Assembly (NCBI RefSeq): GCF_016801985.1
Contig: NZ_JAEVLS010000003.1
Span: forward strand, 744,001 to 808,000
Source: Steroidobacter gossypii
GTDB taxonomy: Bacteria > Pseudomonadota > Gammaproteobacteria > Steroidobacterales > Steroidobacteraceae
DNA: 64,000 bases
Direction of reading: 5' to 3'
Shown: positions 1-64,000 of the stretch, piece by piece
How the letters are laid out: every line of letters starts with the position of its first letter
How positions within the stretch are numbered: the stretch's first letter is position 1
Notes under the pieces: model-generated
Told to the model about the DNA's origin: nothing
Seen by the model: the letters and a program-made list of their open reading frames with translations, nothing else
Databases searched by the model: none
Program-made: the position numbers and the translations under genes

Positions 1-1
1 T

Positions 2-121
2 GGCTACGCGGCGGGCGAGAACTACTTCCCCGAAGGCATGGAGCCGCGCAACTACTACCAGCCCGTGCCCCGCGGCATGGAAATCAAGATTGCCGAGGCG
101 TTGGCCCGGCGCAAGAAATAG
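2..121 (+). CDS. rarA: RarA/MgsA recombination factor, C-terminal end (partial)
   Basis: Only the last 39 codons are inside the window. The tail has the pattern YFPEGMEPRNYYQPVPRG followed by a basic end, which is how the AAA+ replication-associated recombination protein RarA (YcaJ/MgsA) ends. RarA acts at stalled replication forks. It lies directly upstream of serS, the usual rarA-serS order in gammaproteobacteria, which supports the call. The ATPase domain lies outside the window and cannot be checked. Confidence 0.8.
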   Translation, partial: GYAAGENYFPEGMEPRNYYQPVPRGMEIKIAEALARRKK

Positions 122-228
122 TCTGAGACTTTTCTCGGCTCGCGCTCGCCACCTCCCTGAGTTTTTCCTGTCCGGGCGCAGCCCCGAAAAACAACCTGCG
201 GCTGCGTTTTGCGCCGCCGGTGGCTTAA

Positions 229-1545
<1,317 letters not shown>

Positions 1546-1584
1546 AAACGACGCGATTGCAGCGGGCAAACAACGGGCAAACAA

Positions 1585-1612
1585 AAAGGGCGCTGCGTCA
1601 GCAGCGCCCTTT
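1585..1612. terminator. Bidirectional rho-independent terminator between serS and yccA
   Basis: A perfect 12-bp stem (AAAGGGCGCTGC with GCAGCGCCCTTT) and a 4-nt loop. An A-run lies on the left and TTTGTTTCT on the right, so it can end both the serS transcript and the convergent membrane-protein transcript. Confidence 0.88.
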
Positions 1613-1636
1613 GTTTCTACCGCCGCGGCGGCGTGA

Positions 1637-2311
1637 TCAGTCGTCGCCCGAGGCTGCCCCCAGCAGGTGGAGCAGGCTGGTGAACAGGTTGTAGATGCTC
1701 ACGTACAGCGTCACGGTGGCGAGGATGTAGTTGGTCTCGCCGCCGTGGATGATGTTGCTGGTCTCGTAGAGGATCAGGCCGGCCATCGCGATCACGAACA
1801 CGCCGGAGACCACCAGGGACAGCGTCGACAGCTCGAAGAAGTAGGCGACCAGGCCCAGCAGGAAGGCGCCCAGGATGCCGACCATCAGGAAGCCGCCGAG
1901 GAAGCTGAAGTCCTTCTGGCTCTTCACCGCGTAGGCCGACAGGCCGACGAAGGTCACGGCGGTTATGCCGAGCGCCGTCGTCACCACTTGCGAGCCGTTC
2001 GGCAGGAAGTTCAGGTACGCGCTGATGATGGGACCGAGGGTCAGGCCCATGAAGCCGGTCAGCAGGAAGGTAAACAGCAGGCCCCAGGCGCTGTTCTGGG
2101 TCTTATGCACCGCGAACAGCAGACCGAAGTAGCCTCCCAGGGTGATCAACAGGCCCGGATGGGGCAGGTTGAGCATCATGGAGATGCCGGCGGTCAATGC
2201 ACTGAAGGCGAGCGTTGCGCCGAGCAACAGGTAGGTGTTCCGCAGAACTCTATTCGTCGTCAGCGCGGAGCCGCGTGCAGATGTTGCGACTGTGCTTGGA
2301 TAAGAGGCCAT
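1637..2311 (-). CDS. yccA: Bax inhibitor-1 / YccA family inner-membrane protein
   Basis: A 224-residue protein made almost wholly of hydrophobic helices (about seven), typical of the TMBIM/BI-1 family. E. coli YccA binds and modulates the FtsH protease, and other members are pH-dependent Ca2+ leak channels; which role applies here is unknown. The chosen ATG at 2311 (MASYPSTVATS) has a good GGAGG 10 nt upstream. A longer frame begins 27 codons earlier but has no such site and adds an arginine-rich stretch foreign to the family. It is monocistronic and convergent with serS. Confidence 0.88.
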   Translation of the reverse strand: MASYPSTVATSARGSALTTNRVLRNTYLLLGATLAFSALTAGISMMLNLPHPGLLITLGGYFGLLFAVHKTQNSAWGLLFTFLLTGFMGLTLGPIISAYLNFLPNGSQVVTTALGITAVTFVGLSAYAVKSQKDFSFLGGFLMVGILGAFLLGLVAYFFELSTLSLVVSGVFVIAMAGLILYETSNIIHGGETNYILATVTLYVSIYNLFTSLLHLLGAASGDD

Positions 2312-2633
2312 GACTTTCGATTCCTCCGGTAGGTGTCCTGTTGGACCGCGTTCCGCCTCGCGAGTTGCAGGCCGGCGCGCCAGCCCCGGCATTCTACAGG
2401 GACCGGGACGTGCCGACTATGTGGTTGCAACGTTGTGAATTGCAAGGGGTTCCGTGACCCCTCGACTTGTCATAGAGGATGCCATGCGGCGTCGGCAGGC
2501 GCATTGACACTGCTGTCAGCAGGCTCGTAGATTCGCCGACCTGGCCTGATTGTTCCTTCGAAAGCTTGCAGTAACTGATTGCCGCCGCATCGGTTGCGGT
2601 GGCCCGTCCATCGCAACGCCTGCATGGGGACCT
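2312..2633. other. Divergent intergenic region
   Basis: About 320 bp separate the divergent starts of yccA and the LuxR-type gene. It must carry both promoters. I see no clear -35/-10 pair, no repeat and no convincing small gene. Confidence 0.5.
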
Positions 2634-5405
2634 ATGCGCACGGCACGGAAGCGCGACTTGCCGCCGATCGTCGGCACGGCCAGGAGCTTGGCCAGATCCA
2701 CTTCGCCCAGATACAGCGCGCCCAGGGGCGCCTCAGCGCTGATTGCCCGCCCGGCGCTACAAGATCGAGTCGAATATGCGGGCAAGCTCGTCCTGCTGCT
2801 CGCGCCGCCTGGCGCCGGCAAGTCATCCCTGCTCAGCCAATGGAACGCCCGATTCGGCGCCAGCCACCGGATCGCCTGGCTGCTTTGTGACGCGCGCGAT
2901 CGGGAACCGGCATATTTTTTTTCGTGTCTCGCCGCCAGTATCGATCAGGCGCTGCAGTGCTCGGCCCGGCTCGGAGGTGACGCGATCGGCGTCGAGGGGT
3001 TGGCAGAGAAGCTCGGTGCGACCGAGCAAGACATCTTCGTCGTCATCGACGACCTGCAGTGTCTGGACTGCGCCGAGGGCGAGCGGGCGCTGTCGTCCTT
3101 GATCCTGCGCTCATCGCCGTCCGTTCGTTGGGTGCTGGCCACGCGACGGGCGCCGCGGTTCGATCTGCAGCGCCTGAAGCTCGATGACGCGCTGACCTTG
3201 CTCGACGCGGCGGAGCTCGCTTTTCAATCCGAGGAGATCTCAGCGCTCGCGCAACTGCTGCATGGAACGGAGCTGTCGCCGACTGAAGCGACCGCGTGCG
3301 CTCGGCGCACCGAAGGCTGGATTGCCGGCGTGAAGCTGTCGCTCCTGGAAAGAGGCGAGCGCGTCGAAGGACTCAATCACGACATCAGCGCGTACTTCGC
3401 CGCCGCGGCCTGGCAGGACTTATCCGCGCCCTTGCGGGCGTTCCTGCTCGTCACATCCGTTCCCGAGCGGTTCTGCGGCGAGCTCGCTTGCGCCTTGCTC
3501 GAGGATGACACCGTCGCTTGCCACCTCGACGAGGTCGCTAGCCTGCAGCTGTTCGTGCGCGCTCTCGACAGCACACATCGGTGGTTTCGCTATCACGGCC
3601 TGTATCGAGAGTTTCTGCTCGCTCAGCTGCGCAAGAGCGAGCCGGCCCGCATCACCCAGCTGCACCGGGTCAGCAGCGACTGGTTCGCCCGGCACGATCG
3701 GCCCACCGAAGCGCTACAGCACGCCTTCCAGACTTCCGATCGGTCCTGGAGCGTGCATGTGCTGGCGCGATGCGTGGGCTCATGGCTGCGCACAGGCGAA
3801 TTCCCCGAAGTGTTGCAATGGACGGCGCGACTGACGCAGTCGGAGATCATGAGCTGCATCACGGTTCGCGATGCGCACCTGATGAGCCTCATCTTCCTGC
3901 GGCAGTTCGATCGCGCGCGACTGGATCTGCAAGCCGCAGAACATGCCGCTCAGCGCGCCGCCGACGCCGAAGCCGCACCCGCAGCCGAAGCCGAAGTATC
4001 CGGGGGCGGCTCGTCAGCTCGCAAAGTCATGGCGGGTTCATCTGGCATCGAGGCCAGTAGCGAGCTGCAGCGACGCGCGCTGCCAGCGATGAAGCTGATG
4101 CTGGACATCATGACCGAGGCGGGCGTTCAGCTCACGGCATCGAGCGTGGAGGCGCTGAGCGTCGCCGAGGATCCGTATCTGTCGGCCAACCTATTCAACG
4201 TCGCCGCGTATCAGTTGCTCGTGGACAAAGAGTTCGACGCCGCACGTCGCCTCGCATTGCGAGGGCAGGAACTGCTGCAGGGAAGCGAGCACGTCTACGC
4301 GGCCGCGCAATCCTCCATCGTGTTGATGCTCATCGATCGGGCGGAAGGTCACGCAAGAGCGGCGGCCGAGACCTGCATGCAACTTTACGCTCGCACGCGA
4401 ACAGGGCGTCGCAATCCCATCTGGGTGACGGCGACGACCGCCGCGGCCTCGGTGCACTATCATCACAACCGCCTCGCACAGGCCGAGGCGCTGTGCAGTG
4501 AAGTCCTGCCGTTGGTCTCGATGGCGCCCTCGCTCGAGAATCTCACGGTCGCGCACGTGGTGGCGGCGCGCCTGAAGTGTGCCGCCGCCCGATATGGAGA
4601 GGCGCTGCGACTGCTCGACTATCTGCACAGCGTGCTCGAAAGCAGCAACTGTCAGCGACTGCTCGCGCGCGTGTGCTTCGAGAAGGTGCGGCTGTGGCTG
4701 CTGCAGGAACAACCGTTGCGCGCACTCAAGGTGCTCGCCGATTGCGGCCAATCGTTCCACTTGGAAGATATCGAGGCGACGGCGCAGTCGTGGGAGGAGT
4801 ATGCGCTCTCGCGGGTTGCGATCCTGATCCATCGCGGCTCATTCGAGACTGCGGCCATGCACTTGCAACGGCTGTGCGAGCGGGCCGAGGCGGCGGGCGA
4901 TGTCTATGGTCGAGTGCGGGTGGAAGCGGCGCTTGCGACGTGTCGCTGGCAGGCGCACGAAGAGGAGGATGCGCTTCGATGGATGAATCACGCGCTCACG
5001 CTGACCGACCATCGCGGTTTCAGCAGAGCGGTGTTCGATGACGTCTACGGGCTCCCAATGGTGTTTGCCGCTGCCCTGAAGTCATCGCGCCTTGCGAAGC
5101 TGCCCCCGGCCGACTACTTCAAACGATTCCAGGACGTGCTCGCATTCGATCCGTATGAGCACCGGCCGACGCCCGAGTCTGCGCCTGTGCTCACCCAGCG
5201 TGAGTTGGATCTGCTGAAGCTCGTATCCATGGGATTGAGCAATCGCGACATCAGTCAACGCAGCAACATCACATTGCTCACGACCAAGTGGCATTTGAAG
5301 AACGTGTTCGCGAAGCTCGGAGTCAGCACGCGCATGGAGGCGGTGTTTCGTGCACAGGAGCTGCAACTGGTCGACGGGCGTCCGCCGTCGCCCTTGGCGC
5401 GCTGA
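2634..5405 (+). CDS. MalT-like ATP-dependent LuxR family regulator (LAL type)
   Basis: A 923-residue signal-transduction ATPase (STAND class) with a C-terminal DNA-binding domain. Walker A APPGAGKSS is near residue 57 and Walker B IFVVIDDLQ near 134. The middle is a long helical, TPR-like sensor, and the last ~65 residues are a LuxR HTH (LTQRELDLLKLVSMGLSNRDIS...KLGVSTRMEA). Such proteins bind an inducer and ATP, oligomerise and activate promoters; the inducer here is unknown. I chose ATG 2634 with GGGGA in front; a TTG 28 codons upstream is possible. It stands alone, convergent with the cytochrome gene. Confidence 0.87.
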   Translation: MRTARKRDLPPIVGTARSLARSTSPRYSAPRGASALIARPALQDRVEYAGKLVLLLAPPGAGKSSLLSQWNARFGASHRIAWLLCDARDREPAYFFSCLAASIDQALQCSARLGGDAIGVEGLAEKLGATEQDIFVVIDDLQCLDCAEGERALSSLILRSSPSVRWVLATRRAPRFDLQRLKLDDALTLLDAAELAFQSEEISALAQLLHGTELSPTEATACARRTEGWIAGVKLSLLERGERVEGLNHDISAYFAAAAWQDLSAPLRAFLLVTSVPERFCGELACALLEDDTVACHLDEVASLQLFVRALDSTHRWFRYHGLYREFLLAQLRKSEPARITQLHRVSSDWFARHDRPTEALQHAFQTSDRSWSVHVLARCVGSWLRTGEFPEVLQWTARLTQSEIMSCITVRDAHLMSLIFLRQFDRARLDLQAAEHAAQRAADAEAAPAAEAEVSGGGSSARKVMAGSSGIEASSELQRRALPAMKLMLDIMTEAGVQLTASSVEALSVAEDPYLSANLFNVAAYQLLVDKEFDAARRLALRGQELLQGSEHVYAAAQSSIVLMLIDRAEGHARAAAETCMQLYARTRTGRRNPIWVTATTAAASVHYHHNRLAQAEALCSEVLPLVSMAPSLENLTVAHVVAARLKCAAARYGEALRLLDYLHSVLESSNCQRLLARVCFEKVRLWLLQEQPLRALKVLADCGQSFHLEDIEATAQSWEEYALSRVAILIHRGSFETAAMHLQRLCERAEAAGDVYGRVRVEAALATCRWQAHEEEDALRWMNHALTLTDHRGFSRAVFDDVYGLPMVFAAALKSSRLAKLPPADYFKRFQDVLAFDPYEHRPTPESAPVLTQRELDLLKLVSMGLSNRDISQRSNITLLTTKWHLKNVFAKLGVSTRMEAVFRAQELQLVDGRPPSPLAR

Positions 5406-5415
5406 GCGCTCCGGC

Positions 5416-5443
5416 CAGTCACCAGTCACTAGTCACCAGTCAC
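5416..5443. repeat. Four tandem 7-bp units (CAGTCAC)
   Basis: Directly after the stop of the LuxR-type gene, CAGTCAC occurs four times head to tail (the third copy reads TAGTCAC). It is a short simple repeat in a convergent intergenic region, with no evident function. Confidence 0.8.
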
Positions 5444-5455
5444 TTCTCAAAAAAA

Positions 5456-5487
5456 CGGTCGCCGTCAGAGTGGGGTGACGGCGACCG
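5456..5487 (-). terminator. Rho-independent terminator of the cytochrome gene
   Basis: A perfect 12-bp stem CGGTCGCCGTCA / TGACGGCGACCG with an 8-nt loop. On the minus strand it is followed by seven T residues. It lies about 30 bp past the stop of the minus-strand cytochrome gene. Confidence 0.92.
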
Positions 5488-5517
5488 GGATGAAGTCTGC
5501 AGCTCAACTGTTATATG

Positions 5518-8322
5518 TCAGGGAACGGCCGCGATGCGCGCCCCCGAGCCGGGCGGCGCGCAGGTGAATGTGATCTCTTGACCCGGAATCAGCGCGAGCG
5601 CGCGGAACAATGGATCCGGCACGCTGATGCTGGTGCCCGAAGCCACGAACGCATCGGAGCTCGCGTTGTACAAGAATCCTCGTGGCGTGCCGGCGAGGTT
5701 GAGCTTCGCGACCAGGTCGCACTCCGTCACCGTGCCGTCCAGGATCTTCGAGGTGAACGGCGCGGCGGCGCGTGCTTGCAGCAGGTCGATGCGTGGGCCG
5801 ACGGCGGCGGCGTTCGTCTTGGTCAGCGTGATCTGCTGACCCACGATGGGCGCAAGATCCGAGTCGAAGGCCAGCATGAACTGCTCCGCGTCACGCCGCG
5901 TCTGCTCGTAGGTCGCCGCCGGGAAGCCCACTTCCGGGGTCGGCGCGAACAGCACCGCCGAGAAGAAATGGAACATCGTGTCGATGGAGCCGTCGTGCAG
6001 GAAGCCGAAACCACGGATCTGATCGCCCATGTTGCCCGTGTCCGGGGTGGTGAAGAACGGCATGCCGGGGAAGCCGAACATGCCGACCTTCGTATAGGCA
6101 TTGCGCAGGTGAGGGATCTTCACGATCTGCGGCAGGCCCTCGAAGCTCGCCTGGCCATCCGTGCCGAAGAAGCCCTGTGAGGGATCGAGGCGATGACAGC
6201 CTTCGCAGGTAAAGCCCGTGCCGGGACCCGCAGCAGGCGGCGCGCCATCGGCACGCCGTGGACCGAAGTAGAAATCGCGTCCACGTTGTTGCGACTCCGT
6301 GAGCGAGTTGTCGAGGTTGCGGATGGGATTGGGCGGCAGCTGCACTTCGAGTTGGAAGTCTGTGAAGCGCTGCATGGTGCTCAAATCCGGCACGCTCGAG
6401 CGGCCGATCAAGCCGTCGAACGCCACCACGAAGTTGTTGAACGAGAGCTCCGGATCGAACGCATCGGTCCCGAAGAAGCCGTGCGCGCGATCGCCACGCC
6501 AGTGCATCGCGCCGTGATTGCGCATGCCACGCAGCGTCTGCGTCGTCATCGGGCCTTTCATCGGATGGAAATCCGTCACGACGCCGGTGCCGTTGATGCG
6601 AGGCTGCGTGTTGAGCGCAGCGAAGTCCAGGCGGATCGGAATCGGGTTGCTGGTGACGATGTCATCCGGATTGCCCAGATCCCAGGCCAGATCGTCGTTG
6701 TCACCAAAGATGTGACAGCTGGCGCAGGCGGCCTCGCCATTGGCCGACATCTCGAGCGCGTCGTAGAGCAGGGGGCGGCCAGCGACCACGTGCGCAGGCT
6801 CGGGGTTCGCCAGGGGCAGCGCGGCCACTTCAGCCTTGGTGGTGAGGTTGATGACCTTCACTGCATTGTCGAAGCGCGTCATCACATACAACCGATTGCG
6901 GCCTTCATCGAGCGCAAGACCGCTTGGACCGCCGCCGCTCACGTTGATGTAGTTCGGGCTCGAGGTCACCGGGTTGAAGGTGTTCGCCTCGAGCGCCGCG
7001 GTGTCGAACACGCCGACCTTGCTCGAGCCGAACGCGGCCACATACAGCTTGCGCCCATCGCGGCTTACGACCATTTCGAGCGGCGTCGACAGGCTGTGAT
7101 TCTTCACCGTGGGATCGAAGCCCGGATCGTGTGCGAGCAGGTCGTAGTTGATGTGCTTGTTCAAGTGGCGCGAGGTCACGGTGGAGCCTGAGATCACGCT
7201 GATGCGCGTCTCGGCGAGCCGGCCTTGCACGGTCGAGCCGCCGACCACGCCCGGGCCTTCGAAGCGCACCTGATTCACCGCTTCGGTATTGGAAACATAC
7301 AACTTGCCGGTGCGCGGATTGGTCACCATGTTGAACAGCGTGGTGCCGACGTGCGAGAACGCGGCCTTCTGGGTCAGCGCGTTCGCGTCGATTGAGAACA
7401 CGTCCTGATCCGGCAGGCGGAAGCGGACCGCGGCGTCCCAATTGCGGCCCAGCTCATCCTCCCAATGGCCGCTTGCCCGGTTGAACTTGACGATCAGGCC
7501 CACTTCCGGCGCGCGCTTGCCTTCGAAGTTGGTGAGCGGACCGGGATTGCCGCCGGGCAGTTCGTTGCCGGCGAAGGTGCAGGGCGTGTCGGGGTCGAAG
7601 CCGTCGCACACCATCAGCTCGAATACTGTGGTGGTTTGATTGCCCGATTTGAACGCCGCGGCATATACGGTTTTGCGATCGGGGCTCACCGCGAGCGCTC
7701 GCGGGGTATCGCTGAAGAACGTCATGATCTTGAGCGGCGTGCCGCCGAGGCTCGCGCCGAGATTCGCAGGATCGAATACCCACACGTCCGCGCGGCCCAC
7801 GCCGGGCGTGGTGAACTGCGGATCGCCCGCGCCGGGGACCGACGCAATCGATGGATCGGTGCGATGCTGGCCGCGGTGCGCCGTCGTGATGAATGCCCGA
7901 CCGTTCGTGCCGGCGAACACGATGTCGCGAGGCTCATCGCCGACCAGCAATGTTCTCGTGACTCGCGGCGTGCCGGAGACCGAGACGATGCTGATGCTGT
8001 CGGAGAGATGATTGACCACCCACACTTCGCCGCTGTTTCGGATCGCGACCGCCACGGGCTCGAGGCCCACCGACACTTCGGCGTGCTTGTGGATGCCCGA
8101 ATGCGTGACGTTGTAGATGACCAAGGTGTTGTTGGGCGTGTTGACGGCGAACAATCGCGAGCCGTCGGAGGACAACGCCAGCGGTCGCACGTGACCGCTT
8201 TCGAAAGCAATGAAGGACGGTGCTGCCTGCACCGCAGGCGATATGATCGAGGCCGCCAGCAAGGCGCCGCTCGCCGCCAACCGTCGCCCCCACCGGGCGA
8301 CTCCCCCTGAGCGCTTGAGCAT
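5518..8322 (-). CDS. Secreted YVTN beta-propeller / dihaem cytochrome c peroxidase-like protein
   Basis: A 934-residue exported protein. An N-terminal signal peptide (MLKRSGGVARWGRRLAASGALLAASI, ending near AVQAAP) is followed by a beta-propeller with YVTN-like blades (LYVAAFGSSKVGVFDT, LYVMTRFDNAVKVINL) over roughly residues 30-500. A cytochrome-type domain follows, with CASCH near residue 530 and CEGCH near 706, spaced like the two haem sites of MauG/CcpA relatives. A periplasmic redox role is likely; the substrate is unknown. GGAGAG precedes the chosen ATG. A 28-codon upstream extension lacks a leader-like start and was left out. Confidence 0.82.
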   Translation of the reverse strand: MLKRSGGVARWGRRLAASGALLAASIISPAVQAAPSFIAFESGHVRPLALSSDGSRLFAVNTPNNTLVIYNVTHSGIHKHAEVSVGLEPVAVAIRNSGEVWVVNHLSDSISIVSVSGTPRVTRTLLVGDEPRDIVFAGTNGRAFITTAHRGQHRTDPSIASVPGAGDPQFTTPGVGRADVWVFDPANLGASLGGTPLKIMTFFSDTPRALAVSPDRKTVYAAAFKSGNQTTTVFELMVCDGFDPDTPCTFAGNELPGGNPGPLTNFEGKRAPEVGLIVKFNRASGHWEDELGRNWDAAVRFRLPDQDVFSIDANALTQKAAFSHVGTTLFNMVTNPRTGKLYVSNTEAVNQVRFEGPGVVGGSTVQGRLAETRISVISGSTVTSRHLNKHINYDLLAHDPGFDPTVKNHSLSTPLEMVVSRDGRKLYVAAFGSSKVGVFDTAALEANTFNPVTSSPNYINVSGGGPSGLALDEGRNRLYVMTRFDNAVKVINLTTKAEVAALPLANPEPAHVVAGRPLLYDALEMSANGEAACASCHIFGDNDDLAWDLGNPDDIVTSNPIPIRLDFAALNTQPRINGTGVVTDFHPMKGPMTTQTLRGMRNHGAMHWRGDRAHGFFGTDAFDPELSFNNFVVAFDGLIGRSSVPDLSTMQRFTDFQLEVQLPPNPIRNLDNSLTESQQRGRDFYFGPRRADGAPPAAGPGTGFTCEGCHRLDPSQGFFGTDGQASFEGLPQIVKIPHLRNAYTKVGMFGFPGMPFFTTPDTGNMGDQIRGFGFLHDGSIDTMFHFFSAVLFAPTPEVGFPAATYEQTRRDAEQFMLAFDSDLAPIVGQQITLTKTNAAAVGPRIDLLQARAAAPFTSKILDGTVTECDLVAKLNLAGTPRGFLYNASSDAFVASGTSISVPDPLFRALALIPGQEITFTCAPPGSGARIAAVP

Positions 8323-8514
8323 GGGTTCTCTCCGTAGCCAGGCCAATCCGTTGTTCTGAACGGCTCGGACTGTACGCGCTCGTGGGGCAGGCTCGCGCCC
8401 CTCCACGGAGGGGGGGCGTTTATCATGTCATTGCAACGCCTGTCAGGCCTCTGTCAGCCAGGGCAGGCTAGGCTTGCGACCGTTCTTCCATTCATTCTCT
8501 ACCGTTCCGCGCGC

Positions 8515-9663
8515 ATGGCTAAAAGCAGGTTCTGGTTCCAGGCCCACTGGCTGGTGGGCATCACGGTGGGCGTGTTGCTTGCATTGATGGGAGTCACTGG
8601 CGCCATGATGTCGTTTCAGGATCCGATCCTCGAGGCGCTGAATGCGGATGCGCGCAAGGTGACGATGGCAGGTGAGCGCCTGTCGATGCCGGACATCATC
8701 GAGCGCGCCCAAACCGAAGCGCAGCGCATGGGCGCTCGCGTGCGCACCGTGACCGCGCCGCAGAGTGCGGACAGCGCGGTGCGCGTGCTGTTTCTATCCG
8801 GGCCCGGTGAGATCGTTCGCTATCTCAATCCGTATACCGACGAGTGGCAGCGTGGCGGCGCGCGTGGCGAGAAGTTCTTCGAGATCGTCGAAGAGATTCA
8901 TCGGGGGCTGGTTACTGATCGCATCGGCGGCAAGTACGTGGGTCGACGCGTCGTGGACGCCGCCGCCGTGTTGCTGGTGGGCCTCGTGGCCACCGGTTTG
9001 TATCTTCGATGGCCGCGGCGGCTCACGAACTTCCGCGCATGGTTCGTGGTCGACCGGAGATTGAAAGGTCGCGGCTTTCTGTATTCACTTCATGCGGTCA
9101 TCGGCACCTACGTGTTGCCGCTGCTGCTGCTGTCTGCGTTGACGGGCCTGTATTTCGCGTATGACTGGTACAGCTCGCTGCTCGAGCGTATGGCCGGGGT
9201 GCCGCCGGTGGCCGAGGAGCAGATGGCGGGCAAGCCGCTGGTGGCCGCGGATGTGGCGAAGGTGTGGAGCGCGTTCGAACAGGCGACCTCGCACGAGAGG
9301 GTGGGTCAGATCAGCCTGCGTCTGCCGAAACAGGCCGAAGAGCCGCTGCGCATTCAATATCTCGAGTTCGATCCACCGCACGCCACCGCGTTCAGCACCA
9401 TAAAGATCGATCCCACCAACTCACAGGTGCTCTCGCATGTTCGCTATGCGGACAAGAGCACGGGCGCGCGCTTGCTCTCGAGCATGCTATCGATTCACAA
9501 GGGCGCCTATTTCGGCGTCGTGGGCAGCGTGCTGCTGATGTTATCGAGCCTTGCGCTGCCCCTGTTCGTGATCACCGGCTGGATGATGTACGTCGATCGC
9601 AGGCGGGTCGAGGAGCGCCAGCGCGCGCGCAAGCAGAAGGCGGCGAGCGCCGCGACGGTCTGA
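8515..9663 (+). CDS. PepSY-associated transmembrane protein (PiuB-like)
   Basis: A 382-residue inner-membrane protein with one helix near the N-terminus (HWLVGITVGVLLALMGVTGA), a periplasmic stretch, two central helices and a last helix near residue 350 (GSVLLMLSSLALPLFVITGWMMYVD). This is the PepSY_TM topology of proteins linked to iron-siderophore uptake and ferric reduction. ATG 8515 was chosen because the membrane-anchor start MAKSRFWFQAHWLVG is conserved in the family; an upstream in-frame ATG at 8425 adds 30 unlikely residues. A reductase or transport-accessory role is inference. Confidence 0.82.
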   Translation: MAKSRFWFQAHWLVGITVGVLLALMGVTGAMMSFQDPILEALNADARKVTMAGERLSMPDIIERAQTEAQRMGARVRTVTAPQSADSAVRVLFLSGPGEIVRYLNPYTDEWQRGGARGEKFFEIVEEIHRGLVTDRIGGKYVGRRVVDAAAVLLVGLVATGLYLRWPRRLTNFRAWFVVDRRLKGRGFLYSLHAVIGTYVLPLLLLSALTGLYFAYDWYSSLLERMAGVPPVAEEQMAGKPLVAADVAKVWSAFEQATSHERVGQISLRLPKQAEEPLRIQYLEFDPPHATAFSTIKIDPTNSQVLSHVRYADKSTGARLLSSMLSIHKGAYFGVVGSVLLMLSSLALPLFVITGWMMYVDRRRVEERQRARKQKAASAATV

Positions 9664-9685
9664 TATTTGTTTGATGTGTCGATGA

Positions 9686-9706
9686 AGGCGGGCGCTCAGC
9701 CCGCCT
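9686..9706. terminator. Bidirectional hairpin overlapping the porin stop codon
   Basis: An 8-bp stem AGGCGGGC / GCCCGCCT with loop GCTCA; the loop holds the porin stop codon. It separates the convergent PepSY and porin genes. The T-run is modest (CTCTTTG on the plus strand), so its strength is uncertain. Confidence 0.65.
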
Positions 9707-10886
9707 CTTTGCTCCAGCTCAGCTCGAACCGAAGCCCCACCACCCACGCGTTGTCCAAGGTCGGATCCGTGCCCGGATTGATCACGTACTGCACGTCGGG
9801 CTGTAGCGCGAGCCACGACAGCGCCTGCACGCGATAGGTGAGCTCGATCGCGGTCTCGTGTCGCTCGACCGTTGTGCCGAGCGCTGCCTGGGCGCGACGG
9901 AACCTGCCGCCGTTCGCAGCGCTTGCGAGCGCAAGGCCGAATTGTTCTTCGCGCTCAGCGCTCGTGAATAGTGGCCCGGACCACACGACGCCCGCGCCCA
10001 CGTAGCGGGAGATCTGATGCACGTCGGCGTCGGCCACGCCCACCCGTACGAAGCCGTTCAGTGAATGCTCACCGCGCGCCATGAGCGTTCCTTCGGCGAG
10101 CCCGTACACGCCGAGCGATTCGGTTCGACGCTGCAGCTCTTCATCGGCGAGGTCAGTGGAGCGTCCGGTGTGTCGCCACACCCCGAGCAGATATCGGCTC
10201 GCCTGCGTGGGCAAAAAAGTGATCTCGCCGGCGAGCAGCGCGCCTTCGTCGCTGTCAAGATCGAAAGTCGTTCGATGCGGACGCTCCGGATCGCCGACCG
10301 TGGCTTCAAACGCCGCAAGGCGCGCCTGCACGCGCTCGCTGTAATCCCAGCGCATGACGGCGCCCAATCCGGTGATCGGAAAGATGGACGGACCGTTCTC
10401 ACCGACCTGGCTGAAGTCCGGGCCGATGCCGTGCGAGCTGTGGATGAACAGCAGGCCGGTCTCGTTCACATCCAGCTCACTGTTCAAATCGATCAGACCG
10501 GCCTTGAACGCGCCGGCGTCGAACGCGTGTTCGACCCAGGCCTGGTAGAGGCGGGTGGCGCCGTAGGTGTCGATGTTGCTGACCGTTTGGATGTCGCCCA
10601 CGATCCGATCCGACAAGCTCGGATCGTTGTTGTACAGACCTGAGACCATGAAGGTCGTGCCGCGCCAGCCGAACGCGCGCTCGGCATCGAGCGTTGCGAT
10701 GAGATCGATGTTGTCGAGATACGCGCCGTCGCGACGCACGCCGCCGCTCACGTTGCGCCAGGCTTCGCCCTTGTAGGCGCCCTCGATCACAAGCGCCGCG
10801 CCCGCCTCATCGGGTGATTCGGCGGCATCGAGCCCGATGGGCAACGCCAGTGCCGCGATCAACGCCGGCACGCCCGCAGTTCTCAT
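9696..10886 (-). CDS. Carbohydrate-selective porin, OprB family
   Basis: A 396-residue outer-membrane protein with a signal peptide (MRTAGVPALIAALALPIGLDAAES) and a body of amphipathic beta strands. Features include GWRGTTFMVSGLYNN early on, NETGLLFIHSSHGIGPDFSQVG in the middle, and TIELTYRVQ-like strands ending in LGLRFEL-type residues. Motifs such as LYQAWVEHAFDAGAFKAGLIDLNSEL (split by strand turns) are typical of OprB. The substrate is unknown. Its ATG overlaps the stop of the sensor kinase (ATGA), so the two are translationally coupled. This suggests the two-component system controls its own outer-membrane channel. Confidence 0.82.
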   Translation of the reverse strand: MRTAGVPALIAALALPIGLDAAESPDEAGAALVIEGAYKGEAWRNVSGGVRRDGAYLDNIDLIATLDAERAFGWRGTTFMVSGLYNNDPSLSDRIVGDIQTVSNIDTYGATRLYQAWVEHAFDAGAFKAGLIDLNSELDVNETGLLFIHSSHGIGPDFSQVGENGPSIFPITGLGAVMRWDYSERVQARLAAFEATVGDPERPHRTTFDLDSDEGALLAGEITFLPTQASRYLLGVWRHTGRSTDLADEELQRRTESLGVYGLAEGTLMARGEHSLNGFVRVGVADADVHQISRYVGAGVVWSGPLFTSAEREEQFGLALASAANGGRFRRAQAALGTTVERHETAIELTYRVQALSWLALQPDVQYVINPGTDPTLDNAWVVGLRFELSWSKEAG

Positions 10887-12214
10887 GACAAGCTCTCTTG
10901 AATCCATTGGATCGTGAAGACCGCGCCGCCGTCGACGGCGTTGTCTGCTGTGATGGTGGCGCCATGCCTGGACAGAATGCTCTGCGCGATAGCGAGCCCG
11001 AGGCCCGCGCCTGCGCGACCTGGCGAGGCGCCGCGCCAGAATCTTCGAAACAGATGCTCGGCGCTCTCACGCGAGAAGCCCGGGCCGCGATCGCGCACGA
11101 TGAGGCGAGGGCCGGGGCCCACCACGACGTCGATGCTGTGATTTTTGGGTGAATGCGCGATGGCGTTGTCGATGAGGTTGGTTAGCACGCGCGACAAGGC
11201 TTCAGCGTGGCCTTTGATCGAGCCGCCGCCCTCGTTCTTGAGCTCGATGTCACAACCGCGCGCCACGGCGACCGGCAACATGCGCTCGATCACATCGCGC
11301 GCCAGCGTCGGCAGATCCACCGCTTGCGTGAGTTGTGCATCGAGCGTGTCGGCCTGGGCCAGATCCAACATCTGGTTCACCAGGCGCGTCATGGCGGCCA
11401 CGTCCTCGCGCAGGGCGTTCTTGGCCGGGCCCGGCTCCAACGCTTCGACCCGCAATTTCAGAATGGAGAGGGGCGTGCGCATCTCATGCGCGGCGTCGGC
11501 GGTGAAGGACTCCAACGTTTGCATGGCCTGCGCCAGCCGATCCAGCGCGCGATTCATCGCGAGCACGAGGGCGCGCACCTCGCGAGGCGTCGAGGGAACC
11601 GAGAGTCTCGTTTCCATCCGTGAGGGGTCGAGCGCGTCGACTTCCGAGGCCGCTTGCGACAGCGGCGCGAGCATCCGTCGCACGATGAAAACATTCAGCG
11701 CGAGCAGAAGGATGGTGACCGGGGCGACGGGCACGATGACGTGCGCATAGGCCTCGCGCATGAAAACCGGCGCGAACAGCGGCAATGACTTCCCAGTCAC
11801 GCCGATCGTGAGCCAGGCGTCGTTGGGCAAGTGTCTCGATCCGTACAGCACGATGGGCGAGTCGTCGCGTGCGATGCGCGTCCAGTCGTGATCGATCGGC
11901 GCGGGCAGCGGATCGAAGGTTGCGGCGTTCTTCGCGTCCTGCTGAAAGCGGGGATGGCGCTTGCTGTCGTGGACGAGGAATGTCCAGTCCTCCGCGCCAT
12001 AGGGAACATCCAGTTGCGCAAGCTGCGAGGCATCGCCGCTGGTGAGCGCCGCGTGGATGCGCTCGCTCTGCGCATTCACCCATTCCTCGGCGAGCTTGGG
12101 ATGATCGGCGCTGTACAGAAACAGCACGCCGATGATCTCGATCAGCGAGACGATCACCGCGGCCGCGACCAGGCGGACGGAGATCTGTCGAACGAGGCTC
12201 GGACCGGAGGTCAT
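10883..12214 (-). CDS. Sensor histidine kinase (QseC/TctE-like)
   Basis: A 443-residue membrane kinase with an N-terminal helix (LVAAAVIVSLIEIIGVLFLYS), a periplasmic sensor of about 130 residues, a second helix near 160-185 and a HAMP linker. The HisKA phospho-acceptor is HEMRTPLSILKLR (His near residue 240). The HATPase_c domain carries the N box NLIDNAIAHS, G1 DRGPGFS and G2 GAGLGLAIAQ. It autophosphorylates and passes phosphate to the response regulator encoded 5 bp upstream. It overlaps the downstream porin start by 4 bp. The signal is unknown. Confidence 0.93.
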   Translation of the reverse strand: MTSGPSLVRQISVRLVAAAVIVSLIEIIGVLFLYSADHPKLAEEWVNAQSERIHAALTSGDASQLAQLDVPYGAEDWTFLVHDSKRHPRFQQDAKNAATFDPLPAPIDHDWTRIARDDSPIVLYGSRHLPNDAWLTIGVTGKSLPLFAPVFMREAYAHVIVPVAPVTILLLALNVFIVRRMLAPLSQAASEVDALDPSRMETRLSVPSTPREVRALVLAMNRALDRLAQAMQTLESFTADAAHEMRTPLSILKLRVEALEPGPAKNALREDVAAMTRLVNQMLDLAQADTLDAQLTQAVDLPTLARDVIERMLPVAVARGCDIELKNEGGGSIKGHAEALSRVLTNLIDNAIAHSPKNHSIDVVVGPGPRLIVRDRGPGFSRESAEHLFRRFWRGASPGRAGAGLGLAIAQSILSRHGATITADNAVDGGAVFTIQWIQESLS

Positions 12215-12219
12215 GATTT

Positions 12220-12894
12220 TCAGGACTGCTGGAAGATGGCGTAGCCGATGCCGTGCGCGGTGCGCACGAGGACAGTGGCCTGCGCTGCGGCCAGACGTTT
12301 GCGAAGTCGCGACACCGCGCTTTCGAGCGCGTTTGGCGTGACTTCGTCGCCGAACGAGTAGAGGGACTCTTCCAGGTGACTGCGGCGGACCACCTGCTCA
12401 GCGCGTCTCAACAGCAACTCGAGCAATGTGACTTCGCGCGGCGGCACCTCGATGCGCTGCTCGTTGACGGTGACCATGCGTGTGGTCGTGTCGAGCGCAA
12501 CGTTGCCCAGCTGCAGAACCACCCCGAGGCTTGCGCCTGGACGTCGCAGGAGCGCCCGGCAGCGCGCTGCGAGCTCGGCGATCTCGAAGGGCTTCACCAG
12601 ATAGTCATCGGCGCCGCTGTCCAAGCCGATCAAACGATCGTTCAAGCCGCCGCGGGCCGTCAGAATCAGAATCGGCGTGGAGTCATTGCCCTCGCGCAGT
12701 TGACGCACGAGGCTCATGCCATCGCCATCGGGCAGACCGAGATCGAGCAGGATCAAGTCATAGCTCGCAGCCGCGCGCGCCGCGATGGCTTCTTTCAAGG
12801 AGCCGGCGCGATCGATGGCGAAGCCCTGGCGTGCCAGTCCGTCCAGGACGAGTCCCGCCAGCTGCGGATTGTCCTCAACCAGCAGCAGTCGCAT
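12220..12894 (-). CDS. OmpR/PhoB-family response regulator (QseB/TctD-like)
   Basis: A 224-residue two-domain regulator. The receiver domain (1-115) has the acidic pocket near residues 7-9 (VEDN), the phospho-acceptor Asp in LILLDLGLPDGDG, and the switch Lys in DDYLVKPFEIAEL. The C-terminal winged helix (130-224) ends with the recognition segment EVTPNALESAVSRLRKRL. First gene of the regulator-kinase-porin operon; the kinase starts 5 bp after its stop. A weak Fur-like stretch (TGATGAGAATGAATCC on the minus strand, about 12932-12947) lies upstream but is too degenerate to call. Confidence 0.94.
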   Translation of the reverse strand: MRLLLVEDNPQLAGLVLDGLARQGFAIDRAGSLKEAIAARAAASYDLILLDLGLPDGDGMSLVRQLREGNDSTPILILTARGGLNDRLIGLDSGADDYLVKPFEIAELAARCRALLRRPGASLGVVLQLGNVALDTTTRMVTVNEQRIEVPPREVTLLELLLRRAEQVVRRSHLEESLYSFGDEVTPNALESAVSRLRKRLAAAQATVLVRTAHGIGYAIFQQS

Positions 12895-13154
12895 GAGGAA
12901 GGCTCCGGCGTGCGCCGAGTTGGATGTGATCGGGATTCATTCTCATCAAATGATGGATAGGGACACGCGGCATAACGCGCAGCATAGGCGGCGGGGGCTG
13001 ACCGAGACCTGACATGGACGAACTCGCAATGGAACGTCCGTGCTTCACTCACGTCCTTGCGGTGTGTGCCCGGCACCAGGCGGGGCCAACTTCGCATCTA
13101 TGAGCATCGGCAGCTTGCCAACATACTTGACTCACCAACGTCGTGAGTCACCGC

Positions 13155-14177
13155 ATGCCCGCGAAGTCGAGTCTGTCCCTCGCTCTGATCGTCGCTTTGC
13201 TGGCTGGCTGCTCACCGCCGCCGCAGGCGAGCTCGCTCGGTGAGAAGGGCGTCGCAGGTCCGCAGGTTCTTGTGGTGTGTCCGACGCAGACCATGGCGCC
13301 GGACTGCGCATTCTCCGGCGGCAGCGGCATTCAGGCGGCCGTCGACGTAGCCTCTGATGGTGACATCGTGCAGATCCGCGCCGGTACGTACTCGCCCAAA
13401 GCCGTACGGGATGTGCCTTATAAGATTCATACCATCCGTGGCTTCGTGGTCGTCGATGGCAAACAGATCAGTCTCGTGGGCGAGCCTGGCGCCGTGCTCG
13501 ATGGCAGCATGGGGCCACGCACGACGGGACTCGTCCTGCATCGCTCGAGCGTCGAGGTGAGCGGGTTGAAATTCACGGGCTTCAAGTTCGAGGTCGAAGA
13601 AGATGAGATCTACGAAGGCCACGGCATCTTCGCCATCGACAGCCGCGTGCGCCTTCGCGATGTCACGATCGAGAAGTATCAGAAGATGGCGCTCACGGGC
13701 CGTGGCTCCACGGATCTCGATGTCGAAGACGTTCGCATCCTCGACGGGCACGTCGCGATCTGGCTGGATGAGTACGCGCACCTGCGTTTGCGCAACTCGC
13801 TCATTCGCGGTAACGACTCAGCCGGCATCGCCGCATACACGAACTCGACCGCACACGTGTCGAACTGCGTGTTCGATGGCAATCTCGACGATGCGTTGTA
13901 CGGGGAGCAGGAGGCGACGATCCATGCAACGAACTCGATTTTTCTGAACAACAAGCCTTATGTGGCTCGGGCGACGGGGAACAGCAAGATCTGGATCGGG
14001 TACAGCGGGCTATTCGGAAACGAAAATGGACTCTTGGCGAAGGATGCGGCGGTGGCGAGGCAAGGGGCGAATGTGATCGAGGGCGATCTGATGTTGGATG
14101 CGGCGTATCGGGTGAGCGAAGACTCGCCCCTGTTTAGCAAGGGCGATCCGGCATTTGGGATACCGGGTCTGAGGTAG
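13155..14177 (+). CDS. Right-handed beta-helix (pectate-lyase-like) lipoprotein
   Basis: A 340-residue protein. The signal ends in the lipobox LLAGC (MPAKSSLSLALIVALLAGC), so it should be lipid-anchored. The body has the DUF1565/NosD beginning of a parallel beta-helix (SGIQAAVDVASDGDIVQIRAGTY) and repeats of strand-turn rungs (VEVSGLKFTGFKF, AHLRLRNSLIRGNDSAG, AHVSNCVFDGN, ATIHATNSIFLNN). Such folds bind or cleave polysaccharides, but I see no catalytic signature. I used ATG 13155; an in-frame GTG sits four codons earlier. Confidence 0.78.
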   Translation: MPAKSSLSLALIVALLAGCSPPPQASSLGEKGVAGPQVLVVCPTQTMAPDCAFSGGSGIQAAVDVASDGDIVQIRAGTYSPKAVRDVPYKIHTIRGFVVVDGKQISLVGEPGAVLDGSMGPRTTGLVLHRSSVEVSGLKFTGFKFEVEEDEIYEGHGIFAIDSRVRLRDVTIEKYQKMALTGRGSTDLDVEDVRILDGHVAIWLDEYAHLRLRNSLIRGNDSAGIAAYTNSTAHVSNCVFDGNLDDALYGEQEATIHATNSIFLNNKPYVARATGNSKIWIGYSGLFGNENGLLAKDAAVARQGANVIEGDLMLDAAYRVSEDSPLFSKGDPAFGIPGLR

Positions 14178-14260
14178 CCCCTGCCATCCATCTGAATCAT
14201 CCGGCTCGCATGCGATTGACTGAGGCGCTCAGCATCCAGGAACGTGCAGGGCGGACGAAG

Positions 14261-14656
14261 TCATTGCATCGCCTTCTCAGCCGCGCGTACCAGGAACCCG
14301 GAACGCGTCTCTCCGTGCTTGCGGGCGAATTCATCGATGCGCTTCAAAACGCGCGCGGGCACGGTGATGTTGATCTTCTCCGCGGGTCCGAAGTACTTCT
14401 CGATGGGCACGTCGACAACGCCCCAGGTCCAACCCTTGAACTGAGGGTTCTTCTGCCACTCGGACATCGGCCGAGTCTTTGGCAGATCACCCTCGTCCTC
14501 AGCGAGGATCTCGCAAAAGGCATCGATCGCCTCGATTGCGTTGTCGAATGCTTCCTCGATGGTGTCGCCCGCGCTGAAGCAGCCCGGCAGATCCGGAACC
14601 ACCACCCCGAAGGCGGTTTCCTTGGTATCCGGTTCGATCGCAATCGTGAATCTCAT
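14261..14656 (-). CDS. hicB: HicB family antitoxin
   Basis: A 131-residue antitoxin. The N-terminal half is the RNase-H-like HicB fold (FGVVVPDLPGCFSAGDTIEEAFDNAIEAI, read with a break after PGCFS), and the C-terminal end is a ribbon-helix-helix type DNA-binding segment (INITVPARVLKRIDEFARKHGETRSGFL). HicB normally binds and silences the mRNA interferase HicA and represses the operon. GAGAGA precedes the ATG. The hicA reading frame just upstream is broken, so this antitoxin has no working partner here as sequenced. Confidence 0.9.
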   Translation of the reverse strand: MRFTIAIEPDTKETAFGVVVPDLPGCFSAGDTIEEAFDNAIEAIDAFCEILAEDEGDLPKTRPMSEWQKNPQFKGWTWGVVDVPIEKYFGPAEKINITVPARVLKRIDEFARKHGETRSGFLVRAAEKAMQ

Positions 14657-14690
14657 GTTGATCTCTCTATTCCTCTATCGCCATCTCCCT

Positions 14691-14877
14691 TCACTTGAGC
14701 CCAGCCTGCTTCATCAGCTTGTGGACGATGCCTTTACCTTCTTTGGGTGCGGTACCGTCAAGTGCCCCGGACGATCCGGATGCTGAAACACATGGTGGCA
14801 ACCGCGCACCGCGCGGAGCTTCCAGCCTGCTTCTTGGAGTTTTTGATCAAGTCCGCGCTGGTCATGGTGGGTATCAT
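14691..14877 (-). pseudogene. hicA: HicA toxin with two frameshifts
   Basis: Three frames together give a near-complete HicA. MTSADLIK is in the first frame and LQEAGWKLRAVRGCHHVFQH in the second (including the catalytic-His region), followed by PDRPGHLTVPHPKK. GKGIVHKLMKQAGLK with stop is in the third. The first shift lies in an A-run (plus-strand T-run 14840-14844, one base short). The second lies near 14737, where family members have two extra residues (KKDLGKG), so about 7 nt appear lost. It lies 34 bp upstream of hicB, the normal order. Decay or sequencing error cannot be told apart here. Confidence 0.85.
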
Positions 14878-14956
14878 ATCCACCGGGACAGCTTGGCCAA
14901 CACTATACCCACAGAAATGGGCTGGCTGCGCGACGTGCAGCATCTTCGGAAAAGCA

Positions 14957-14979
14957 AAAAGCCCCACTTGGGGGCTTTT
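14957..14979 (-). terminator. Terminator of tRNA-Ser
   Basis: A 9-bp stem AAAAGCCCC / GGGGCTTTT with a 5-nt loop. On the minus strand it is followed by TTTTTGCTTTT. It lies 7 bp beyond the tRNA 3' end. Confidence 0.9.
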
Positions 14980-14985
14980 GGTTTT

Positions 14986-15075
14986 TGGCGGAAGGGGTGG
15001 GATTCGAACCCACGAGAGGCTTGCGCCCCTGCCGGTTTTCAAGACCGGTGCAATCGACCACTCTGCCACCCTTCC
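14986..15075 (-). tRNA. tRNA-Ser (UGA)
   Basis: A 90-nt type II tRNA with a long variable arm. The acceptor pairs GGAAGGG (15069-15075) with CCCTTCC (14990-14996), and CCA is encoded at the 3' end. The anticodon loop CTTGAAA carries TGA (complement at 15039-15041) within the stem CCGGT/ACCGG. The T arm is GGGTTCGAATCCC. Confidence 0.97.
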
Positions 15076-15218
15076 ACACGCATCGAGCGCGGCCCGAAGG
15101 TCAGCTCGGGGGCGCATCCTAGCATAGAGGCGGGCGGTGGATGGAGAGTGAGTTGGCGACGGCGGGGCCTTTTGGGAAGATCGCCGCCGGGCCGAGCCGG
15201 CCAGCTCAAGGTAACTCG

Positions 15219-16520
15219 ATGACACAGGCTGACGAGGTGGGCAGCGCGGCGCTACGCAAGGTCGCGTGGCGACTGATTCCGTTTCTGGGCGTGCTGTATT
15301 TCTTTGCATTCCTGGATCGCGTGAACGTCGGGTTCGCAGCGCTCACGATGAATGCGGATCTGGGACTCACGGCGACCGTGTTCGGTATCGGCTCGGGCAT
15401 CTTCTTCATCGGGTACATCCTGTGCGAAGTGCCGAGCAACGTGATGCTCGAGCGCTTCGGCGCGCGGATCTGGATCGCGCGCATCATGATCAGCTGGGGC
15501 ATCCTGTCGGCGGCGATGGCGTTCGTGCAGGGGCCGATGAGCTTCTATACCGTGCGCATGCTGCTCGGCATCGCGGAGGCCGGCTTCTTCCCCGGCATCA
15601 TCTTCTATCTCACATGCTGGTTCCCCTCGCAGCACCGCGCCCGGATCATTGCGCTGTTCATGATCGCGCTGCCGATGTCGAGCGTCATCGGCGCACCGAT
15701 CACCACTGCCTTGCTCGGCATCGAGGCATTCGGTATGAAGGGCTGGCAATGGATGTTCCTGCTGGAGGCCATCCCCACCATCCTGCTCGGCATCGTCGTG
15801 CTCGCCGTCCTTCCAGACCGTCCCGCCGATGCGAAATGGCTCAGCGCCGATGAGAAGCGCTGGCTGCTAGGCGAACTCGCGCGCGAGCACGCCGACCGCG
15901 CGCAGGGTCATGCGAGCAGCCTGCGCGAAGCGCTGTCATCGCCGCGCGTGTGGCGCGCCGGCATCGTCTACTTCTGCATCCTGGTCGGACTGTACGGTTT
16001 CGGTTTCTGGCTGCCGCAGATCATCAAGTCGCTGGGCGACATGACCAACGCGCAAGTCGGCCTCGTCACCATGATTCCATACACCGCCGCGTGCATCGCG
16101 CTGGTGCTCTGGGGACGGCACTCCGATGCGACCGATGAGCGATCCTGGCACGTGGCGTTGCCATCGCTGCTGGGCGCTGCGGCGCTTACGGTGAGTGGCT
16201 GGACCACAGGACCCGTGATTGCATTCATTGCGCTTTGTATGGCCGCTGTCGGCATCTATTCAGGCTTGCCCGCGTTCTGGGCGATGGCGAGCAAGGGCCT
16301 GCAGGGCGCCGCGGCCGCCGGCGCGATCGCCTTGATCAACTCGGTCGGCAACTTCGGTGGCTTCTTCGGGCCCGCCGCCATTGGTCTTGCGAAGTCCTAC
16401 ACGAACAGCTACGCGGCGAGCTTGTTACTGATCGCCGTATGTCTTGCGATCGGTGCGGCGCTGGTGATCTGGGAACGCACCCTCGATCAACGAACCTTGA
16501 CGATGGCGAGGCAGGGGTAA
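15219..16520 (+). CDS. MFS transporter, ACS (anion:cation symporter) type
   Basis: A 433-residue inner-membrane permease with about twelve helices. The start region (FLGVLYFFAFLDRVNVGFAA, then MNADLGLTATVFGIGSGIFF) and the loop-3 segment (EVPSNVMLERFGARIWIAR) are diagnostic of the ACS/phthalate-permease branch, which moves organic anions such as hexuronates, tartrate or phthalate with protons. The actual substrate is not deducible. ATG 15219 has AAGGT about 7 nt upstream; an ATG at 15141 would add an unlikely glycine-rich leader. The DUF885 gene follows after 101 bp on the same strand. Confidence 0.87.
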   Translation: MTQADEVGSAALRKVAWRLIPFLGVLYFFAFLDRVNVGFAALTMNADLGLTATVFGIGSGIFFIGYILCEVPSNVMLERFGARIWIARIMISWGILSAAMAFVQGPMSFYTVRMLLGIAEAGFFPGIIFYLTCWFPSQHRARIIALFMIALPMSSVIGAPITTALLGIEAFGMKGWQWMFLLEAIPTILLGIVVLAVLPDRPADAKWLSADEKRWLLGELAREHADRAQGHASSLREALSSPRVWRAGIVYFCILVGLYGFGFWLPQIIKSLGDMTNAQVGLVTMIPYTAACIALVLWGRHSDATDERSWHVALPSLLGAAALTVSGWTTGPVIAFIALCMAAVGIYSGLPAFWAMASKGLQGAAAAGAIALINSVGNFGGFFGPAAIGLAKSYTNSYAASLLLIAVCLAIGAALVIWERTLDQRTLTMARQG

Positions 16521-16621
16521 GCAACGTCGCAACCCTCGGACGCCTTTGCACTGGCTCGCCTTGCGGGCTCTGGCAGCGGAGTGCTATTGGTGCTCGCCAT
16601 CGAGCACCAGGAGCACCGACT

Positions 16622-18466
16622 TTGTCCGACCGACGATCGTTTCTGAAGTCCGCTGTATACACGGCGGCCGCCGCCCAACTTCCATCCATCGCGTTCTCAC
16701 AAAGCGCATCGACCGCGGCCAAAGACGCCGAGGCCGAGCTCAATGCGGTGATGGATTACATCTATGAAGAGAGCGTTCTGTCCGATCCCGAGACGCGCAC
16801 CAGTCTCGGACTCGACAAGGGCGAGCACGCCGCCGCCAAGCGCAAGTTGCACGACCGTTCGGCGGCAGGTATCGAGAAAGATCGTAACGCGGGCCGCACG
16901 GCGCTCGCGCGCTTGAAGCAGATCGATCGACAAGCGTTGTCGCCCAAAGCGCGCGCCGACTACGACACGTTCGATTATTACTTTTCGACGGTCGTCGGCG
17001 CTTACGATGAATTCGATTACGGCACATTCAGCTGGCCCGAGCCCTACAGCGTGCATCAGCTCGGCGGCACGTATCGAAGCATCCCGGATTTCCTGCACAA
17101 CCAGCATTCGATCGAGACGCGCGAGGATGCCGACGCGTACCTGTCCCGCGTCGCCGCGTTCGCTAAAGAGCTGGATAACGAGACCGCACGCCTGCGGGCC
17201 GAGTATGCAATGGGCGTGATCCCACCAGATTTTGCCGTGGATCGCACCGTCGCGATGATGGATGGCATGCTCGCGCAAAAGCCGGCTGAAACCGTCCTGG
17301 TAACATCCATCGCAACGCGTACGCGTGAAAAGGGGATTGCGGGCGACTGGTCAGCACGCGCCACGCGCCTGGTCGAGCAAGAAGTTCATCCTGCACTCAA
17401 GCGTCAGCGCGATCAGATCGCAGGCATTCGCTCGAAGGCGAGCAGTGACGCCGGCGTGTGGAAACTTCCAAAGGGCGATGACTACTACAAGTATGCGTTG
17501 CGCTACGCCACCACGACCTCACTTGGCGCCGAGGAGATTCATCGCCTCGGGCTCGAGCAGATGGCGGAGCTTTCCGCTCGGGCGGACCGGCTGCTGAAGA
17601 GCCAGGGGTTGACGAAGGGCACGGTCGGCGAACGATTTCGCGCGCTCGCGACCGATGCACGTTTCATCTATCCGAACACCGACGCCGGCAAGCAGGAGCT
17701 GCTTGCATATCTGAACGCCGGGATGGTGAAGATACAGGCGCGCTTGCCGGAGTACTTCGGCAAGATTCCGAAGGCGAAAGTGGAGATTCGTCGCGTGCCG
17801 CCGGACATCGAAGCGGGCGCGACCGGCGGCTACTATCAGCCGCCTGCGCTCGATGGCTCGCGACCTGGCGCTTACTACATCAACCTGCGAGACACCGCGG
17901 AAACGCCGCGCTGGACCTTGATGACGTTGACCGCGCACGAAGCATCGCCCGGTCATCATCATCAACTCGCGCTGGCGCAGGAATCCACCTCGGTTCACCC
18001 CGTGCGACGGTTGGGATCGTTCTCTGTCTACAGCGAAGGTTGGGGCCTGTACGCCGAGCAACTCGCCGATGAGATGGGCGTGTACGAAGACGATCCGTTC
18101 GGTCAGCTGGGCTATCTTCACTCTTTTATGTTTCGCGCCGCGCGCCTGGTGGTCGACTCAGGCTTGCATCACAAACGATGGACGCGGGAGCAGGGCGTCG
18201 ATTACATGGTCGATTCGATCGGCGAGCATCGCTCCGTGGTGACGACGGAAGTGGAGCGCTACTGCGTGTGGCCGGGGCAGGCGACCAGCTACAAGATCGG
18301 CCAGACCCGATGGCTGCAATTGCGCGAGGAGGCGAAGAAGAAGCTCGGCAAGCGCTTTGATCTTCGTGAGTTTCACGACATGGCGCTGGCGTCGGGTACG
18401 GTGCCGCTTGCGGTGCTCGAGCGGCTCGTCAATGACTGGGTAGCGAGCAAATTGGGCAAGGCATGA
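16622..18466 (+). CDS. DUF885 family Tat-exported protein
   Basis: A 614-residue protein. It begins at TTG 16622 with AGGAG about 10 nt upstream, giving a twin-arginine leader (SDRRSFLKSAVYTAAAAQL) that implies folded export to the periplasm. The body belongs to DUF885, with the zinc-peptidase-like signature HEASPGHHHQ near residue 440 and YSEGWGLYAEQLADEMG shortly after, resembling HExxH-type metallopeptidases. A hydrolase role is likely; the substrate is unknown. A longer frame starts inside the upstream transporter but carries no leader, so it was rejected. Confidence 0.83.
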   Translation: MSDRRSFLKSAVYTAAAAQLPSIAFSQSASTAAKDAEAELNAVMDYIYEESVLSDPETRTSLGLDKGEHAAAKRKLHDRSAAGIEKDRNAGRTALARLKQIDRQALSPKARADYDTFDYYFSTVVGAYDEFDYGTFSWPEPYSVHQLGGTYRSIPDFLHNQHSIETREDADAYLSRVAAFAKELDNETARLRAEYAMGVIPPDFAVDRTVAMMDGMLAQKPAETVLVTSIATRTREKGIAGDWSARATRLVEQEVHPALKRQRDQIAGIRSKASSDAGVWKLPKGDDYYKYALRYATTTSLGAEEIHRLGLEQMAELSARADRLLKSQGLTKGTVGERFRALATDARFIYPNTDAGKQELLAYLNAGMVKIQARLPEYFGKIPKAKVEIRRVPPDIEAGATGGYYQPPALDGSRPGAYYINLRDTAETPRWTLMTLTAHEASPGHHHQLALAQESTSVHPVRRLGSFSVYSEGWGLYAEQLADEMGVYEDDPFGQLGYLHSFMFRAARLVVDSGLHHKRWTREQGVDYMVDSIGEHRSVVTTEVERYCVWPGQATSYKIGQTRWLQLREEAKKKLGKRFDLREFHDMALASGTVPLAVLERLVNDWVASKLGKA

Positions 18467-18474
18467 GCAGGTCA

Positions 18475-18504
18475 GGCGGGCTGCGCTTTGCGACGCAGCC
18501 CGCC
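18475..18504. terminator. Bidirectional hairpin between the DUF885 gene and rtcB
   Basis: A perfect 11-bp stem GGCGGGCTGCG / CGCAGCCCGCC with an 8-nt loop between two convergent genes. On the plus strand it is followed by ACTTCTC and has no long T-run. Confidence 0.7.
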
Positions 18505-18510
18505 ACTTCT

Positions 18511-19719
18511 CTAGCCCTTGATGCACATCACCTGTTTCAAGGTGTGCACCACCTCGACCAGGTCCGACTGATTCGCCATCACCACGTCGATGTCCTTGTA
18601 GGCCGAGGGGATCTCATCGACGACGCCGCCATCCTTGCGGCATTCGACGCCCTCGGTCTGCTTGGCCAGATCGAAGCGGTTGAAGCGACGCTTCGCTTCC
18701 GTCCGGCTCATGCGGCGACCGGCGCCGTGCGAGCAGGAACAGAACGATTCGGGATTGCCCTTGCCGCGCACGATGTATGACTTGGCGCCCATGCTGCCGG
18801 GGATGATGCCGAGCTGACCTTCCTGCGCGCTGATCGCGCCCTTGCGGGTGATGAACAGCTTCTCGCCGAAGTGATGTTCCACCGCCACGTAGTTGTGATG
18901 GCAGTTGATCGCCTCCCCGTCGGTTCGAAACGGCGGCAGGTGAGGAGATAGCGCATCCAGCACCAGCTTCATCATCATGCTGCGATTCAACAGCGCATAG
19001 TCCTGCGCCCAGTCCACCGCTTCGACATAGTCATCGAACAGATCGGAGTCCTCGCTGAAGTACGACAGATCCCGATCGGGCAGATTGACCTGATGACGGC
19101 GCATGTCCTTGCGCGCGGCCTCGATGAAGTAGCGGCCGAACACATTGCCGATGCCTCGCGAGCCCGAATGCAACATCACCCACACGCGCTGCTCTTCATC
19201 GAGACACAGTTCGATGAAGTGGTTGCCGCCGCCCAACGTGCCGAGCTGGCACACCCAGGTCTGTGCGAACTGACGCTGCATTTTCATGACGCCCGGATGC
19301 TTGCCGATGATCTTGTCGAGTCGATCGTCGAGCGTGCGAGCCTGACGCGCATGAGCGCTGCCACGGACCTTGTCGGAATCGTGCTGATTGAATCCCACGG
19401 GCACGCGCGCCTCGACGGCGCTACGTAGCTTCGCAAGACTCTCCGGCAGATCCTTCGCGTGCAGCGTGAGGCGAACGGCATTCATGCCGCAGCCGATATC
19501 GACATCGACCGCCGCCGGAATGATGGCCTGCTTGGTCGGAATGACGCTGCCCACGGTCGCGCCGATGCCATGATGCACATCCGGCATGGCGGCCACGTGG
19601 CCGTGGACGATAGGCAGTTGCGCCACGTTCAGCAGCTGCTGAATGGCGTCGTGCTCGATGTCCTGGGTGAACACCTTCACCGGCACCCGAGCTTTGTTCA
19701 ATGTGATCTGTACTGGCAT
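18511..19719 (-). CDS. rtcB: RNA 3'-phosphate/5'-OH ligase RtcB
   Basis: A 402-residue GTP- and Mn-dependent ligase that joins 2',3'-cyclic-phosphate or 3'-phosphate RNA ends to 5'-OH ends, repairing cleaved RNAs. Visible are the metal-site motifs DIGCGMNAVR and GTLGGGNHFIE, HSGSRGIG, and the guanylylated-His segment CSHGAGRRMSR. The length equals E. coli RtcB (408). No rtcA, rtcR or archease gene is near. Instead, the ~600 bp upstream is non-coding and rich in hairpins, which may be its leader or an RNA gene. Confidence 0.95.
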   Translation of the reverse strand: MPVQITLNKARVPVKVFTQDIEHDAIQQLLNVAQLPIVHGHVAAMPDVHHGIGATVGSVIPTKQAIIPAAVDVDIGCGMNAVRLTLHAKDLPESLAKLRSAVEARVPVGFNQHDSDKVRGSAHARQARTLDDRLDKIIGKHPGVMKMQRQFAQTWVCQLGTLGGGNHFIELCLDEEQRVWVMLHSGSRGIGNVFGRYFIEAARKDMRRHQVNLPDRDLSYFSEDSDLFDDYVEAVDWAQDYALLNRSMMMKLVLDALSPHLPPFRTDGEAINCHHNYVAVEHHFGEKLFITRKGAISAQEGQLGIIPGSMGAKSYIVRGKGNPESFCSCSHGAGRRMSRTEAKRRFNRFDLAKQTEGVECRKDGGVVDEIPSAYKDIDVVMANQSDLVEVVHTLKQVMCIKG

Positions 19720-19774
19720 GACTCTTCTTCCTTATGTATGGCCAGCCGTCCCGACGTAAAGTCCGGTGAGACAA

Positions 19775-19916
19775 AAAGCCCCTGGCTGGGTGTTCCCGCC
19801 AGGGCGAGTCCGGAGTTTGCAAAACAGAAAGCCCCTGGCTGGGTGTTCCCGGCCAGGGCCAGTCCGGAGTTCAAAAACAGAAAGCCCCTGGCTGGGTTTT
19901 CCCGGCCAGGGGCTTT
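19775..19916 (-). repeat. Three tandem 53-bp repeats, each an intrinsic-terminator-like hairpin
   Basis: Units start at 19775, 19828 and 19881 with an exact 53-bp period; the third is cut short. Each holds the inverted repeat CCCTGGCTGGG / CCCGGCCAGGG (unit 1 has a one-base loss), joined by an AGTCCGGAGTT...ACAG linker. On the minus strand each stem is followed by a T-rich tract (TTTCTGTTTTTG, TTTCTGTTTTG, TTTTTGTC). They therefore look like three consecutive terminators pointing toward rtcB, whose start lies 55 bp further on. Confidence 0.88.
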
Positions 19917-19941
19917 AGCGGAGCTCTATGCTTCGCACCTG

Positions 19942-19979
19942 ACTTGGGGAGCTGGCGTGCTCCGCAAGTCATCTTGCGG
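19942..19979. other. Two mutually exclusive hairpins upstream of rtcB
   Basis: Hairpin A pairs 19942-19952 with 19959-19969 (ACTTG-GGAGC with GCTCC-CAAGT, one mismatch). Hairpin B pairs CCGCAAG (19962-19968) with CTTGCGG (19973-19979). They share 19962-19968, so only one can form, as in attenuators and riboswitches. The rest of 19980-20325 has no convincing gene; a small CCCGGC/GCCGGG hairpin sits near 20048. Confidence 0.6.
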
Positions 19980-20325
19980 ATCAACGCGCGTTGTTCATGT
20001 TCGTTTCAAGATTTTGCGATGCGTGCATGTCCGTCTCCGAGTTGAGACCCGGCTGTGTGCCGGGGGCGCGCATGTTACTCATCGGCGACCGGGTGTCAAC
20101 AGTGTTGTGATGGATTCTCTGGGTCGGCGATTCTCACATGTAAAAGTGACAGCACTCGCGGGCCGCTCGTGGGAATCGACTTTCACGCAAGGCGCTGCTG
20201 GAGCCAAGTATCACCGGCAACTCGCGATGGTGACCGCAATTCGACCGCGGGCCGACTGACATCTCATGGCCCGCGGCCGCATCTTGATCCCCACTTTCAA
20301 GCATTCTGGATCCGTCGGAGGAGCC

Positions 20326-20811
20326 ATGCTGCAGATGTCAGTGCGAGGTGACTACGCGACCTTCAACTTCAACGCGATCTCTTCTTCGTCCTCATCCGAT
20401 CCGCTGCGCCGGTGGCTCGAGGGGCGTTGGGCGTTGCTGTTCTCACATCCAGGGGACTTCGCGGCCGCCGGGTTCGAGGCAGATCGCTGGCTCGTGTATG
20501 TGCGCGATGCCTTTGCGAGCCTGCCCGTGCGGCCCATCGGGATCGGCGGCGGCGATGGCGCCGGTTGGATCTCACAAACCGGCGGCCGTCTGGTGCCGCA
20601 CGATGTGGCGGAGGATTTTCTACCTGCGGAGGTGCGAGAGACCTCGGAGCATTTCGTAACGATTCTGGACAGCACGCTGCGTGCGCGCCGGACGCTGCTG
20701 TACACGCCGGGCATCGATGTTCCCTGTGCCATCGAGCTTGCGCACACCGCCGCGCATCAACGCACGCGCGGCGGCTCGCCGTCAGTTCGCCGGATTCTGC
20801 AGGGCGTCTAG
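20326..20811 (+). CDS. Peroxiredoxin-like protein lacking the peroxidatic cysteine
   Basis: A 161-residue protein whose segment GRWALLFSHPGDFAAAGFE aligns by eye with the peroxiredoxin active-site region (W-V-x-FSHPADFTPVCTTE). The Thr and the peroxidatic Cys are gone. The start MLQMSVRGDYATFNFNAIS and the later RARRTLLYTPGID fit the remaining thioredoxin-like fold. It should not act as a classical peroxidase. GGAGGA lies 5 nt before ATG 20326. It overlaps the convergent antiporter gene by 30 bp at the 3' end. Assignment rests on this motif only. Confidence 0.6.
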   Translation: MLQMSVRGDYATFNFNAISSSSSSDPLRRWLEGRWALLFSHPGDFAAAGFEADRWLVYVRDAFASLPVRPIGIGGGDGAGWISQTGGRLVPHDVAEDFLPAEVRETSEHFVTILDSTLRARRTLLYTPGIDVPCAIELAHTAAHQRTRGGSPSVRRILQGV

Positions 20812-22068
20812 TTCGCCGCGCGCCCGAGCGTCGCGACCATAGACGTACTCAAAGAGCGGCGACGCCATGAGCGTGGTGGCGATCGCCATCATCACGAGGA
20901 TCGAAAACAGCGCCGGGCCGATCACCCCGGCCTGCAGGCCGATGTTGATGATGATGAGCTCCATGAGGCCTCGAGCATTCATGAGGGCGCCGATGCCGAG
21001 CGCCGTGCTGTTGTCCTGACCGGAGAGGCGCGCGGCGGCCCAGCAGGCGCCGAACTTCGCCAGTACCGAGGCGGCGAGGATCACCAGGGCCACGAGCAGC
21101 AGTTCGGCGTTGTTCACCATGGTGAGCTGGGTGTTGAGCCCGGAGTAGGTGAAGAACATGGGCAGGAGCAGCACGACCGTGAACGGTTCGAGCGTTTGTC
21201 GTAGCTGATCGGCGAGGGCGCCTCGCGGCATCACGGTGCCGAGCAGAAAGCCGCCGAACACGGCATGCAGACCGATCAGGTCCGCCACGTACGCCGACAA
21301 CATGAACAGCATGAGCACGATCGACAGCAGCGTGGGGCTCAAGCCATGACCGAGCGCCTGCTCACGTTCGGCCATGCGGCCAAGCGGCGCGAGCAGCTTC
21401 GGCGCGATCAGGAGCATGAACGCTGCGAACACGATGCCGCCGACGATAGCCGTGATCGCAACCCCTGCGCCTGCCCCGAAGCTTGCAAGCACGACTGCCA
21501 GGACGCACCAGGCCGCCGCGTCATCGATGGCGCCGGCGGACAGGGACAGCGTGCCCAAAGAGGTGTGACTCAGGCCGCGCTCATGGATGATGCGCGCGAG
21601 CATCGGAAACGCCGTGATCGCAATCGCTGCGCCCATGAACAAGGTGGCGTCAAAGCGCGTCGCGTTCTCGGCGAACAATCCCGGCAGCGTCATGAGCCAG
21701 GGCGTGCCGACGATGGCGATCAGAAAGGGCGCCGCCATGCCGGAGATCGACACGGCCGCCGCTTTGCCGAGGCTGTGTCTGAAGTGATCGGTTCGAAAGC
21801 CGAGCCCCACGAGAAACATGTAGAGACCGACGCCGAGCTGTGCGCCCACATACAAGATGCCCTTGGTTTCGGCGGGGAAGACGATCTTCTGCAGCTCAGG
21901 CAGAAACAACCCGAATAGCGAAGGGCCCAGGACGACGCCCGCGATCATCTCGCCGACCACCTGCGGCTGCTTCAGATAGCGTCGACCCAGCCAGCCGACC
22001 AAGCGACAGGCAGCCAGGATGAAAAACATCTGCAGGAAGAAGGCAACCGACAGCTTGGCGATCGACAC
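20782..22068 (-). CDS. Monovalent cation:proton antiporter, CPA2 family
   Basis: A 428-residue membrane protein with about 12-13 helices. Diagnostic are KQPQVVGEMIAGVVLGPSLFG after the first helix and the core helices with SAGAIDDAAAWCVLA (the DD pair that binds Na+/K+ and H+ in NapA/KefB-type exchangers). It should exchange Na+ or K+ for protons across the inner membrane; no TrkA-N regulatory domain is attached. I use GTG 22068; a longer frame from ATG 22173 adds a Ser/Arg-rich stretch unlike the family. Start is moderately certain. Confidence 0.86.
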   Translation of the reverse strand: MSIAKLSVAFFLQMFFILAACRLVGWLGRRYLKQPQVVGEMIAGVVLGPSLFGLFLPELQKIVFPAETKGILYVGAQLGVGLYMFLVGLGFRTDHFRHSLGKAAAVSISGMAAPFLIAIVGTPWLMTLPGLFAENATRFDATLFMGAAIAITAFPMLARIIHERGLSHTSLGTLSLSAGAIDDAAAWCVLAVVLASFGAGAGVAITAIVGGIVFAAFMLLIAPKLLAPLGRMAEREQALGHGLSPTLLSIVLMLFMLSAYVADLIGLHAVFGGFLLGTVMPRGALADQLRQTLEPFTVVLLLPMFFTYSGLNTQLTMVNNAELLLVALVILAASVLAKFGACWAAARLSGQDNSTALGIGALMNARGLMELIIINIGLQAGVIGPALFSILVMMAIATTLMASPLFEYVYGRDARARGELDALQNPAN

Positions 22069-22194
22069 GTGAGCCCCATCGTTCGTTGTAGGCCGACAGG
22101 GCGCGCCTGAGCGCGCCGGTGACAGCGTTCGTAATGGCGAGGGTTTATAGGAGACGCGTGCGATCAGCCACAACCTGGCGCCGATTGATTCTCG

Positions 22195-23709
22195 CTATGG
22201 CGAGGCGGGCTGGTCGAGTTGGCCGAGCTGGCCGCTCAAGAACTGATCGTGCGTGGGCAGGTGCTCGACCATGCCCGCAATCGCCGCCTTCGCGGTGCGC
22301 AGGGTGGCCTCAATCTGGGAGTAGTCGATGTGGTCGATGCGAGGTGACCAGGCGCGTGGCCGGATGCCCATGCCTTCGAAGACCGATTGCCAGCTCGAGG
22401 CGCGAAACAACTCATCCACGCCTTCTCGCGTCGCGCCCTGACTCTTGAACAACTCGATGCGCTCCTGAAGCGAGTCCGGCAGCGGGATCCGTCGGCACGC
22501 TTGCCAGAATGGCGAGTCGTCGCGATCGGTGGCGCTGTAGTGGAGCACGATGAAGTCGCGCACCTCTTCGAAATCGGCGGTCATGCGACGGTTGTACTCG
22601 CGCGCCAGCGCGGGATCGCAGTCGCTCGCCGGGAAGTAGCGCAGGAAGAAATCCATGCCGCGGGCGATCAGATGCATGGCGGTGGCTTCCAGCGGCTCGA
22701 TGAAGCCGCTCGCAAGGCCCAACGACAGGCAGTTGAGCTTCCAGAACTCGCGCCGGTGTCCGGTGTTGAAGGGAATGATCCGCGGCTCATCGAGGCTTGC
22801 GCCGCCGATATTCCGAAGCAGCGTCGATCGCGCCTCCGCATCGCTGCAGAACTCGCTCGAATAGACATAGCCCTGGCCGGTGCGACGCTGCAGAGGAATG
22901 CGCCACATCCAGCCCGACTTCTGCGCGGTGGCGCGGGTGTAGGGCAGCCGCGGCCCTTGATTCTCGGTGCGCGCGGCGATGGCGCGATCGCAGAGCAGAT
23001 ACTTCGACCAGTCGTGCGACTCGACGCCGAGCGTCTTGCCGATCAGCACGCCTCGAAAGCCGGTGCAGTCGATGAAGAAGTCGCCGCGAATCTCACGGCC
23101 GTCCTCGAGCACGATGCGATCGATGAAGCCGTTGTCCCGTCGGCGCACGTCGGTGACGCGGCCTTCGGTGCGCTTCAAGCCACGGGCTTCGGCGTACTGG
23201 CGAAGGTAACGTGCGACCCGCCCGGCATCGACATGCAATGCATAATTGGCCCCACCGATGGGAGTGTTGCGTGCACGCGAAGGCGGGAAAAAACGACCAT
23301 TTTCCGCCATGACATTGCAGGGTGAGAAATCCTGCAGCGACGATGCATGTCCCTGCGCCCGGGCCTTGAGCCAGCACTGATAGAAGTCGTAGCTCGCAAT
23401 CGGCTTGCCGATGCCGCCAAAGGGGTGGAAGTAGGTGTCAGTCCGTCGATGCCAGCCGACGAACTGGATGCCTAACTTGTAGGTGGCGTCGGTCGCGCGG
23501 ATGAAGTCCTGCTCATCGATCCCGAGCCGGTGGATCAGGCCGACGAACGGCGGCACCGTGGACTCGCCGACCCCGATCGTGCCGATTTCTTCGGATTCGA
23601 TCAGCTCGATCTCGCACAGCTCGCGTTTCAAGTGATGGCGGAGCATGGCCGCGGCCAGCCAGCCGGAGGTGCCTCCGCCCACCACCACGATTTTCGACAA
23701 CGGCTGCAT
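22195..23709 (-). CDS. Flavin-dependent tryptophan-halogenase-like protein
   Basis: A 504-residue flavoprotein. The N-terminal FAD motif is VVVGGGTSGWLAAAMLRHHL, followed by IGVGESTVPPF, which in halogenases holds the catalytic Lys/Glu neighbourhood, and the later SGWMWRIPLQ segment (the WxWxIP motif that excludes monooxygenase activity). Family members halogenate tryptophan or other indoles, using FADH2 from a separate reductase. Many homologues in TonB-rich proteobacteria have unknown substrates. It is preceded by a LysR-type gene ending 4 bp upstream on the same strand, so they form an operon. Confidence 0.86.
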   Translation of the reverse strand: MQPLSKIVVVGGGTSGWLAAAMLRHHLKRELCEIELIESEEIGTIGVGESTVPPFVGLIHRLGIDEQDFIRATDATYKLGIQFVGWHRRTDTYFHPFGGIGKPIASYDFYQCWLKARAQGHASSLQDFSPCNVMAENGRFFPPSRARNTPIGGANYALHVDAGRVARYLRQYAEARGLKRTEGRVTDVRRRDNGFIDRIVLEDGREIRGDFFIDCTGFRGVLIGKTLGVESHDWSKYLLCDRAIAARTENQGPRLPYTRATAQKSGWMWRIPLQRRTGQGYVYSSEFCSDAEARSTLLRNIGGASLDEPRIIPFNTGHRREFWKLNCLSLGLASGFIEPLEATAMHLIARGMDFFLRYFPASDCDPALAREYNRRMTADFEEVRDFIVLHYSATDRDDSPFWQACRRIPLPDSLQERIELFKSQGATREGVDELFRASSWQSVFEGMGIRPRAWSPRIDHIDYSQIEATLRTAKAAIAGMVEHLPTHDQFLSGQLGQLDQPASP

Positions 23710-23713
23710 TGCC

Positions 23714-24676
23714 CTACCAGTCCCGGTTCTCGACCATCACGCCGGCAGCGCCGGGCTCACGGGCGCTATTGTAGTTCCAATACGCGGCGCTGCTGGCCTG
23801 AATGGCCCTTCGGAGCACGTCGATGGCCTTGTGCCGGGGGTAGCTGACGCGCCAGGCGAGCACCACGGTGCGTTTCGGCGCAGGATCTGTAAAGGGACGG
23901 GTCACCAGGATATCGGCTGCGTAGAGCGGGGCATTCGCCGCGCTCTGGGGCAGGATCGTGACGCCCAGGCCCGAGGCGACCATGTGACGTAACGTCTCGA
24001 ACGTGCTGCCTCTCATCGAGCTGTGTCCTGGATCCTGCGGGCGAAGGTGGGGGAACGCGGTGAGGACCTGCTCCCGAAACGAGTGGCCTTCATCGAGAAG
24101 CAGCACCTCGGCGGGATTGAGATCCTGGATATCGATGATCGGCTGGCTTGCGAGCCGGTGCCGTGCAGGCAGCATAACTACCAACGGCTCATCGAAAAGC
24201 GGCTGGGTCACGATGTCCGGCTCGCTGAAGGGCGCGGTGAGCAACAGTACATCCAGATCCCCGTTGCGAAGCTTCGCCGCCAATGTTTGTTGCGGCCCTT
24301 CCTCGACGAAGAGCGGCATGCCGCTGGCCATCTCTTTGAGCAGGGGAATGAACTGCGGCAACAGATACGGCCCGACGGTGGACAGGGTGCCGAGCGCCAC
24401 CGGGCCGTTCAGCTGATTTGAATCGCCCGAGGCGACATCTTTGATTTCCGCCGTTCGCTCGAGCACGCCGCTCGCCATGCCGATGATGCGCGCACCCAGC
24501 GGGGTGACCATGACGCCTTGCTTGGCGCGCTCGAACAATGTCACACCGAGTTCGTCTTCGAGTTTCTTGACGGCGATGCTCAAGGTCGGCTGGCTGACGT
24601 TACATCGCTCGGCCGCACGTCCGAAGTGCTGCTCCTGGCCCAGGGCGACGATGTAACGCAGTTCGGTGAGGGTCAT
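23714..24676 (-). CDS. LysR-type regulator, OxyR-like but without the redox cysteines
   Basis: A 320-residue regulator. The N-terminal winged HTH (MTLTELRYIVALGQEQHFGRAAERC...SQPTLSIAVKKLEDELGVTLFER) is very OxyR-like, and the C-terminal co-inducer domain follows from about residue 90. At the position of the sensing Cys of E. coli OxyR (GHCLRDQ) it reads GHSFREQ, and the second Cys is also absent, so it cannot form the OxyR disulphide. It is co-transcribed with the halogenase-like gene 4 bp downstream. ATG 24676 fits the conserved MTLTELRY start. Confidence 0.86.
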   Translation of the reverse strand: MTLTELRYIVALGQEQHFGRAAERCNVSQPTLSIAVKKLEDELGVTLFERAKQGVMVTPLGARIIGMASGVLERTAEIKDVASGDSNQLNGPVALGTLSTVGPYLLPQFIPLLKEMASGMPLFVEEGPQQTLAAKLRNGDLDVLLLTAPFSEPDIVTQPLFDEPLVVMLPARHRLASQPIIDIQDLNPAEVLLLDEGHSFREQVLTAFPHLRPQDPGHSSMRGSTFETLRHMVASGLGVTILPQSAANAPLYAADILVTRPFTDPAPKRTVVLAWRVSYPRHKAIDVLRRAIQASSAAYWNYNSAREPGAAGVMVENRDW

Positions 24677-24774
24677 GGCGACGATCGGTGCACGATGCGT
24701 CGGATCATAGCAATCCGCCTCGCCGGGCGGGCATGGCCGCCGCACCGATCTCGCGCTTCGGAGGATGAGCGGCG

Positions 24775-25044
24775 CTACCGGGCGCGGGCCGTCTTAGGGG
24801 CTTTGGAGCGCCGCGTGGGATTCTTGACCGCCTGGGTCTTCTTGCTGCGCTTGCGAGCCGGGCCGCTCGCCTTGCGCTTGCCGCCCGATGTCTTGCGCGC
24901 CTGTTTGCTGCGAACGGTGGGCCGCGCTTCTTCGCGGGCGGCGTACTCGGCGGCGATCGGGTCCTGCTTGGCCTTGCGTCGATTCGCGCCGCGACGTTTC
25001 GGGGGTTGATCGTCCTTCAGGGACTTCTTGCGTCGATGTGGCAT
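24775..25044 (-). CDS. Small Lys/Arg/Ala-rich basic protein
   Basis: An 89-residue protein, about one third Lys and Arg, with no hydrophobic core (MPHRRKKSLKDDQPPKRRG...KKTQAVKNPTRRSKAPKTARAR). It resembles the disordered tails of histone-H1-like or nucleic-acid-binding bacterial proteins, but no family can be named. GGGAGTG precedes ATG 25044. It ends 98 bp before the LysR start on the same strand. Confidence 0.55.
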   Translation of the reverse strand: MPHRRKKSLKDDQPPKRRGANRRKAKQDPIAAEYAAREEARPTVRSKQARKTSGGKRKASGPARKRSKKTQAVKNPTRRSKAPKTARAR

Positions 25045-25157
25045 GGGAACACTCCCAGGGGGCGGATGTGTCGCATCAATTCCTGCTCGAGCATTCGGTT
25101 CCGTAAGCACATTCCATGTACTTGAAAAGTGTTCTATGCGCTGCGACACTCGCGCGC

Positions 25158-25478
25158 ATGCATCCCCCCTTGATTTCACGTCTACGTGGATCGCCAGCAA
25201 GACCGCGCTCCCGCGTCGTCCTGGTGGGGCTGATGCTGTGCGTGTGGATGGTCGCCTTTGCCTCGCACATCCATTCGGGCGATGAGTTGCCGTCGAATGG
25301 GCCGTCCACCGCATGTAGCTTCTGCTTGTCGCTGCCCGCCGGCGCGCCGGCACCCACGCCCACAGCCCTGTCCCGGCTGGTGCTCGTCGCCATCGAGGCC
25401 GTCGTCCAAATCGGCGTGCCGCAGATCGCGTTCGATCTTCCTACCTTCTATCTGAGCCAGGGCCCCCCGGCGCTCTGA
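25158..25478 (+). CDS. DUF2946-like small membrane protein
   Basis: A 106-residue protein. A basic N-terminus and one helix (VVLVGLMLCVWMVAFASHIHSG) are followed by a CSFC motif (TACSFCLSLPAG) and a second hydrophobic stretch. This is the layout of DUF2946 proteins, which are usually found beside copper or zinc TonB receptors. Here it precedes a His-rich ZnuD-like receptor, which fits. There is no clear ribosome site; an in-frame ATG at 25116 is also possible. Confidence 0.6.
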   Translation: MHPPLISRLRGSPARPRSRVVLVGLMLCVWMVAFASHIHSGDELPSNGPSTACSFCLSLPAGAPAPTPTALSRLVLVAIEAVVQIGVPQIAFDLPTFYLSQGPPAL

Positions 25479-25804
25479 TCCTCGCTGCAATGCTCGTTCG
25501 CGCCGTGTTCTTGCGTCGGGCGAGCCTCCCATTGCAGCGCCTTCGCTGAGCTGATTGACCCTTGTTCTTGTCGTGATGCGCCGTGCGCCTCGCGACGAAT
25601 CGGCTGCGCGTCGTTCGCGCGGTCGCCGGGCAGAGCTTGGATGACACCGATGATGATTGAGCCCGTTGCGCTCACTTGCGACGGTGAGCGTTTGCGTGCA
25701 TTGGGCGTGCAGCGTGTGATCTCACGTCATTGGAAGCGAGCGATCGCGGGCGCCTCCCATCCTGTCCGGTCCCGAATCTTCGTTTCGTTATTTCGGAGAC
25801 CCTC
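25479..25804. other. Intergenic region upstream of the ZnuD-like receptor
   Basis: About 325 bp with no convincing gene. A Zur-type site would be expected if the receptor is zinc-regulated, but I cannot point to a convincing palindrome. GGAGA immediately before 25805 is the receptor's ribosome site. Confidence 0.4.
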
Positions 25805-27958
25805 ATGAGATCTCACAACGTACTGGCCCACGGCACACCCGCCCATCAAGCGTTGGCCCACGGCACATTGGCATGGAGCATTCGCCTGGCGCTCGCAGGC
25901 TCGCTGGCAGGCATCGCCTTGGGCGCTCAGGCGCAGGAGCGCGGGGAGGATCGCATCATCGAGACGGTGCGCGTTTCGGCGAGCGCCGTGGATGAGGACC
26001 CCCAGAATCTCGCGGCGTCCTACAGCATCCTGGAGGGTCAGGCGTTGTTCGAGCGCTCGCAGCCGACCCTGGGCGATACGCTGAACTCGCTGCCTGGCGT
26101 GAATTCAGACACCTTCGGCGGTGGGGCGAGCCGCCCCGTCATTCGCGGCCAGACTGCGCCGCGCGTCGCGGTGCTCTCGGACAGCTCCGTGCTGTTCGAT
26201 GCTTCCAACATCTCACCTGATCACGCCGTGACGGCGGAGCCGCTTCTGATCGAGCGCATCGAGGTGCTTCGCGGACCTGCGACCTTGCTCTACGGCAGCG
26301 GCGCGATCGGCGGCGTCGTCAACGTGCTCGATAAGAAGATTCCGGATCGGTTGCCTGAAGATCGCATCGAAGGCTCCTTCGGCCTGCGTGGCTCGAGCGT
26401 GGCCGAAGAGAAGGCGGGCGCCTTCGAGATCACGGCGCAGGCCACCGATCACCTGGTGTTTCATGCCGAGGCGATGATGCGCGATGCCGACAACTATCGC
26501 GCTCGCGGACTGGATGAATCCCGCGTCGATGGCACGTTCTCCGAGTCGGAGAACGCGAGCCTCGGCGTGTCCTGGGTCGGCGAGCGCGGATTCCTGGGGC
26601 TTGCGTATTCGTATCGCGATGACGGCTATGGCATCCCGGGCCACAGCCATGAGTATGAAAGCTGCCACCCGCACGGCAGCGCGCTGCATTGTGGCGGCCA
26701 CGAGGATGATGGTGGCGAGGATCACGACCACGATCATGAGCATGAGCATGAAGCGGTCCCGGAGATTTCGTTGCTCAGCAAGCGCGTGGATCTGCGCGGT
26801 GAGCTGGCCGAGCCGTTCGCGGGCGTCGAGCGCATTCGCTTGCGCGCAAGTCACACCGACTATCGTCACTATGAGCTGGAAGAGCGGGAGATTGCGACGA
26901 CGTTCTTGAATGACGGCTATGAGGCTCGCATCGAGGTGCAGCACGCCGAGGTCGGGCCGCTTCGGGGCGTCGTCGGTGTGCAGTACGCCGAGAATGAATT
27001 CAGCTCGCTGGGAACCGAGGCGTTCCTGCCCACGGTCGAGAGCCGCACCATCGGCCTGTTTGCGGTCGAGCACATCGAATTGAGCGATGCCTGGCACTTC
27101 GAGCTGGGCGCACGCCAGGAGTGGCAGAAGCACACGCCCATCAACGACACTCGCGGTCGGCCCGAGTTCGATGATTCGGCGACGTCAGCGTCTGCGGCGG
27201 CGATCTGGCAGTTCGTGCCGGACTACTCACTGACGCTCGCCGTCACGCACTCCGAGCGCATGCCTCACGCGCAGGAGCTGTACGCCCGCGGCATTCACCT
27301 CGCGACGAACACGTACGAGTGTGGCCTGATCCCGCATCCCTTGACGTGCGGCGGGCCGGAGAACAACGCAAGTCTGGAGACCGAAACGTCCCGCAACGTG
27401 GAGCTCACGCTCAAGAAGAATGTGGGCGATGTGACGTTCGCGGTCGGCGCGTTCCGCAATGACATCGATGACTACATCTACGCTCGCACGCTGGATCAGT
27501 TCGAAGACTTCCGGCTGATCAAGTACACGCAGGGTGATGCGAAGTTCACAGGCGTCGAAGCCGAGGCGACGTATCGGGTGAATGAGATGTTCGCCGCCAC
27601 CGTCTTCGGCGACTACGTCCGCGCTGAGCTCAAAGACGGCGGCAACCTGCCTCGCATTCCCGCCGCCCGCTATGGCACGCGGCTCAATGCAACGATGCAG
27701 GCGATCTCCGGCGAGCTCGAGTACTACCGCGTGAATGAGCAGGACGACATCGCGGCGGACTTCGAGTCGGTCACGCCCGGCTACGACATGCTGAATCTCA
27801 CCTTGAGTTACAGCATGCGCGGCGGGGAGGGCCCGGCGGTGTATCTGCGCGGTACGAACCTGCTCGATGAGGTGGTGTGGAACCATGCGTCGTACCTTGC
27901 GCATGTCGTGCCCCTGCCTGGGCGCGGCGTGACGGCGGGGCTTCGGGTGTCGTTCTGA
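25805..27958 (+). CDS. TonB-dependent receptor, ZnuD-like (zinc)
   Basis: A 717-residue outer-membrane receptor with an extended signal peptide, a plug domain (ERSQPTLGDTLNSLPGVNSDTFGGG..., RPVIRGQTAPRVAVLSDSS, ERIEVLRGPATLLYGSGAIGGVVNV) and a 22-strand-type barrel ending in an aromatic residue (GLRVSF). Around residues 285-320 there is a His/Asp/Glu-rich loop (GHSHEYESCHPHGSALHCGG, then DHDHDHEHEHE). Such a loop is the hallmark of zinc receptors such as Neisseria ZnuD. It should import Zn2+ or a zinc complex, powered by TonB-ExbBD encoded elsewhere. Confidence 0.88.
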   Translation: MRSHNVLAHGTPAHQALAHGTLAWSIRLALAGSLAGIALGAQAQERGEDRIIETVRVSASAVDEDPQNLAASYSILEGQALFERSQPTLGDTLNSLPGVNSDTFGGGASRPVIRGQTAPRVAVLSDSSVLFDASNISPDHAVTAEPLLIERIEVLRGPATLLYGSGAIGGVVNVLDKKIPDRLPEDRIEGSFGLRGSSVAEEKAGAFEITAQATDHLVFHAEAMMRDADNYRARGLDESRVDGTFSESENASLGVSWVGERGFLGLAYSYRDDGYGIPGHSHEYESCHPHGSALHCGGHEDDGGEDHDHDHEHEHEAVPEISLLSKRVDLRGELAEPFAGVERIRLRASHTDYRHYELEEREIATTFLNDGYEARIEVQHAEVGPLRGVVGVQYAENEFSSLGTEAFLPTVESRTIGLFAVEHIELSDAWHFELGARQEWQKHTPINDTRGRPEFDDSATSASAAAIWQFVPDYSLTLAVTHSERMPHAQELYARGIHLATNTYECGLIPHPLTCGGPENNASLETETSRNVELTLKKNVGDVTFAVGAFRNDIDDYIYARTLDQFEDFRLIKYTQGDAKFTGVEAEATYRVNEMFAATVFGDYVRAELKDGGNLPRIPAARYGTRLNATMQAISGELEYYRVNEQDDIAADFESVTPGYDMLNLTLSYSMRGGEGPAVYLRGTNLLDEVVWNHASYLAHVVPLPGRGVTAGLRVSF

Positions 27959-28033
27959 TACCGCGGATGAGCCTTCGTTTCGCGCGTCTTGCGAGCGCCC
28001 AGGGTGTCATACCGTGGGCGTTCTAAGAACACC

Positions 28034-28789
28034 ATGAACTTATCGCTTTACGAGCGCATCCACGAGCTCCACGGTTCGATGCCTTGGGGCTCGGTGCTGG
28101 ATGCGGGCACCGGGCCGGGCTCGATGCGGTGGCTGTTGTCGCTTGCGACGACGCGCTGGACGGCCGTGACGGGCTCGCCTCGAATGGCGGAGGTGGTGCG
28201 CAAGCAGGTCGGCGAGCAGATGCGTGCGGACGATCGCCTGATCGTGGGCAACTGGCTCGAACCCGAGCTGCTTGCCGGCGAAACCTTCGATGTGGTGCTG
28301 GCGGACTATCTGCTCGGCGCCGTCGATGGCTTTGCGCCTTACTGGCAGGATCAATTGTTTCCACGTCTGCGGCCGCATGTCGGGCGTCGTTTGTATGTGG
28401 TCGGGCTCGAACCCTACGTCCCTCACGTGCCCACCGATCCGGCGGGTCGCGTTGTTAACGAGATCGGTCGGCTTCGGGACGCCTGCTTGCTCTTGAGCGG
28501 AGACCGTCCCTATCGGGAGTACCCGTTGCACTGGGCGCTACGACATCTGGAGCTCGCCAAGTTTCGGGTGCTGGATGCGCAGCAGTTTCCTATCCGCTAC
28601 GGCGAGCGCTTCGTCCACAGCCAGCTCGACATGTGCGTCCAGGCGCTTCAGAAGCTCCGGGATCGATCTCTTGCCGTCTCCTTGCAATCTCACATCGCAG
28701 CCCTGCGCGATCGCGCCCTCGCGTTCGTTGCCCGCGAAGGCGGCATCCGGCATGGATCTGACTATATCGTGGTGGCGGAGCCGGTCTGA
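28034..28789 (+). CDS. SAM-dependent methyltransferase-like protein
   Basis: A 251-residue protein with class I methyltransferase motif I VLDAGTGPGSMRWLL near residue 21 and a motif IV-like FDVVLADYLLGAV near 88. The methyl acceptor cannot be predicted. ATG 28034 is chosen because the conserved fold begins shortly after; the upstream codons have no family likeness. It follows the receptor gene by 75 bp but the ribosome site is weak. It could be cotranscribed. Confidence 0.7.
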   Translation: MNLSLYERIHELHGSMPWGSVLDAGTGPGSMRWLLSLATTRWTAVTGSPRMAEVVRKQVGEQMRADDRLIVGNWLEPELLAGETFDVVLADYLLGAVDGFAPYWQDQLFPRLRPHVGRRLYVVGLEPYVPHVPTDPAGRVVNEIGRLRDACLLLSGDRPYREYPLHWALRHLELAKFRVLDAQQFPIRYGERFVHSQLDMCVQALQKLRDRSLAVSLQSHIAALRDRALAFVAREGGIRHGSDYIVVAEPV

Positions 28790-28863
28790 GCGTCGCTCGT
28801 CATGGTGGCGCTGCAGCCGCCGCGGTGAGGGGGGATACCATGGGATCGCCTGGGGCGAACCGA

Positions 28864-29334
28864 TCAGGCGCGAACCGCGTCTCTCAGTAGTAACTCCAGC
28901 CGATCGAATCCTTCGTTCGTCCCTTCGATCCGTTCCTCAACGTCCGTGAAGCCATCGAGCAGGGCGAGCTGTTCCGTGTAGGTCATGTGCGTTCCCTTGC
29001 GGCTTGGCTCGAAACTCACCGTCACGAGCGAAGCTGACAGTCGCTTCTCGCCAATGACGAGGTCATAGCCGAAGATGATCCGCTGATCCGGCACGATATC
29101 AAAGAACACCTTCTCAACCGAGAGGGTCATGCCATCGGGCAGCCGCACGCGATAATGCTCATGGCCTCCATGCCGGAAGTCCATGCTGAACTCGCTGTCC
29201 CTCGCGTCCGTGTGACAGTCCGACCAGCTGAGTTTCGCCTCCACATCGGACCACGCAAAGAACACGTGCGAGGGTGGGGCAGGGAAGTCCCGCTCGATGA
29301 CGAAGCTCGTATGAGACGCGGATCGCTCCGTCAT
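28864..29334 (-). CDS. SRPBCC / AHSA1-type START-like protein
   Basis: A 156-residue protein of the activator-of-Hsp90 (AHSA1) type. The pattern FVIERDFPAPPSHVFFAWSD at the start, a middle strand set (GYDLVIGEKRLSASLVTVSFEP), and a final GFDRLELLLRDA helix make a helix-grip fold that binds hydrophobic ligands. Genes of this type are typically paired with an ArsR repressor, as here: its ATG overlaps the ArsR stop (ATGA). Ligand unknown. Confidence 0.85.
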   Translation of the reverse strand: MTERSASHTSFVIERDFPAPPSHVFFAWSDVEAKLSWSDCHTDARDSEFSMDFRHGGHEHYRVRLPDGMTLSVEKVFFDIVPDQRIIFGYDLVIGEKRLSASLVTVSFEPSRKGTHMTYTEQLALLDGFTDVEERIEGTNEGFDRLELLLRDAVRA

Positions 29335-29684
29335 TTGCTCTCTCCGGTCGAGCCTGCTCCTTTGGCGAGAAACTGCTCCAGCCGATCGAACTGCCGATCG
29401 AGCCCGCGCTTGCGCTTCGCAACCCAGGTTTCGATGGCATCAAACGCCTTCGGCGCCAGCGCATAGGTCCGCACTCGGCCCTCCTTGCGCGAGATGACGA
29501 TGCCTCCCTGCTCGAGCACCGCCAGGTGCTTCACCACTGAAGGCAGCGCAAGCTCCAACGGCTCCGCGAGCTCAGAGACCGACGCGGGCCCCTTCGCCAG
29601 CCGATCCAGCATCCCACGCCGACTCTGATCCGCGAGCGCATGAAACATGCGGTCCAATCGCTCGGCATCCTCGATGCGTTGCAT
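29331..29684 (-). CDS. ArsR family transcriptional regulator
   Basis: A 117-residue winged-helix repressor (FHALADQSRRGMLDRLAKGPASVSELAEPL, read in two parts, then LPSVVKHLAVLEQGGIV and a beta wing RKEGRVRTYALAPKAF). No Cys-based metal site is present, so it is not a classical metal sensor. It belongs to the group coupled to SRPBCC proteins and probably represses its own two-gene operon. Start MQRIEDAERL at 29684 has GGAGAA 8 nt upstream. Confidence 0.88.
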   Translation of the reverse strand: MQRIEDAERLDRMFHALADQSRRGMLDRLAKGPASVSELAEPLELALPSVVKHLAVLEQGGIVISRKEGRVRTYALAPKAFDAIETWVAKRKRGLDRQFDRLEQFLAKGAGSTGESK

Positions 29685-29880
29685 GTCAGTTCTCCGATTC
29701 AATCCTGCCGCGTACAGAGATGGCGCGTTTTCCGCGGAAATAACGTCTCCCTCGCAGTCTTCTGCCCAGTCTTGTCAAACCCCGCATACTGACTTTCGAA
29801 ATCCGTGGCGCTCGATACGAAGCGCTTCCTTCTTAGCCGCGTCGCCGCTCCTGCTTGCACGGGGTGCGCTCCGCTCGCAC

Positions 29881-30561
29881 CTAGTCGTGCAGAAAGCGCG
29901 CAGGGATATCCTTCTTCAGCGGAAACAGCTCGAAATACGGCCGCGCTTCCTTCAGCACGCGAGCGACGGACGGCCGCGCCATGAGCCTCTCATGATACTC
30001 CGCAAGGCGCCGGCAGCTCGCTGGGAAGGGGTGCACGATGCTCGCATAGAACAGCGCCGGCGCCGCTGCGCAATCCGCCATGGTGAACGCATCGCCCGCG
30101 GCCCAGACATTATCCGCAAGCTGCCGCTCCACCAGTTCATACGCCATGTCGAGGGTCTCTCTAGAGCTCGAAGTCACGAGCGCATCCCGCTGGGTCTCGG
30201 AGCGCAGTTGCTGAGCAACGATTGACTGCATCGGCGACATCACATAGCTGTCCAACAATCGATCCCACAATCGCACGTTGAGTTGCGCATCTCGATCATG
30301 CGGCAACAGGGGCACCGGGCCGGGATAGTGCTGCTCCAGATACTCGATCATCACACTGCTCTCCGGCACCGTGCGCCCGAGGCGCTCATCCACCAGCACC
30401 GGCATCTTGCCCGTCGGCCAGACCGCGACAAACGCAGCCCTCGACTGCGCATTCCCCAGATCCACGTGCACAGGTTCAAACGGCGTTCGATTCTCGTACA
30501 GCGCGATGAGCACCTTGTGACAGTACGAAGCCAGCGGATGCGAATAGAGTTTCAGTGACAC
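29881..30561 (-). CDS. Glutathione S-transferase family protein
   Basis: A 226-residue cytosolic GST. The thioredoxin-like N-terminal domain (LKLYSHPLASYCHKVLIALYE, then TGKMPVLVDE with the cis-Pro and PESSVMIEYLEQHYP binding the glutathione gamma-glutamyl part) is followed by an all-helical C-terminal domain. It likely conjugates or reduces electrophiles with glutathione. The catalytic residue would be the Ser or Cys of ASYC. Two palindromic operator-like sites lie 37-106 bp upstream of its start. Confidence 0.88.
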   Translation of the reverse strand: MSLKLYSHPLASYCHKVLIALYENRTPFEPVHVDLGNAQSRAAFVAVWPTGKMPVLVDERLGRTVPESSVMIEYLEQHYPGPVPLLPHDRDAQLNVRLWDRLLDSYVMSPMQSIVAQQLRSETQRDALVTSSSRETLDMAYELVERQLADNVWAAGDAFTMADCAAAPALFYASIVHPFPASCRRLAEYHERLMARPSVARVLKEARPYFELFPLKKDIPARFLHD

Positions 30562-30597
30562 AGGCCGTTCCTCGGCGGACGTCGTCCGCTCGCAATT

Positions 30598-30667
30598 ACT
30601 TTCCCAGTTGGCAAAGTATTGCGACTTGGACGAAGGAGCGCAAGAACAATTTCACGATTGGGAAAGT
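30598..30667. promoter_or_regulatory. Duplicated palindromic operator-like sites upstream of the GST gene
   Basis: Site 1 (30598-30617) is ACTTTCCCAGTTGGCAAAGT, a near-perfect 20-bp palindrome. Site 2 (30648-30667) is AATTTCACGATTGGGAAAGT. Both are followed by ATTGCG, and their starts are 50 bp apart, about five helical turns. The TACTTT...AAAGTA frame resembles HxlR-family operators (inference). The remaining sequence to 30948 shows no convincing gene. Confidence 0.55.
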
Positions 30668-30948
30668 ATTGCGTCGCTGACGAGATCAACCTGGCCAGGG
30701 GGGGCTGCGGTTGGTCGTGTGTCGCTGGACGACTTGCGACTGACGGGTAGCGGGCGAGCCCGGCGAAGGTCACCGACAGCTGATCTGCCATCGAAGGCTG
30801 TGCTCGAGGAGCGCGCGCCGGCGCGCTCGGACAAACTTGGAGCTTGCGATTAATTTCGGAAGCCCGCGAAGCGGCAGAACTCGCGCTTCGCGGGCAAGAG
30901 GAGGGAAGTGAAACCGCCGTCAGGCCTCTGCCTGTCCGGCGCGTTCGT

Positions 30949-31371
30949 TCAGCACTCCCCCGGCCTGCAGCCACTTCCGGTCCTGCTCATTTGCGTGCGA
31001 GTCTCCTCGGCGGCGCGAATGCGTGCGCGCAGCTGGGTATCCGTCAGGCAGACGGGCTTGGCAAGCCGGCTACCGAGCGTCTTCTCATTCCGGCAGTACA
31101 AGGTCTGGCCATCTTTTTCCGTTTTCCGGTACTGCTTGGCAATGCGCTCGAACTCCGCGCTCTCACGGCGCCCCCGCTCGGCCTCATTCTCCTCAGAGGT
31201 CACCGCGCTCGTAGTCTCAGTCGCAGGAGTTGCGGAAGAGGCCGACTGGCTGGGAGGAGACGCCGGCGCCGCCTCGGCGGCCTGCTGTTCTTCGGCATGA
31301 GCTTGAATGACAAAACCGGCCGCCAGCATGCAGCTCACCAACACATCCCGCACGCACATCCTGAAACGCAT
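30949..31371 (-). CDS. Secreted hypothetical protein with conserved Cys-containing tail
   Basis: A 140-residue protein with a signal peptide (MRFRMCVRDVLVSCMLAAGFVIQAHAEE), a Ser/Ala/Thr/Pro-rich linker to about residue 70, and a compact C-terminal part (TLYCRNEKTLGSRLAKPVCL, then TDTQLRARIRAAEE). The CRNE...LGSRL...KPVCLT pattern recurs in small periplasmic proteins of proteobacteria whose function is not known to me. The two Cys could form a disulphide. Confidence 0.7.
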   Translation of the reverse strand: MRFRMCVRDVLVSCMLAAGFVIQAHAEEQQAAEAAPASPPSQSASSATPATETTSAVTSEENEAERGRRESAEFERIAKQYRKTEKDGQTLYCRNEKTLGSRLAKPVCLTDTQLRARIRAAEETRTQMSRTGSGCRPGEC

Positions 31372-31696
31372 GAGACCTACCCTTTTTATCTGATGTGAGA
31401 AATCATCCGCCAGTGCATCAGGCGCTGTTCAGCCCGAACGGACCCGCTGCATGACTATATACATCAGGCGCATGGAATGGAGTGGCGCTCTTGACCTATT
31501 TATTTTGAGCCGCCCGGCCCGCTCGTGAGCACGATTGCACCGCCTTCGACGCGTCAGTATGGTATGCGCCGGACGATCCAATCGGATCTTGCACAGGGAG
31601 CGAACATGCGGCGAGCATGGTGGATTCGTGGAATCACGATGGTTGTCGAGACTGCCCCGCCATGCTGCCTGTCAGTGCATTCCGCGGAGCCTTGCC
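31372..31696. other. Intergenic region, divergent
   Basis: About 325 bp between two divergent genes. It is locally AT-richer near 31450-31510 (TATATACATC, TATTTATTTTGA), which may hold promoters. There is no gene I can support. Confidence 0.4.
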
Positions 31697-31978
31697 ATGA
31701 GTCGCAATCCTGATCGCAAAGACGAGCTGATCCATATCCGCGCTTCCGCAGCTACGAAAGAGTTCCTCAATCGTGCCGCCACTCTGCGGGGTCAAAAACT
31801 CCCTGAGTTCATACTCGAGAGCGCGCGTGCGCGCGCCGACGAGACGATTCTCGATCAAAGTCTCTTCTTGCTTCCGCCCGGCGCCTACGAGCGGTTCGTC
31901 GCCATGCTGGATGCCCCCGACACGCCAAAGAAGGCGGTCCGTGCGCGAATGCGACGCAAGCCTGTCTGGCAAGAGTAA
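31697..31978 (+). CDS. DUF1778 (TacA-like) antitoxin, orphan
   Basis: A 93-residue ribbon-helix-helix antitoxin (DELIHIRASAATKEFLNRAA, then LRGQKLPEFILESARARADETILDQSLFLL and a toxin-binding tail YERFVAMLDAPDTPKK). DUF1778 proteins pair with GNAT toxins (TacT/AtaT) that acetylate aminoacyl-tRNA. Here no GNAT frame follows; the next 170 bp are open in no sensible frame and a MerR gene comes from the other strand. GGAG sits 7 nt before ATG 31697. Confidence 0.82.
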   Translation: MSRNPDRKDELIHIRASAATKEFLNRAATLRGQKLPEFILESARARADETILDQSLFLLPPGAYERFVAMLDAPDTPKKAVRARMRRKPVWQE

Positions 31979-32151
31979 TATCAGCGGCGAGATCTCCGTC
32001 GTAGCGAGACCTCCGTGGAGGTCGGTTGGCCCCAGTCTCTGCGTCGATGCTCGTTTGTCCGCCGCAGCGCCGCTATCGGGAGCGGGTCTGCCGGACGCCG
32101 CTCACACTTCGCATCGAAGTGATCGGCATTCCTTGACAGGGCCGCGGTGCA

Positions 32152-32724
32152 TTACGCAAAATCGCGCGCCTTCGATTTGACCCGCCTGTTCCCCGGTAGC
32201 TCAGTGGTAGAGCGACGGACTGTTAATCCGTTGGTCGCTGGTTCGAGTCCGGCCCGGGGAGCCACCTTCACGCGTGTAGGCAATCGCTGGCGCTTCAGGG
32301 CCCCTGGGGCATCCTCCAGCGCGACGACGAAGTCGCCAGGGCGCCGGTCATCCTCCAGCCATTTCAAGTAGTAGGCCTGCTTGTGCTCGACGAAGCGCAG
32401 AGCCGCCTGAAGTTCGGCGATATGCGCGGCGGTTCGCGCGTGATGGGCATCCAGCAGCGCGAGCCGTTCCCGGATGGTCTTCTTCCCCTGAGCGGCAAGG
32501 CTTGCGTACCGGCGCATCTCGCGCACGCTCATGCCGGCGTAGCGCAGGCGGACCAGGAAGAGCAGCCAGCTCACGTGGTGTGTGTTGTAGACGCGCCGCC
32601 CGCCGGGATCGCGAGTCACGCCCGGCATCAATCCCTGCTTCTCATACCAGCGGATCGTGTGCACGCTGCGGCCGGTCTCGCGAGCGAGCCGGCCGATATG
32701 AAAGCGCGTGCTGTTTGAACTCAT
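32152..32724 (-). CDS. MerR family regulator, reading through tRNA-Asn antisense
   Basis: A 190-codon frame. Residues 1-70 are a MerR winged HTH (FHIGRLARETGRSVHTIRWY, EKQGLMPGV, GGRRVYNTHHVSWLLFLVRL) and 75-130 the dimerisation helix (LALLDAHHARTAAHIAELQAA). No metal-binding Cys is seen. After about residue 150 the frame runs antisense through the whole tRNA-Asn gene (RAGLEPATNGLTVRRSTTEL), so the last ~40 residues are probably an acquired tail. Its ATG overlaps the SnoaL stop by 4 bp. It likely activates the 19-bp-spacer promoter upstream of SnoaL. Confidence 0.85.
   Translation of the reverse strand: MSSNSTRFHIGRLARETGRSVHTIRWYEKQGLMPGVTRDPGGRRVYNTHHVSWLLFLVRLRYAGMSVREMRRYASLAAQGKKTIRERLALLDAHHARTAAHIAELQAALRFVEHKQAYYLKWLEDDRRPGDFVVALEDAPGALKRQRLPTRVKVAPRAGLEPATNGLTVRRSTTELPGNRRVKSKARDFA
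32190..32264 (+). tRNA. tRNA-Asn (GUU)
   Basis: 75 nt. The acceptor pairs TCCCCGG with CCGGGGA, with CCA encoded at 32262-32264. Anticodon GTT is at 32222-32224 in the loop CTGTTAA; the T arm is CTGGTTCGAGTCCGG. It lies wholly inside, and antisense to, the MerR reading frame. Confidence 0.97.
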
Positions 32725-33143
32725 GCCGTGGCCCAGGCGGGTGGCTCGAGCGCGGAGGACACGAGCTCCGTATCGAGATATTCGGTGAGCTCCACCATCT
32801 TGCCCTCGCGCATGCGGATGACCATACAGTAGGTGTTGCAGTAGGGCTTGCCGGCCTTCGTGGTCACGTTCCCGCGACTCTCCACCACGACATAGTCGCC
32901 ATCGGCCAGGATGCGCTTCGGCGAGTTGGTGTACCGGGCGCCAAACTGCGCGAACAACGGCCCGATGAGTCGCTTACGCACATCCGTCTTGCCTGCAAAC
33001 GTGCCCGACCAGGCGGTCGTGCCCATCATGTGCCAGGTGAAGTCATCCGCCATCGCGTCACCGAAGGGCTGCCGCTCACCGCGTGACAGCGCCTCCATGA
33101 TGTGGGTAACGATGGCTCGATTGCTTTCTGTAACGCTCGTCAT
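32721..33143 (-). CDS. SnoaL-like / NTF2-fold protein
   Basis: A 140-residue cone-shaped alpha+beta barrel protein of the SnoaL/ketosteroid-isomerase superfamily (NRAIVTHIMEALSRGERQPF, DDFTWHMMGTTAWSGTFAGK, then the strand NTYCMVIRMREGKMVELTEYLDT). Members act as isomerases, cyclases or binding proteins; this branch (limit stretch DGDYVVVESRGNVTTKAGKPY) is often linked to small-molecule stress. AGGAGG precedes the ATG. It is the first gene of a two-gene operon with a MerR regulator (4-bp ATGA overlap), under a MerR-type promoter. Confidence 0.85.
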   Translation of the reverse strand: MTSVTESNRAIVTHIMEALSRGERQPFGDAMADDFTWHMMGTTAWSGTFAGKTDVRKRLIGPLFAQFGARYTNSPKRILADGDYVVVESRGNVTTKAGKPYCNTYCMVIRMREGKMVELTEYLDTELVSSALEPPAWATA

Positions 33144-33172
33144 AGGTCGCCTCCTTGAAGGTTGCGACCTGC

Positions 33173-33203
33173 TTCTTACGACCTAGAGCACGCTCCAGGT
33201 CAA
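33173..33203 (-). promoter_or_regulatory. MerR-type promoter with 19-bp spacer and operator palindrome
   Basis: On the minus strand -35 is TTGACC (33203-33198) and -10 is TAAGAA (33178-33173), separated by 19 bp. The operator ACCTGGAGCGTGCTCTAGGT (33200-33181) is a 20-bp palindrome with 18 matching positions lying between the two hexamers. An over-long spacer with a dyad is the hallmark of promoters activated by MerR-family untwisting. The transcript would have a ~23-nt leader with AGGAGG before the SnoaL ATG. Confidence 0.82.
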
Positions 33204-33210
33204 GCGATCA

Positions 33211-34407
33211 TCAAGCAGCCTGGGCGGCCCGGAGCGTCTTTTCCATGCGCTTCAACGCTTCCTCGAGCGTCTGCATGCTGGTCGCGAACGACAGCCGCAT
33301 GTGATTGGGCGCGCCAAAACCGCTGCCCGGAACGACCGCGACGCCGCCATGAATCAGCAGGTGCTCGGCGAAGGCATTGTCATCCTTCGCGCCGACGATC
33401 TTCATCGCCCGCTCCACGTGCGCGAACGCGTAGAACGTGCCCGCGCCTTCGAGGCAGGTGACCCCAGGGAGCTTATTCAAGCCTGCGACCACGAAGTCGT
33501 GGCGCTGCTTGAAATGCTTGTTCATCTCGCGCACGCAGTTCTGATCGCCGTTCAGCGCGGTGATCGCCGCCTTCTGCGCGATCGAGGAGGGGTTCGAGGT
33601 GCTCTGGCTCTGGATCGTCGACATCGCCGTGACGAGTTCGATCGGACCACCGCAGTAGCCGATACGCCAGCCCGTCATCGCGTACGCCTTCGACACGCCA
33701 TTGGTCGTCACGATGCGCTCGTACAATTCAGGGCACACCTGCGCGAGTGTGGCGAACGGTTCGCTCGCCCAGTAGATGTGCTCGTACATGTCATCGGTGC
33801 AGATGATCACCTGCGGGTGTTTGGCGAGCACATCGCCGAGCGCGCGCAGTTCTGCGGCCGTGTACGCAGCCCCCGTCGGGTTGCTCGGGCTGTTGAGGAT
33901 GAACAGGCGCGTCTTCGGGGTAATGGCGGCCTCAAGCTGCGCAGGCGTCAGCTTATAGCCCTGATCGGGACCGGCATACGGGGTGACCGGCACGCCGTCG
34001 GCGAGCAGCACCATGTCTGGATACGACACCCAGTACGGCGCCGGGATGACGACTTCATCGCCCGGATCGACCACGGCGAGAATCAGATTGAAGATGGTCT
34101 GCTTCGCGCCGGTGGACACCAGGATCTGGTTGCGCTTGTACTCCAGGCCATTCTCGCGCTTGAACTTCGCGATGATCGCGTCTTTGAGTTCCGCCACGCC
34201 TTCGACCGGCGTGTAGCGCGTGAAGCCTTTGCGAATGGCTTCAACGCCCGTGTCCGCGATGTGAGCGGGCGTATCGAAATCCGGCTCGCCGACGCCCAGG
34301 CCGATGATGTCCTTGCCCTCGGCTTTCAGCTGCGCGACCCGTCCGGTCAGGGCGACCGTGGGGGAGGGCTTCACACGTTGGACGCGCTTTGAAACTGGTA
34401 GACTCAC
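33211..34407 (-). CDS. Aspartate/aromatic aminotransferase, class I (AspB type)
   Basis: A 398-residue PLP enzyme of the Ib subgroup. It has the N-terminal RVQRVKPSPTVALTGR start, IGLGVGEPDFDTP, the substrate-binding SPSNPTGAAY, the PLP lysine in NGVSKAYAMTGWRIGY, and the final Arg region MRLSFATS. It transfers amino groups between aspartate (and possibly glutamate, prephenate or aromatic acids) and 2-oxoglutarate. I prefer GTG 34407, which aligns with the usual start; TTG 34419 adds four residues. It is divergent from uvrB. Confidence 0.92.
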   Translation of the reverse strand: MSLPVSKRVQRVKPSPTVALTGRVAQLKAEGKDIIGLGVGEPDFDTPAHIADTGVEAIRKGFTRYTPVEGVAELKDAIIAKFKRENGLEYKRNQILVSTGAKQTIFNLILAVVDPGDEVVIPAPYWVSYPDMVLLADGVPVTPYAGPDQGYKLTPAQLEAAITPKTRLFILNSPSNPTGAAYTAAELRALGDVLAKHPQVIICTDDMYEHIYWASEPFATLAQVCPELYERIVTTNGVSKAYAMTGWRIGYCGGPIELVTAMSTIQSQSTSNPSSIAQKAAITALNGDQNCVREMNKHFKQRHDFVVAGLNKLPGVTCLEGAGTFYAFAHVERAMKIVGAKDDNAFAEHLLIHGGVAVVPGSGFGAPNHMRLSFATSMQTLEEALKRMEKTLRAAQAA

Positions 34408-34571
34408 GGTGACACTCAACGAGCTTGGGCCGACCTGAAGAAACGGAAAATCCCTGACAAACGACGGGATGTTTTCGTGCGATTGTAGTGTGATTCAGCG
34501 TCAGGCTCTATACGAACCGGCCATCTCCGCCTGGAAAAGCGCCGTTTGAGCCCTATCTCTTCGGATCCGCC

Positions 34572-36638
34572 ATGCCAGTATCCCCGCGCTCGCTGCAGAC
34601 CATGACCGATAAGCCCGCCCAGACGCCGTTCCAGCTGAAGGGCGAATTCAAGCCTTCCGGGGACCAGCCCACGGCCATCGCCCGGCTGATCGAAGGCATC
34701 GAGGCGGGTCTTGCGCACCAGACGCTGCTCGGCGTGACGGGCTCCGGCAAGACATTCACGATTGCGAACGTCATCCAGAAGATCCAGCGCCCGACGCTGG
34801 TGCTTGCGCATAACAAGACGCTGGCCGCGCAGCTGTACGGCGAGTTCAAGGAATTCTTCCCTGACAACGCGGTGGAATATTTCGTCTCGTATTACGACTA
34901 CTACCAGCCCGAGGCGTACGTGCCGTCCTCGGACACGTATATCGAGAAGGACTCCTCGATCAACGAGCACATCGAGCAGATGCGCCTGTCGGCGACCAAG
35001 GCGATTTTAGAGCGGCGTGACGCGATCATCGTCGCCACCGTCTCTGCGATCTACGGCCTGGGCGCGCCCGAGACGTACCTGTCGATGGTGCTGCATCTGT
35101 CCCGCGGCGAGCACATCGATCAGCGCGCCATCCTGCGGCGGCTCACCGACATGCAGTACAAGCGCAATGAGCTCGATCTCACGCAAGGCACGTATCGCGT
35201 GCGTGGCGATGTGATCGACATCTTCCCTGCCGAATCCGAAAGAGAGGCGCTGCGGGTGGAGTTGTTCGATGATGAGATCGACTCGCTGCTCTTGTTTGAT
35301 CCCTTGACCGGTGAGATCAAGCGCAAGATCCCGCGCTACACCGTGTTCCCCGGCACGCACTATGTGACCCCGCGCGATCGGCTCGTGACGGCGGTGGATC
35401 AGATTCGCGATGAGCTGCATGACCGGCTCATTGAGTTGAAGAACGCCGGCAAGCTCCTTGAGGCGCAGCGCCTGGAGCAGCGCACGCGCTTTGACATCGA
35501 GATGATCCGCGAGCTCGGTTACTGCAACGGCATCGAAAACTACTCTCGCTTTCTGTCCGGCCGTGAGCCGGGCGAGCCGCCGCCGTGTCTGTTCGACTAT
35601 CTGCCGCAGGATGCGCTGCTCGTCATCGATGAAAGCCATCAGACCATTCCGCAGCTCGGCGCCATGTACAAGGGCGACCGCTCGCGCAAGGAGACGCTGG
35701 TGGAGTACGGCTTCCGCCTGCCTTCAGCGCTCGACAATCGACCGCTTCGCTTCGAGGAGTGGGAGCGGCTTGCGCCGCAGACCATCTTCGTGTCCGCAAC
35801 GCCCGGTCGCTATGAGCTCGAGCATTCGGCGGGCGAAGTGGTCGAGCAGCTGGTGCGCCCGACTGGGCTCGTCGATCCGGAGGTCGAAGTCCGTCCGGTG
35901 CGCACGCAGGTGGACGATGTGCTCTCGGAGATCAAGCTTCGGGTCGCCAAGGACGAGCGTACCTTGATCACCACGCTCACCAAGCGCATGGCCGAGGATC
36001 TCACCGAGTATCTCGATGAGCACGGCGTGAAGGTGCGCTACCTGCACTCGGACATCGATACGGTCGAGCGCATGGAGATCATCCGCGATCTGCGCCTCGG
36101 CAAGTTCGATGTGCTGGTCGGCATCAATCTGCTGCGCGAGGGCCTCGACATGCCGGAGGTGTCGCTCGTCGCCATTCTCGATGCGGACAAGGAAGGATTC
36201 CTGCGCTCGGAGAACTCGCTCATCCAGACCATCGGTCGCGCCGCGCGCCATTTGAACGGCAGGGCGATCCTGTATGCCGACAACATCACCGGATCGATGA
36301 AGAAGGCGCTGGATGAGACCAGTCGCCGTCGCGCGCGACAGATTGCCTTCAACGAGGCGAATGGCATCACGCCTCGGGGCATCAAGAAGGCGGTCGCGGA
36401 CATCCTGGAAGGGGCGTATTCGAATGCGGATCGCGGCCCGGTGAGGAAGGTAGCAGAGGCGACGCCGGACTATTCGGCCCTGTCGCCTGATCAGGTCCTC
36501 CGGCGCATCAAGAAGCTCGAGCAGGAGATGCTCAAGCACGCACGGAACCTCGAGTTCGAGGAGGCGGCGAAGTTGCGGGATCAGATCAGCCAGTTGCGGA
36601 AGTCGAGCCTGGGGTTGGTGGCGAGCAAGGCGGGATAG
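34572..36638 (+). CDS. uvrB: UvrABC excision nuclease subunit B
   Basis: A 688-residue DNA-damage-verifying helicase-like protein that receives lesions from UvrA and positions UvrC. It has Walker [11 protein letters not shown], the beta-hairpin [20 protein letters not shown], the helicase DESH box ([12 protein letters not shown]), motif V/VI ([29 protein letters not shown]) and the C-terminal UVR motif ([20 protein letters not shown]) that binds UvrC. Starts at 34572 and 34602 are both possible; the family usually begins close to the second ([12 protein letters not shown]). Confidence 0.97.
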
Positions 36639-36695
36639 CCGGCGCGTGACCACGACCGGCCCGGTCGCAAGTCTTTGGTTATCAAGCAGAAAGCA

Positions 36696-36770
36696 TGGTG
36701 CGCGCGACAGGGATCGAACCTGTGACCCCTACCATGTCAAGGTAGTGCTCTACCGCTGAGCTACGCGCGC
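36696..36770 (-). tRNA. tRNA-Val (GAC)
   Basis: 75 nt. The acceptor GCGCGCG pairs with CGCGCGC, followed by A and the encoded CCA (36696-36698). The anticodon loop TTGACAT gives GAC (complement 36736-36738) in the stem CTACC/GGTAG. The T arm is CAGGTTCGATCCCTG. Confidence 0.97.
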
Positions 36771-37491
36771 ATTGGGTGCGGATCGAAGGGGGCGGAAGAA
36801 TAGCGGCGAGTCGCGCTGCTGGCAAGCAACGATAGAGGCGCATTTCCGATCTGACCATGAGGGGTGGGGTTAGAGCGCGGTATTCGCGCTGACTCAGGAG
36901 TGTCGGTTCTCCGGCGCAATGGTCCCGCCGGTACAGGATTTTGACGCCAGCCCGCATTTGGCTGACCGAGGGATCACAGCAGAGCAAGTTCTCGGCAGGC
37001 GATCATTCGGCTGCTCGTGTGGCGGATGGTCATCGACCGGGCGAATCGATGATCTGCAGTAGTGGCGTGTCACCTGCGATGACTTCCGTCGAGCGCTGGA
37101 GCCGACCATTGATATTGACACGACGATCATTCCGTCGCCGTCCCCGTCCCCAACGTTGACGATGATGGCCATAGTTCTCCTCGGCGCGGTCTGCACGAGA
37201 GATCAGGCTTCAATGAAAGGTTGCAACGGCGACTCGTGTGTATGTTTGTATGAGAGACACAGAGAGGTCTGTGCGAAGCCGCAGATGAAGTGCACCGAAT
37301 ATCCGAGACAAACCCTTATCCCGGTGCATCATGACGTCGTGATGCGAAAACAGATGTTTCGCACTGTCCAGCACATCGTGTGCGTAGTCTTCCCAAGTGA
37401 AAATGTTTCATATCAATGGCACTTTCAATCCAGGGCGCAACGCTGGGCAACACCGGTCCTTCAAGCAGGGGCACTCCTGGAGATCAAAAGC
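36771..37491. other. Gene-poor stretch before a DUF4880 gene
   Basis: About 720 bp with no gene I can support. A short simple-sequence tract (CGTCGCCGTCCCCGTCCCC, 37134-37152) encodes only a DG repeat on the minus strand. Composition looks less GC-rich than the flanks. The in-frame upstream extension of the DUF4880 gene (from about 37216) is Cys-rich but has no family likeness. Confidence 0.4.
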
Positions 37492-37722
37492 ATGGCGGCG
37501 AAATTCGAAGCTGATCGTGAACCCCTCGTTACGGCGGCTGTGGAGTGGTATGTCCGACTGCGCGACGGTATTTTGACAGCCGCAGAACGCAAAGAGCTGA
37601 TGAGTTGGCTCCAGAAACCCTCGCACTGCCGCGAGTTAATGGCGATTGCGAGGATGGACGGAATGGTTCTGGGGCGTGAGATGACGGGTTGGCATACCCG
37701 CAATCGGCGTCGTATCCACTGA
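37492..37722 (+). CDS. Stand-alone FecR N-terminal domain (DUF4880) protein
   Basis: A 76-residue protein that matches only the N-terminal part of FecR-type anti-sigma regulators (VTAAVEWYVRLRDGILTAAE, then RKELMSWLQKPSHCRELMAIAR). In full-length FecR this piece lies in the cytoplasm and binds the ECF sigma factor FecI. There is no membrane helix and no FecR periplasmic domain after it. TGGAGA stands 10 nt before ATG 37492. A TonB receptor and a FecR lacking this domain lie 1.5 and 5 kb downstream, but no ECF sigma gene is seen. Confidence 0.65.
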   Translation: MAAKFEADREPLVTAAVEWYVRLRDGILTAAERKELMSWLQKPSHCRELMAIARMDGMVLGREMTGWHTRNRRRIH

Positions 37723-39202
37723 GCGGTTGGCAGGGCGCGGGTATCATCGATGCGCTTACGCGAAATATCTCACCGACGGGGCAGTGGCGATTTGAAGCGA
37801 TAGCCTGCATTTCTGCAGACACAGCTTGCCAGTCCGGGCGGACTTGCCCCATTTCTCGATCAGGCACATCAACTCGATTCTTCCGGCACCTGGACGCAAA
37901 CCTGAAGTGCGGGATCGGTCGCGGCTTGCGTATTGGCCCGATGGACAATAGGGGAACAGGTGCGATTCCTGTCGCGCGCCCTCATCTTTGTGCCCTGTAG
38001 TCAGGACCTGCATCCCAGTTGATCCCCTGTGAGTAAGGGTTGGCTGCCGACACTCACGCGTGTCTCCCGAGTCAGGTGCCATTGGGATCAAGATTGCGGC
38101 ACAGCCGATCGAGGCGATCGCTTTGGCGTGACGATGCTCCGCTCCGTGGAGATGCTCCGCATTCCTCATGCAACCCTTGTCCGATCTGTCGTACTGGCAG
38201 TTTGATGACGAACGACTCACCTCCTGTTCGCTGGTGATTGCCTACGTACGCCGCGCAGACGATCCACCATCCTGCGTGGCCTCGGCGGCTTACCACTTCA
38301 TGCCAACTGATGTTGTTCGCGCATCTCTTCTGTTCGACTGGGAAGATCGATTCTGCTCGTTGGAAAGCGTTGAGCAAACTTCACCGTCCTGCGATTCGTA
38401 TAGATCGATCCGAATCGGTCGCGTCATCACACTAGAGCATCGCGACGTGCAGATTGCAGGTACGATGAACGAGCGCTGAGGCAGCTGTCTGTCCTCCACC
38501 ATTTCTGCGGACGAGAACGCATAGGAATGAACGACGAAGTTCCCGATTTCCGACTCAGCGCTGCTCGATTGTCATTCTTTGTGAGCGTCGAGATGAAGCT
38601 CAGATCTCTCTTCAAAGGCGCACGCGCTTCGTCGTTCAACGGAAACGCGATTGAGGGATTCGCAGATTTCGTCCGAAATCTTCTTGATGGAAACCTCTGA
38701 ACATCGAGCGGTTGCGGTCTTTCGGAAGGTCGCGCGCCGATCGTCACGGGCGCTGCGGCCCAGGATCCTCATGGAATCGCGCCGCGGGGGTTGATGCTTC
38801 TCGTCCGCAGCACTATCGAGTTGGCGCACCAACAAACAAGATCGCCTGGGTCTAAACGTTCATACACGAACCAATCGAACGATTGGTTCCTGAGTGGTTC
38901 CAGATGACGCGATATCTGATTCCAACTCGCATGGCTGAACGCACGGAGGCTCAACCGACCCAGCGCCTGCCCGCAGCCACAGATCAGGATCAGGATGAAA
39001 GGTGTGCCGTCATGGGTGATGCGTGAGCCGCACGTAAATGAGAGTCAGAATTGCGGATGAGCCGGTCATATGCATTACGGACCAGCAGGGAAGTCCGGCT
39101 CCTCGACGATCTCACCGTCACGCGCTTGTCTGGGAGCCGCATTCGATGGATTGACTTACAACAACAGGTAAGTGCGCGTGAGCGGAGTTCAGGGCATCCG
39201 GC
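37723..39202. other. 1.5-kb stretch without a recognisable gene
   Basis: All six frames are repeatedly interrupted; the longest open frames (about 100 codons near 38168-38479 plus and 38572-38835 minus) have no family pattern, ribosome site or codon bias. An ECF sigma gene would be expected near this receptor/FecR group, but neither region 2 nor region 4 of sigma-70 can be read. It may be decayed DNA. Confidence 0.4.
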
Positions 39203-42070
39203 ATGTCCGTGTTCTTGTCATGGAAGAGTGCGTGCATATGCTCACATGTGCCCGTACTCCTGACGCTGGTCAGCGCTGCATGCATCGCTGCTTCCCGTAC
39301 TGACGCCCCGCCCATCGGCGATGAGAATGAAATTCGATTCTCTCTCTCCGCCGGCGTCCGGCCGGCTCGTGAACATGCCGAAAGTCTCCGTGTTTTCACC
39401 GGTTACGAAGCCAAACCGGGTGAGTGCGGCAATGTAGTGCTCGGTCCGCTGCCGGAAGGCGAATATACGGGCGAGGAGGCATGGCGAGCCTTGGTAGGTC
39501 GCGTATGTCGCCTTGACGATCGGCTTGACGCGAAATCCGGCAAGATACAAACGTTTGCAAATATGCACGAGTGCACGTGCAGTTTTGGATTCCCGCCATA
39601 CACGCCTGTGGAGCCTCGCAGCCTGCAGGTGACGAGTTCTCCGCTACCAATGCTGGGCGAATCCATTCCGAGCAAGGTTGTTGTGATCCATCGCCGAAAC
39701 ATCGAGGAGACCGGCGCTGCCAGCGTTCCTGATCTCCTGCGTTACGTGTCTCAGACTGCTTTCCATCGTGGTTCAGGATTTCGTGGCTCGGGGGCTCAGT
39801 TCGCCGAGCTTCGTGGACTGGGCGCAGAATATACATTGGTCCTAGTCAATGGACGTCGCACCTTCGGTACCGCATCTGACCTCACGACCAGCGCCTTCGA
39901 TCTCTCAGCCATTCCCATCAGTGCAGTGAAGCGGGTTGAGATCAGCATGGACGCCAATTCCCTGCTGCATGGAATGGACGCGATCGGTGGCGTGGTCAAC
40001 CTGGTATTGAACGACAGCGTCGAGGGCGACGCGACAGTGAGGCATGATTACCTCGCCGGCGGAGGTTCACAGACACATGCATCGCTCAGCGGCGGCAAGC
40101 GAGGTGATCGTGGCCGAATGGCAGTCTACTTTGACTATCAGCACTGGAACGAATTGCTGGGACGCGAACGAAACCGATGGAGTAACCAGGATTTCGCACG
40201 CTTTGGAGGGCGAGACTATCGTTCGAGATTCGCTTATCCCGCGAACGTGACCTCGCTGAATGGTGAAGACTTGCCTGGTCTAGGTTCGTCTATTGCTGTC
40301 GCCGCAGTGGATCCGGACACAGGCTTGTTCGATTTCCGGCCCAGGGAAGAGAATCGCACGAGCCTCAGAGCGTTCCAGTCCATCGTTCCTGAAGGATACC
40401 GGGCAACGTTGTGGGCGAACGGCTCGTTGAACCTCGGGCGCGCGGTTGCGAAACTCGAACTGCTCGCGAGCGAACGCGAGAACGAGTTGCAACTCAAACC
40501 AGCGACCTCGCCAGGATACATTTGGGGCCCGAATCATCCGGAGAACCCATTCGATGTGCCGGTCAGGGTCGAAGCATCATTCTCCGGGTTACCTGCGAGT
40601 CGCCAGCAGTACACGACGAACTCGGTGCGCGCCGTCGGCGAGATTGCTGGCCCGCTCGGTGACTGGGACTACACCGCCTTCGTCGTTTACTCCAATGAAG
40701 AGGCAGAGGCGCGTATGCGCAACGTGCCCGATGAAGTTGCTCTCGCCGATGGCTTGATGGGAGATGACCCCAGCGAAGCCTTGAGTCTGTATAGCACCAT
40801 ACGACTCACCACGTTTCCGCCAGATCTGTTTGTGAACCCGCCGGCGGCCCGATACGACACTAGTGCAACTCACTTCCAAGGATCGTTGCGCGGCTCCCTC
40901 CTTGAGCTTCCGGCAGGTCAGCTGATTGCACATCTGGGCGCGGAGTACCGAGACGAGCGGATGAACTTCGATACGAGTATTCGTGGAGCACAACGCGATG
41001 TACGCTCCGCTTTTGCACATGTGAGTCTGCCGCTGGTCGATCCCTCGATGCACGTAAAGGGAGCATACGACCTACGACTGCTGATGGGCGCGCGATCGGA
41101 TCACTATGACGACGTTGGCACTGTCACGAAAAAGCAGCTGGGGATGGCGTGGCGGATGACCGAGGCGCTGACTTTGCATGTCGCGACGAGTCAGTCGTTC
41201 CGTCCACCCTCGTTGGTCGATCTGTACTTCCCGCGGGTTTCGATGACGACGGAGCTCTTCGATCCAAAGCGCAGCGAAACAGCGCCAGTGGAGTTGATGA
41301 CGGGTGGCAACCCGCAGCTCCGTCCATCCACCGGACGGTCCACCAGTCTCGGTCTCTCATTCCAGTCGCGCAGCGGCTTGAGCTCATCTGCCGAGTATTG
41401 GCGCATCAGAGTTCGGGACCACATCAAACTGTTGGCTCCAATGACTCTGCTGGCGCACGAGGACGGCGCATTGTTTGGCCGCATCGCGCGAGCCGCGCCA
41501 ACTGAGGAGGACCTGGCTGCCGGTCGACCGGGAAGATTGACTCGCGTGGACAACTCGCGAGCCAATGTGGGTGGCGCGTTCGCCGAAGGCGTGGATCTGG
41601 GCGCCGAAATACCCATCGAGACGCAGATTGGCACGTTCACGCCACGAGTCGCAGTAACGCTCACCGACAGGTTCGAGTATGGCGATCTGCCGACCGCGAC
41701 GGTGCAGATGGAAAATCGCGTGGGCGTGGCCTCTGAATATGGAACGATTCCGGCACAACGAGGTGTGTTCTCGGTGACCTATGATGGCAGGGCATTCAGC
41801 GCATCAGTCCACGCGCGCGTGATTTCCTCCTATCGGGACAGGGATTACGCAACAGGTATGCCGATGCAGAGACGGGTCCCACGTAGCACCATCCTGGATC
41901 TGAACATTTCCAAAGCCATCTCGGATCACCTTCAAGTGACGCTGGGCGCCTTCAACGTGACAAACAGGGAGCCGCCCTATGCATTTATGGGTGGCCCCCT
42001 AGGTTTCGATAGTTCACAAGGCTCGCTCGAGGGGCGTGAACTCTACGCGACGATCAGCAGGAAATTCTAG
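39203..42070 (+). CDS. TonB-dependent receptor with N-terminal STN domain
   Basis: A 955-residue outer-membrane receptor. Signal peptide (SHVPVLLTLVSAACIAAS) first, then a secretin/TonB short N-terminal (STN) domain at about 45-120 (FSLSAGVRPAREHAESLRVF, EYTGEEAWRALVGRVCRL) used for signalling to a FecR. The plug follows (GAASVPDLLRYVSQTAF, AEYTLVLVNGRRTFG, AVKRVEISMDANSLLHGMDAIG), then a beta barrel ending in YATISRKF. STN receptors couple substrate uptake to FecR-FecI regulation; a FecR gene lies 570 bp downstream. The substrate is unknown. Its last 57 bp overlap a small antisense gene. Confidence 0.9.
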   Translation: MSVFLSWKSACICSHVPVLLTLVSAACIAASRTDAPPIGDENEIRFSLSAGVRPAREHAESLRVFTGYEAKPGECGNVVLGPLPEGEYTGEEAWRALVGRVCRLDDRLDAKSGKIQTFANMHECTCSFGFPPYTPVEPRSLQVTSSPLPMLGESIPSKVVVIHRRNIEETGAASVPDLLRYVSQTAFHRGSGFRGSGAQFAELRGLGAEYTLVLVNGRRTFGTASDLTTSAFDLSAIPISAVKRVEISMDANSLLHGMDAIGGVVNLVLNDSVEGDATVRHDYLAGGGSQTHASLSGGKRGDRGRMAVYFDYQHWNELLGRERNRWSNQDFARFGGRDYRSRFAYPANVTSLNGEDLPGLGSSIAVAAVDPDTGLFDFRPREENRTSLRAFQSIVPEGYRATLWANGSLNLGRAVAKLELLASERENELQLKPATSPGYIWGPNHPENPFDVPVRVEASFSGLPASRQQYTTNSVRAVGEIAGPLGDWDYTAFVVYSNEEAEARMRNVPDEVALADGLMGDDPSEALSLYSTIRLTTFPPDLFVNPPAARYDTSATHFQGSLRGSLLELPAGQLIAHLGAEYRDERMNFDTSIRGAQRDVRSAFAHVSLPLVDPSMHVKGAYDLRLLMGARSDHYDDVGTVTKKQLGMAWRMTEALTLHVATSQSFRPPSLVDLYFPRVSMTTELFDPKRSETAPVELMTGGNPQLRPSTGRSTSLGLSFQSRSGLSSSAEYWRIRVRDHIKLLAPMTLLAHEDGALFGRIARAAPTEEDLAAGRPGRLTRVDNSRANVGGAFAEGVDLGAEIPIETQIGTFTPRVAVTLTDRFEYGDLPTATVQMENRVGVASEYGTIPAQRGVFSVTYDGRAFSASVHARVISSYRDRDYATGMPMQRRVPRSTILDLNISKAISDHLQVTLGAFNVTNREPPYAFMGGPLGFDSSQGSLEGRELYATISRKF

Positions 42071-42199
42071 GAAGCCGGGGTACGGTCCGCGTCCAAAGAA
42101 ATGGTCGGGGTACTCCTGTGAGATCCAGTGCTGCTTGGTTTCTGCAGTCACCTCGCCCAGATCAATCATTTCAAGGGCGTTGTCATGCTGAGCTTTCAT
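42014..42199 (-). CDS. Putative lasso-peptide-type precursor
   Basis: A 61-residue gene with an excellent GGAGG 9 nt upstream of ATG 42199. Residues 1-22 (MKAQHDNALEMIDLGEVTAE plus TK) fit the proteobacterial lasso leader pattern L-x-x-LG-x-(A/V)-x-x-(E)T-x, with Thr at -2 before the core. The would-be core begins QHWISQEYPDH and contains Glu at position 7 and Gly/Pro/Phe later. Gln at position 1 is unusual, since Gly, Ala, Ser or Cys are common. The last 18 codons lie antisense to the 3' end of the TonB receptor gene. No lasso cyclase, protease or isopeptidase gene is in the window, so it would be an orphan. Confidence 0.5.
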   Translation of the reverse strand: MKAQHDNALEMIDLGEVTAETKQHWISQEYPDHFFGRGPYPGFLEFPADRRVEFTPLERAL

Positions 42200-42642
42200 G
42201 GCGCAGATCCTCCGATTGAGATGATCGCGCAAGATACGGTCCTTACGTGCATGGACTGGGTCAATACGTACTCGGGTCTCACGCAGAGCACCCGCTGATA
42301 AACATGATGAAAGTGTCCCTAGACGGGGTTAGGGTGCGCCGCAGACCACCAGCGGATCAACATAGATCGCGCGCTGCGTTGCCGAAATGGGCTGGACGTA
42401 CGCTCCATCCGGTCATCCCAAGGATTCCGCCTGCAAAACAGCGGCTAGGGGCAACTGCATAACAACGACTTGTTGAGCTCTCGCCTGGGCGATCAGCGGA
42501 AATGATAAGGGCGAGCATGCTCAACGTATGAGCAGCGAAGACGTCGAGCCCGGGGTGGGTCTGTTACTGAATTGGGTTGCAAGTGCTGCGCGCGGTGTGG
42601 TGGAAGCGCTGCGACGTGCAGGAGTCTGAAGTGGCCGATGGA
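42200..42642. other. Intergenic region between precursor-like gene and FecR gene
   Basis: About 440 bp. On the minus strand TTGACC (42264-42259) lies ~60 bp before the small gene's ATG and could be a -35 element, but no matching -10 stands out. No other gene is supported. Confidence 0.35.
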
Positions 42643-43299
42643 ATGTCTCATGAGTCAGAGCCCCAGAGTGCGTCGGAACGGGAAGCGACGAGGCGGAAAG
42701 CTGAGGTGATCGAACTGCCAATGAATTGGAGATCAAAGAACAATCTTCTCAAGCTCGCCAGACTGGGGCTGACGCCGAAGGAAAAGTGGCGTCGAAACAT
42801 CGCGGTTTGCTGCATCGTGCTCGCGACATCGGTGGGTCTGGCCTATACGTTGGGCGCTTGGAATGCAATTCGTGCATTCGTGGATAGAGGCGCGATCGTG
42901 CAGATTCCGACTCGCGTGAATGCAAGTGCGAGCACGCTCGATAGCGCGTACCAGATCACGTCAGATGAAGGCGGCACCCAGACGTTCGAGGACGGCACGG
43001 ATGTCGAGTACGCGGCGCACACCACCGTGGAAGTCGATTTCTCGGCAGGTCGACGTGTGGTTCGTCTTCGCGCGGGCAGCGCTACGTTCAACGTGGCGAA
43101 GGATCCTCGTCGGCCATTCATCGTGTTGGCGGATGGGTTGAGTGCGACTGCCGTGGGTACGAAGTTCGATGTCACTGTCACTCCAACTGTCCGAGTGCGT
43201 GTTTACGAGGGAGTGGTGGCGGTGGCGGAAGGACAGGTCAAGGCCGGGCAAATGGTAAGAAAGCTGAAGGCAGGAGAGGAATACGAGCGGCCGCGCTAG
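42643..43299 (+). CDS. FecR-domain protein lacking the N-terminal DUF4880 domain
   Basis: A 218-residue membrane protein. A ~45-residue cytoplasmic part rich in charged residues, one helix (IAVCCIVLATSVGLAYTLGA) near 50-70, then a periplasmic FecR domain (YQITSDEGGTQTFEDGTDVE, VEVDFSAGRRVVRLRAGSAT, FNVAKDPRRPFIVLADG, AVGTKFDVTV). In ordinary FecR the cytoplasmic side is a DUF4880 domain that holds the sigma factor; it is missing here. ATG 42643 is the best candidate; TTG 42577 is also in frame. It follows the STN receptor gene and probably senses it. Confidence 0.75.
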   Translation: MSHESEPQSASEREATRRKAEVIELPMNWRSKNNLLKLARLGLTPKEKWRRNIAVCCIVLATSVGLAYTLGAWNAIRAFVDRGAIVQIPTRVNASASTLDSAYQITSDEGGTQTFEDGTDVEYAAHTTVEVDFSAGRRVVRLRAGSATFNVAKDPRRPFIVLADGLSATAVGTKFDVTVTPTVRVRVYEGVVAVAEGQVKAGQMVRKLKAGEEYERPR

Positions 43300-43615
43300 C
43301 TCAGGGCTCGCATCGGTATCTCCTAGCGGGGCTCAGACATTCTTTACGTCCGCTATACGCGGGACAATCGCGGGGACGAGGTCGCTCAAATCCATGTGGA
43401 GCGGCTGATTAAATCTAAGGCGGCCGAGCGTGAGACGATGAAGAGAGTCGGCGCTGGTCCTGTCGTTTCGCCGGGTGCCGAGTGAACTCGAGAGGTGCTC
43501 GCAAGGCTCGCTTCGAGGTCCGGCGATTGAAGCACTTTAACATCCCATCGCACCTCATCGGTCCGATGGGGCGACAGAGATGACGCCGTCACATCTGAAA
43601 CACGACAAGCTGTGT
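43300..43615. other. Intergenic region, convergent
   Basis: About 315 bp between convergent genes. I see no gene and no clear terminator hairpin. Confidence 0.4.
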
Positions 43616-44578
43616 TCACAAGGTAACTTCGCGGCCGAGGCCACGACGCCTGGCGGCGGCATAAAGCTCGAAAGCGACGAAGAGGTCATAGATCGCTGAG
43701 CCGACCGTTTTATATACCGTGGTGCGAGCGACATCGATATCCCGTTCGCCCGTTACGCACTCGGCGATCGAAAACACGTTTCCATCGCTCAAGATGTTTC
43801 TTCGCAGCGCATTGATCACATCGCCCGCCTCATGGCGGGCATGCTCTGAATCGACCGCGAGGCTACCTGCCAATCGATAAATCGAATCCGGCAGTTCCTG
43901 CATGGCGGGCCGGAAGGATCCGACGCTGATGAAGTGTTTGTTCTGAAGCAAAGCCGGCTCATCCGGCAGCACAGGCTCGGTGGAAGTCGTCGCCGCGATC
44001 ACGAGGTCGGTGCGGTCGAGGAGCGCCCGAACACTGCCGCAGGCGGTGATGCGCACGCCTGGCGCATGGCGGCCCACTGTCGCTGCGAATCGATCGAAGG
44101 CGGCTTGCGACCGTGCGTAAGCGAATACCTCCTCGATCGGGCGCACCGCGCAGGTATAGATGGCCTGCCATGCTCCCTGGACGCCGCAGCCGATGATTCC
44201 AACCGAAGCCGTTTGCGCAGGAGAGAGATACTTTGCGCCGAGCGCGCCCACGGCGCCGGTGCGTTGGGCGGTGAGTGCGGCGGCGTTCAACAGGGCGAGT
44301 GGCGCGCCGGTGTTGCGGTCATTGAGAATCATGACGCCACTCGTCACCGGCAGATGACGGTCTTTGTTACCCGGGACCACAGAGACTACTTTGACGCCCA
44401 CGCCGCCTGCGGCCGCCGCAGGCATGGTGAGCAACGAGTTGTCGTCCCAGTCGAGGTGCAGCCGTTGCGGTGCGGCGAGCGCGCCCGAGGCTTGTGCGCG
44501 CAAAGCCGCCTCGACCGCGGCAATGGTCTCCAGAGGTGAGATCAGACCCGTCAGATCTCGTTCGGCAAGGACTAGCAT
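43616..44578 (-). CDS. Delta1-pyrroline-2-carboxylate reductase (ornithine-cyclodeaminase family)
   Basis: A 320-residue protein of the OCD/mu-crystallin family. N-terminal substrate domain (GVGVKVVSVVPGNKDRHLPV) and a Rossmann NAD(P) site (VGIIGCGVQGAWQA) near residue 120, then DLVIAATTSTEPVL. Next to a trans-3-hydroxyproline dehydratase gene (139 bp upstream, same strand), the likely job is reducing Delta1-pyrroline-2-carboxylate to L-proline, as LhpI does in Azospirillum. Start ATG 44578 is preceded by GGAAG; TTG 44596 is also possible. True ornithine cyclodeaminase activity is less likely in this context. Confidence 0.82.
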   Translation of the reverse strand: MLVLAERDLTGLISPLETIAAVEAALRAQASGALAAPQRLHLDWDDNSLLTMPAAAAGGVGVKVVSVVPGNKDRHLPVTSGVMILNDRNTGAPLALLNAAALTAQRTGAVGALGAKYLSPAQTASVGIIGCGVQGAWQAIYTCAVRPIEEVFAYARSQAAFDRFAATVGRHAPGVRITACGSVRALLDRTDLVIAATTSTEPVLPDEPALLQNKHFISVGSFRPAMQELPDSIYRLAGSLAVDSEHARHEAGDVINALRRNILSDGNVFSIAECVTGERDIDVARTTVYKTVGSAIYDLFVAFELYAAARRRGLGREVTL

Positions 44579-44717
44579 GGCGGCGATATCTTCCAAAGGG
44601 AGCTATGTGTGCGGCGGATGCGGAGGTCTTCCGTTTCTCATCATACTTCGCACGGTTTATTGGTCATTTCGAGCATCTGGCGCCGCAAGCGCGGTATCAC
44701 GCGCCGCCGTCGGATTT

Positions 44718-45752
44718 CTATCGGAAATTGAAGCCACCACCCAGCGCATCGTTCGGGTCGAGATAGAACTCATTCCGACCGATGATGTGCGCCGTACCGC
44801 TCACCTCCGGAATGATGGCGGCGTGCGGGCCGAACTGCGTCGCTTCGACCGCTCGCACCGTCATCGCGCTGCCCAGGATGCTCTCGATGATGATGGGCTC
44901 CCCGAGCGGGAGTTCGCCGCGGGCGTGGTGCAGCGCCGCCCGCGCACTCACGCCGGAGCCGGTGGCAGAGCGATCGAGCTCTCCATCGGCAAAGATGCAA
45001 ACGTTTCGACTGTGATGTCCCGATTGGTGCGGCGGCCCGGTGAAGATCGTACCGTAGAGAAATGAAAGCTCGGCTTCGAACGGATGCTCGATGCGACTTG
45101 TCGCCATCACCGCATGCTTGATCCGACGCCCAGCGTCGATGAGCTGATTGAACTCGCGGGGAATCAGCTCAAAACCAAACGGCCGGGCGTCGACCAGGGC
45201 GTAGAAGGCGCCGCCGTAGGCGAGGTCATAGCGCACGCAACCGAGCCCCGGCACGTCGATTTGCTGGTCACGCTGATAAGCGAAGGAGGGGACGTTGCGG
45301 AAGGACACCTCTTTGACGCGCTCACCCGACATGGTAGCCGTGGCGTGGATGCGACCGGCAGGAACGTTGAGGATCAGTTCGCGGCGAGCACCGCTGCGGG
45401 CGATCAGGCCGGTGTCGAAGACGAGCGTGGTGATGGCGATGATGGCATGCCCGCACATGGTGCTGTAGCCCTCGTTGTGCAGGAAGAACACATCGAGGTC
45501 TGCATCGCGCGAGGCGGTGATCACCGCGCCATACATATCCGCGTGGCCGCGCGGCTCCCAGATCGTGGCGAGCCGGAGGTGATCGTAGCGGTCCCGAAAG
45601 TACGCGCGCTTCTGCAGCACCGTCTCGCCAGGAAGCTCGGGGAGCCCGCCGGTGAAAATGCGCAAGGGTTCCCCACCGGTGTGCATCTCTACGCTCGTGA
45701 CGCGTTGAAACCGTGCGGGCGGTTGCCAATCCCAGTGTTCGAAGACGCCCAT
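44718..45752 (-). CDS. trans-3-hydroxy-L-proline dehydratase (proline-racemase family)
   Basis: A 344-residue enzyme of the proline racemase fold. The first catalytic Cys is in NEGYSTMCGHAIIAI. At the second catalytic position the motif is DRSATGSGVSARAALHH, with Thr where racemases and 4-hydroxyproline epimerases have Cys (DRSPCGTGT). That Cys/Thr combination marks trans-3-hydroxy-L-proline dehydratase, which gives Delta1-pyrroline-2-carboxylate. The downstream gene can reduce that product to proline, so the two form a short catabolic route. GAGAGGG precedes ATG 45752; a 112-codon upstream extension is spurious. Confidence 0.82.
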   Translation of the reverse strand: MGVFEHWDWQPPARFQRVTSVEMHTGGEPLRIFTGGLPELPGETVLQKRAYFRDRYDHLRLATIWEPRGHADMYGAVITASRDADLDVFFLHNEGYSTMCGHAIIAITTLVFDTGLIARSGARRELILNVPAGRIHATATMSGERVKEVSFRNVPSFAYQRDQQIDVPGLGCVRYDLAYGGAFYALVDARPFGFELIPREFNQLIDAGRRIKHAVMATSRIEHPFEAELSFLYGTIFTGPPHQSGHHSRNVCIFADGELDRSATGSGVSARAALHHARGELPLGEPIIIESILGSAMTVRAVEATQFGPHAAIIPEVSGTAHIIGRNEFYLDPNDALGGGFNFR

Positions 45753-46074
45753 CATTGCCCTCTCATCTGTGGTCTCGGCGGGTTTCGCATGAGGATGCCG
45801 ATTCCGATGATGCCTGCCTGGCGACGTATGAAGACCGTTCATCTGCGCTTCAATGGCCCGGAAGAATCGTCCATCAACTGACGCGAGCTGCCTGATCCGC
45901 TTCGTTGGGCGGGGCGTGCCGCTATCCTGCGCTCGATTCCATCCGCGCTCGATCCCATCCCGGGGCCCCCCTTCCCCCGGCACTGGCAGGTGCGGGTGCG
46001 GTTGCCTGCCATGACGACGCCGGGCATACTCCGCACCCTTTTCCCCACGCTTAACGACCTGAATTCCCTGGCTT
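45753..46074. other. Divergent region upstream of thrS
   Basis: About 320 bp with promoters for the hydroxyproline pair (minus) and the thrS operon (plus). There is no thrS operator or T-box-like structure I can identify, and no gene. Confidence 0.4.
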
Positions 46075-48003
46075 ATGCCTGTAATCACCCTCCCAGACGG
46101 AAGCCAACGCAGCTACGCAGAGCCCGTCTCGGTCGAGAAAGTCGCCGCCGACATTGGCGCGGGCCTCGCGAAGGCGGCGCTGGCGGGCAAGGTGGACGGC
46201 CGCCTGGTCGATACCTCGCACGTCATTGATGAGGATGCGAGCCTCGCGATCATCACGAGCCGCGACGCCGAAGGCGTCGATGTCATCCGCCATTCCACCG
46301 CGCACCTCCTCGCGCAGGCGGTGAAGCAACTGTTTCCCGAAGCACAGGTCACCATTGGCCCGGTGATCGAAGATGGCTTTTATTACGATTTCGCCTACAA
46401 GCGCCCGTTCACGACCGAGGATCTCGCGGCCATCGAGGCGCGCATGCACGAGCTCTCCGAGGCCGATCAGAAGGTCACGCGCCGGGTGATGAGCCGCAAT
46501 GATGCGGTCGAGTTCTTCCGCAATCAGGGCGAGATCTACAAGGCCGAGATCATCGCGAGCATTCCGGAGAAGGAAGAGATCAGTCTGTATGGGCAGGGCG
46601 ACTGGGTCGATCTGTGCCGCGGCCCGCACGTGCCAAGCACGGGCAAACTGAAAGCGTTCAAGTTGATGAAGGTCGCAGGCGCGTATTGGCGCGGCGATTC
46701 TCGCAACGAAATGCTCCAGCGCATCTACGGCACCGCCTGGGGCGATGAGAAGTCGTTGAAGGCGTATCTGACTCGCCTCGAAGAGGCTGAGAAGCGCGAC
46801 CACCGCAAGCTGGGTAAGGAACAGGACCTGTTCCATTTTCAGGAGGAAGCGCCGGGCGCCGTGTTCTGGCATCCGAAGGGCTGGACGCTCTTCCAGACCC
46901 TGATCGCCTACATGCGGGAGTACCAGGGCAGGGCCGGCTGGCAGGAAGTGAGCGCGCCGGAGGTCATGGACATCAAGCTCTGGAACGCCTCGGGGCACCT
47001 TGCGACCTTCGGTGAGAACATGTTCTTCACCGAGCTGCCGGACAAGCGCAAGTTCTGCTTGAAGCCCATGAACTGCCCGGGTCACGTGCAGATCTTCAAT
47101 CAGGGCATTCGCAGCTACCGCGATCTGCCGCTGCGCTTTGCGGAGTTCGGCAAGGTGCATCGGTACGAGCCTTCCGGTGCCTTGCACGGCCTCATGCGGG
47201 TGCGCGCCTTCACCCAGGACGATGGCCACAGCTTCGTCGCGCTCGATCAGCTGTTCGATGAAGCGGTGAACCTGACCCGACTGATCCTGGGGATCTATGC
47301 CGATTTCGGCTTCACTGACGTGCGCATCAAGTTCTCGGATCGTCCGCCGAAGCGGGTGGGGTCGGATGAGGTCTGGGACACGGCGGAAGCTGCCCTCAAA
47401 CAAGCGGTTACAGCCGCCGGCCTCGAATACACCTTAAATCCGGGCGAGGGCGCGTTCTACGGCCCCAAGCTTGAATTCGTGCTTCGGGACGCCATTGGGC
47501 GGGACTGGCAGTGCGGCACCCTGCAGGTCGACTTGAACATGCCGGGCCGGCTGGGGGCGCACTATATCGGTGAGGATGGCCAGAAGCACACCCCGGTCAT
47601 GTTGCACCGGGCCATGTTTGGCTCGCTCGAGCGCTTCACGGGCATCCTGATCGAGCATTTCGCGGGCAAGTTGCCGACCTGGCTCGCGCCGGTGCAGGCT
47701 GTGGTGCTGAACATCACCGACGGCCAGGCCGAGTACGTGCGTAGCGTCACTGAAACCCTGAAAAATCAGGGGCTTCGGGTCACTTCGGACTTGCGCAACG
47801 AAAAAGTCGGCTTTAAGATCCGCGAACACACCCTGCAGCGGGTGCCCTACCTGTTGGTGGCGGGCGACCGCGAAGCAGGTTCGAATTCTCTGGCCGTGCG
47901 CACCCGTAATGGCAAAGACTTAGGCGCGATGCCCGTCGAGAGCATCGCGCAGAAGCTCATCGCCGAAGTTACCAGCCGTGGCCGGACTAGCTTGGAGGTA
48001 TAA
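46075..48003 (+). CDS. thrS: Threonyl-tRNA synthetase
   Basis: A 642-residue class II synthetase. N-terminal TGS domain ([20 protein letters not shown]), the editing domain with the [11 protein letters not shown] motif near residue 73, catalytic motif 2 ([34 protein letters not shown]), motif 3 ([21 protein letters not shown]) and a C-terminal anticodon-binding domain. It charges tRNA-Thr and hydrolyses mischarged Ser-tRNA-Thr. It is the first gene of the thrS-infC-rpmI-rplT-pheS-pheT-ihfA unit; its stop is 3 nt before the presumed infC start. Confidence 0.98.
47994..47998 (+). promoter_or_regulatory. Shine-Dalgarno of infC, inside the end of thrS
   Basis: GGAGG, 8 nt before ATC 48007. No ATG, GTG or TTG lies at a usable distance, so this site decides for the rare ATC start of infC. 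Confidence 0.8.
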
Positions 48004-48006
48004 CGC

Positions 48007-48531
48007 ATCGCTGCTCCCATAGGAAAGCGCATCCGGCGCAATGAAGAGATCACCTCGCCACAGCTGCGAGTGATCGATGCTGCCGGCGAACAGATGGGCG
48101 TCATGAGCCGCTACGACGCGCTGCAGATGGCACAAGCTGCCGAGCTCGACCTGGTTGAAGTATCGCCCACGGCCGAGCCGCCGGTTTGCCGCATCATGGA
48201 CTTTGGCAAATACTTGTTCGAGCAGAACAAGAAAGCGCACGCAGCGAAGCGCAAGCAGAAGCAGATACAGATCAAGGAAGTGAAGTTTCGCCCCGGCACC
48301 GAGGAAGGCGATTACCAGGTCAAGCTGCGTAATCTGATCCGCTTCCTGGAGGAGGGCGACAAGGCCAAGGTGACCATGCGGTTCCGTGGCCGGGAAATGG
48401 CTCATCAGGAAGTCGGCCGTGAATTGCTCGGGCGAGTTCAAGCGGACCTGGCGCCGTACGCCACGGTCGAGCAGAACCCGCTCATGGAAGGACGGCAGAT
48501 GGTGATGATGTTCGGACCTAAGAAGAAGTAG
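48007..48531 (+). CDS. infC: Translation initiation factor IF-3
   Basis: A 174-residue factor that binds the 30S subunit, proofreads start codons and keeps subunits apart. N-domain ([40 protein letters not shown]), linker ([20 protein letters not shown]) and C-domain ([26 protein letters not shown]). The frame is open from the thrS stop but has no canonical start before GTG 48070, which would cut off the N-domain. ATC 48007 with GGAGG 8 nt ahead fits the family length. An AUU-type rare start is known to give IF-3 autoregulation in E. coli. Confidence 0.93.
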
Positions 48532-48548
48532 GTCGTCGAACAAAACAA

Positions 48549-48580
48549 GCGAGCCTTGATTGTAAAAAAATCAGGCTCGC
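48549..48580 (+). other. Hairpin in the infC-rpmI spacer
   Basis: GCGAGCC-TGATT pairs with AATCA-GGCTCGC (one bulged T), loop rich in A. It is followed by CACAAGTG, not a T-run, so it is more likely an mRNA-processing or ribosomal-protein leader element than a terminator. Confidence 0.6.
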
Positions 48581-48692
48581 CACAAGTGAACGGCAATGTT
48601 TCCAACGAAACGGCGCCGTCCCGCCTGACAGGGCAAGGGCTCAAGCAAGAGCTCGAGTTCCTCAAAGGCTAACAATCGAATCGAGACATGAA

Positions 48693-48890
48693 ATGCCTAA
48701 GTTGAAGACCAACCGGGCAGCGGCGAAGCGTTTTCGCCAGACTGCCAAAGGGTTCAAGCGAGCCCAATCGCATCGTCGTCACATCCTCACCAAGAAGCCC
48801 AGCAAGCGGAAGCGTCAGCTGCGCGCGCCTTCGATGGTCGCAAAGCAGGACCTGGTGCGCATGGAGCAGTTGCTCCCGAACGCGAAGTGA
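48693..48890 (+). CDS. rpmI: Ribosomal protein bL35
   Basis: A 65-residue basic large-subunit protein with the typical [20 protein letters not shown] start and the conserved [15 protein letters not shown] segment. Standard position between infC and rplT. A 161-bp spacer upstream carries a hairpin that could be the leader through which L20 regulates this pair in other bacteria; the regulation is inferred. Confidence 0.98.
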
Positions 48891-48901
48891 GGAGATAGAC
48901 A

Positions 48902-49270
48902 ATGGCACGCGTTAAAAGAGGCGTCATCGCTGGCGCACGTCACAAGAAGATCCTCAAGAAGGCGAAGGGCTACTACAACGCCCGTCGCAAAGTCTTCCGC
49001 GCCGCGAAGCAGGCCGTCATCAAGGCCGGCCAGTATGCGTATCGCGATCGCAAGACCAACAAACGCAACTTCCGCGCGCTGTGGATCACGCGCATCAATG
49101 CCGAAGCGCGCGTTCACGGCTTGTCTTACAGCAAGCTGATCGCAGGCTTGAACCTCGCGGGTCTCTCCATCGACCGCAAGGTGCTGGCCGACATCGCGAT
49201 GAACGATCCGGCGGCGTTTGGAGTGATCGCGCAGAAGGCGCGGGACAGCCTGCTCAGGAAAGCAGCCTGA
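48902..49270 (+). CDS. rplT: Ribosomal protein bL20
   Basis: A 122-residue large-subunit assembly protein; binds 23S rRNA early. Typical [20 protein letters not shown] start, [18 protein letters not shown], and the globular C-terminal half ([20 protein letters not shown]). GGAG 8 nt upstream; it starts 11 bp after rpmI. Confidence 0.98.
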
Positions 49271-49276
49271 TCTTAA

Positions 49277-49339
49277 AGCGCCTCGCTTGGGGCGCTCACA
49301 ACGTTGAGTGAATCGGGCGTCCATAGTGGCGCCCGATTC
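49277..49339 (+). terminator. Two hairpins between rplT and pheS
   Basis: AGCGCC (49277-49282) pairs with GGCGCT (49291-49296). GAATCGGGCG (49310-49319) pairs perfectly with CGCCCGATTC (49330-49339). Neither has a proper T-run (GTCTCAG follows), so partial termination or processing ahead of pheST is likely. I found no Phe-rich leader peptide of the E. coli pheM type. Confidence 0.55.
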
Positions 49340-49355
49340 GTCTCAGAAGACCTGA

Positions 49356-50474
<1,119 letters not shown>

Positions 50475-50496
50475 TTGGATTCTTGGGAACGGTGCG

Positions 50497-52878
50497 ATGA
50501 AGATCAGTCTGAATTGGCTGCGTGACTGGGTGGATGCGGGCGATGACGTGCCGGCGCTTGCGCACGCGTTGACGATGGCGGGGCTCGAGATCGAGGGCGT
50601 CTCGGCCGCAGGCCCCAAGCTTCCCGGCGTCGTTGTCGGTGAAGTGAAGTCGGTCACCAAACATCCCGATGCCGAGAAGCTGAATGTCTGCGTCGTCTCG
50701 ACAGGCAAAGAAGAATTCCAGATCGTCTGTGGCGCGCCGAACGTTCGCGTCGGCATGAAGGCGCCCCTTGCGACCATCGGCGCGAAGCTGCCCGGTGGGA
50801 TGGAGATCAAGCGCGCGAAGCTGCGCGGCGTCGAGTCCTTCGGCATGCTGTGCTCGGCGCGCGAGCTTGCGATCAATGAAGAGGCCTCGGGCCTCTATGA
50901 TCTGCCGGCGGATCTGCCGGCGGGGCAGGATCTCATCGAGGCGCTCGGCCTCGATGACACGATCTTCGAAGTGAATCTCACGCCCAATCGTGGCGATTGC
51001 ATGAGCGTGGCGGGCGTCGCGCGTGAAGTGGCGGCCGCTCGGGCGACGCCGTTGCATGCGCCTGAGATCAAGGCCGTGGCCGCGACCATCCAAGATGCGT
51101 TTCCGGTTCGCATCGACACGGGCGGCTCCGCCGATGCGCCGGTCGGTTGTTATAAATTCGTCAGTCGCGTCGTTCGCGGCATCCGTCCGAACGCCGCCGC
51201 GCCGTTCTGGATGCAGGAGCGTCTGCGTCGGGCGGGACTGCGTCCGATCAGTGCCGTCGTCGACATCACCAACTATGTGATGCTGGAGCTCGGCGCGCCG
51301 ATGCACGCGTACGATCTCAACCGTTTGAGCGGCGGCATCCAGGTCCGCTTCGCAAAGCAGGGCGAGAGCTTGAAGTTGCTCGACGGCCGCGAGATCACGC
51401 TCACGCCCGACGTGCTCGTCATCGCCGATGAGCGTTCCATTCTCGGCATGGCGGGCGTCATGGGCGGTGAAGACTCCGGCATCGGAAGCGACACCGTCGA
51501 TGTGCTCTTCGAATGCGCGTTCTTCGATCCGAATGATGTCGCCGGTCGGGGCCGTCGCTATGGTCTGATCACGGATGCCTCGCAACGCTTCGAGCGCGGC
51601 GTCGATCCGCAGTTGCAGGAGCGCGCCATCGAGCGCGCAACGCACCTGCTGCTGGACAGCGCCGGCGGCAATGCCGGCCCGACGGTGGTCACGCGCGCAT
51701 CGCGCAGCTATCCGGCGGCGCCGGCCATTCGCGTGCGTCATTCGCGCATCGAGCATGTGCTGGGGGTGAAGATCGAGGCCGCCATCGTGCAGCAGCTCCT
51801 GACCCGCCTCGGCATGACGGTGAGCGGGGCGGCCGGCGAGTGGCAGGTGACGCCGCCGAGCTGGCGTTTCGACATCCGCATCGAGGAAGATCTGATCGAG
51901 GAGGTCGCGCGCCTCTACGGCTTCGACAACATTCCGGAAGCGCCCGAGTCCGGCGCGCATGAGGTGGCGCCGTGGACCGAAACCCGCGTTCGCAACGAGC
52001 GTGCGAGCGACCTGCTCGTCGATCGCGGCTATCAGGAAGCGATCAATTACGCCTTCACCGACGCCGCGGCCCAGGCGCTGTTGTGCCCCGAGCCTGCGAT
52101 TGCGCTCAGCAATCCGATCTCGGCCGAGCTTGCGGTGATGCGCGTATCGCTGTGGCCGGGGCTGCTCGCCGCGCTCGGCAGCAATCAGCGCCGTCAGCAG
52201 CCGCGCGTGCGCCTGTTCGAAGTCGGTCGTCGCTATTCGGCGTCAGCTGAGACGGAAGTGATCGCGGGCGTCGCGGCGGGCGCCGCGTTGCCAGAGCAAT
52301 GGGGTAGCGATGCGCGGAAAGTGGATTTCTTCGACGTTAAGGCCGACGTCGAAGCGCTGATCGCATTGACCGGCGCCAGTGATGAGTTCCGGTTCGTCGC
52401 AGAGTCCCATCCGGCGCTGCACCCCGGTCAATCCGCGCGGATCTATCGCGGCGATCGCGCCGTGGGGTGGTTGGGCGCCGTGCATCCGGAGCACACGAAG
52501 CGCCTGGATTTGACATATCCGGTGTTCGTATTCGAGTTCGAGACGCAGGCGGGTCTCACCGCAGTCGTGCCGCAGTTCGAGGAGATCTCCCGATACCCGG
52601 CCATCCGTCGGGATATTGCCTCGATCGTCGATGAAGGCCTGCCCGTGGAAGCGGTCCGAGCGGTCGTTGAAAAGAGTGCAGGGAGCCTGCTCAAGCGCCT
52701 CACGGTGCTCTCCGTGTATCAGGGGCAGCAGTTGCAGAAAGGCAAGAAAAGCATAGCCTTAGGCCTGCAATTGCAGGATACTTCCCGGACGCTGACGGAC
52801 AGCGAAGCCGACGCCCTGGTGGCGCAGGTCGTCGAACAATTGGGCCGTCAACTCAAGGCCACCCTCCGGGACCAATGA
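50497..52878 (+). CDS. pheT: Phenylalanyl-tRNA synthetase beta subunit
   Basis: A 793-residue structural and editing subunit. N-terminal B1 region ([20 protein letters not shown]), an EMAP-II-like tRNA-binding domain ([20 protein letters not shown]), the B3/4 editing domain, the B5 domain ([20 protein letters not shown]), and the C-terminal anticodon-binding FDX-ACB domain ([20 protein letters not shown]). It hydrolyses mischarged Tyr-tRNA-Phe. GGAACGGTGCG precedes the ATG. Confidence 0.97.
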
Positions 52879-52891
52879 GCGGGACAGCAGC

Positions 52892-53191
52892 ATGGCACTG
52901 ACCAAAGCGGAGATCGCAGAAGCATTATTCGACCAGCTGGGTCTGAACAAGCGTGAAGCTCGCGAGCTGGTTGACTTGTTCTTCGAGGAACTGCGCGCCT
53001 CGCTCTCCACCGGCGAGCAGGTGAAACTCTCCGGATTCGGCAACTTCGATCTGCGTGATAAAAACCAGCGCCCGGGGCGCAACCCCAAGACCGGCGAGGA
53101 GATCCCCATCAGCGCCCGTCGCGTGGTGACGTTCCGCCCTGGCCAAAAATTAAAAGCTCGAGTCGAGGCCTATGCTGGAAGCAGGCAATAA
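52892..53191 (+). CDS. ihfA: Integration host factor alpha subunit
   Basis: A 99-residue DNA-bending protein ([40 protein letters not shown] with the NPKTGE arm carrying the Pro that intercalates). It pairs with IhfB to make sharp bends in recombination, replication and promoter complexes. Located 13 bp after pheT, as in other gammaproteobacteria. Its last 20 bp overlap the next MerR-like gene. Confidence 0.97.
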
Positions 53192-53528
53192 TTCCGAACT
53201 GCCGGCCATTCCCGGCAAACGTTACTTCACCATCGGCGAGGTGAGCGAATTGTGTGGCGTGAAGCCACACGTGCTGCGGTATTGGGAACAGGAGTTTCCT
53301 CAGCTCAAGCCGGTGAAACGCCGCGGCAATCGTCGTTACTACCAGCGCCAGGACGTGCTCGTCATCCGGCAGATCCGCTCCTTGCTGTACGAACAGGGCT
53401 TCACCATTGGTGGCGCGCGGAATCGGTTGCAGGGCGATGAGGCACGGGATGACCTGACGCAGGCACAGCAGATCGTGCGGCAGATCCGGGTGGAGTTGGA
53501 AGAGGTGCTGCGGATTCTGCGGCGGTAG
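53172..53528 (+). CDS. MerR-like transcriptional regulator of the ihfA operon
   Basis: A 118-residue protein with a MerR HTH ([40 protein letters not shown], then [19 protein letters not shown]) and a short coiled-coil end ([17 protein letters not shown]). It lacks any ligand domain. Found after ihfA in many gammaproteobacteria; its targets are unknown to me. Start overlaps ihfA by 20 bp. The tRNA-Pro often found next is not here. Confidence 0.92.
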
Positions 53529-53625
53529 CGCTGCGAGGAAACGCGTACTTCTGGTCGGGGTTCAGCCGCGCTCGGGGTTGATCTAACAACGAGAACCCTG
53601 AGGTCCAGCCCGGAGGGACGAGCCC

Positions 53626-53835
53626 ATGTCAGCGGATATCGAAGCTCGAAGAAAGGCCGTCATCAAGCAAGCCGCCGAGTGGTATGTGCGGTGCATGGAT
53701 CAGGATATGACGCTGCAGGAGTGTGAAGAGATGCACCGGTGGCTCGAGGCCTCCGTCGAGCACGAGGTGGAGTTCGCCAGCATGTTCAGGCTGGATGCGC
53801 ACCTCATCCTGCATTCGAAGCGCGTGCTGCAGTAG
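53626..53835 (+). CDS. Stand-alone FecR N-terminal domain (DUF4880) protein
   Basis: A 69-residue protein with the DUF4880 pattern (VIKQAAEWYVRCMDQDMTLQ, ECEEMHRWLEASVEHEVEFA) and nothing after it: no membrane helix and no FecR domain. GGAGGG lies 9 nt before ATG 53626. It resembles the protein at 37492-37722 in layout (AAxWYVR...WL...). No sigma factor or TonB receptor is next to it. A free-standing sigma-binding peptide is a possible role, by inference only. Confidence 0.68.
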   Translation: MSADIEARRKAVIKQAAEWYVRCMDQDMTLQECEEMHRWLEASVEHEVEFASMFRLDAHLILHSKRVLQ

Positions 53836-54186
53836 AGGCGCCGCAGAACCCGCAAGAACGACCTGGGGAAAGCAGGATCCGCGCCTGCGCTCCACCTGGT
53901 TGAACCGGCGAACCCATCGGTGATGGCGCGCCGACGAATTCATCAACTTCCGGCAACGATGATCTGCACGAAGAAGTCAGCGTCGCAGGAGATGCAACGC
54001 GCAGATCGACGAAGTAATCCCCATCCGCCTCAGGCCCGGCGCCCGCTTGACCCGTCTTTGTATCACGTCCATTGCATGGGCGGGTCGCTGCCGCGAGGTT
54101 ATCCTGCAAGCATCGTCGCAGCCGGCAATGCCTGTCATTGGATGTACTGCGTTCTTCCTCTGTCGCAGCCGGGGTAAGCTGACCTC
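53836..54186. other. Intergenic, nothing recognised
   Basis: About 350 bp. Open frames on both strands are short and look non-coding. Confidence 0.4.
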
Positions 54187-54450
54187 ATGCCACCAGAGCA
54201 CCAGTTCGCACCGCTCTATCGCGCCACCGTCGGGCGCGAAGTCTTCGATGAGCCGTTAGAGTGGCGCGTCGAAGATGCATCCGGCGCATTGATCTGCACC
54301 GTCTACGATGGAGGCATGGCGGCCAGGATCGCGACGGCGCTCAACCTTGCTGAGAAAGCCGCGGCCGGCGCTGGCCTTCCGGAGATGGCCGATGCGCTCG
54401 AGCGCTACTTGGCAGCGCGCCATCGGCAGGCCTCGTCCCGCAGCCCGTGA
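54187..54450 (+). CDS. Hypothetical protein
   Basis: An 87-residue acidic-to-neutral protein (MPPEHQFAPLYRATVGREVF, EWRVEDASGALICTVYDGGM, AARIATALNLAEKAAAGAGL). The pattern of a short beta sheet followed by an amphipathic helix looks like a real small domain with normal third-position GC, but I do not recognise a family. There is no strong ribosome site; ATG 54187 is the first start of the frame. Confidence 0.5.
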   Translation: MPPEHQFAPLYRATVGREVFDEPLEWRVEDASGALICTVYDGGMAARIATALNLAEKAAAGAGLPEMADALERYLAARHRQASSRSP

Positions 54451-55162
54451 TGTCTCGAAAGGTGAGATTCGAGAACGGGTCGAACGAGCGTTCTCACAGG
54501 GCGACGCGCGCCTGTACGCTGATGCTCAGGGATTCCAGAGGTGAGCGTGATGGCGCTGCCCGCCGGATCGCATCTCGCATTGTCCGGTGGTGAGCGATAC
54601 GAGGCTGCCTCAGTGAACGCAGGGCTGGTCATCGCGTCCGTCGCTTTGCGTTTTCATTCCGGTGAACCGGCAGCGATATTCCCTGAGTGTCGAGGGGCAG
54701 CAGCGCCTCGCGCCTCGCTCAGCTGTCGCATCGAATCGAGCCGCACGATGAAGTCGAGGGCGCCCGAGCATCCGCTCGGGCAGCGTCCTGACCTCGTTTG
54801 AAATCCTCGGCGGTGCTCATCGGCTGCCGGGCGGAACCGCGCAGCCGTGGGCATTTCACGATTTGTGTCTGGTGATCAGCTCGCCCGATGTGTCTGCTGC
54901 ACTTCATTGTGACGACTGTCGGGCGCGGCCTCGGGGGTTCGGTCCCCGCATCACACTGATGACACTCGATACATGATCCCTCATCAACGGCTCGCTTTGA
55001 AATGTCCCTCAGCGTGGGCACGATCGAGTCACGCGAAAGGAGAATGAGCGGGTCTCAGGGTGGGCGGCGGAGGCTCCGCTCGACTCAGGCCGGCGGTTTC
55101 AACCTTTCGGTGCTTAGCGATCGCAGGGTGATGCGCCTTGCACGGGAAGAGGGCGCCCGAGC
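54451..55162. other. Intergenic, nothing recognised
   Basis: About 710 bp. Frames such as 54541-54801 (plus) lack ribosome sites and family patterns. It belongs to the gene-poor tract that continues to the right edge. Confidence 0.4.
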
Positions 55163-55606
55163 TCAATCGCTGTTCGGCCAGGTGAGGATGGCCCTCACCT
55201 TGGTGGCAACATTCGTGAGGGGTATCTGCGCGCGCCATCTGGACTCGAGATCATCCGGCGAGATGATGACGTGGACCCACGCCTCCCAGGACTGCTCGAG
55301 CATCGAGCGATCGACGCGCAGGCAGGCGAGGCCATGCTGCTTCAGCGCGTCGTCCACCGCGTTGGCCTGAGTTGCATCCAGGCATTCCCAGGCGCCGCCG
55401 AAGAGTTCGAACAAAGCCGCGATCGGCCGGCCCACGCGGGCTGAGAGAGGTACGAAGTAACCTTCGGCTTCCGGATGGGCGCATGCGTAGCCTGCCGCCT
55501 GGTTCGAATAGCGCACTCCGGTCGGCGCCTTGACGATCAGGCCGAGGTCGGGAACGGCGTCCAGGATGACGAGTGGGGAGTTGGCTTTAGTCATCGATGC
55601 AGGCAT
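55163..55606 (-). CDS. Hypothetical protein, possibly DUF6210-like
   Basis: A 147-residue protein with a clear globular pattern (DLGLIVKAPTGVRYSNQAAG, YACAHPEAEGYFVPL, IAALFELFGGAWECL, CLRVDRSMLEQSWEAWVHVI). The GLIV...GV.Y.NQAAGYA.HPE.EG..VPL string recalls DUF6210 proteins, which have no known function; this assignment is from memory of the pattern and is tentative. The start may be ATG 55606 or the next Met (55594). Confidence 0.58.
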   Translation of the reverse strand: MPASMTKANSPLVILDAVPDLGLIVKAPTGVRYSNQAAGYACAHPEAEGYFVPLSARVGRPIAALFELFGGAWECLDATQANAVDDALKQHGLACLRVDRSMLEQSWEAWVHVIISPDDLESRWRAQIPLTNVATKVRAILTWPNSD

Positions 55607-56011
55607 CCGTCATGGGAAAACGACGGGCGGTGAGCGCAGCCGCTCGTGCTCGTACGACGGCGACGATGCGGCGGCGTGTGCGGGTTGGTGTGTGATCTGG
55701 CCGTGGGCGCCGGTGCGTGCGTGTACGACATGCTTGCGTGCTCTGATTCGCGCGAGGATGACCCATCGCACGCGGGGCGGGCACCGTGCCAGCTGCGAAA
55801 ACATCACTATAGTGGTCGAGCGACGCCTCGATGCCGATCCCGAAAATGCAGGGCTGATGCCGACGTCCGTTGAATCGGCGTGACGCAGCCGCCATCGGGG
55901 ATAGCGGCCAGCGCCGAGTGCCTTGCGAGCACGCGGCGTGACTCGCACGTGCTCGAACCGCATATGCCGCAGCCGTAGACCTGCGCGGGCATTGCGGATG
56001 TCGTCTTCGCT
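55607..56011. other. Intergenic, nothing recognised
   Basis: About 400 bp. Open frames exist on both strands, as usual in GC-rich DNA, but none shows a family pattern. Confidence 0.35.
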
Positions 56012-56413
56012 TCAGCACGCACCGGAGCGTGGGCGCCTTTGAGCGCGACGATGACATCTCTTGCGTCGAGGGTCGGGCTCGGCTTGCTGCGCGGTTCCGC
56101 GCGGGCGTGGCCGGCCGTGCATCCGATGCGCTCGCATCGGACACGCTTTGCGGCGTGCATTCGCATGCTTCGCGGCGAGCCATTGCTCGATGTCCTGCCG
56201 TCGCCATCCGAGTCTCTTGCCCTGATAGCGCTGAGGTTGTGGAAATCGCCCGATCAATATCAGGGCCGATAACAGGCGCCGCGGGCGTCGAGTGAGGCGC
56301 GCCACCTCGTGATCCGTCAGCAGCGTGGTCCATTCCGGGCAGCGCTCGTTGATCCATCGCGACAGGCGAAGGCGAGAGCAACCCTCCAGTTGATTGCGTA
56401 CATGTGAGCTCAT
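56012..56413 (-). CDS. AlpA-like small HTH protein with basic tail
   Basis: A 133-codon frame. Residues 25-80 (LLTDHEVARLTRRPRRLLSA, LILIGRFPQPQRYQGKRLGW, RRQDIEQWLAA) follow the AlpA/excisionase helix-turn-helix with the wing W-x-x-x-(D/E)IxxW. AlpA-like proteins regulate excision of prophages and islands. The remainder is Arg-rich with no pattern and may be read-through. No integrase is found in the window, so the link to a mobile element is only suggestive. Confidence 0.5.
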   Translation of the reverse strand: MSSHVRNQLEGCSRLRLSRWINERCPEWTTLLTDHEVARLTRRPRRLLSALILIGRFPQPQRYQGKRLGWRRQDIEQWLAAKHANARRKACPMRAHRMHGRPRPRGTAQQAEPDPRRKRCHRRAQRRPRSGAC

Positions 56414-57370
56414 GTGAAGTCCTTTTCGTGGTTGGGTTCGCTTGAAACGGGAGTGTCACGAGCGACATGTTCAACCCGACAGGCGCTGCAGTCAGGGGGA
56501 GGAATCGCCGCAAAATCGGCGAAACCCGGGGGGAATTCAGTTTGCGCTCACGGCGGCGGCGTTCGTGAGCGCCCTCGGGTCATCCCCTGGCGCTCACAAA
56601 GGGGAGGCGCAAGCGCCAGGATTTGCGCCTGCCGACGGCCTTTCCTCAACAGCCTGTCGTCACGCGCGTGGGCCGGCGGACGGCGCGTGCTCGATCCACA
56701 CACGATCTGTCAGCGGCGCAAAACGCCGCGATATCGACGTCGGTCATCCGGATGACGCGACCGGGGTTCGATGCGCATCATTGAGACGATGCGCGGGTCG
56801 CGGCGACGCCTGCTGCTCAGGCAGGCGCCCGCATCGCCCTGCCGGCGCTGAGGCTCGTAGCGCTCGCAAGAGGAGACATCTTCATCCACGCCAACCCGCG
56901 GCGCGCCGTGCAGCCCGCGTCGGTTTCTGCTGTGGGAGCGGCCATGCACCGCTTGTTCAGTCGATGAGACGTTTTGATCTGCTGCTGCGGCGGCGAAGAA
57001 TGAGATGACTGTTCGAAAGGGCGCGGGTCAGCGGGGCATCGCCCGAAGCCTGGCCAGGATGAAGCCACCGCGATGCAAAGCGAGAGCCCGCCGCTGGAGT
57101 GCCTGCGGTAGCAGCACCAGCGTTCCCGCGTCGATGTCGCTGAGGTGGATGGCCCGCCTGCCGCGTCGGCGAACGCCGGGCAGGCACGCCGGAAGCACCG
57201 TAGCGCCCAATGTTTTGCATTGGCGTGCATCCGTGTCAGTTCGTTCCGCCGAGCGCTCACGCATCTCTGCCGAACGGGGCTGGCAGGGACGACGGCAGCC
57301 CGTTCCTTGACGGAACCGAGCCGGGGCGCGGGGTGTTAGGAGGCATCTGTATAAAGACACAGTTGACGAG
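56414..57370. other. Nearly 1 kb without a supported gene
   Basis: Frames are open on several strands, but none has a ribosome site with a family pattern. Short protein-like pieces on the minus strand (e.g. IHLSDIDAGTLVLLPQALQR near 57060-57120) hint at a decayed gene. Confidence 0.35.
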
Positions 57371-57631
57371 ATGACCACTGACTCCCAACGCGGTCCTGTG
57401 GCACAGGCGCCCTTTCGAGAGCCTGAGCAATGGAAGACGGGCGATGAGCCCATGACGGCGGCCCAACGCTCTTACTTGCAGACGCTCGCGACGGAAGCCG
57501 GAGAGAGCGTTGATCCTGAGATCGAATTGACGAAAGCCGAGGCCGCCGTACGCATCGAGGAACTGCAGAAGCAGACGGGCGGGGGGAATCGGCGTAGCGG
57601 GGCGCGCGAATGCGTGACCTCAAGGAACTGA
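57371..57631 (+). CDS. DUF3072 domain protein
   Basis: An 86-residue protein. The central part (EQWKTGDEPMTAAQRSYLQT, ELTKAEAAVRIEELQKQTG) is the DUF3072 pattern: a 'TGDEPMT.AQ..YL..L' helix followed by 'LTKAEA..RI.ELQ'. Such proteins are small, soluble and of unknown function. There is no strong ribosome site. The last ~15 residues (after GGGNRRSG) are probably an unconserved tail. Confidence 0.7.
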   Translation: MTTDSQRGPVAQAPFREPEQWKTGDEPMTAAQRSYLQTLATEAGESVDPEIELTKAEAAVRIEELQKQTGGGNRRSGARECVTSRN

Positions 57632-57754
57632 AGTGCCGGCCAAGAGGTGGACCTACACATGGAGTCGATCACACGTCGGAGGCTTGCCGGGGTGCTGGGT
57701 GCGGCGGTCCTCGCCGGGCAGGCGCGTCCGTCCGGTTCTTAAGGGGTGCAATCC

Positions 57755-58405
57755 GTGGGCGGCGACATCGTTCTTTTGGGTGATTCCATCTTTGACAATG
57801 CCGCCTACACGGCAGGTGAGCCCGACGTGCTCGGGCATCTGCGATCAATGCTTCCGACGGGCTGGCGCGCGTCGTTGCGCGCGCTCGACGGGGCGAGAAT
57901 TCCTCAGTTGCGTGAGCAACTCTCTCGGCTGCCGGGGGAGACCACGCATCTGGTCGTCTCCATCGGCGGCAATGACGTGCTCGGCAACACGGATTTACTG
58001 TCCACGGCGATGTCTTCGACGACGCTATGGTCCTTGTTCGCAGAACGGGTCGACGCCTTCGAAAGCGCATATCGTGCAGCCATCGAGCACGTCCTGACAC
58101 TCGATAAGGCGATCACGCTCTGCACGATCTATAACGGCAATCTTGATGCTGCCATCGCGCCGGCGGCGCGCCTTGCGCTCACGATGTTCAACGACGTCAT
58201 TCTGCGCACCGCGTTTGAACGGTCGATCGGCTTGATTGAACTCCGCCTCGTATGCACGCAGCCCGCCGATTACGCCAATCCGATCGAGCCCTCAGGCATC
58301 GGTGGGCGCAAGATCGCGCAGGCGATCGTGGCCGCCGTAGGCATCGACACGGGCGCAGGCATCGCCTCGCGCGTGACGGCGCTGCGCGTAGACGCCTCAC
58401 CTTGA
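57755..58405 (+). CDS. SGNH/GDSL hydrolase family protein
   Basis: A 216-residue probable esterase. Block I is IVLLGDSIFDNAAY (catalytic Ser of GDS), block III VVSIGGNDVLG (Gly and Asn of the oxyanion hole), and near the C-terminus NPIEPSGIGGRKIAQAI replaces the usual DxxH block with the I-x-P-S-x-x-GG form seen in a subgroup. The catalytic His is therefore not evident. GTG 57755 has AAGGGG 8 nt upstream; GTG 57746 is in frame too. Substrate unknown. Confidence 0.75.
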   Translation: MGGDIVLLGDSIFDNAAYTAGEPDVLGHLRSMLPTGWRASLRALDGARIPQLREQLSRLPGETTHLVVSIGGNDVLGNTDLLSTAMSSTTLWSLFAERVDAFESAYRAAIEHVLTLDKAITLCTIYNGNLDAAIAPAARLALTMFNDVILRTAFERSIGLIELRLVCTQPADYANPIEPSGIGGRKIAQAIVAAVGIDTGAGIASRVTALRVDASP

Positions 58406-58782
58406 GGGGCGCGGCGTGTCACAGAGCGCGCGAGCAGGCATTGTGGCGAAGAGTTCATCCACATCGATTCACCTTCGGTCGTGAAAGCTTGTGAGAGGCG
58501 CATCCAGGATGGAGCAAGTGTGGCGTGGAGGAAGCGCTGTGCGCTCGAGGTCGATCTCAGGGCGGTAAGCCCGCTGCGGCCACGATGACTCGCTCGCAGG
58601 CTCGGCGGATCGTCGCGTCAATTCAGGTGGGGACGAGCCGCCGGAGTTTTTTGATGCTGCAGCCGAGTTCGTGACAGAAAAGCAGGAGCGAATCGATGGT
58701 GGAGATTTCAACGACGCCGCAGGATTTGTCTTTCGCCGCGAGTTGGACGGCGCCAGATCCGCGGTGGCGTCAATGTTGAAGC
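58406..58782. other. Intergenic with a possible gene fragment
   Basis: About 375 bp. One minus-strand frame ending at 58623 reads protein-like (QLAAKDKSCGVVEISTIDSL, LLFCHELGCSIKKLRRLV) but has no start codon, so it may be a remnant of a second small gene of the neighbouring broken locus. Confidence 0.35.
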
Positions 58783-59084
58783 CTACAAGACACCGGAGGA
58801 CATCCGAAGAAATCTGGCAATGAGATCCAAGCGCCCACCCATCGCTTCGACATAGAGTATCAACGTCGAGCGCATCAAATCGGCGCGGCTTTCGAGCTTG
58901 GAAATACGCTCCTGGCCGACGCCAGGCGTTTTGGCAAGGCTTGTTTGGTTTGGGTGAGCGCGCGTGCGCGGCGAAGCTCACTCGAGGATTTCTCTTGCGC
59001 GATCAGCGCCGCCGTTCGCGCGGCGATCTTCGCCCGGCGTTCCGGCGACAGGCTCGCCAAGTTCTCTTCCAACGTCTGACCCAC
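58783..59084 (-). pseudogene. XRE-family (HigA-like) antitoxin, frameshifted
   Basis: Frame 1 from GTG 59084 reads MGQTLEENLASLSPERRAKI, AARTAALIAQEKSSSELRRA, then LTQ. Frame 2 continues TSLAKTPGVGQERISKLESR and ADLMRSTLILYVEAMGGRLD with LIARF to stop at 58783. Together they form a HigA-type XRE antitoxin. The break coincides with a perfect 5-bp tandem duplication (TTTGG TTTGG, 58944-58953 on the plus strand); removing one copy restores the frame. An IS3-type element sits 3 bp in front of the start codon and separates it from its ribosome site. Confidence 0.82.
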
Positions 59085-59087
59085 GGT

Positions 59088-59112
59088 TGGAGTTCCCAGG
59101 CTTTCACGGACA
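59088..59112 (+). repeat. IS3-type left inverted repeat
   Basis: 25 bp starting TGGAGTTCCCAGGCTTTC, then ACGGACA. Matches the right end at 23 of 25 positions. Confidence 0.9.
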
Positions 59113-59151
59113 GTCTCTCTAGGGGAGAAATAACCTAGGAGCGAATCCGAG

Positions 59152-60042
59152 ATGACAGTCCGATCGAGCGCTGGACGAGTTCGAAAGATCTACAAATTTA
59201 TCAAGGAGAACAGCTCGGAGCACAGCGTGGAGATGATGTGCCAACTGCTCAAAGTGTCCCGCAGCGGATACTACGCGTGGCTCGCCAAGCCTATGTCAGA
59301 TCGAGCACACGAAGACGCTCGGTTGCTCCGCCTGATCCGCGCGTCATTCAAGGCCAGTCACGGCATCTACGGCGCCCCACGCATCTTTCTGGATCTCCGA
59401 GAGGCCGGGGAAGTGTGCAGTAAGCACCGAGTAGCGCGCCTCATGCGCGTCAACAACATAAAGGCGCTGCACGGATACCGCACTCGGCGGTACGTCGTAT
59501 CAAGACCTGCTGAGTTGACGCCGAACCTGCTGAAGCGTGCCTTCACCGTATCCAAGCCGAATACGGCCTGGGTGACGGATATCACGTACGTTCGGACCTG
59601 GGAAGGCTGGCTGTATCTCGCGGTCGTAATGGATCTCTTCTCCCGCAAAGTGATCGGCTGGTCAGTTCGGTCAGCGATCGTCAAAGAGCTCGTCCTGGAC
59701 GCCGTTCTAATAGCAGTGCGAAGGCGAAAACCCAAGAAGGCGTTGATTCATTCTGACCAAGGATCACAGTATGGCAGTGATGCTTGGCGACGCTTCTGCC
59801 AATCTCACAATCTGGAGCCCAGCATGAGTCGGCGTGGAAACTGCTGGGATAACGCGGTGGCGGAATCTTTCTTCAGCAGCCTGAAGAAGGAGCGGATCAA
59901 GAAACGGATCTACAAGACGCGAGACCTCGCGAAAGCAGATATCTCCGAGTACATTGATTCGTTCTACAATACGACGCGTCGCCATGCTCATATCGGTGGC
60001 GTAAGCCCGGATGCTTTTGAAGCTGCCGCACATCTCCGCTAG
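59152..60042 (+). CDS. IS3-family transposase (OrfB, DDE)
   Basis: A 296-residue integrase-core transposase. N-terminal HTH_21 region (SVEMMCQLLKVSRSGYYAWL, SHGIYGAPRIFLDLREAG), then the rve catalytic domain with D in WVTDITYVRTWEGWLYLAVV, D in LIHSDQGSQYGS, and E in WDNAVAESFFSSLKKE. All three DDE residues are present and the frame is intact. AGGAG precedes ATG 59152. Without OrfA, which supplies DNA binding and frameshift regulation in typical IS3 elements, its activity is uncertain. Confidence 0.95.
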   Translation: MTVRSSAGRVRKIYKFIKENSSEHSVEMMCQLLKVSRSGYYAWLAKPMSDRAHEDARLLRLIRASFKASHGIYGAPRIFLDLREAGEVCSKHRVARLMRVNNIKALHGYRTRRYVVSRPAELTPNLLKRAFTVSKPNTAWVTDITYVRTWEGWLYLAVVMDLFSRKVIGWSVRSAIVKELVLDAVLIAVRRRKPKKALIHSDQGSQYGSDAWRRFCQSHNLEPSMSRRGNCWDNAVAESFFSSLKKERIKKRIYKTRDLAKADISEYIDSFYNTTRRHAHIGGVSPDAFEAAAHLR

Positions 60043-60048
60043 TGGGTG

Positions 60049-60073
60049 TGTCCACGAAAGCCTGGGAACTCCA
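60049..60073 (-). repeat. IS3-type right inverted repeat
   Basis: Complement of the left end (TGTCCACGAAAGCCTGGGAA then CTCCA); followed by GGT, the same three bases that precede the left end. Confidence 0.9.
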
Positions 60074-60148
60074 GGTTACCTCCTTGTTGAGATCCTTGAG
60101 TTGTGCCAGGTGCTGATCGAGCCGAGCATCGCGTTGAAAACGGAACAA
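60074..60148 (-). pseudogene. C-terminal tail resembling a HigB/RelE-type toxin
   Basis: The minus-strand frame FRFQRDARLDQHLAQLKDLN, then KEVT, looks like the end of HigB-type toxins (…ADxxFDxHLAxLKxK). It is followed by AAGGAGGT, which would have been the ribosome site of the HigA-like gene before the IS inserted. Upstream the frame is not readable, so the toxin is lost or too diverged. Based on a short match only. Confidence 0.4.
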
Positions 60149-61262
60149 GACGGGCGAGGCGGGTCAGCGCGCGTCGATGAGTGACTTGCCAGAGCCGTTC
60201 GTGGCGCGCCTCGCGTGCGTGTCTCACCACGCCAGATCGGGGCGCCTGGTTTTTGCGGATCGAGAAGAGTCGCCTTGCGCTCATAGGACGAATGTTACAT
60301 CGCAAGAGGAGCCATGAGCTTCGATGCGCGATCGAATGTCTACTGTAGTGGACGCGCCCACGACGTATCAGGGATCCGGCGCCGCTCACGAAGGGTGGAT
60401 CATCGGCGAGCGCAAGCCCCAGGGCGCCTTCGTGCGGTGGGTGAATGCGGCAGCGCCTGGCCTGCAGTGGCTCGGAAGATGTCAGCGAACATCGGCGCGG
60501 AGCACACGATTCTATGCATCGTGTGCTCCGTTCTCAAAACCATTGATGGAACGCGCGTTTGTGAGATCCGGTTGCGCGCGTAGTGGCGGCTTGTTTCTTT
60601 TGAAACGTCCATCGGCCGCCGGTGAAAACATCAGGAACGCCGCGGGCATGTCCACCATAGTAGACAATCTCATCAAATCCGCCGGCCAGTCCTTGATGCA
60701 TCGCGCACGTTCCGTCACATTGGAGCCCATGCCGGACGGATCGATGTCCGGAGAGAAATGCGAATGATCCATGCGCACGCTGATCACACCGAATCCATTG
60801 GATTGGTCGCTGAGGCGACGCGCGGTGAGTCGTACCTGTGCGCAGCCATGGGCACCTCACGCCACGGCTCTACCGTTGCGATGCGCGGGATGGTTTGAAT
60901 GGATGTCCTCATCGTTCCCGGCGACCCTTGAACCGAAGCGGGGGGACCGGGAGCGATCGGCTCCTTGGAGATTGCTTGCGCGCGCCATCGCGGAAAGGAT
61001 GCGAGGTGCGCAGGCGTCCGCCGCTACGCTCTGAGCAAGTACGGTGTCTGAATCAATATGTGGGTCTGACAGGCGGGGCAGTCTGGAGCCTTTTCGCCTG
61101 GGCGCTCTCGCACCGCTCGCGTTTGCGACAGTCAGGTCAAATTCGATGCACGTGCAACGACTCGTGAAGATATCGATGTCGAATCTCCGAGTGACTCGCG
61201 CGAGGTTGCTGCCCATGCTGATGTGGACTAAACCAACCGAACTTAGTTCATTCGTGGCCGTC
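60149..61262. other. 1.1-kb stretch without a supported gene
   Basis: No frame has a family pattern. One plus frame (60324-60767) repeats the starts MSTVVDAP and MSTIVDNL but lacks ribosome sites. A strong hairpin lies at 60498-60530. Confidence 0.35.
60498..60530. terminator. Perfect 13-bp hairpin, terminator-like
   Basis: CGGAGCACACGAT pairs with ATCGTGTGCTCCG around a 7-nt loop, followed by TTCTC on the plus strand. No gene clearly ends here, so its role is open. Confidence 0.5.
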
Positions 61263-61505
61263 ATGAAGACGATCAACATCCATGAAGCAAAGACGCATCT
61301 GTCTCGGCTCGTCGAGCAGGCCGCGCGGGGGGAGTCGTTCATCATCGCGAAGGCGGGTAAACCGCTCGTGAAGGTTGTTCCTGTCACTGCACCGGAGGCA
61401 AGTCAGGTGAAACGCATCGGATTTCTCGAGGGCGAGATCCGTGTTCCGGATGATTTCGATAGCATGGGGCAGGCTGAAATTGAAAGCGTGTTTGGATCAC
61501 CGTGA
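61263..61505 (+). CDS. Phd/YefM-family antitoxin
   Basis: An 80-residue antitoxin. N-terminal Phd/YefM DNA-binding domain (MKTINIHEAKTHLSRLVEQA, ARGESFIIAKAGKPLVKVVP) and a C-terminal toxin-neutralising tail (FLEGEIRVPDDFDSMGQAEI). It normally represses its operon and blocks a PIN-type RNase. The toxin gene overlaps its stop (GTG 61502 within CCGTGA) but is frameshifted. Confidence 0.9.
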   Translation: MKTINIHEAKTHLSRLVEQAARGESFIIAKAGKPLVKVVPVTAPEASQVKRIGFLEGEIRVPDDFDSMGQAEIESVFGSP

Positions 61506-61887
61506 AGTTGCTGCTCGATACACATCTGCTTCTGAGGATTGCCGGGCAATCTGATCGATTGTCTGAGCAAGCGCGCTCGCTCATCGAGGCTCCGCAGAAT
61601 GAGCTCATCTTCAGCGTCGCAAGCCTCTGGGAGGTCGACATCAAGCGGGCTTGGGTCGAGCGGACTTCAAGGTCGATGCTCGCTTGCTGCGTAGGGGACT
61701 GCTCGACAATGGCTACGATGAGCTACCGATCGCGAGCGAACACGTCGTTGCCGTCGATAACCTGCCGCTCATTCACAAGGATCCCTTCGACAGGATTCTT
61801 CTCGCACAATCACAGGTTGAAGGGATCACGCTCCTCACGGCTGATCCAACCCTTGCTCACTATGCAGGCGCCGTGCGATTGGTTTGA
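61502..61887 (+). pseudogene. PIN-domain (VapC-like) toxin with a 1-nt frameshift
   Basis: Frame 1 from GTG 61502 reads MKLLLDTHLLLRIAGQSDRL through FSVASLWEVDIKR. Frame 2 continues LGRADFKVDARLLRRGLLDN to PFDRILLAQSQVEGITLLTA and DPTLAHYAGAVRLV. The acidic PIN residues (D in LLDTH, E in LWEV, D in PFDR, D in TADP) are all readable. The break is at 61646-61650 in a G-run (CGGGCTTGG), where one extra G would restore the frame. As sequenced no RNase can be made. Confidence 0.88.
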
Positions 61888-62098
61888 CGGGATGGGCGGC
61901 CCGCCGCGAACTGCCCCGCACAAGAGCGCGGCCGCGAATTGCGTCTGCGTGGCCGGCTCGCATCGCGGGATCCGTTCAGATTGATCGCTGGATCCCAGCA
62001 ATTCCCTGGCAAGCCGAGCACCACATCGAGTGCTGTGCACAGCGCGAGCCACGATTGTCGCGCGGTTCGTGTTCTGCGACGAGAACAGCGCGCGTGGT

Positions 62099-62513
62099 CT
62101 GCGCCAGGCTTGCGAAATGGCGGTATCCTGCTCTGATCGCCTTCAGTCCCAGATCTACGGCCAGGTGAGTCTCGCCGACGCCAGGTGATCCGAGGATTAC
62201 GGCATTCTCGCCATGCTCGGGAAGTGAGCGGCAGCGAGTTGCTGGATCTGCTTCTTATCAACGGAGAGTTGATAACCAAACTCGAAGACCTCCAAGCCCT
62301 TCACGAAGGGGAAACGCGCCAGGTTCGTGCGCATCGTGATGTTCTTGGCCGTCTTTGCAGCGACCTCCTCGGTCAGCAATCGATCCAAGAAATCTGCCTA
62401 TGAATCTCCTGGGTGGAAGCCTCTTGCAAGAGCGCCTCCAATCGTTCGCGACTCTTGATGAGTCGTGATCGGGAACACTGTTCCTGCAATCGCTCAAGCT
62501 GTGCGGCGTTCAT
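62099..62513 (-). pseudogene. istB: IS21-family istB remnant
   Basis: Three frames give the N-terminal half of the IstB ATPase: MNAAQLERLQEQCSRSRLIK; then FLDRLLTEEVAAKTAKNITM and LARFPFVKGLEVFEFGYQL; then AVILGSPGVGETHLAVDLGL. At least two frameshifts are present and the Walker A lysine (GVGKT) has become Glu (GVGET). The C-terminal half is missing. The start overlaps the istA stop (ATGA), as in intact IS21 elements. Confidence 0.85.
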
Positions 62514-63265
62514 AGGGAAACCTCCTTGGGGGCGCAGTCCGCCAGTTGTAAGTAAAGGGACAGATCACGACCTTCCACCTCGTTGTGATACGGCGGGGTA
62601 TCGAGCGCGCCGCCAATCCAAAGCGGTGGCGCGCGTTCGAGCAATGGCGCCGGGACCCTGTTCGGGCAGGATGCGCAGCTGATGTCCCTCGAGCATCGGG
62701 TGCTCGGCAACACACTGTCCTCGGTGATAGATCGTCAGCTGTCCATCACGAGCTTGTAGCTCCACCGTCTGCCCGATCAGCGGGAAAGGCACCGAGTAGC
62801 GGTTGGTTCGAAAGCTAAGGAGATAGTCACTCGCGACGATGCGACTGCGTCGGCCCTCCTGTGCGAAGGAGCGCTGACTTACTGTTGGTATGAGGGTGGA
62901 TCGTTCCCTATCGAACCGATCGGTCGCTCGTGGGTGGCGCCGTGAATACGCACATCGGCGATCGTGGCCGTCCAGTCCCGCAACTGCTCGGTGAGATCGA
63001 CGATGTCGATAAACTCGCGTCCAGGTAGGAAGTTGTGCTCGATGTACTTCACACCGGACTCCACCTCACCCTTGGTCTGAGCGCGGTACGGTCGGCAATG
63101 CCGCGGCTCGAAGCCCAACAGACTGCGAAGCGTTTGAACGTCGGGTTCCGCACCACACGGCCGTCGCCATCGGGATAGCACGCGCAGCGTGTTCGTTCAT
63201 AGAGATGCTCGCGAGTGTGGCCACCGAAGTGCTCGAACGCGCGCTCGTGCGCATCCAGGAACCGT
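62510..63265 (-). pseudogene. istA: IS21-family istA remnant (C-terminal half)
   Basis: Several frames together give IstA transposase pieces: FLDAHERAFEHFGGHTREHL; LLGFEPRHCRPYRAQTKGEV, ESGVKYIEHNFLPGREFIDI and TATIADVRIHGATHERPIGS; then IGQTVELQARDGQLTIYHRG. The GEVESG region holds the DDE glutamate. The N-terminal half with the other two catalytic Asp is absent and stops interrupt the rest. Confidence 0.85.
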
Positions 63266-63383
63266 GCTAAGCGTTCATCGACCGAGGGCCGATAGAAACC
63301 TCGGCGGGAGTATCAAAGCGGTCAACACGAAGAAGTGCACCGTGCGCCGGCCGCTTCGGCACGGCACCTGACTCTGACCCCAG

Positions 63384-64000
63384 GTCGATCTGGCTCTGCT
63401 GAACCTGATGGATGAGCGGATGCGAGCTTCCGGCTACATCCGGATCGACGAGACGCCGGTGCAGGTGTTGAAGAGCGATGCCAACGGCACCCAACAGTGG
63501 GTCAGAGTCGCCGGCCCACCCGGACAGCGATTGATCTTGTTCGAGCATGATCCGAGTCAAAGCGCGCAAGTGGCGGCACGGTTGCTGGAGGGCGCGCGCG
63601 GCTACGTCCAAAGCGATGGCTGCGAGGCGTAGCTTCTTCGAAGCCGTGCAGGCGCTATCGAGATTGGAGCAAAAGAAGAACACCGCCGTGCACGAGATCG
63701 TTCGGCGCATCGATGCGCTGTACGCAATCGAGCGCGAGATCAAACATCTATCAGACGAGGAGCGACGTCATGTGCGACAAACGCGTGCGGTACCGCTGTT
63801 CGATTCGTTACATACATTCGCACAGGCACTGCAAACCCAGACATTGACCTCGGGCAAGCTCGGTGAGGCGCTCGCGTATCTCAACGAACAATGGGCGAAG
63901 TTGATTCGCTATGTCGACGATGGACGCATCGCAATCGACACGAACTTGGCGGAGAATGCGATTCGCCCCTTCGCTCGGGGCCGGCGCGCCTGCTTGTTCG
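63384..64000 (+). pseudogene. IS66-family transposase (TnpC) remnant, cut by window edge
   Basis: Frame 1 (from 63384) reads LMDERMRASGYIRIDETPVQ, VAGPPGQRLILFEHDPSQSA, then GYVQSDG and stops. Frame 2 continues with MAARRSFFEAVQALSRLEQK and RYVDDGRIAIDTNLAENAIR to the edge. All three catalytic residues (DETPV, SDG, LAEN) are readable, but about 15-20 residues are deleted and the frame is shifted near 63615-63630. The 5' part of the gene is missing. It points away from the IS21 remnant. Confidence 0.85.

Follow-up and report, generated by a model that had tools for sequence, protein, structure and literature searches.

A lasso-type precursor gene overlapping a TonB receptor gene in Steroidobacter gossypii: scattered precursors, each paired with a receptor and probably matured by a single enzyme set located elsewhere in the genome

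How can a lasso-type precursor be put to use when no maturation genes lie beside it? The question is raised by a small gene in a 64-kb stretch of the Steroidobacter gossypii genome (64,000 nucleotides, called the window in the following). The gene (42014..42199, minus strand, 61 codons plus stop) overlaps the 3' end of a TonB receptor gene. A tblastn search of the entire 64-kb window found no B, C or isopeptidase gene, which bears out what the initial annotation had stated; having B and C alongside is usual for a lasso precursor but is not what defines it.

Translation of 42014–42199 on the minus strand gives a 61-residue product, MKAQHDNALEMIDLGEVTAETK-QHWISQEYPDHFFGRGPYPGFLEFPADRRVEFTPLERAL, in which the hyphen marks the inferred cleavage site. 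A GGAGG ribosome-binding site (42209..42213, minus strand) lies nine bases before the ATG, and it is present upstream of the start in both orthologues (loci L053 and L054) as well. A TTG 11 codons upstream of the ATG is a possible alternative start, but it is the ATG with its ribosome site, not the TTG, that the orthologues have in common. The inferred leader of 22 residues (42134..42199, minus strand) carries the family motif, ends in ...DLGEVTAETK with Thr at −2, and aligns to positions 1–22 of two lasso-precursor profiles, namely NF033522 (benenodin; E 0.0057, 16.5 bits, curated cut-off 33) and PF24178 (Subterisin; E 4.8e-4, 20.5 bits, curated cut-off 27). Since both scores are below the curated cut-offs, the precursor resembles these families but cannot be filed in them, and the comparison with lasso profiles that had been suggested as a check is therefore positive for the alignment but not for the thresholds. 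Recognition of the leader by an RRE or a protease is inferred from the Thr at −2 and this sub-threshold alignment, without binding data. The leader is followed by a conserved 21-residue core part with Gln1, Glu7, Asp10 and Gly16 (42071..42133, minus strand), which lies outside the receptor ORF, and by a C-terminal extension of 18 residues plus stop (42014..42070, minus strand) that runs antisense to the final codons of the receptor. With the receptor ORF extending to 42070, inside the precursor frame, the overlap amounts to 57 bp. Translation, coordinates and profile alignment confirm in this way the frame, the GGAGG site, the antisense overlap and the lasso-type leader of the initial annotation.

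Whether the frame is a real gene can be judged from its relatives. A family profile built without the window gene and its two orthologues returns the window frame as the sole significant match among 1,634 six-frame segments (E 1e-7), and a profile of only the ten precursors that adjoin B and C puts it at rank 1 (E 3.7e-5). As the trio is excluded from these profiles, the likeness of the leader exceeds chance. In a scan of 791,631 bases, a leader motif derived from the family is found 25 times, always at family loci (25 of the 26 members), and not at all in three block-shuffles; this control is partly circular because the motif comes from the family itself. A protein search of 60 genomes, including the present one, gives two strong matches, both in the same genus (G001:C19, E 1.5e-15, and G003:C5, E 2.8e-15), while the other matches are weak (E 0.005 to 1). 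Some candidates were discarded: a 98-codon frame of a Deltaproteobacteria MAG (L032), the sole match obtained from genome_contigs and antisense to a gene that by eye is helix-turn-helix-like, has no lasso leader and looks like a chance match, and L065 (a 649-aa frame), L066 and similar matches lie inside long unrelated frames.

The two orthologous precursors are 45% and 56% identical to that of the window, and the receptors at these loci are 50% and 54% identical to the window receptor. The layout is common to both: the receptor, the antisense precursor, and then a FecR-type gene on the receptor strand. The overlap is kept as well, covering the last 45 bp of the receptor in both orthologues as compared to 57 bp in the window, and the number of codons outside the receptor ORF is exactly 43 in all three precursors. 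For the trio, dN is 0.31–0.47 and dS ranges from 1.29 to saturated; for 42 of the 43 non-overlapping codons the values are 0.32–0.43 and 1.88 or saturated, respectively. Within a set of 14 precursor pairs, which were selected for this purpose, share members and are not independent, dN is lower than dS in 13, the exception being G001_C1 and G011_C9:1283k with about equal values (0.21 and 0.19). On these sequence comparisons, the frame is real, under purifying selection, and conserved in three species of the genus. The lack of a homologous frame in relatives that share the receptor, or a substitution pattern without selection, would have refuted the initial annotation; neither is the case, as orthologous frames exist in two species and dN is far below dS in the trio.

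The adjoining TonB-dependent receptor (39203..42070, plus strand, 955 aa) had been described as STN-type. The plug and barrel are found by Pfam, whereas the Pfam STN model gives no match even at E 10. Support for an STN-like N-terminus comes instead from a motif seen in part of the precursor-linked receptors and in their consensus, and from an AlphaFold model (mean pLDDT 80.6) in which residues 46–120 are predicted, at low local confidence, to form a strand-helix-strand-helix-strand-strand unit. The STN type is thus less well founded than had been stated, resting on likeness rather than on a Pfam assignment. The receptor on contig C31, to which we return below, has a weak STN match below the cut-off (E 6e-4). 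Downstream of the window receptor is a FecR-type protein that lacks the anti-sigma (DUF4880) N-terminus (42577..43299, plus strand), and upstream of it there is a DUF4880 piece, i.e. a FecR N-terminus (37513..37662, plus strand), possibly the remnant of a sigma/FecR pair. Because tblastn finds no ECF sigma gene in the window and the FecR is without its anti-sigma part, a signalling role is only inferred, and uptake is an equal alternative.

A search for such receptors gave 53 matches, 25 linked to a precursor and 28 not. For 20 of the 28, neither the motif nor a profile scan (no significant match) revealed a precursor at the 3' end, and the remaining eight were not covered. In a quick maximum-likelihood tree of 51 receptors (the 25 linked ones, these 20 unlinked ones and six of other lasso types), a branch with a support of 100 separates 32 receptors from 19. 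The 32 comprise all 25 linked receptors and seven of the 20 unlinked ones, these seven being members of the clade without a recognisable precursor.

The window gene is not a singleton but one of 13 orphans in a larger family. A 14-member profile has matches in 10 of the 14 genomes of the genus, with no family member at all in the other four. The 27 places at E <= 0.1 include one (G010:C1:2389612, E 0.061, inside a 269-aa frame) that was dropped before the count of 26. A 26-member profile run against 217 genomes of the taxonomic family finds the 26 places again, in the same 10 genomes, that is, in one of 25 genera, and no family member in the other genera; among 369 genomes of the class it finds only the present genome (G000), G013 and one weak partial match in G550 (E 0.0091). 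Since a profile necessarily matches the members from which it was built, what these searches newly show is the absence elsewhere.

The first core residue in the 26 members is Gln in 21, Glu in three, Cys in one and Gly in one, which means that Gln1, called rare in the initial annotation, is the norm within this family. Gly16 is present in 18 of the 26 cores. The acidic residue is Asp10 in 20 members, Asp9 in five and Asp8 in one, while Glu7, although indeed part of the window core as had been pointed out, is limited to the three orthologues. Lasso rings are generally closed through an acidic residue (Asp or Glu) at position 7–9 of the core; the trio has Glu7 in this range, and most of the family has Asp10. 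As Asp10 is the commonest acid of the family and Glu7 is specific to the trio, Asp10 is the likelier ring closer, which would give a natural 10-residue ring; the ring size is inferred from the alignment and is not backed by chemical data. It is important to note that core-to-core pairwise scores outside the trio are at chance (z −1.3 to 2.6), so the relation between the cores there rests on Gln1, Asp10 and Gly16 only. No promoter motif common to the three precursors of this genome could be seen by eye in one alignment.

The arrangement of the 26 loci was examined by tblastn for B, C and isopeptidase in stretches of 7.7 to 64 kb, with one seed used for the isopeptidase. A, B and C are all present at ten loci; G006_C43 has A and B and is cut by the contig end; G003_C7 and G009_C49 have A and C without B; and neither B nor C is found at the remaining 13. 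These orphans are the window gene, G001_C19, G003_C5, G001_C4, G011_C12, G011_C9:61k, G011_C9:1283k, G001_C1, G011_C9:2556k, G003_C2:1380k, G001_C9:423k, G000_C31:62k and G006_C246. Two of them are on short contigs (7.7 and 8.4 kb), which makes their status less sure, above all that of G006_C246, whose assembly is in some 620 pieces. Four orphans (G000_C31:62k, G001_C9:423k, G003_C2:1380k and G011_C9:2556k) are located about 16–22 kb from the complete set that their genome carries, and for the others the contig is a different one or the distance exceeds a megabase. Each of the 13 is convergent with a related TonB receptor gene, the two ends lying at −57 to +132 bp; in seven cases a gap of 53–132 bp is left before the receptor ORF, in one the two adjoin, and in two the overlap is only 4 bp. 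The complete sets of G000, G001, G003, G009 and G011 differ in that it is the end of C that the receptor converges on.

One syntenic locus is found at two stages, with A and C in G003 and G009 (L057 and L058) and A alone in G001 and G011 (L055 and L056). This comparison suggests stepwise loss; gain is less likely but is not excluded. The window locus is inferred to have arisen likewise, by loss of B and C, and the antisense overlap may plausibly result from their removal out of a convergent A-B-C/receptor layout. The receptors closest to those of the trio belong to three orphans at 0, −4 and −4 bp from the receptor end. Since the gene ends of these closest relatives just meet or overlap, the overlap of 45–57 bp appears to stem from later read-through, by which the C-terminal extension was added.

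We now turn to the possible source of the enzymes. The present genome has four adjacent B/C pairs (PF13471/PF00733), and the objection that it might lack lasso enzymes altogether can thus be set aside. None of the four is on the contig of the window (C25), where two strong Asn_synthase matches have no B partner. The pair on contig C31 (L050) belongs to a set that includes a Gln1-Asp10 precursor. Its B protein has a lasso B2 domain above the NF033537 cut-off (61.5 bits, cut-off 33), shows a PqqD-like match below the cut-off (25.8 bits against 70), and contains a Cys201-His233 pair (32 apart) with an Asp 11 further on; its C protein scores above the PF00733 cut-off and keeps SGGLDS. Complete sets without an isopeptidase match occur in six genomes (G000, G001, G003, G006, G009 and G011), and precursors without B occur in exactly the same six of the 14. 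The sets of G002, G008, G010 and G013 include an isopeptidase-like gene, and these four genomes carry no orphans. The probability of this coincidence by chance is 1 in 3,003, but the figure ignores shared ancestry, and the match is thus support, not proof. Around the six complete sets of the C31 type, tblastn with a single seed found no isopeptidase; lasso clusters of other types do have such genes, also in this genome (L051, above the NF033523 cut-off).

The frame with its leader is thus conserved and has a fixed place at the receptor end, and B and C genes of the matching type are present on C31. We favour, with some reserve, the interpretation that the gene is a functional lasso-type precursor that has lost its own protease and cyclase genes and borrows the shared C31 enzymes in trans. 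The C31 protease would recognise the leader and cut after ETK, upon which the cyclase would link the N-terminus of Gln1 with the side chain of an acidic residue, Asp10 being the most likely, which would give a 10-residue ring. The C-terminal extension would have arisen incidentally, by read-through into the strand antisense to the receptor gene, and the exported peptide may be a dedicated ligand of the adjoining receptor, for signalling or for cargo uptake. One enzyme set would in this manner serve several scattered precursor-receptor pairs. The idea of an orphan lasso-type precursor at the receptor end, possibly matured in trans, survives the sequence tests; the trans maturation and the recognition by the receptor are inferred, as there are no chemical tests and no expression or mass data.

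Another option is that the product is no longer cyclised and acts as a linear ligand of the adjoining receptor, perhaps trimmed by a protease and with an N-terminal pyroglutamate. Pyroglutamate readily arises from a Gln at the N-terminus and would prevent ring closure, and there is no cyclase near 13 of the 26 loci. However, Gln1 is also found in six of the ten precursors that adjoin complete B-C sets (L050, L060, L064, L113, L114 and L122), and an Asp at core position 8–10 is kept in all 26 members, as expected for a ring closer. We regard the linear form as unlikely.

To a similarly small degree it is conceivable that a lasso peptide is formed, but by one of the three further B/C pairs of the genome (L049, L051 or L052), or that the ring is closed via Glu7, which is invariant in the trio, with seven residues. 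Full-length similarity cannot single out the C31 enzymes, since the z values within the family outside the trio (5.6–11.2) overlap those against lasso precursors of other types in the genus (7.9 for L052 and 7.0 for L117). What speaks for the C31 type is that the receptor clade, the convergent layout, Gln1 and Asp10 all match it, that the receptors of L051 and L052 are not part of the clade (the tree contains no L049 receptor), and that the profile made only of precursors with enzymes in cis finds the window gene.

A decaying relic, with the enzymes gone from the locus and the precursor subject to drift, would fit the FecR pieces and the missing sigma gene in the window, as well as the receptor ORF of only 509 aa beside the G011_C12 orphan. 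This possibility is already weakened by the substitution pattern, with dN well below dS in 13 of the 14 pairs and in the non-overlapping trio codons, and the ribosome site, the frame and the place are kept in three species, which makes it quite improbable. The gene itself is under constraint, so the term remnant suits only the locus, where the enzymes have probably been lost. Finally, that no peptide is made and the transcript is an antisense RNA regulating the 3' end of the receptor is hardly credible, because the amino acids are constrained outside the overlap and most orphans stop short, abut or overlap by only 4 bp, even if the 45–57 bp overlap is conserved in three species.

It is instructive to compare the borrowing precursor with known systems. 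The core of benenodin starts with Gly1. The window precursor shares with the benenodin/subterisin type (NF033522, PF24178) the leader length and motif and the Thr at −2, but it differs in being below both cut-offs, in its Gln1, in a family whose commonest acid is at position 10, and in having no B, C or isopeptidase gene beside it. Metanodin, from a soil bacterium of the order Steroidobacterales, is described in the accessible portion of its report as the first Asn1 lasso peptide, and a related cluster, its second closest match, is given there with Gln at position 1 (PMC12670498). Judging from that portion, the two have in common the proteobacterial A-B-C type, Thr at −2 and a non-standard amide residue at position 1, while the metanodin precursor gene lies in one cluster together with the enzyme genes and one for an isopeptidase (PMC12670498); the window precursor has Gln1, Asp10 and no enzymes at the locus.

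According to the excerpt available, isopeptidase-type clusters of the astexin/AtxE2 kind carry a TonB receptor and a sigma/anti-sigma pair, and the tie of the precursor to a receptor and a FecR-type protein is common to both (PMC9266682). At the window the receptor and FecR are present, the latter without DUF4880, and no sigma gene was found; unlike in those clusters, tblastn detects no isopeptidase at the locus and the enzymes are on another contig. The caulosegnins, as presented in the part of a 2026 review at hand, provide a precedent for one B/C set serving several cores, with three precursors and one enzyme set, but there the precursors are in one cluster, whereas the Steroidobacter family is scattered with each member at its own receptor (PMC13352647). 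The citrulassin pathway is likewise split across the genome, as far as the consulted extract of the source goes, but in that case it is the gene of a tailoring enzyme that lies at a distance from the cluster, while here it is the precursor that is separated from the core enzymes (PMC12971885). We found no report of scattered lasso precursors in a literature search limited to titles and the beginnings of abstracts, with subscription papers and some preprints outside its scope.

Going further, one can put forward a dispersed system with a single isopeptidase-free B/C set in each genome that matures several unlinked Gln1 precursors having a natural 10-residue ring. Every precursor would be tied to a TonB transducer of its own and serve as a private, self-sensed signal, and the pairs would have come from repeated loss of B and C in complete clusters. 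This wider proposal is tentative, and we would not give it quite an even chance.

Lasso peptides are commonly mined from genomes with the B and C genes as the starting point, and such a search would miss half of the present family (13 of 26). If the orphans are matured in trans, the number of precursors per genome is underestimated and one enzyme pair is naturally substrate-tolerant. In the part of the 2026 review at hand, rings of 7, 8 and 9 residues are listed as structurally characterised, and engineered fusilassin is stated to tolerate rings of 7–10 residues (PMC13352647); a natural Gln1, 10-residue ring would, if true, extend the known ring sizes. Each of the fixed precursor-receptor pairs predicts a peptide that is bound by its receptor, and such pairs would make the role of receptor-associated lasso peptides directly accessible to study.

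An ABC transporter gene encoding a protein of 618 amino acids lies by the complete precursor-protease-cyclase set of the S. gossypii genome (locus L050, 11045-12901), and fragments of such a gene are found by the complete sets of three other genomes of the genus, namely G011 (L060, 9461-9886), G003 (L110, 10248-11138) and G001 (L064, about 8858-9043). At the complete set of G009, no ABC transporter gene was found. In locus L114 (G006, contig C93, 10427-13264), the precursor and protease genes are followed by two cyclase matches that face each other on opposite strands, one partial and the other full-length.

The genus also holds precursor candidates of other lasso types. Two of these have Gly1 (L049, 10475-10618, and L117, 9394-9543), and in the third (L052, 10861-11001) the leader ends in ETQ and is followed by AHWHG.

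Turning to the receptors, for seven of those placed by the receptor tree inside the lasso-linked clade (L157, L158, L159, L160, L162, L164 and L173) no precursor can be recognised at the 3' end. At the orphan locus L056 (G011, contig C12), the receptor ORF (7786-9315) has only 509 amino acids, with the N-terminal half outside the frame, and the adjoining precursor nevertheless seems intact.

In the window itself, two FecR N-terminal pieces of the DUF4880 type (37513-37662 and 53614-53799) are possibly the leftovers of vanished sigma/FecR pairs. Some 60 bp upstream of the precursor ATG, TATTGACC is present at 42259-42266 on the minus strand. As judged by eye from the alignment, it falls within a block common to the three orthologues, with G003 one base shorter. 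From the sequence alone, TATTGACC could possibly be a promoter element.
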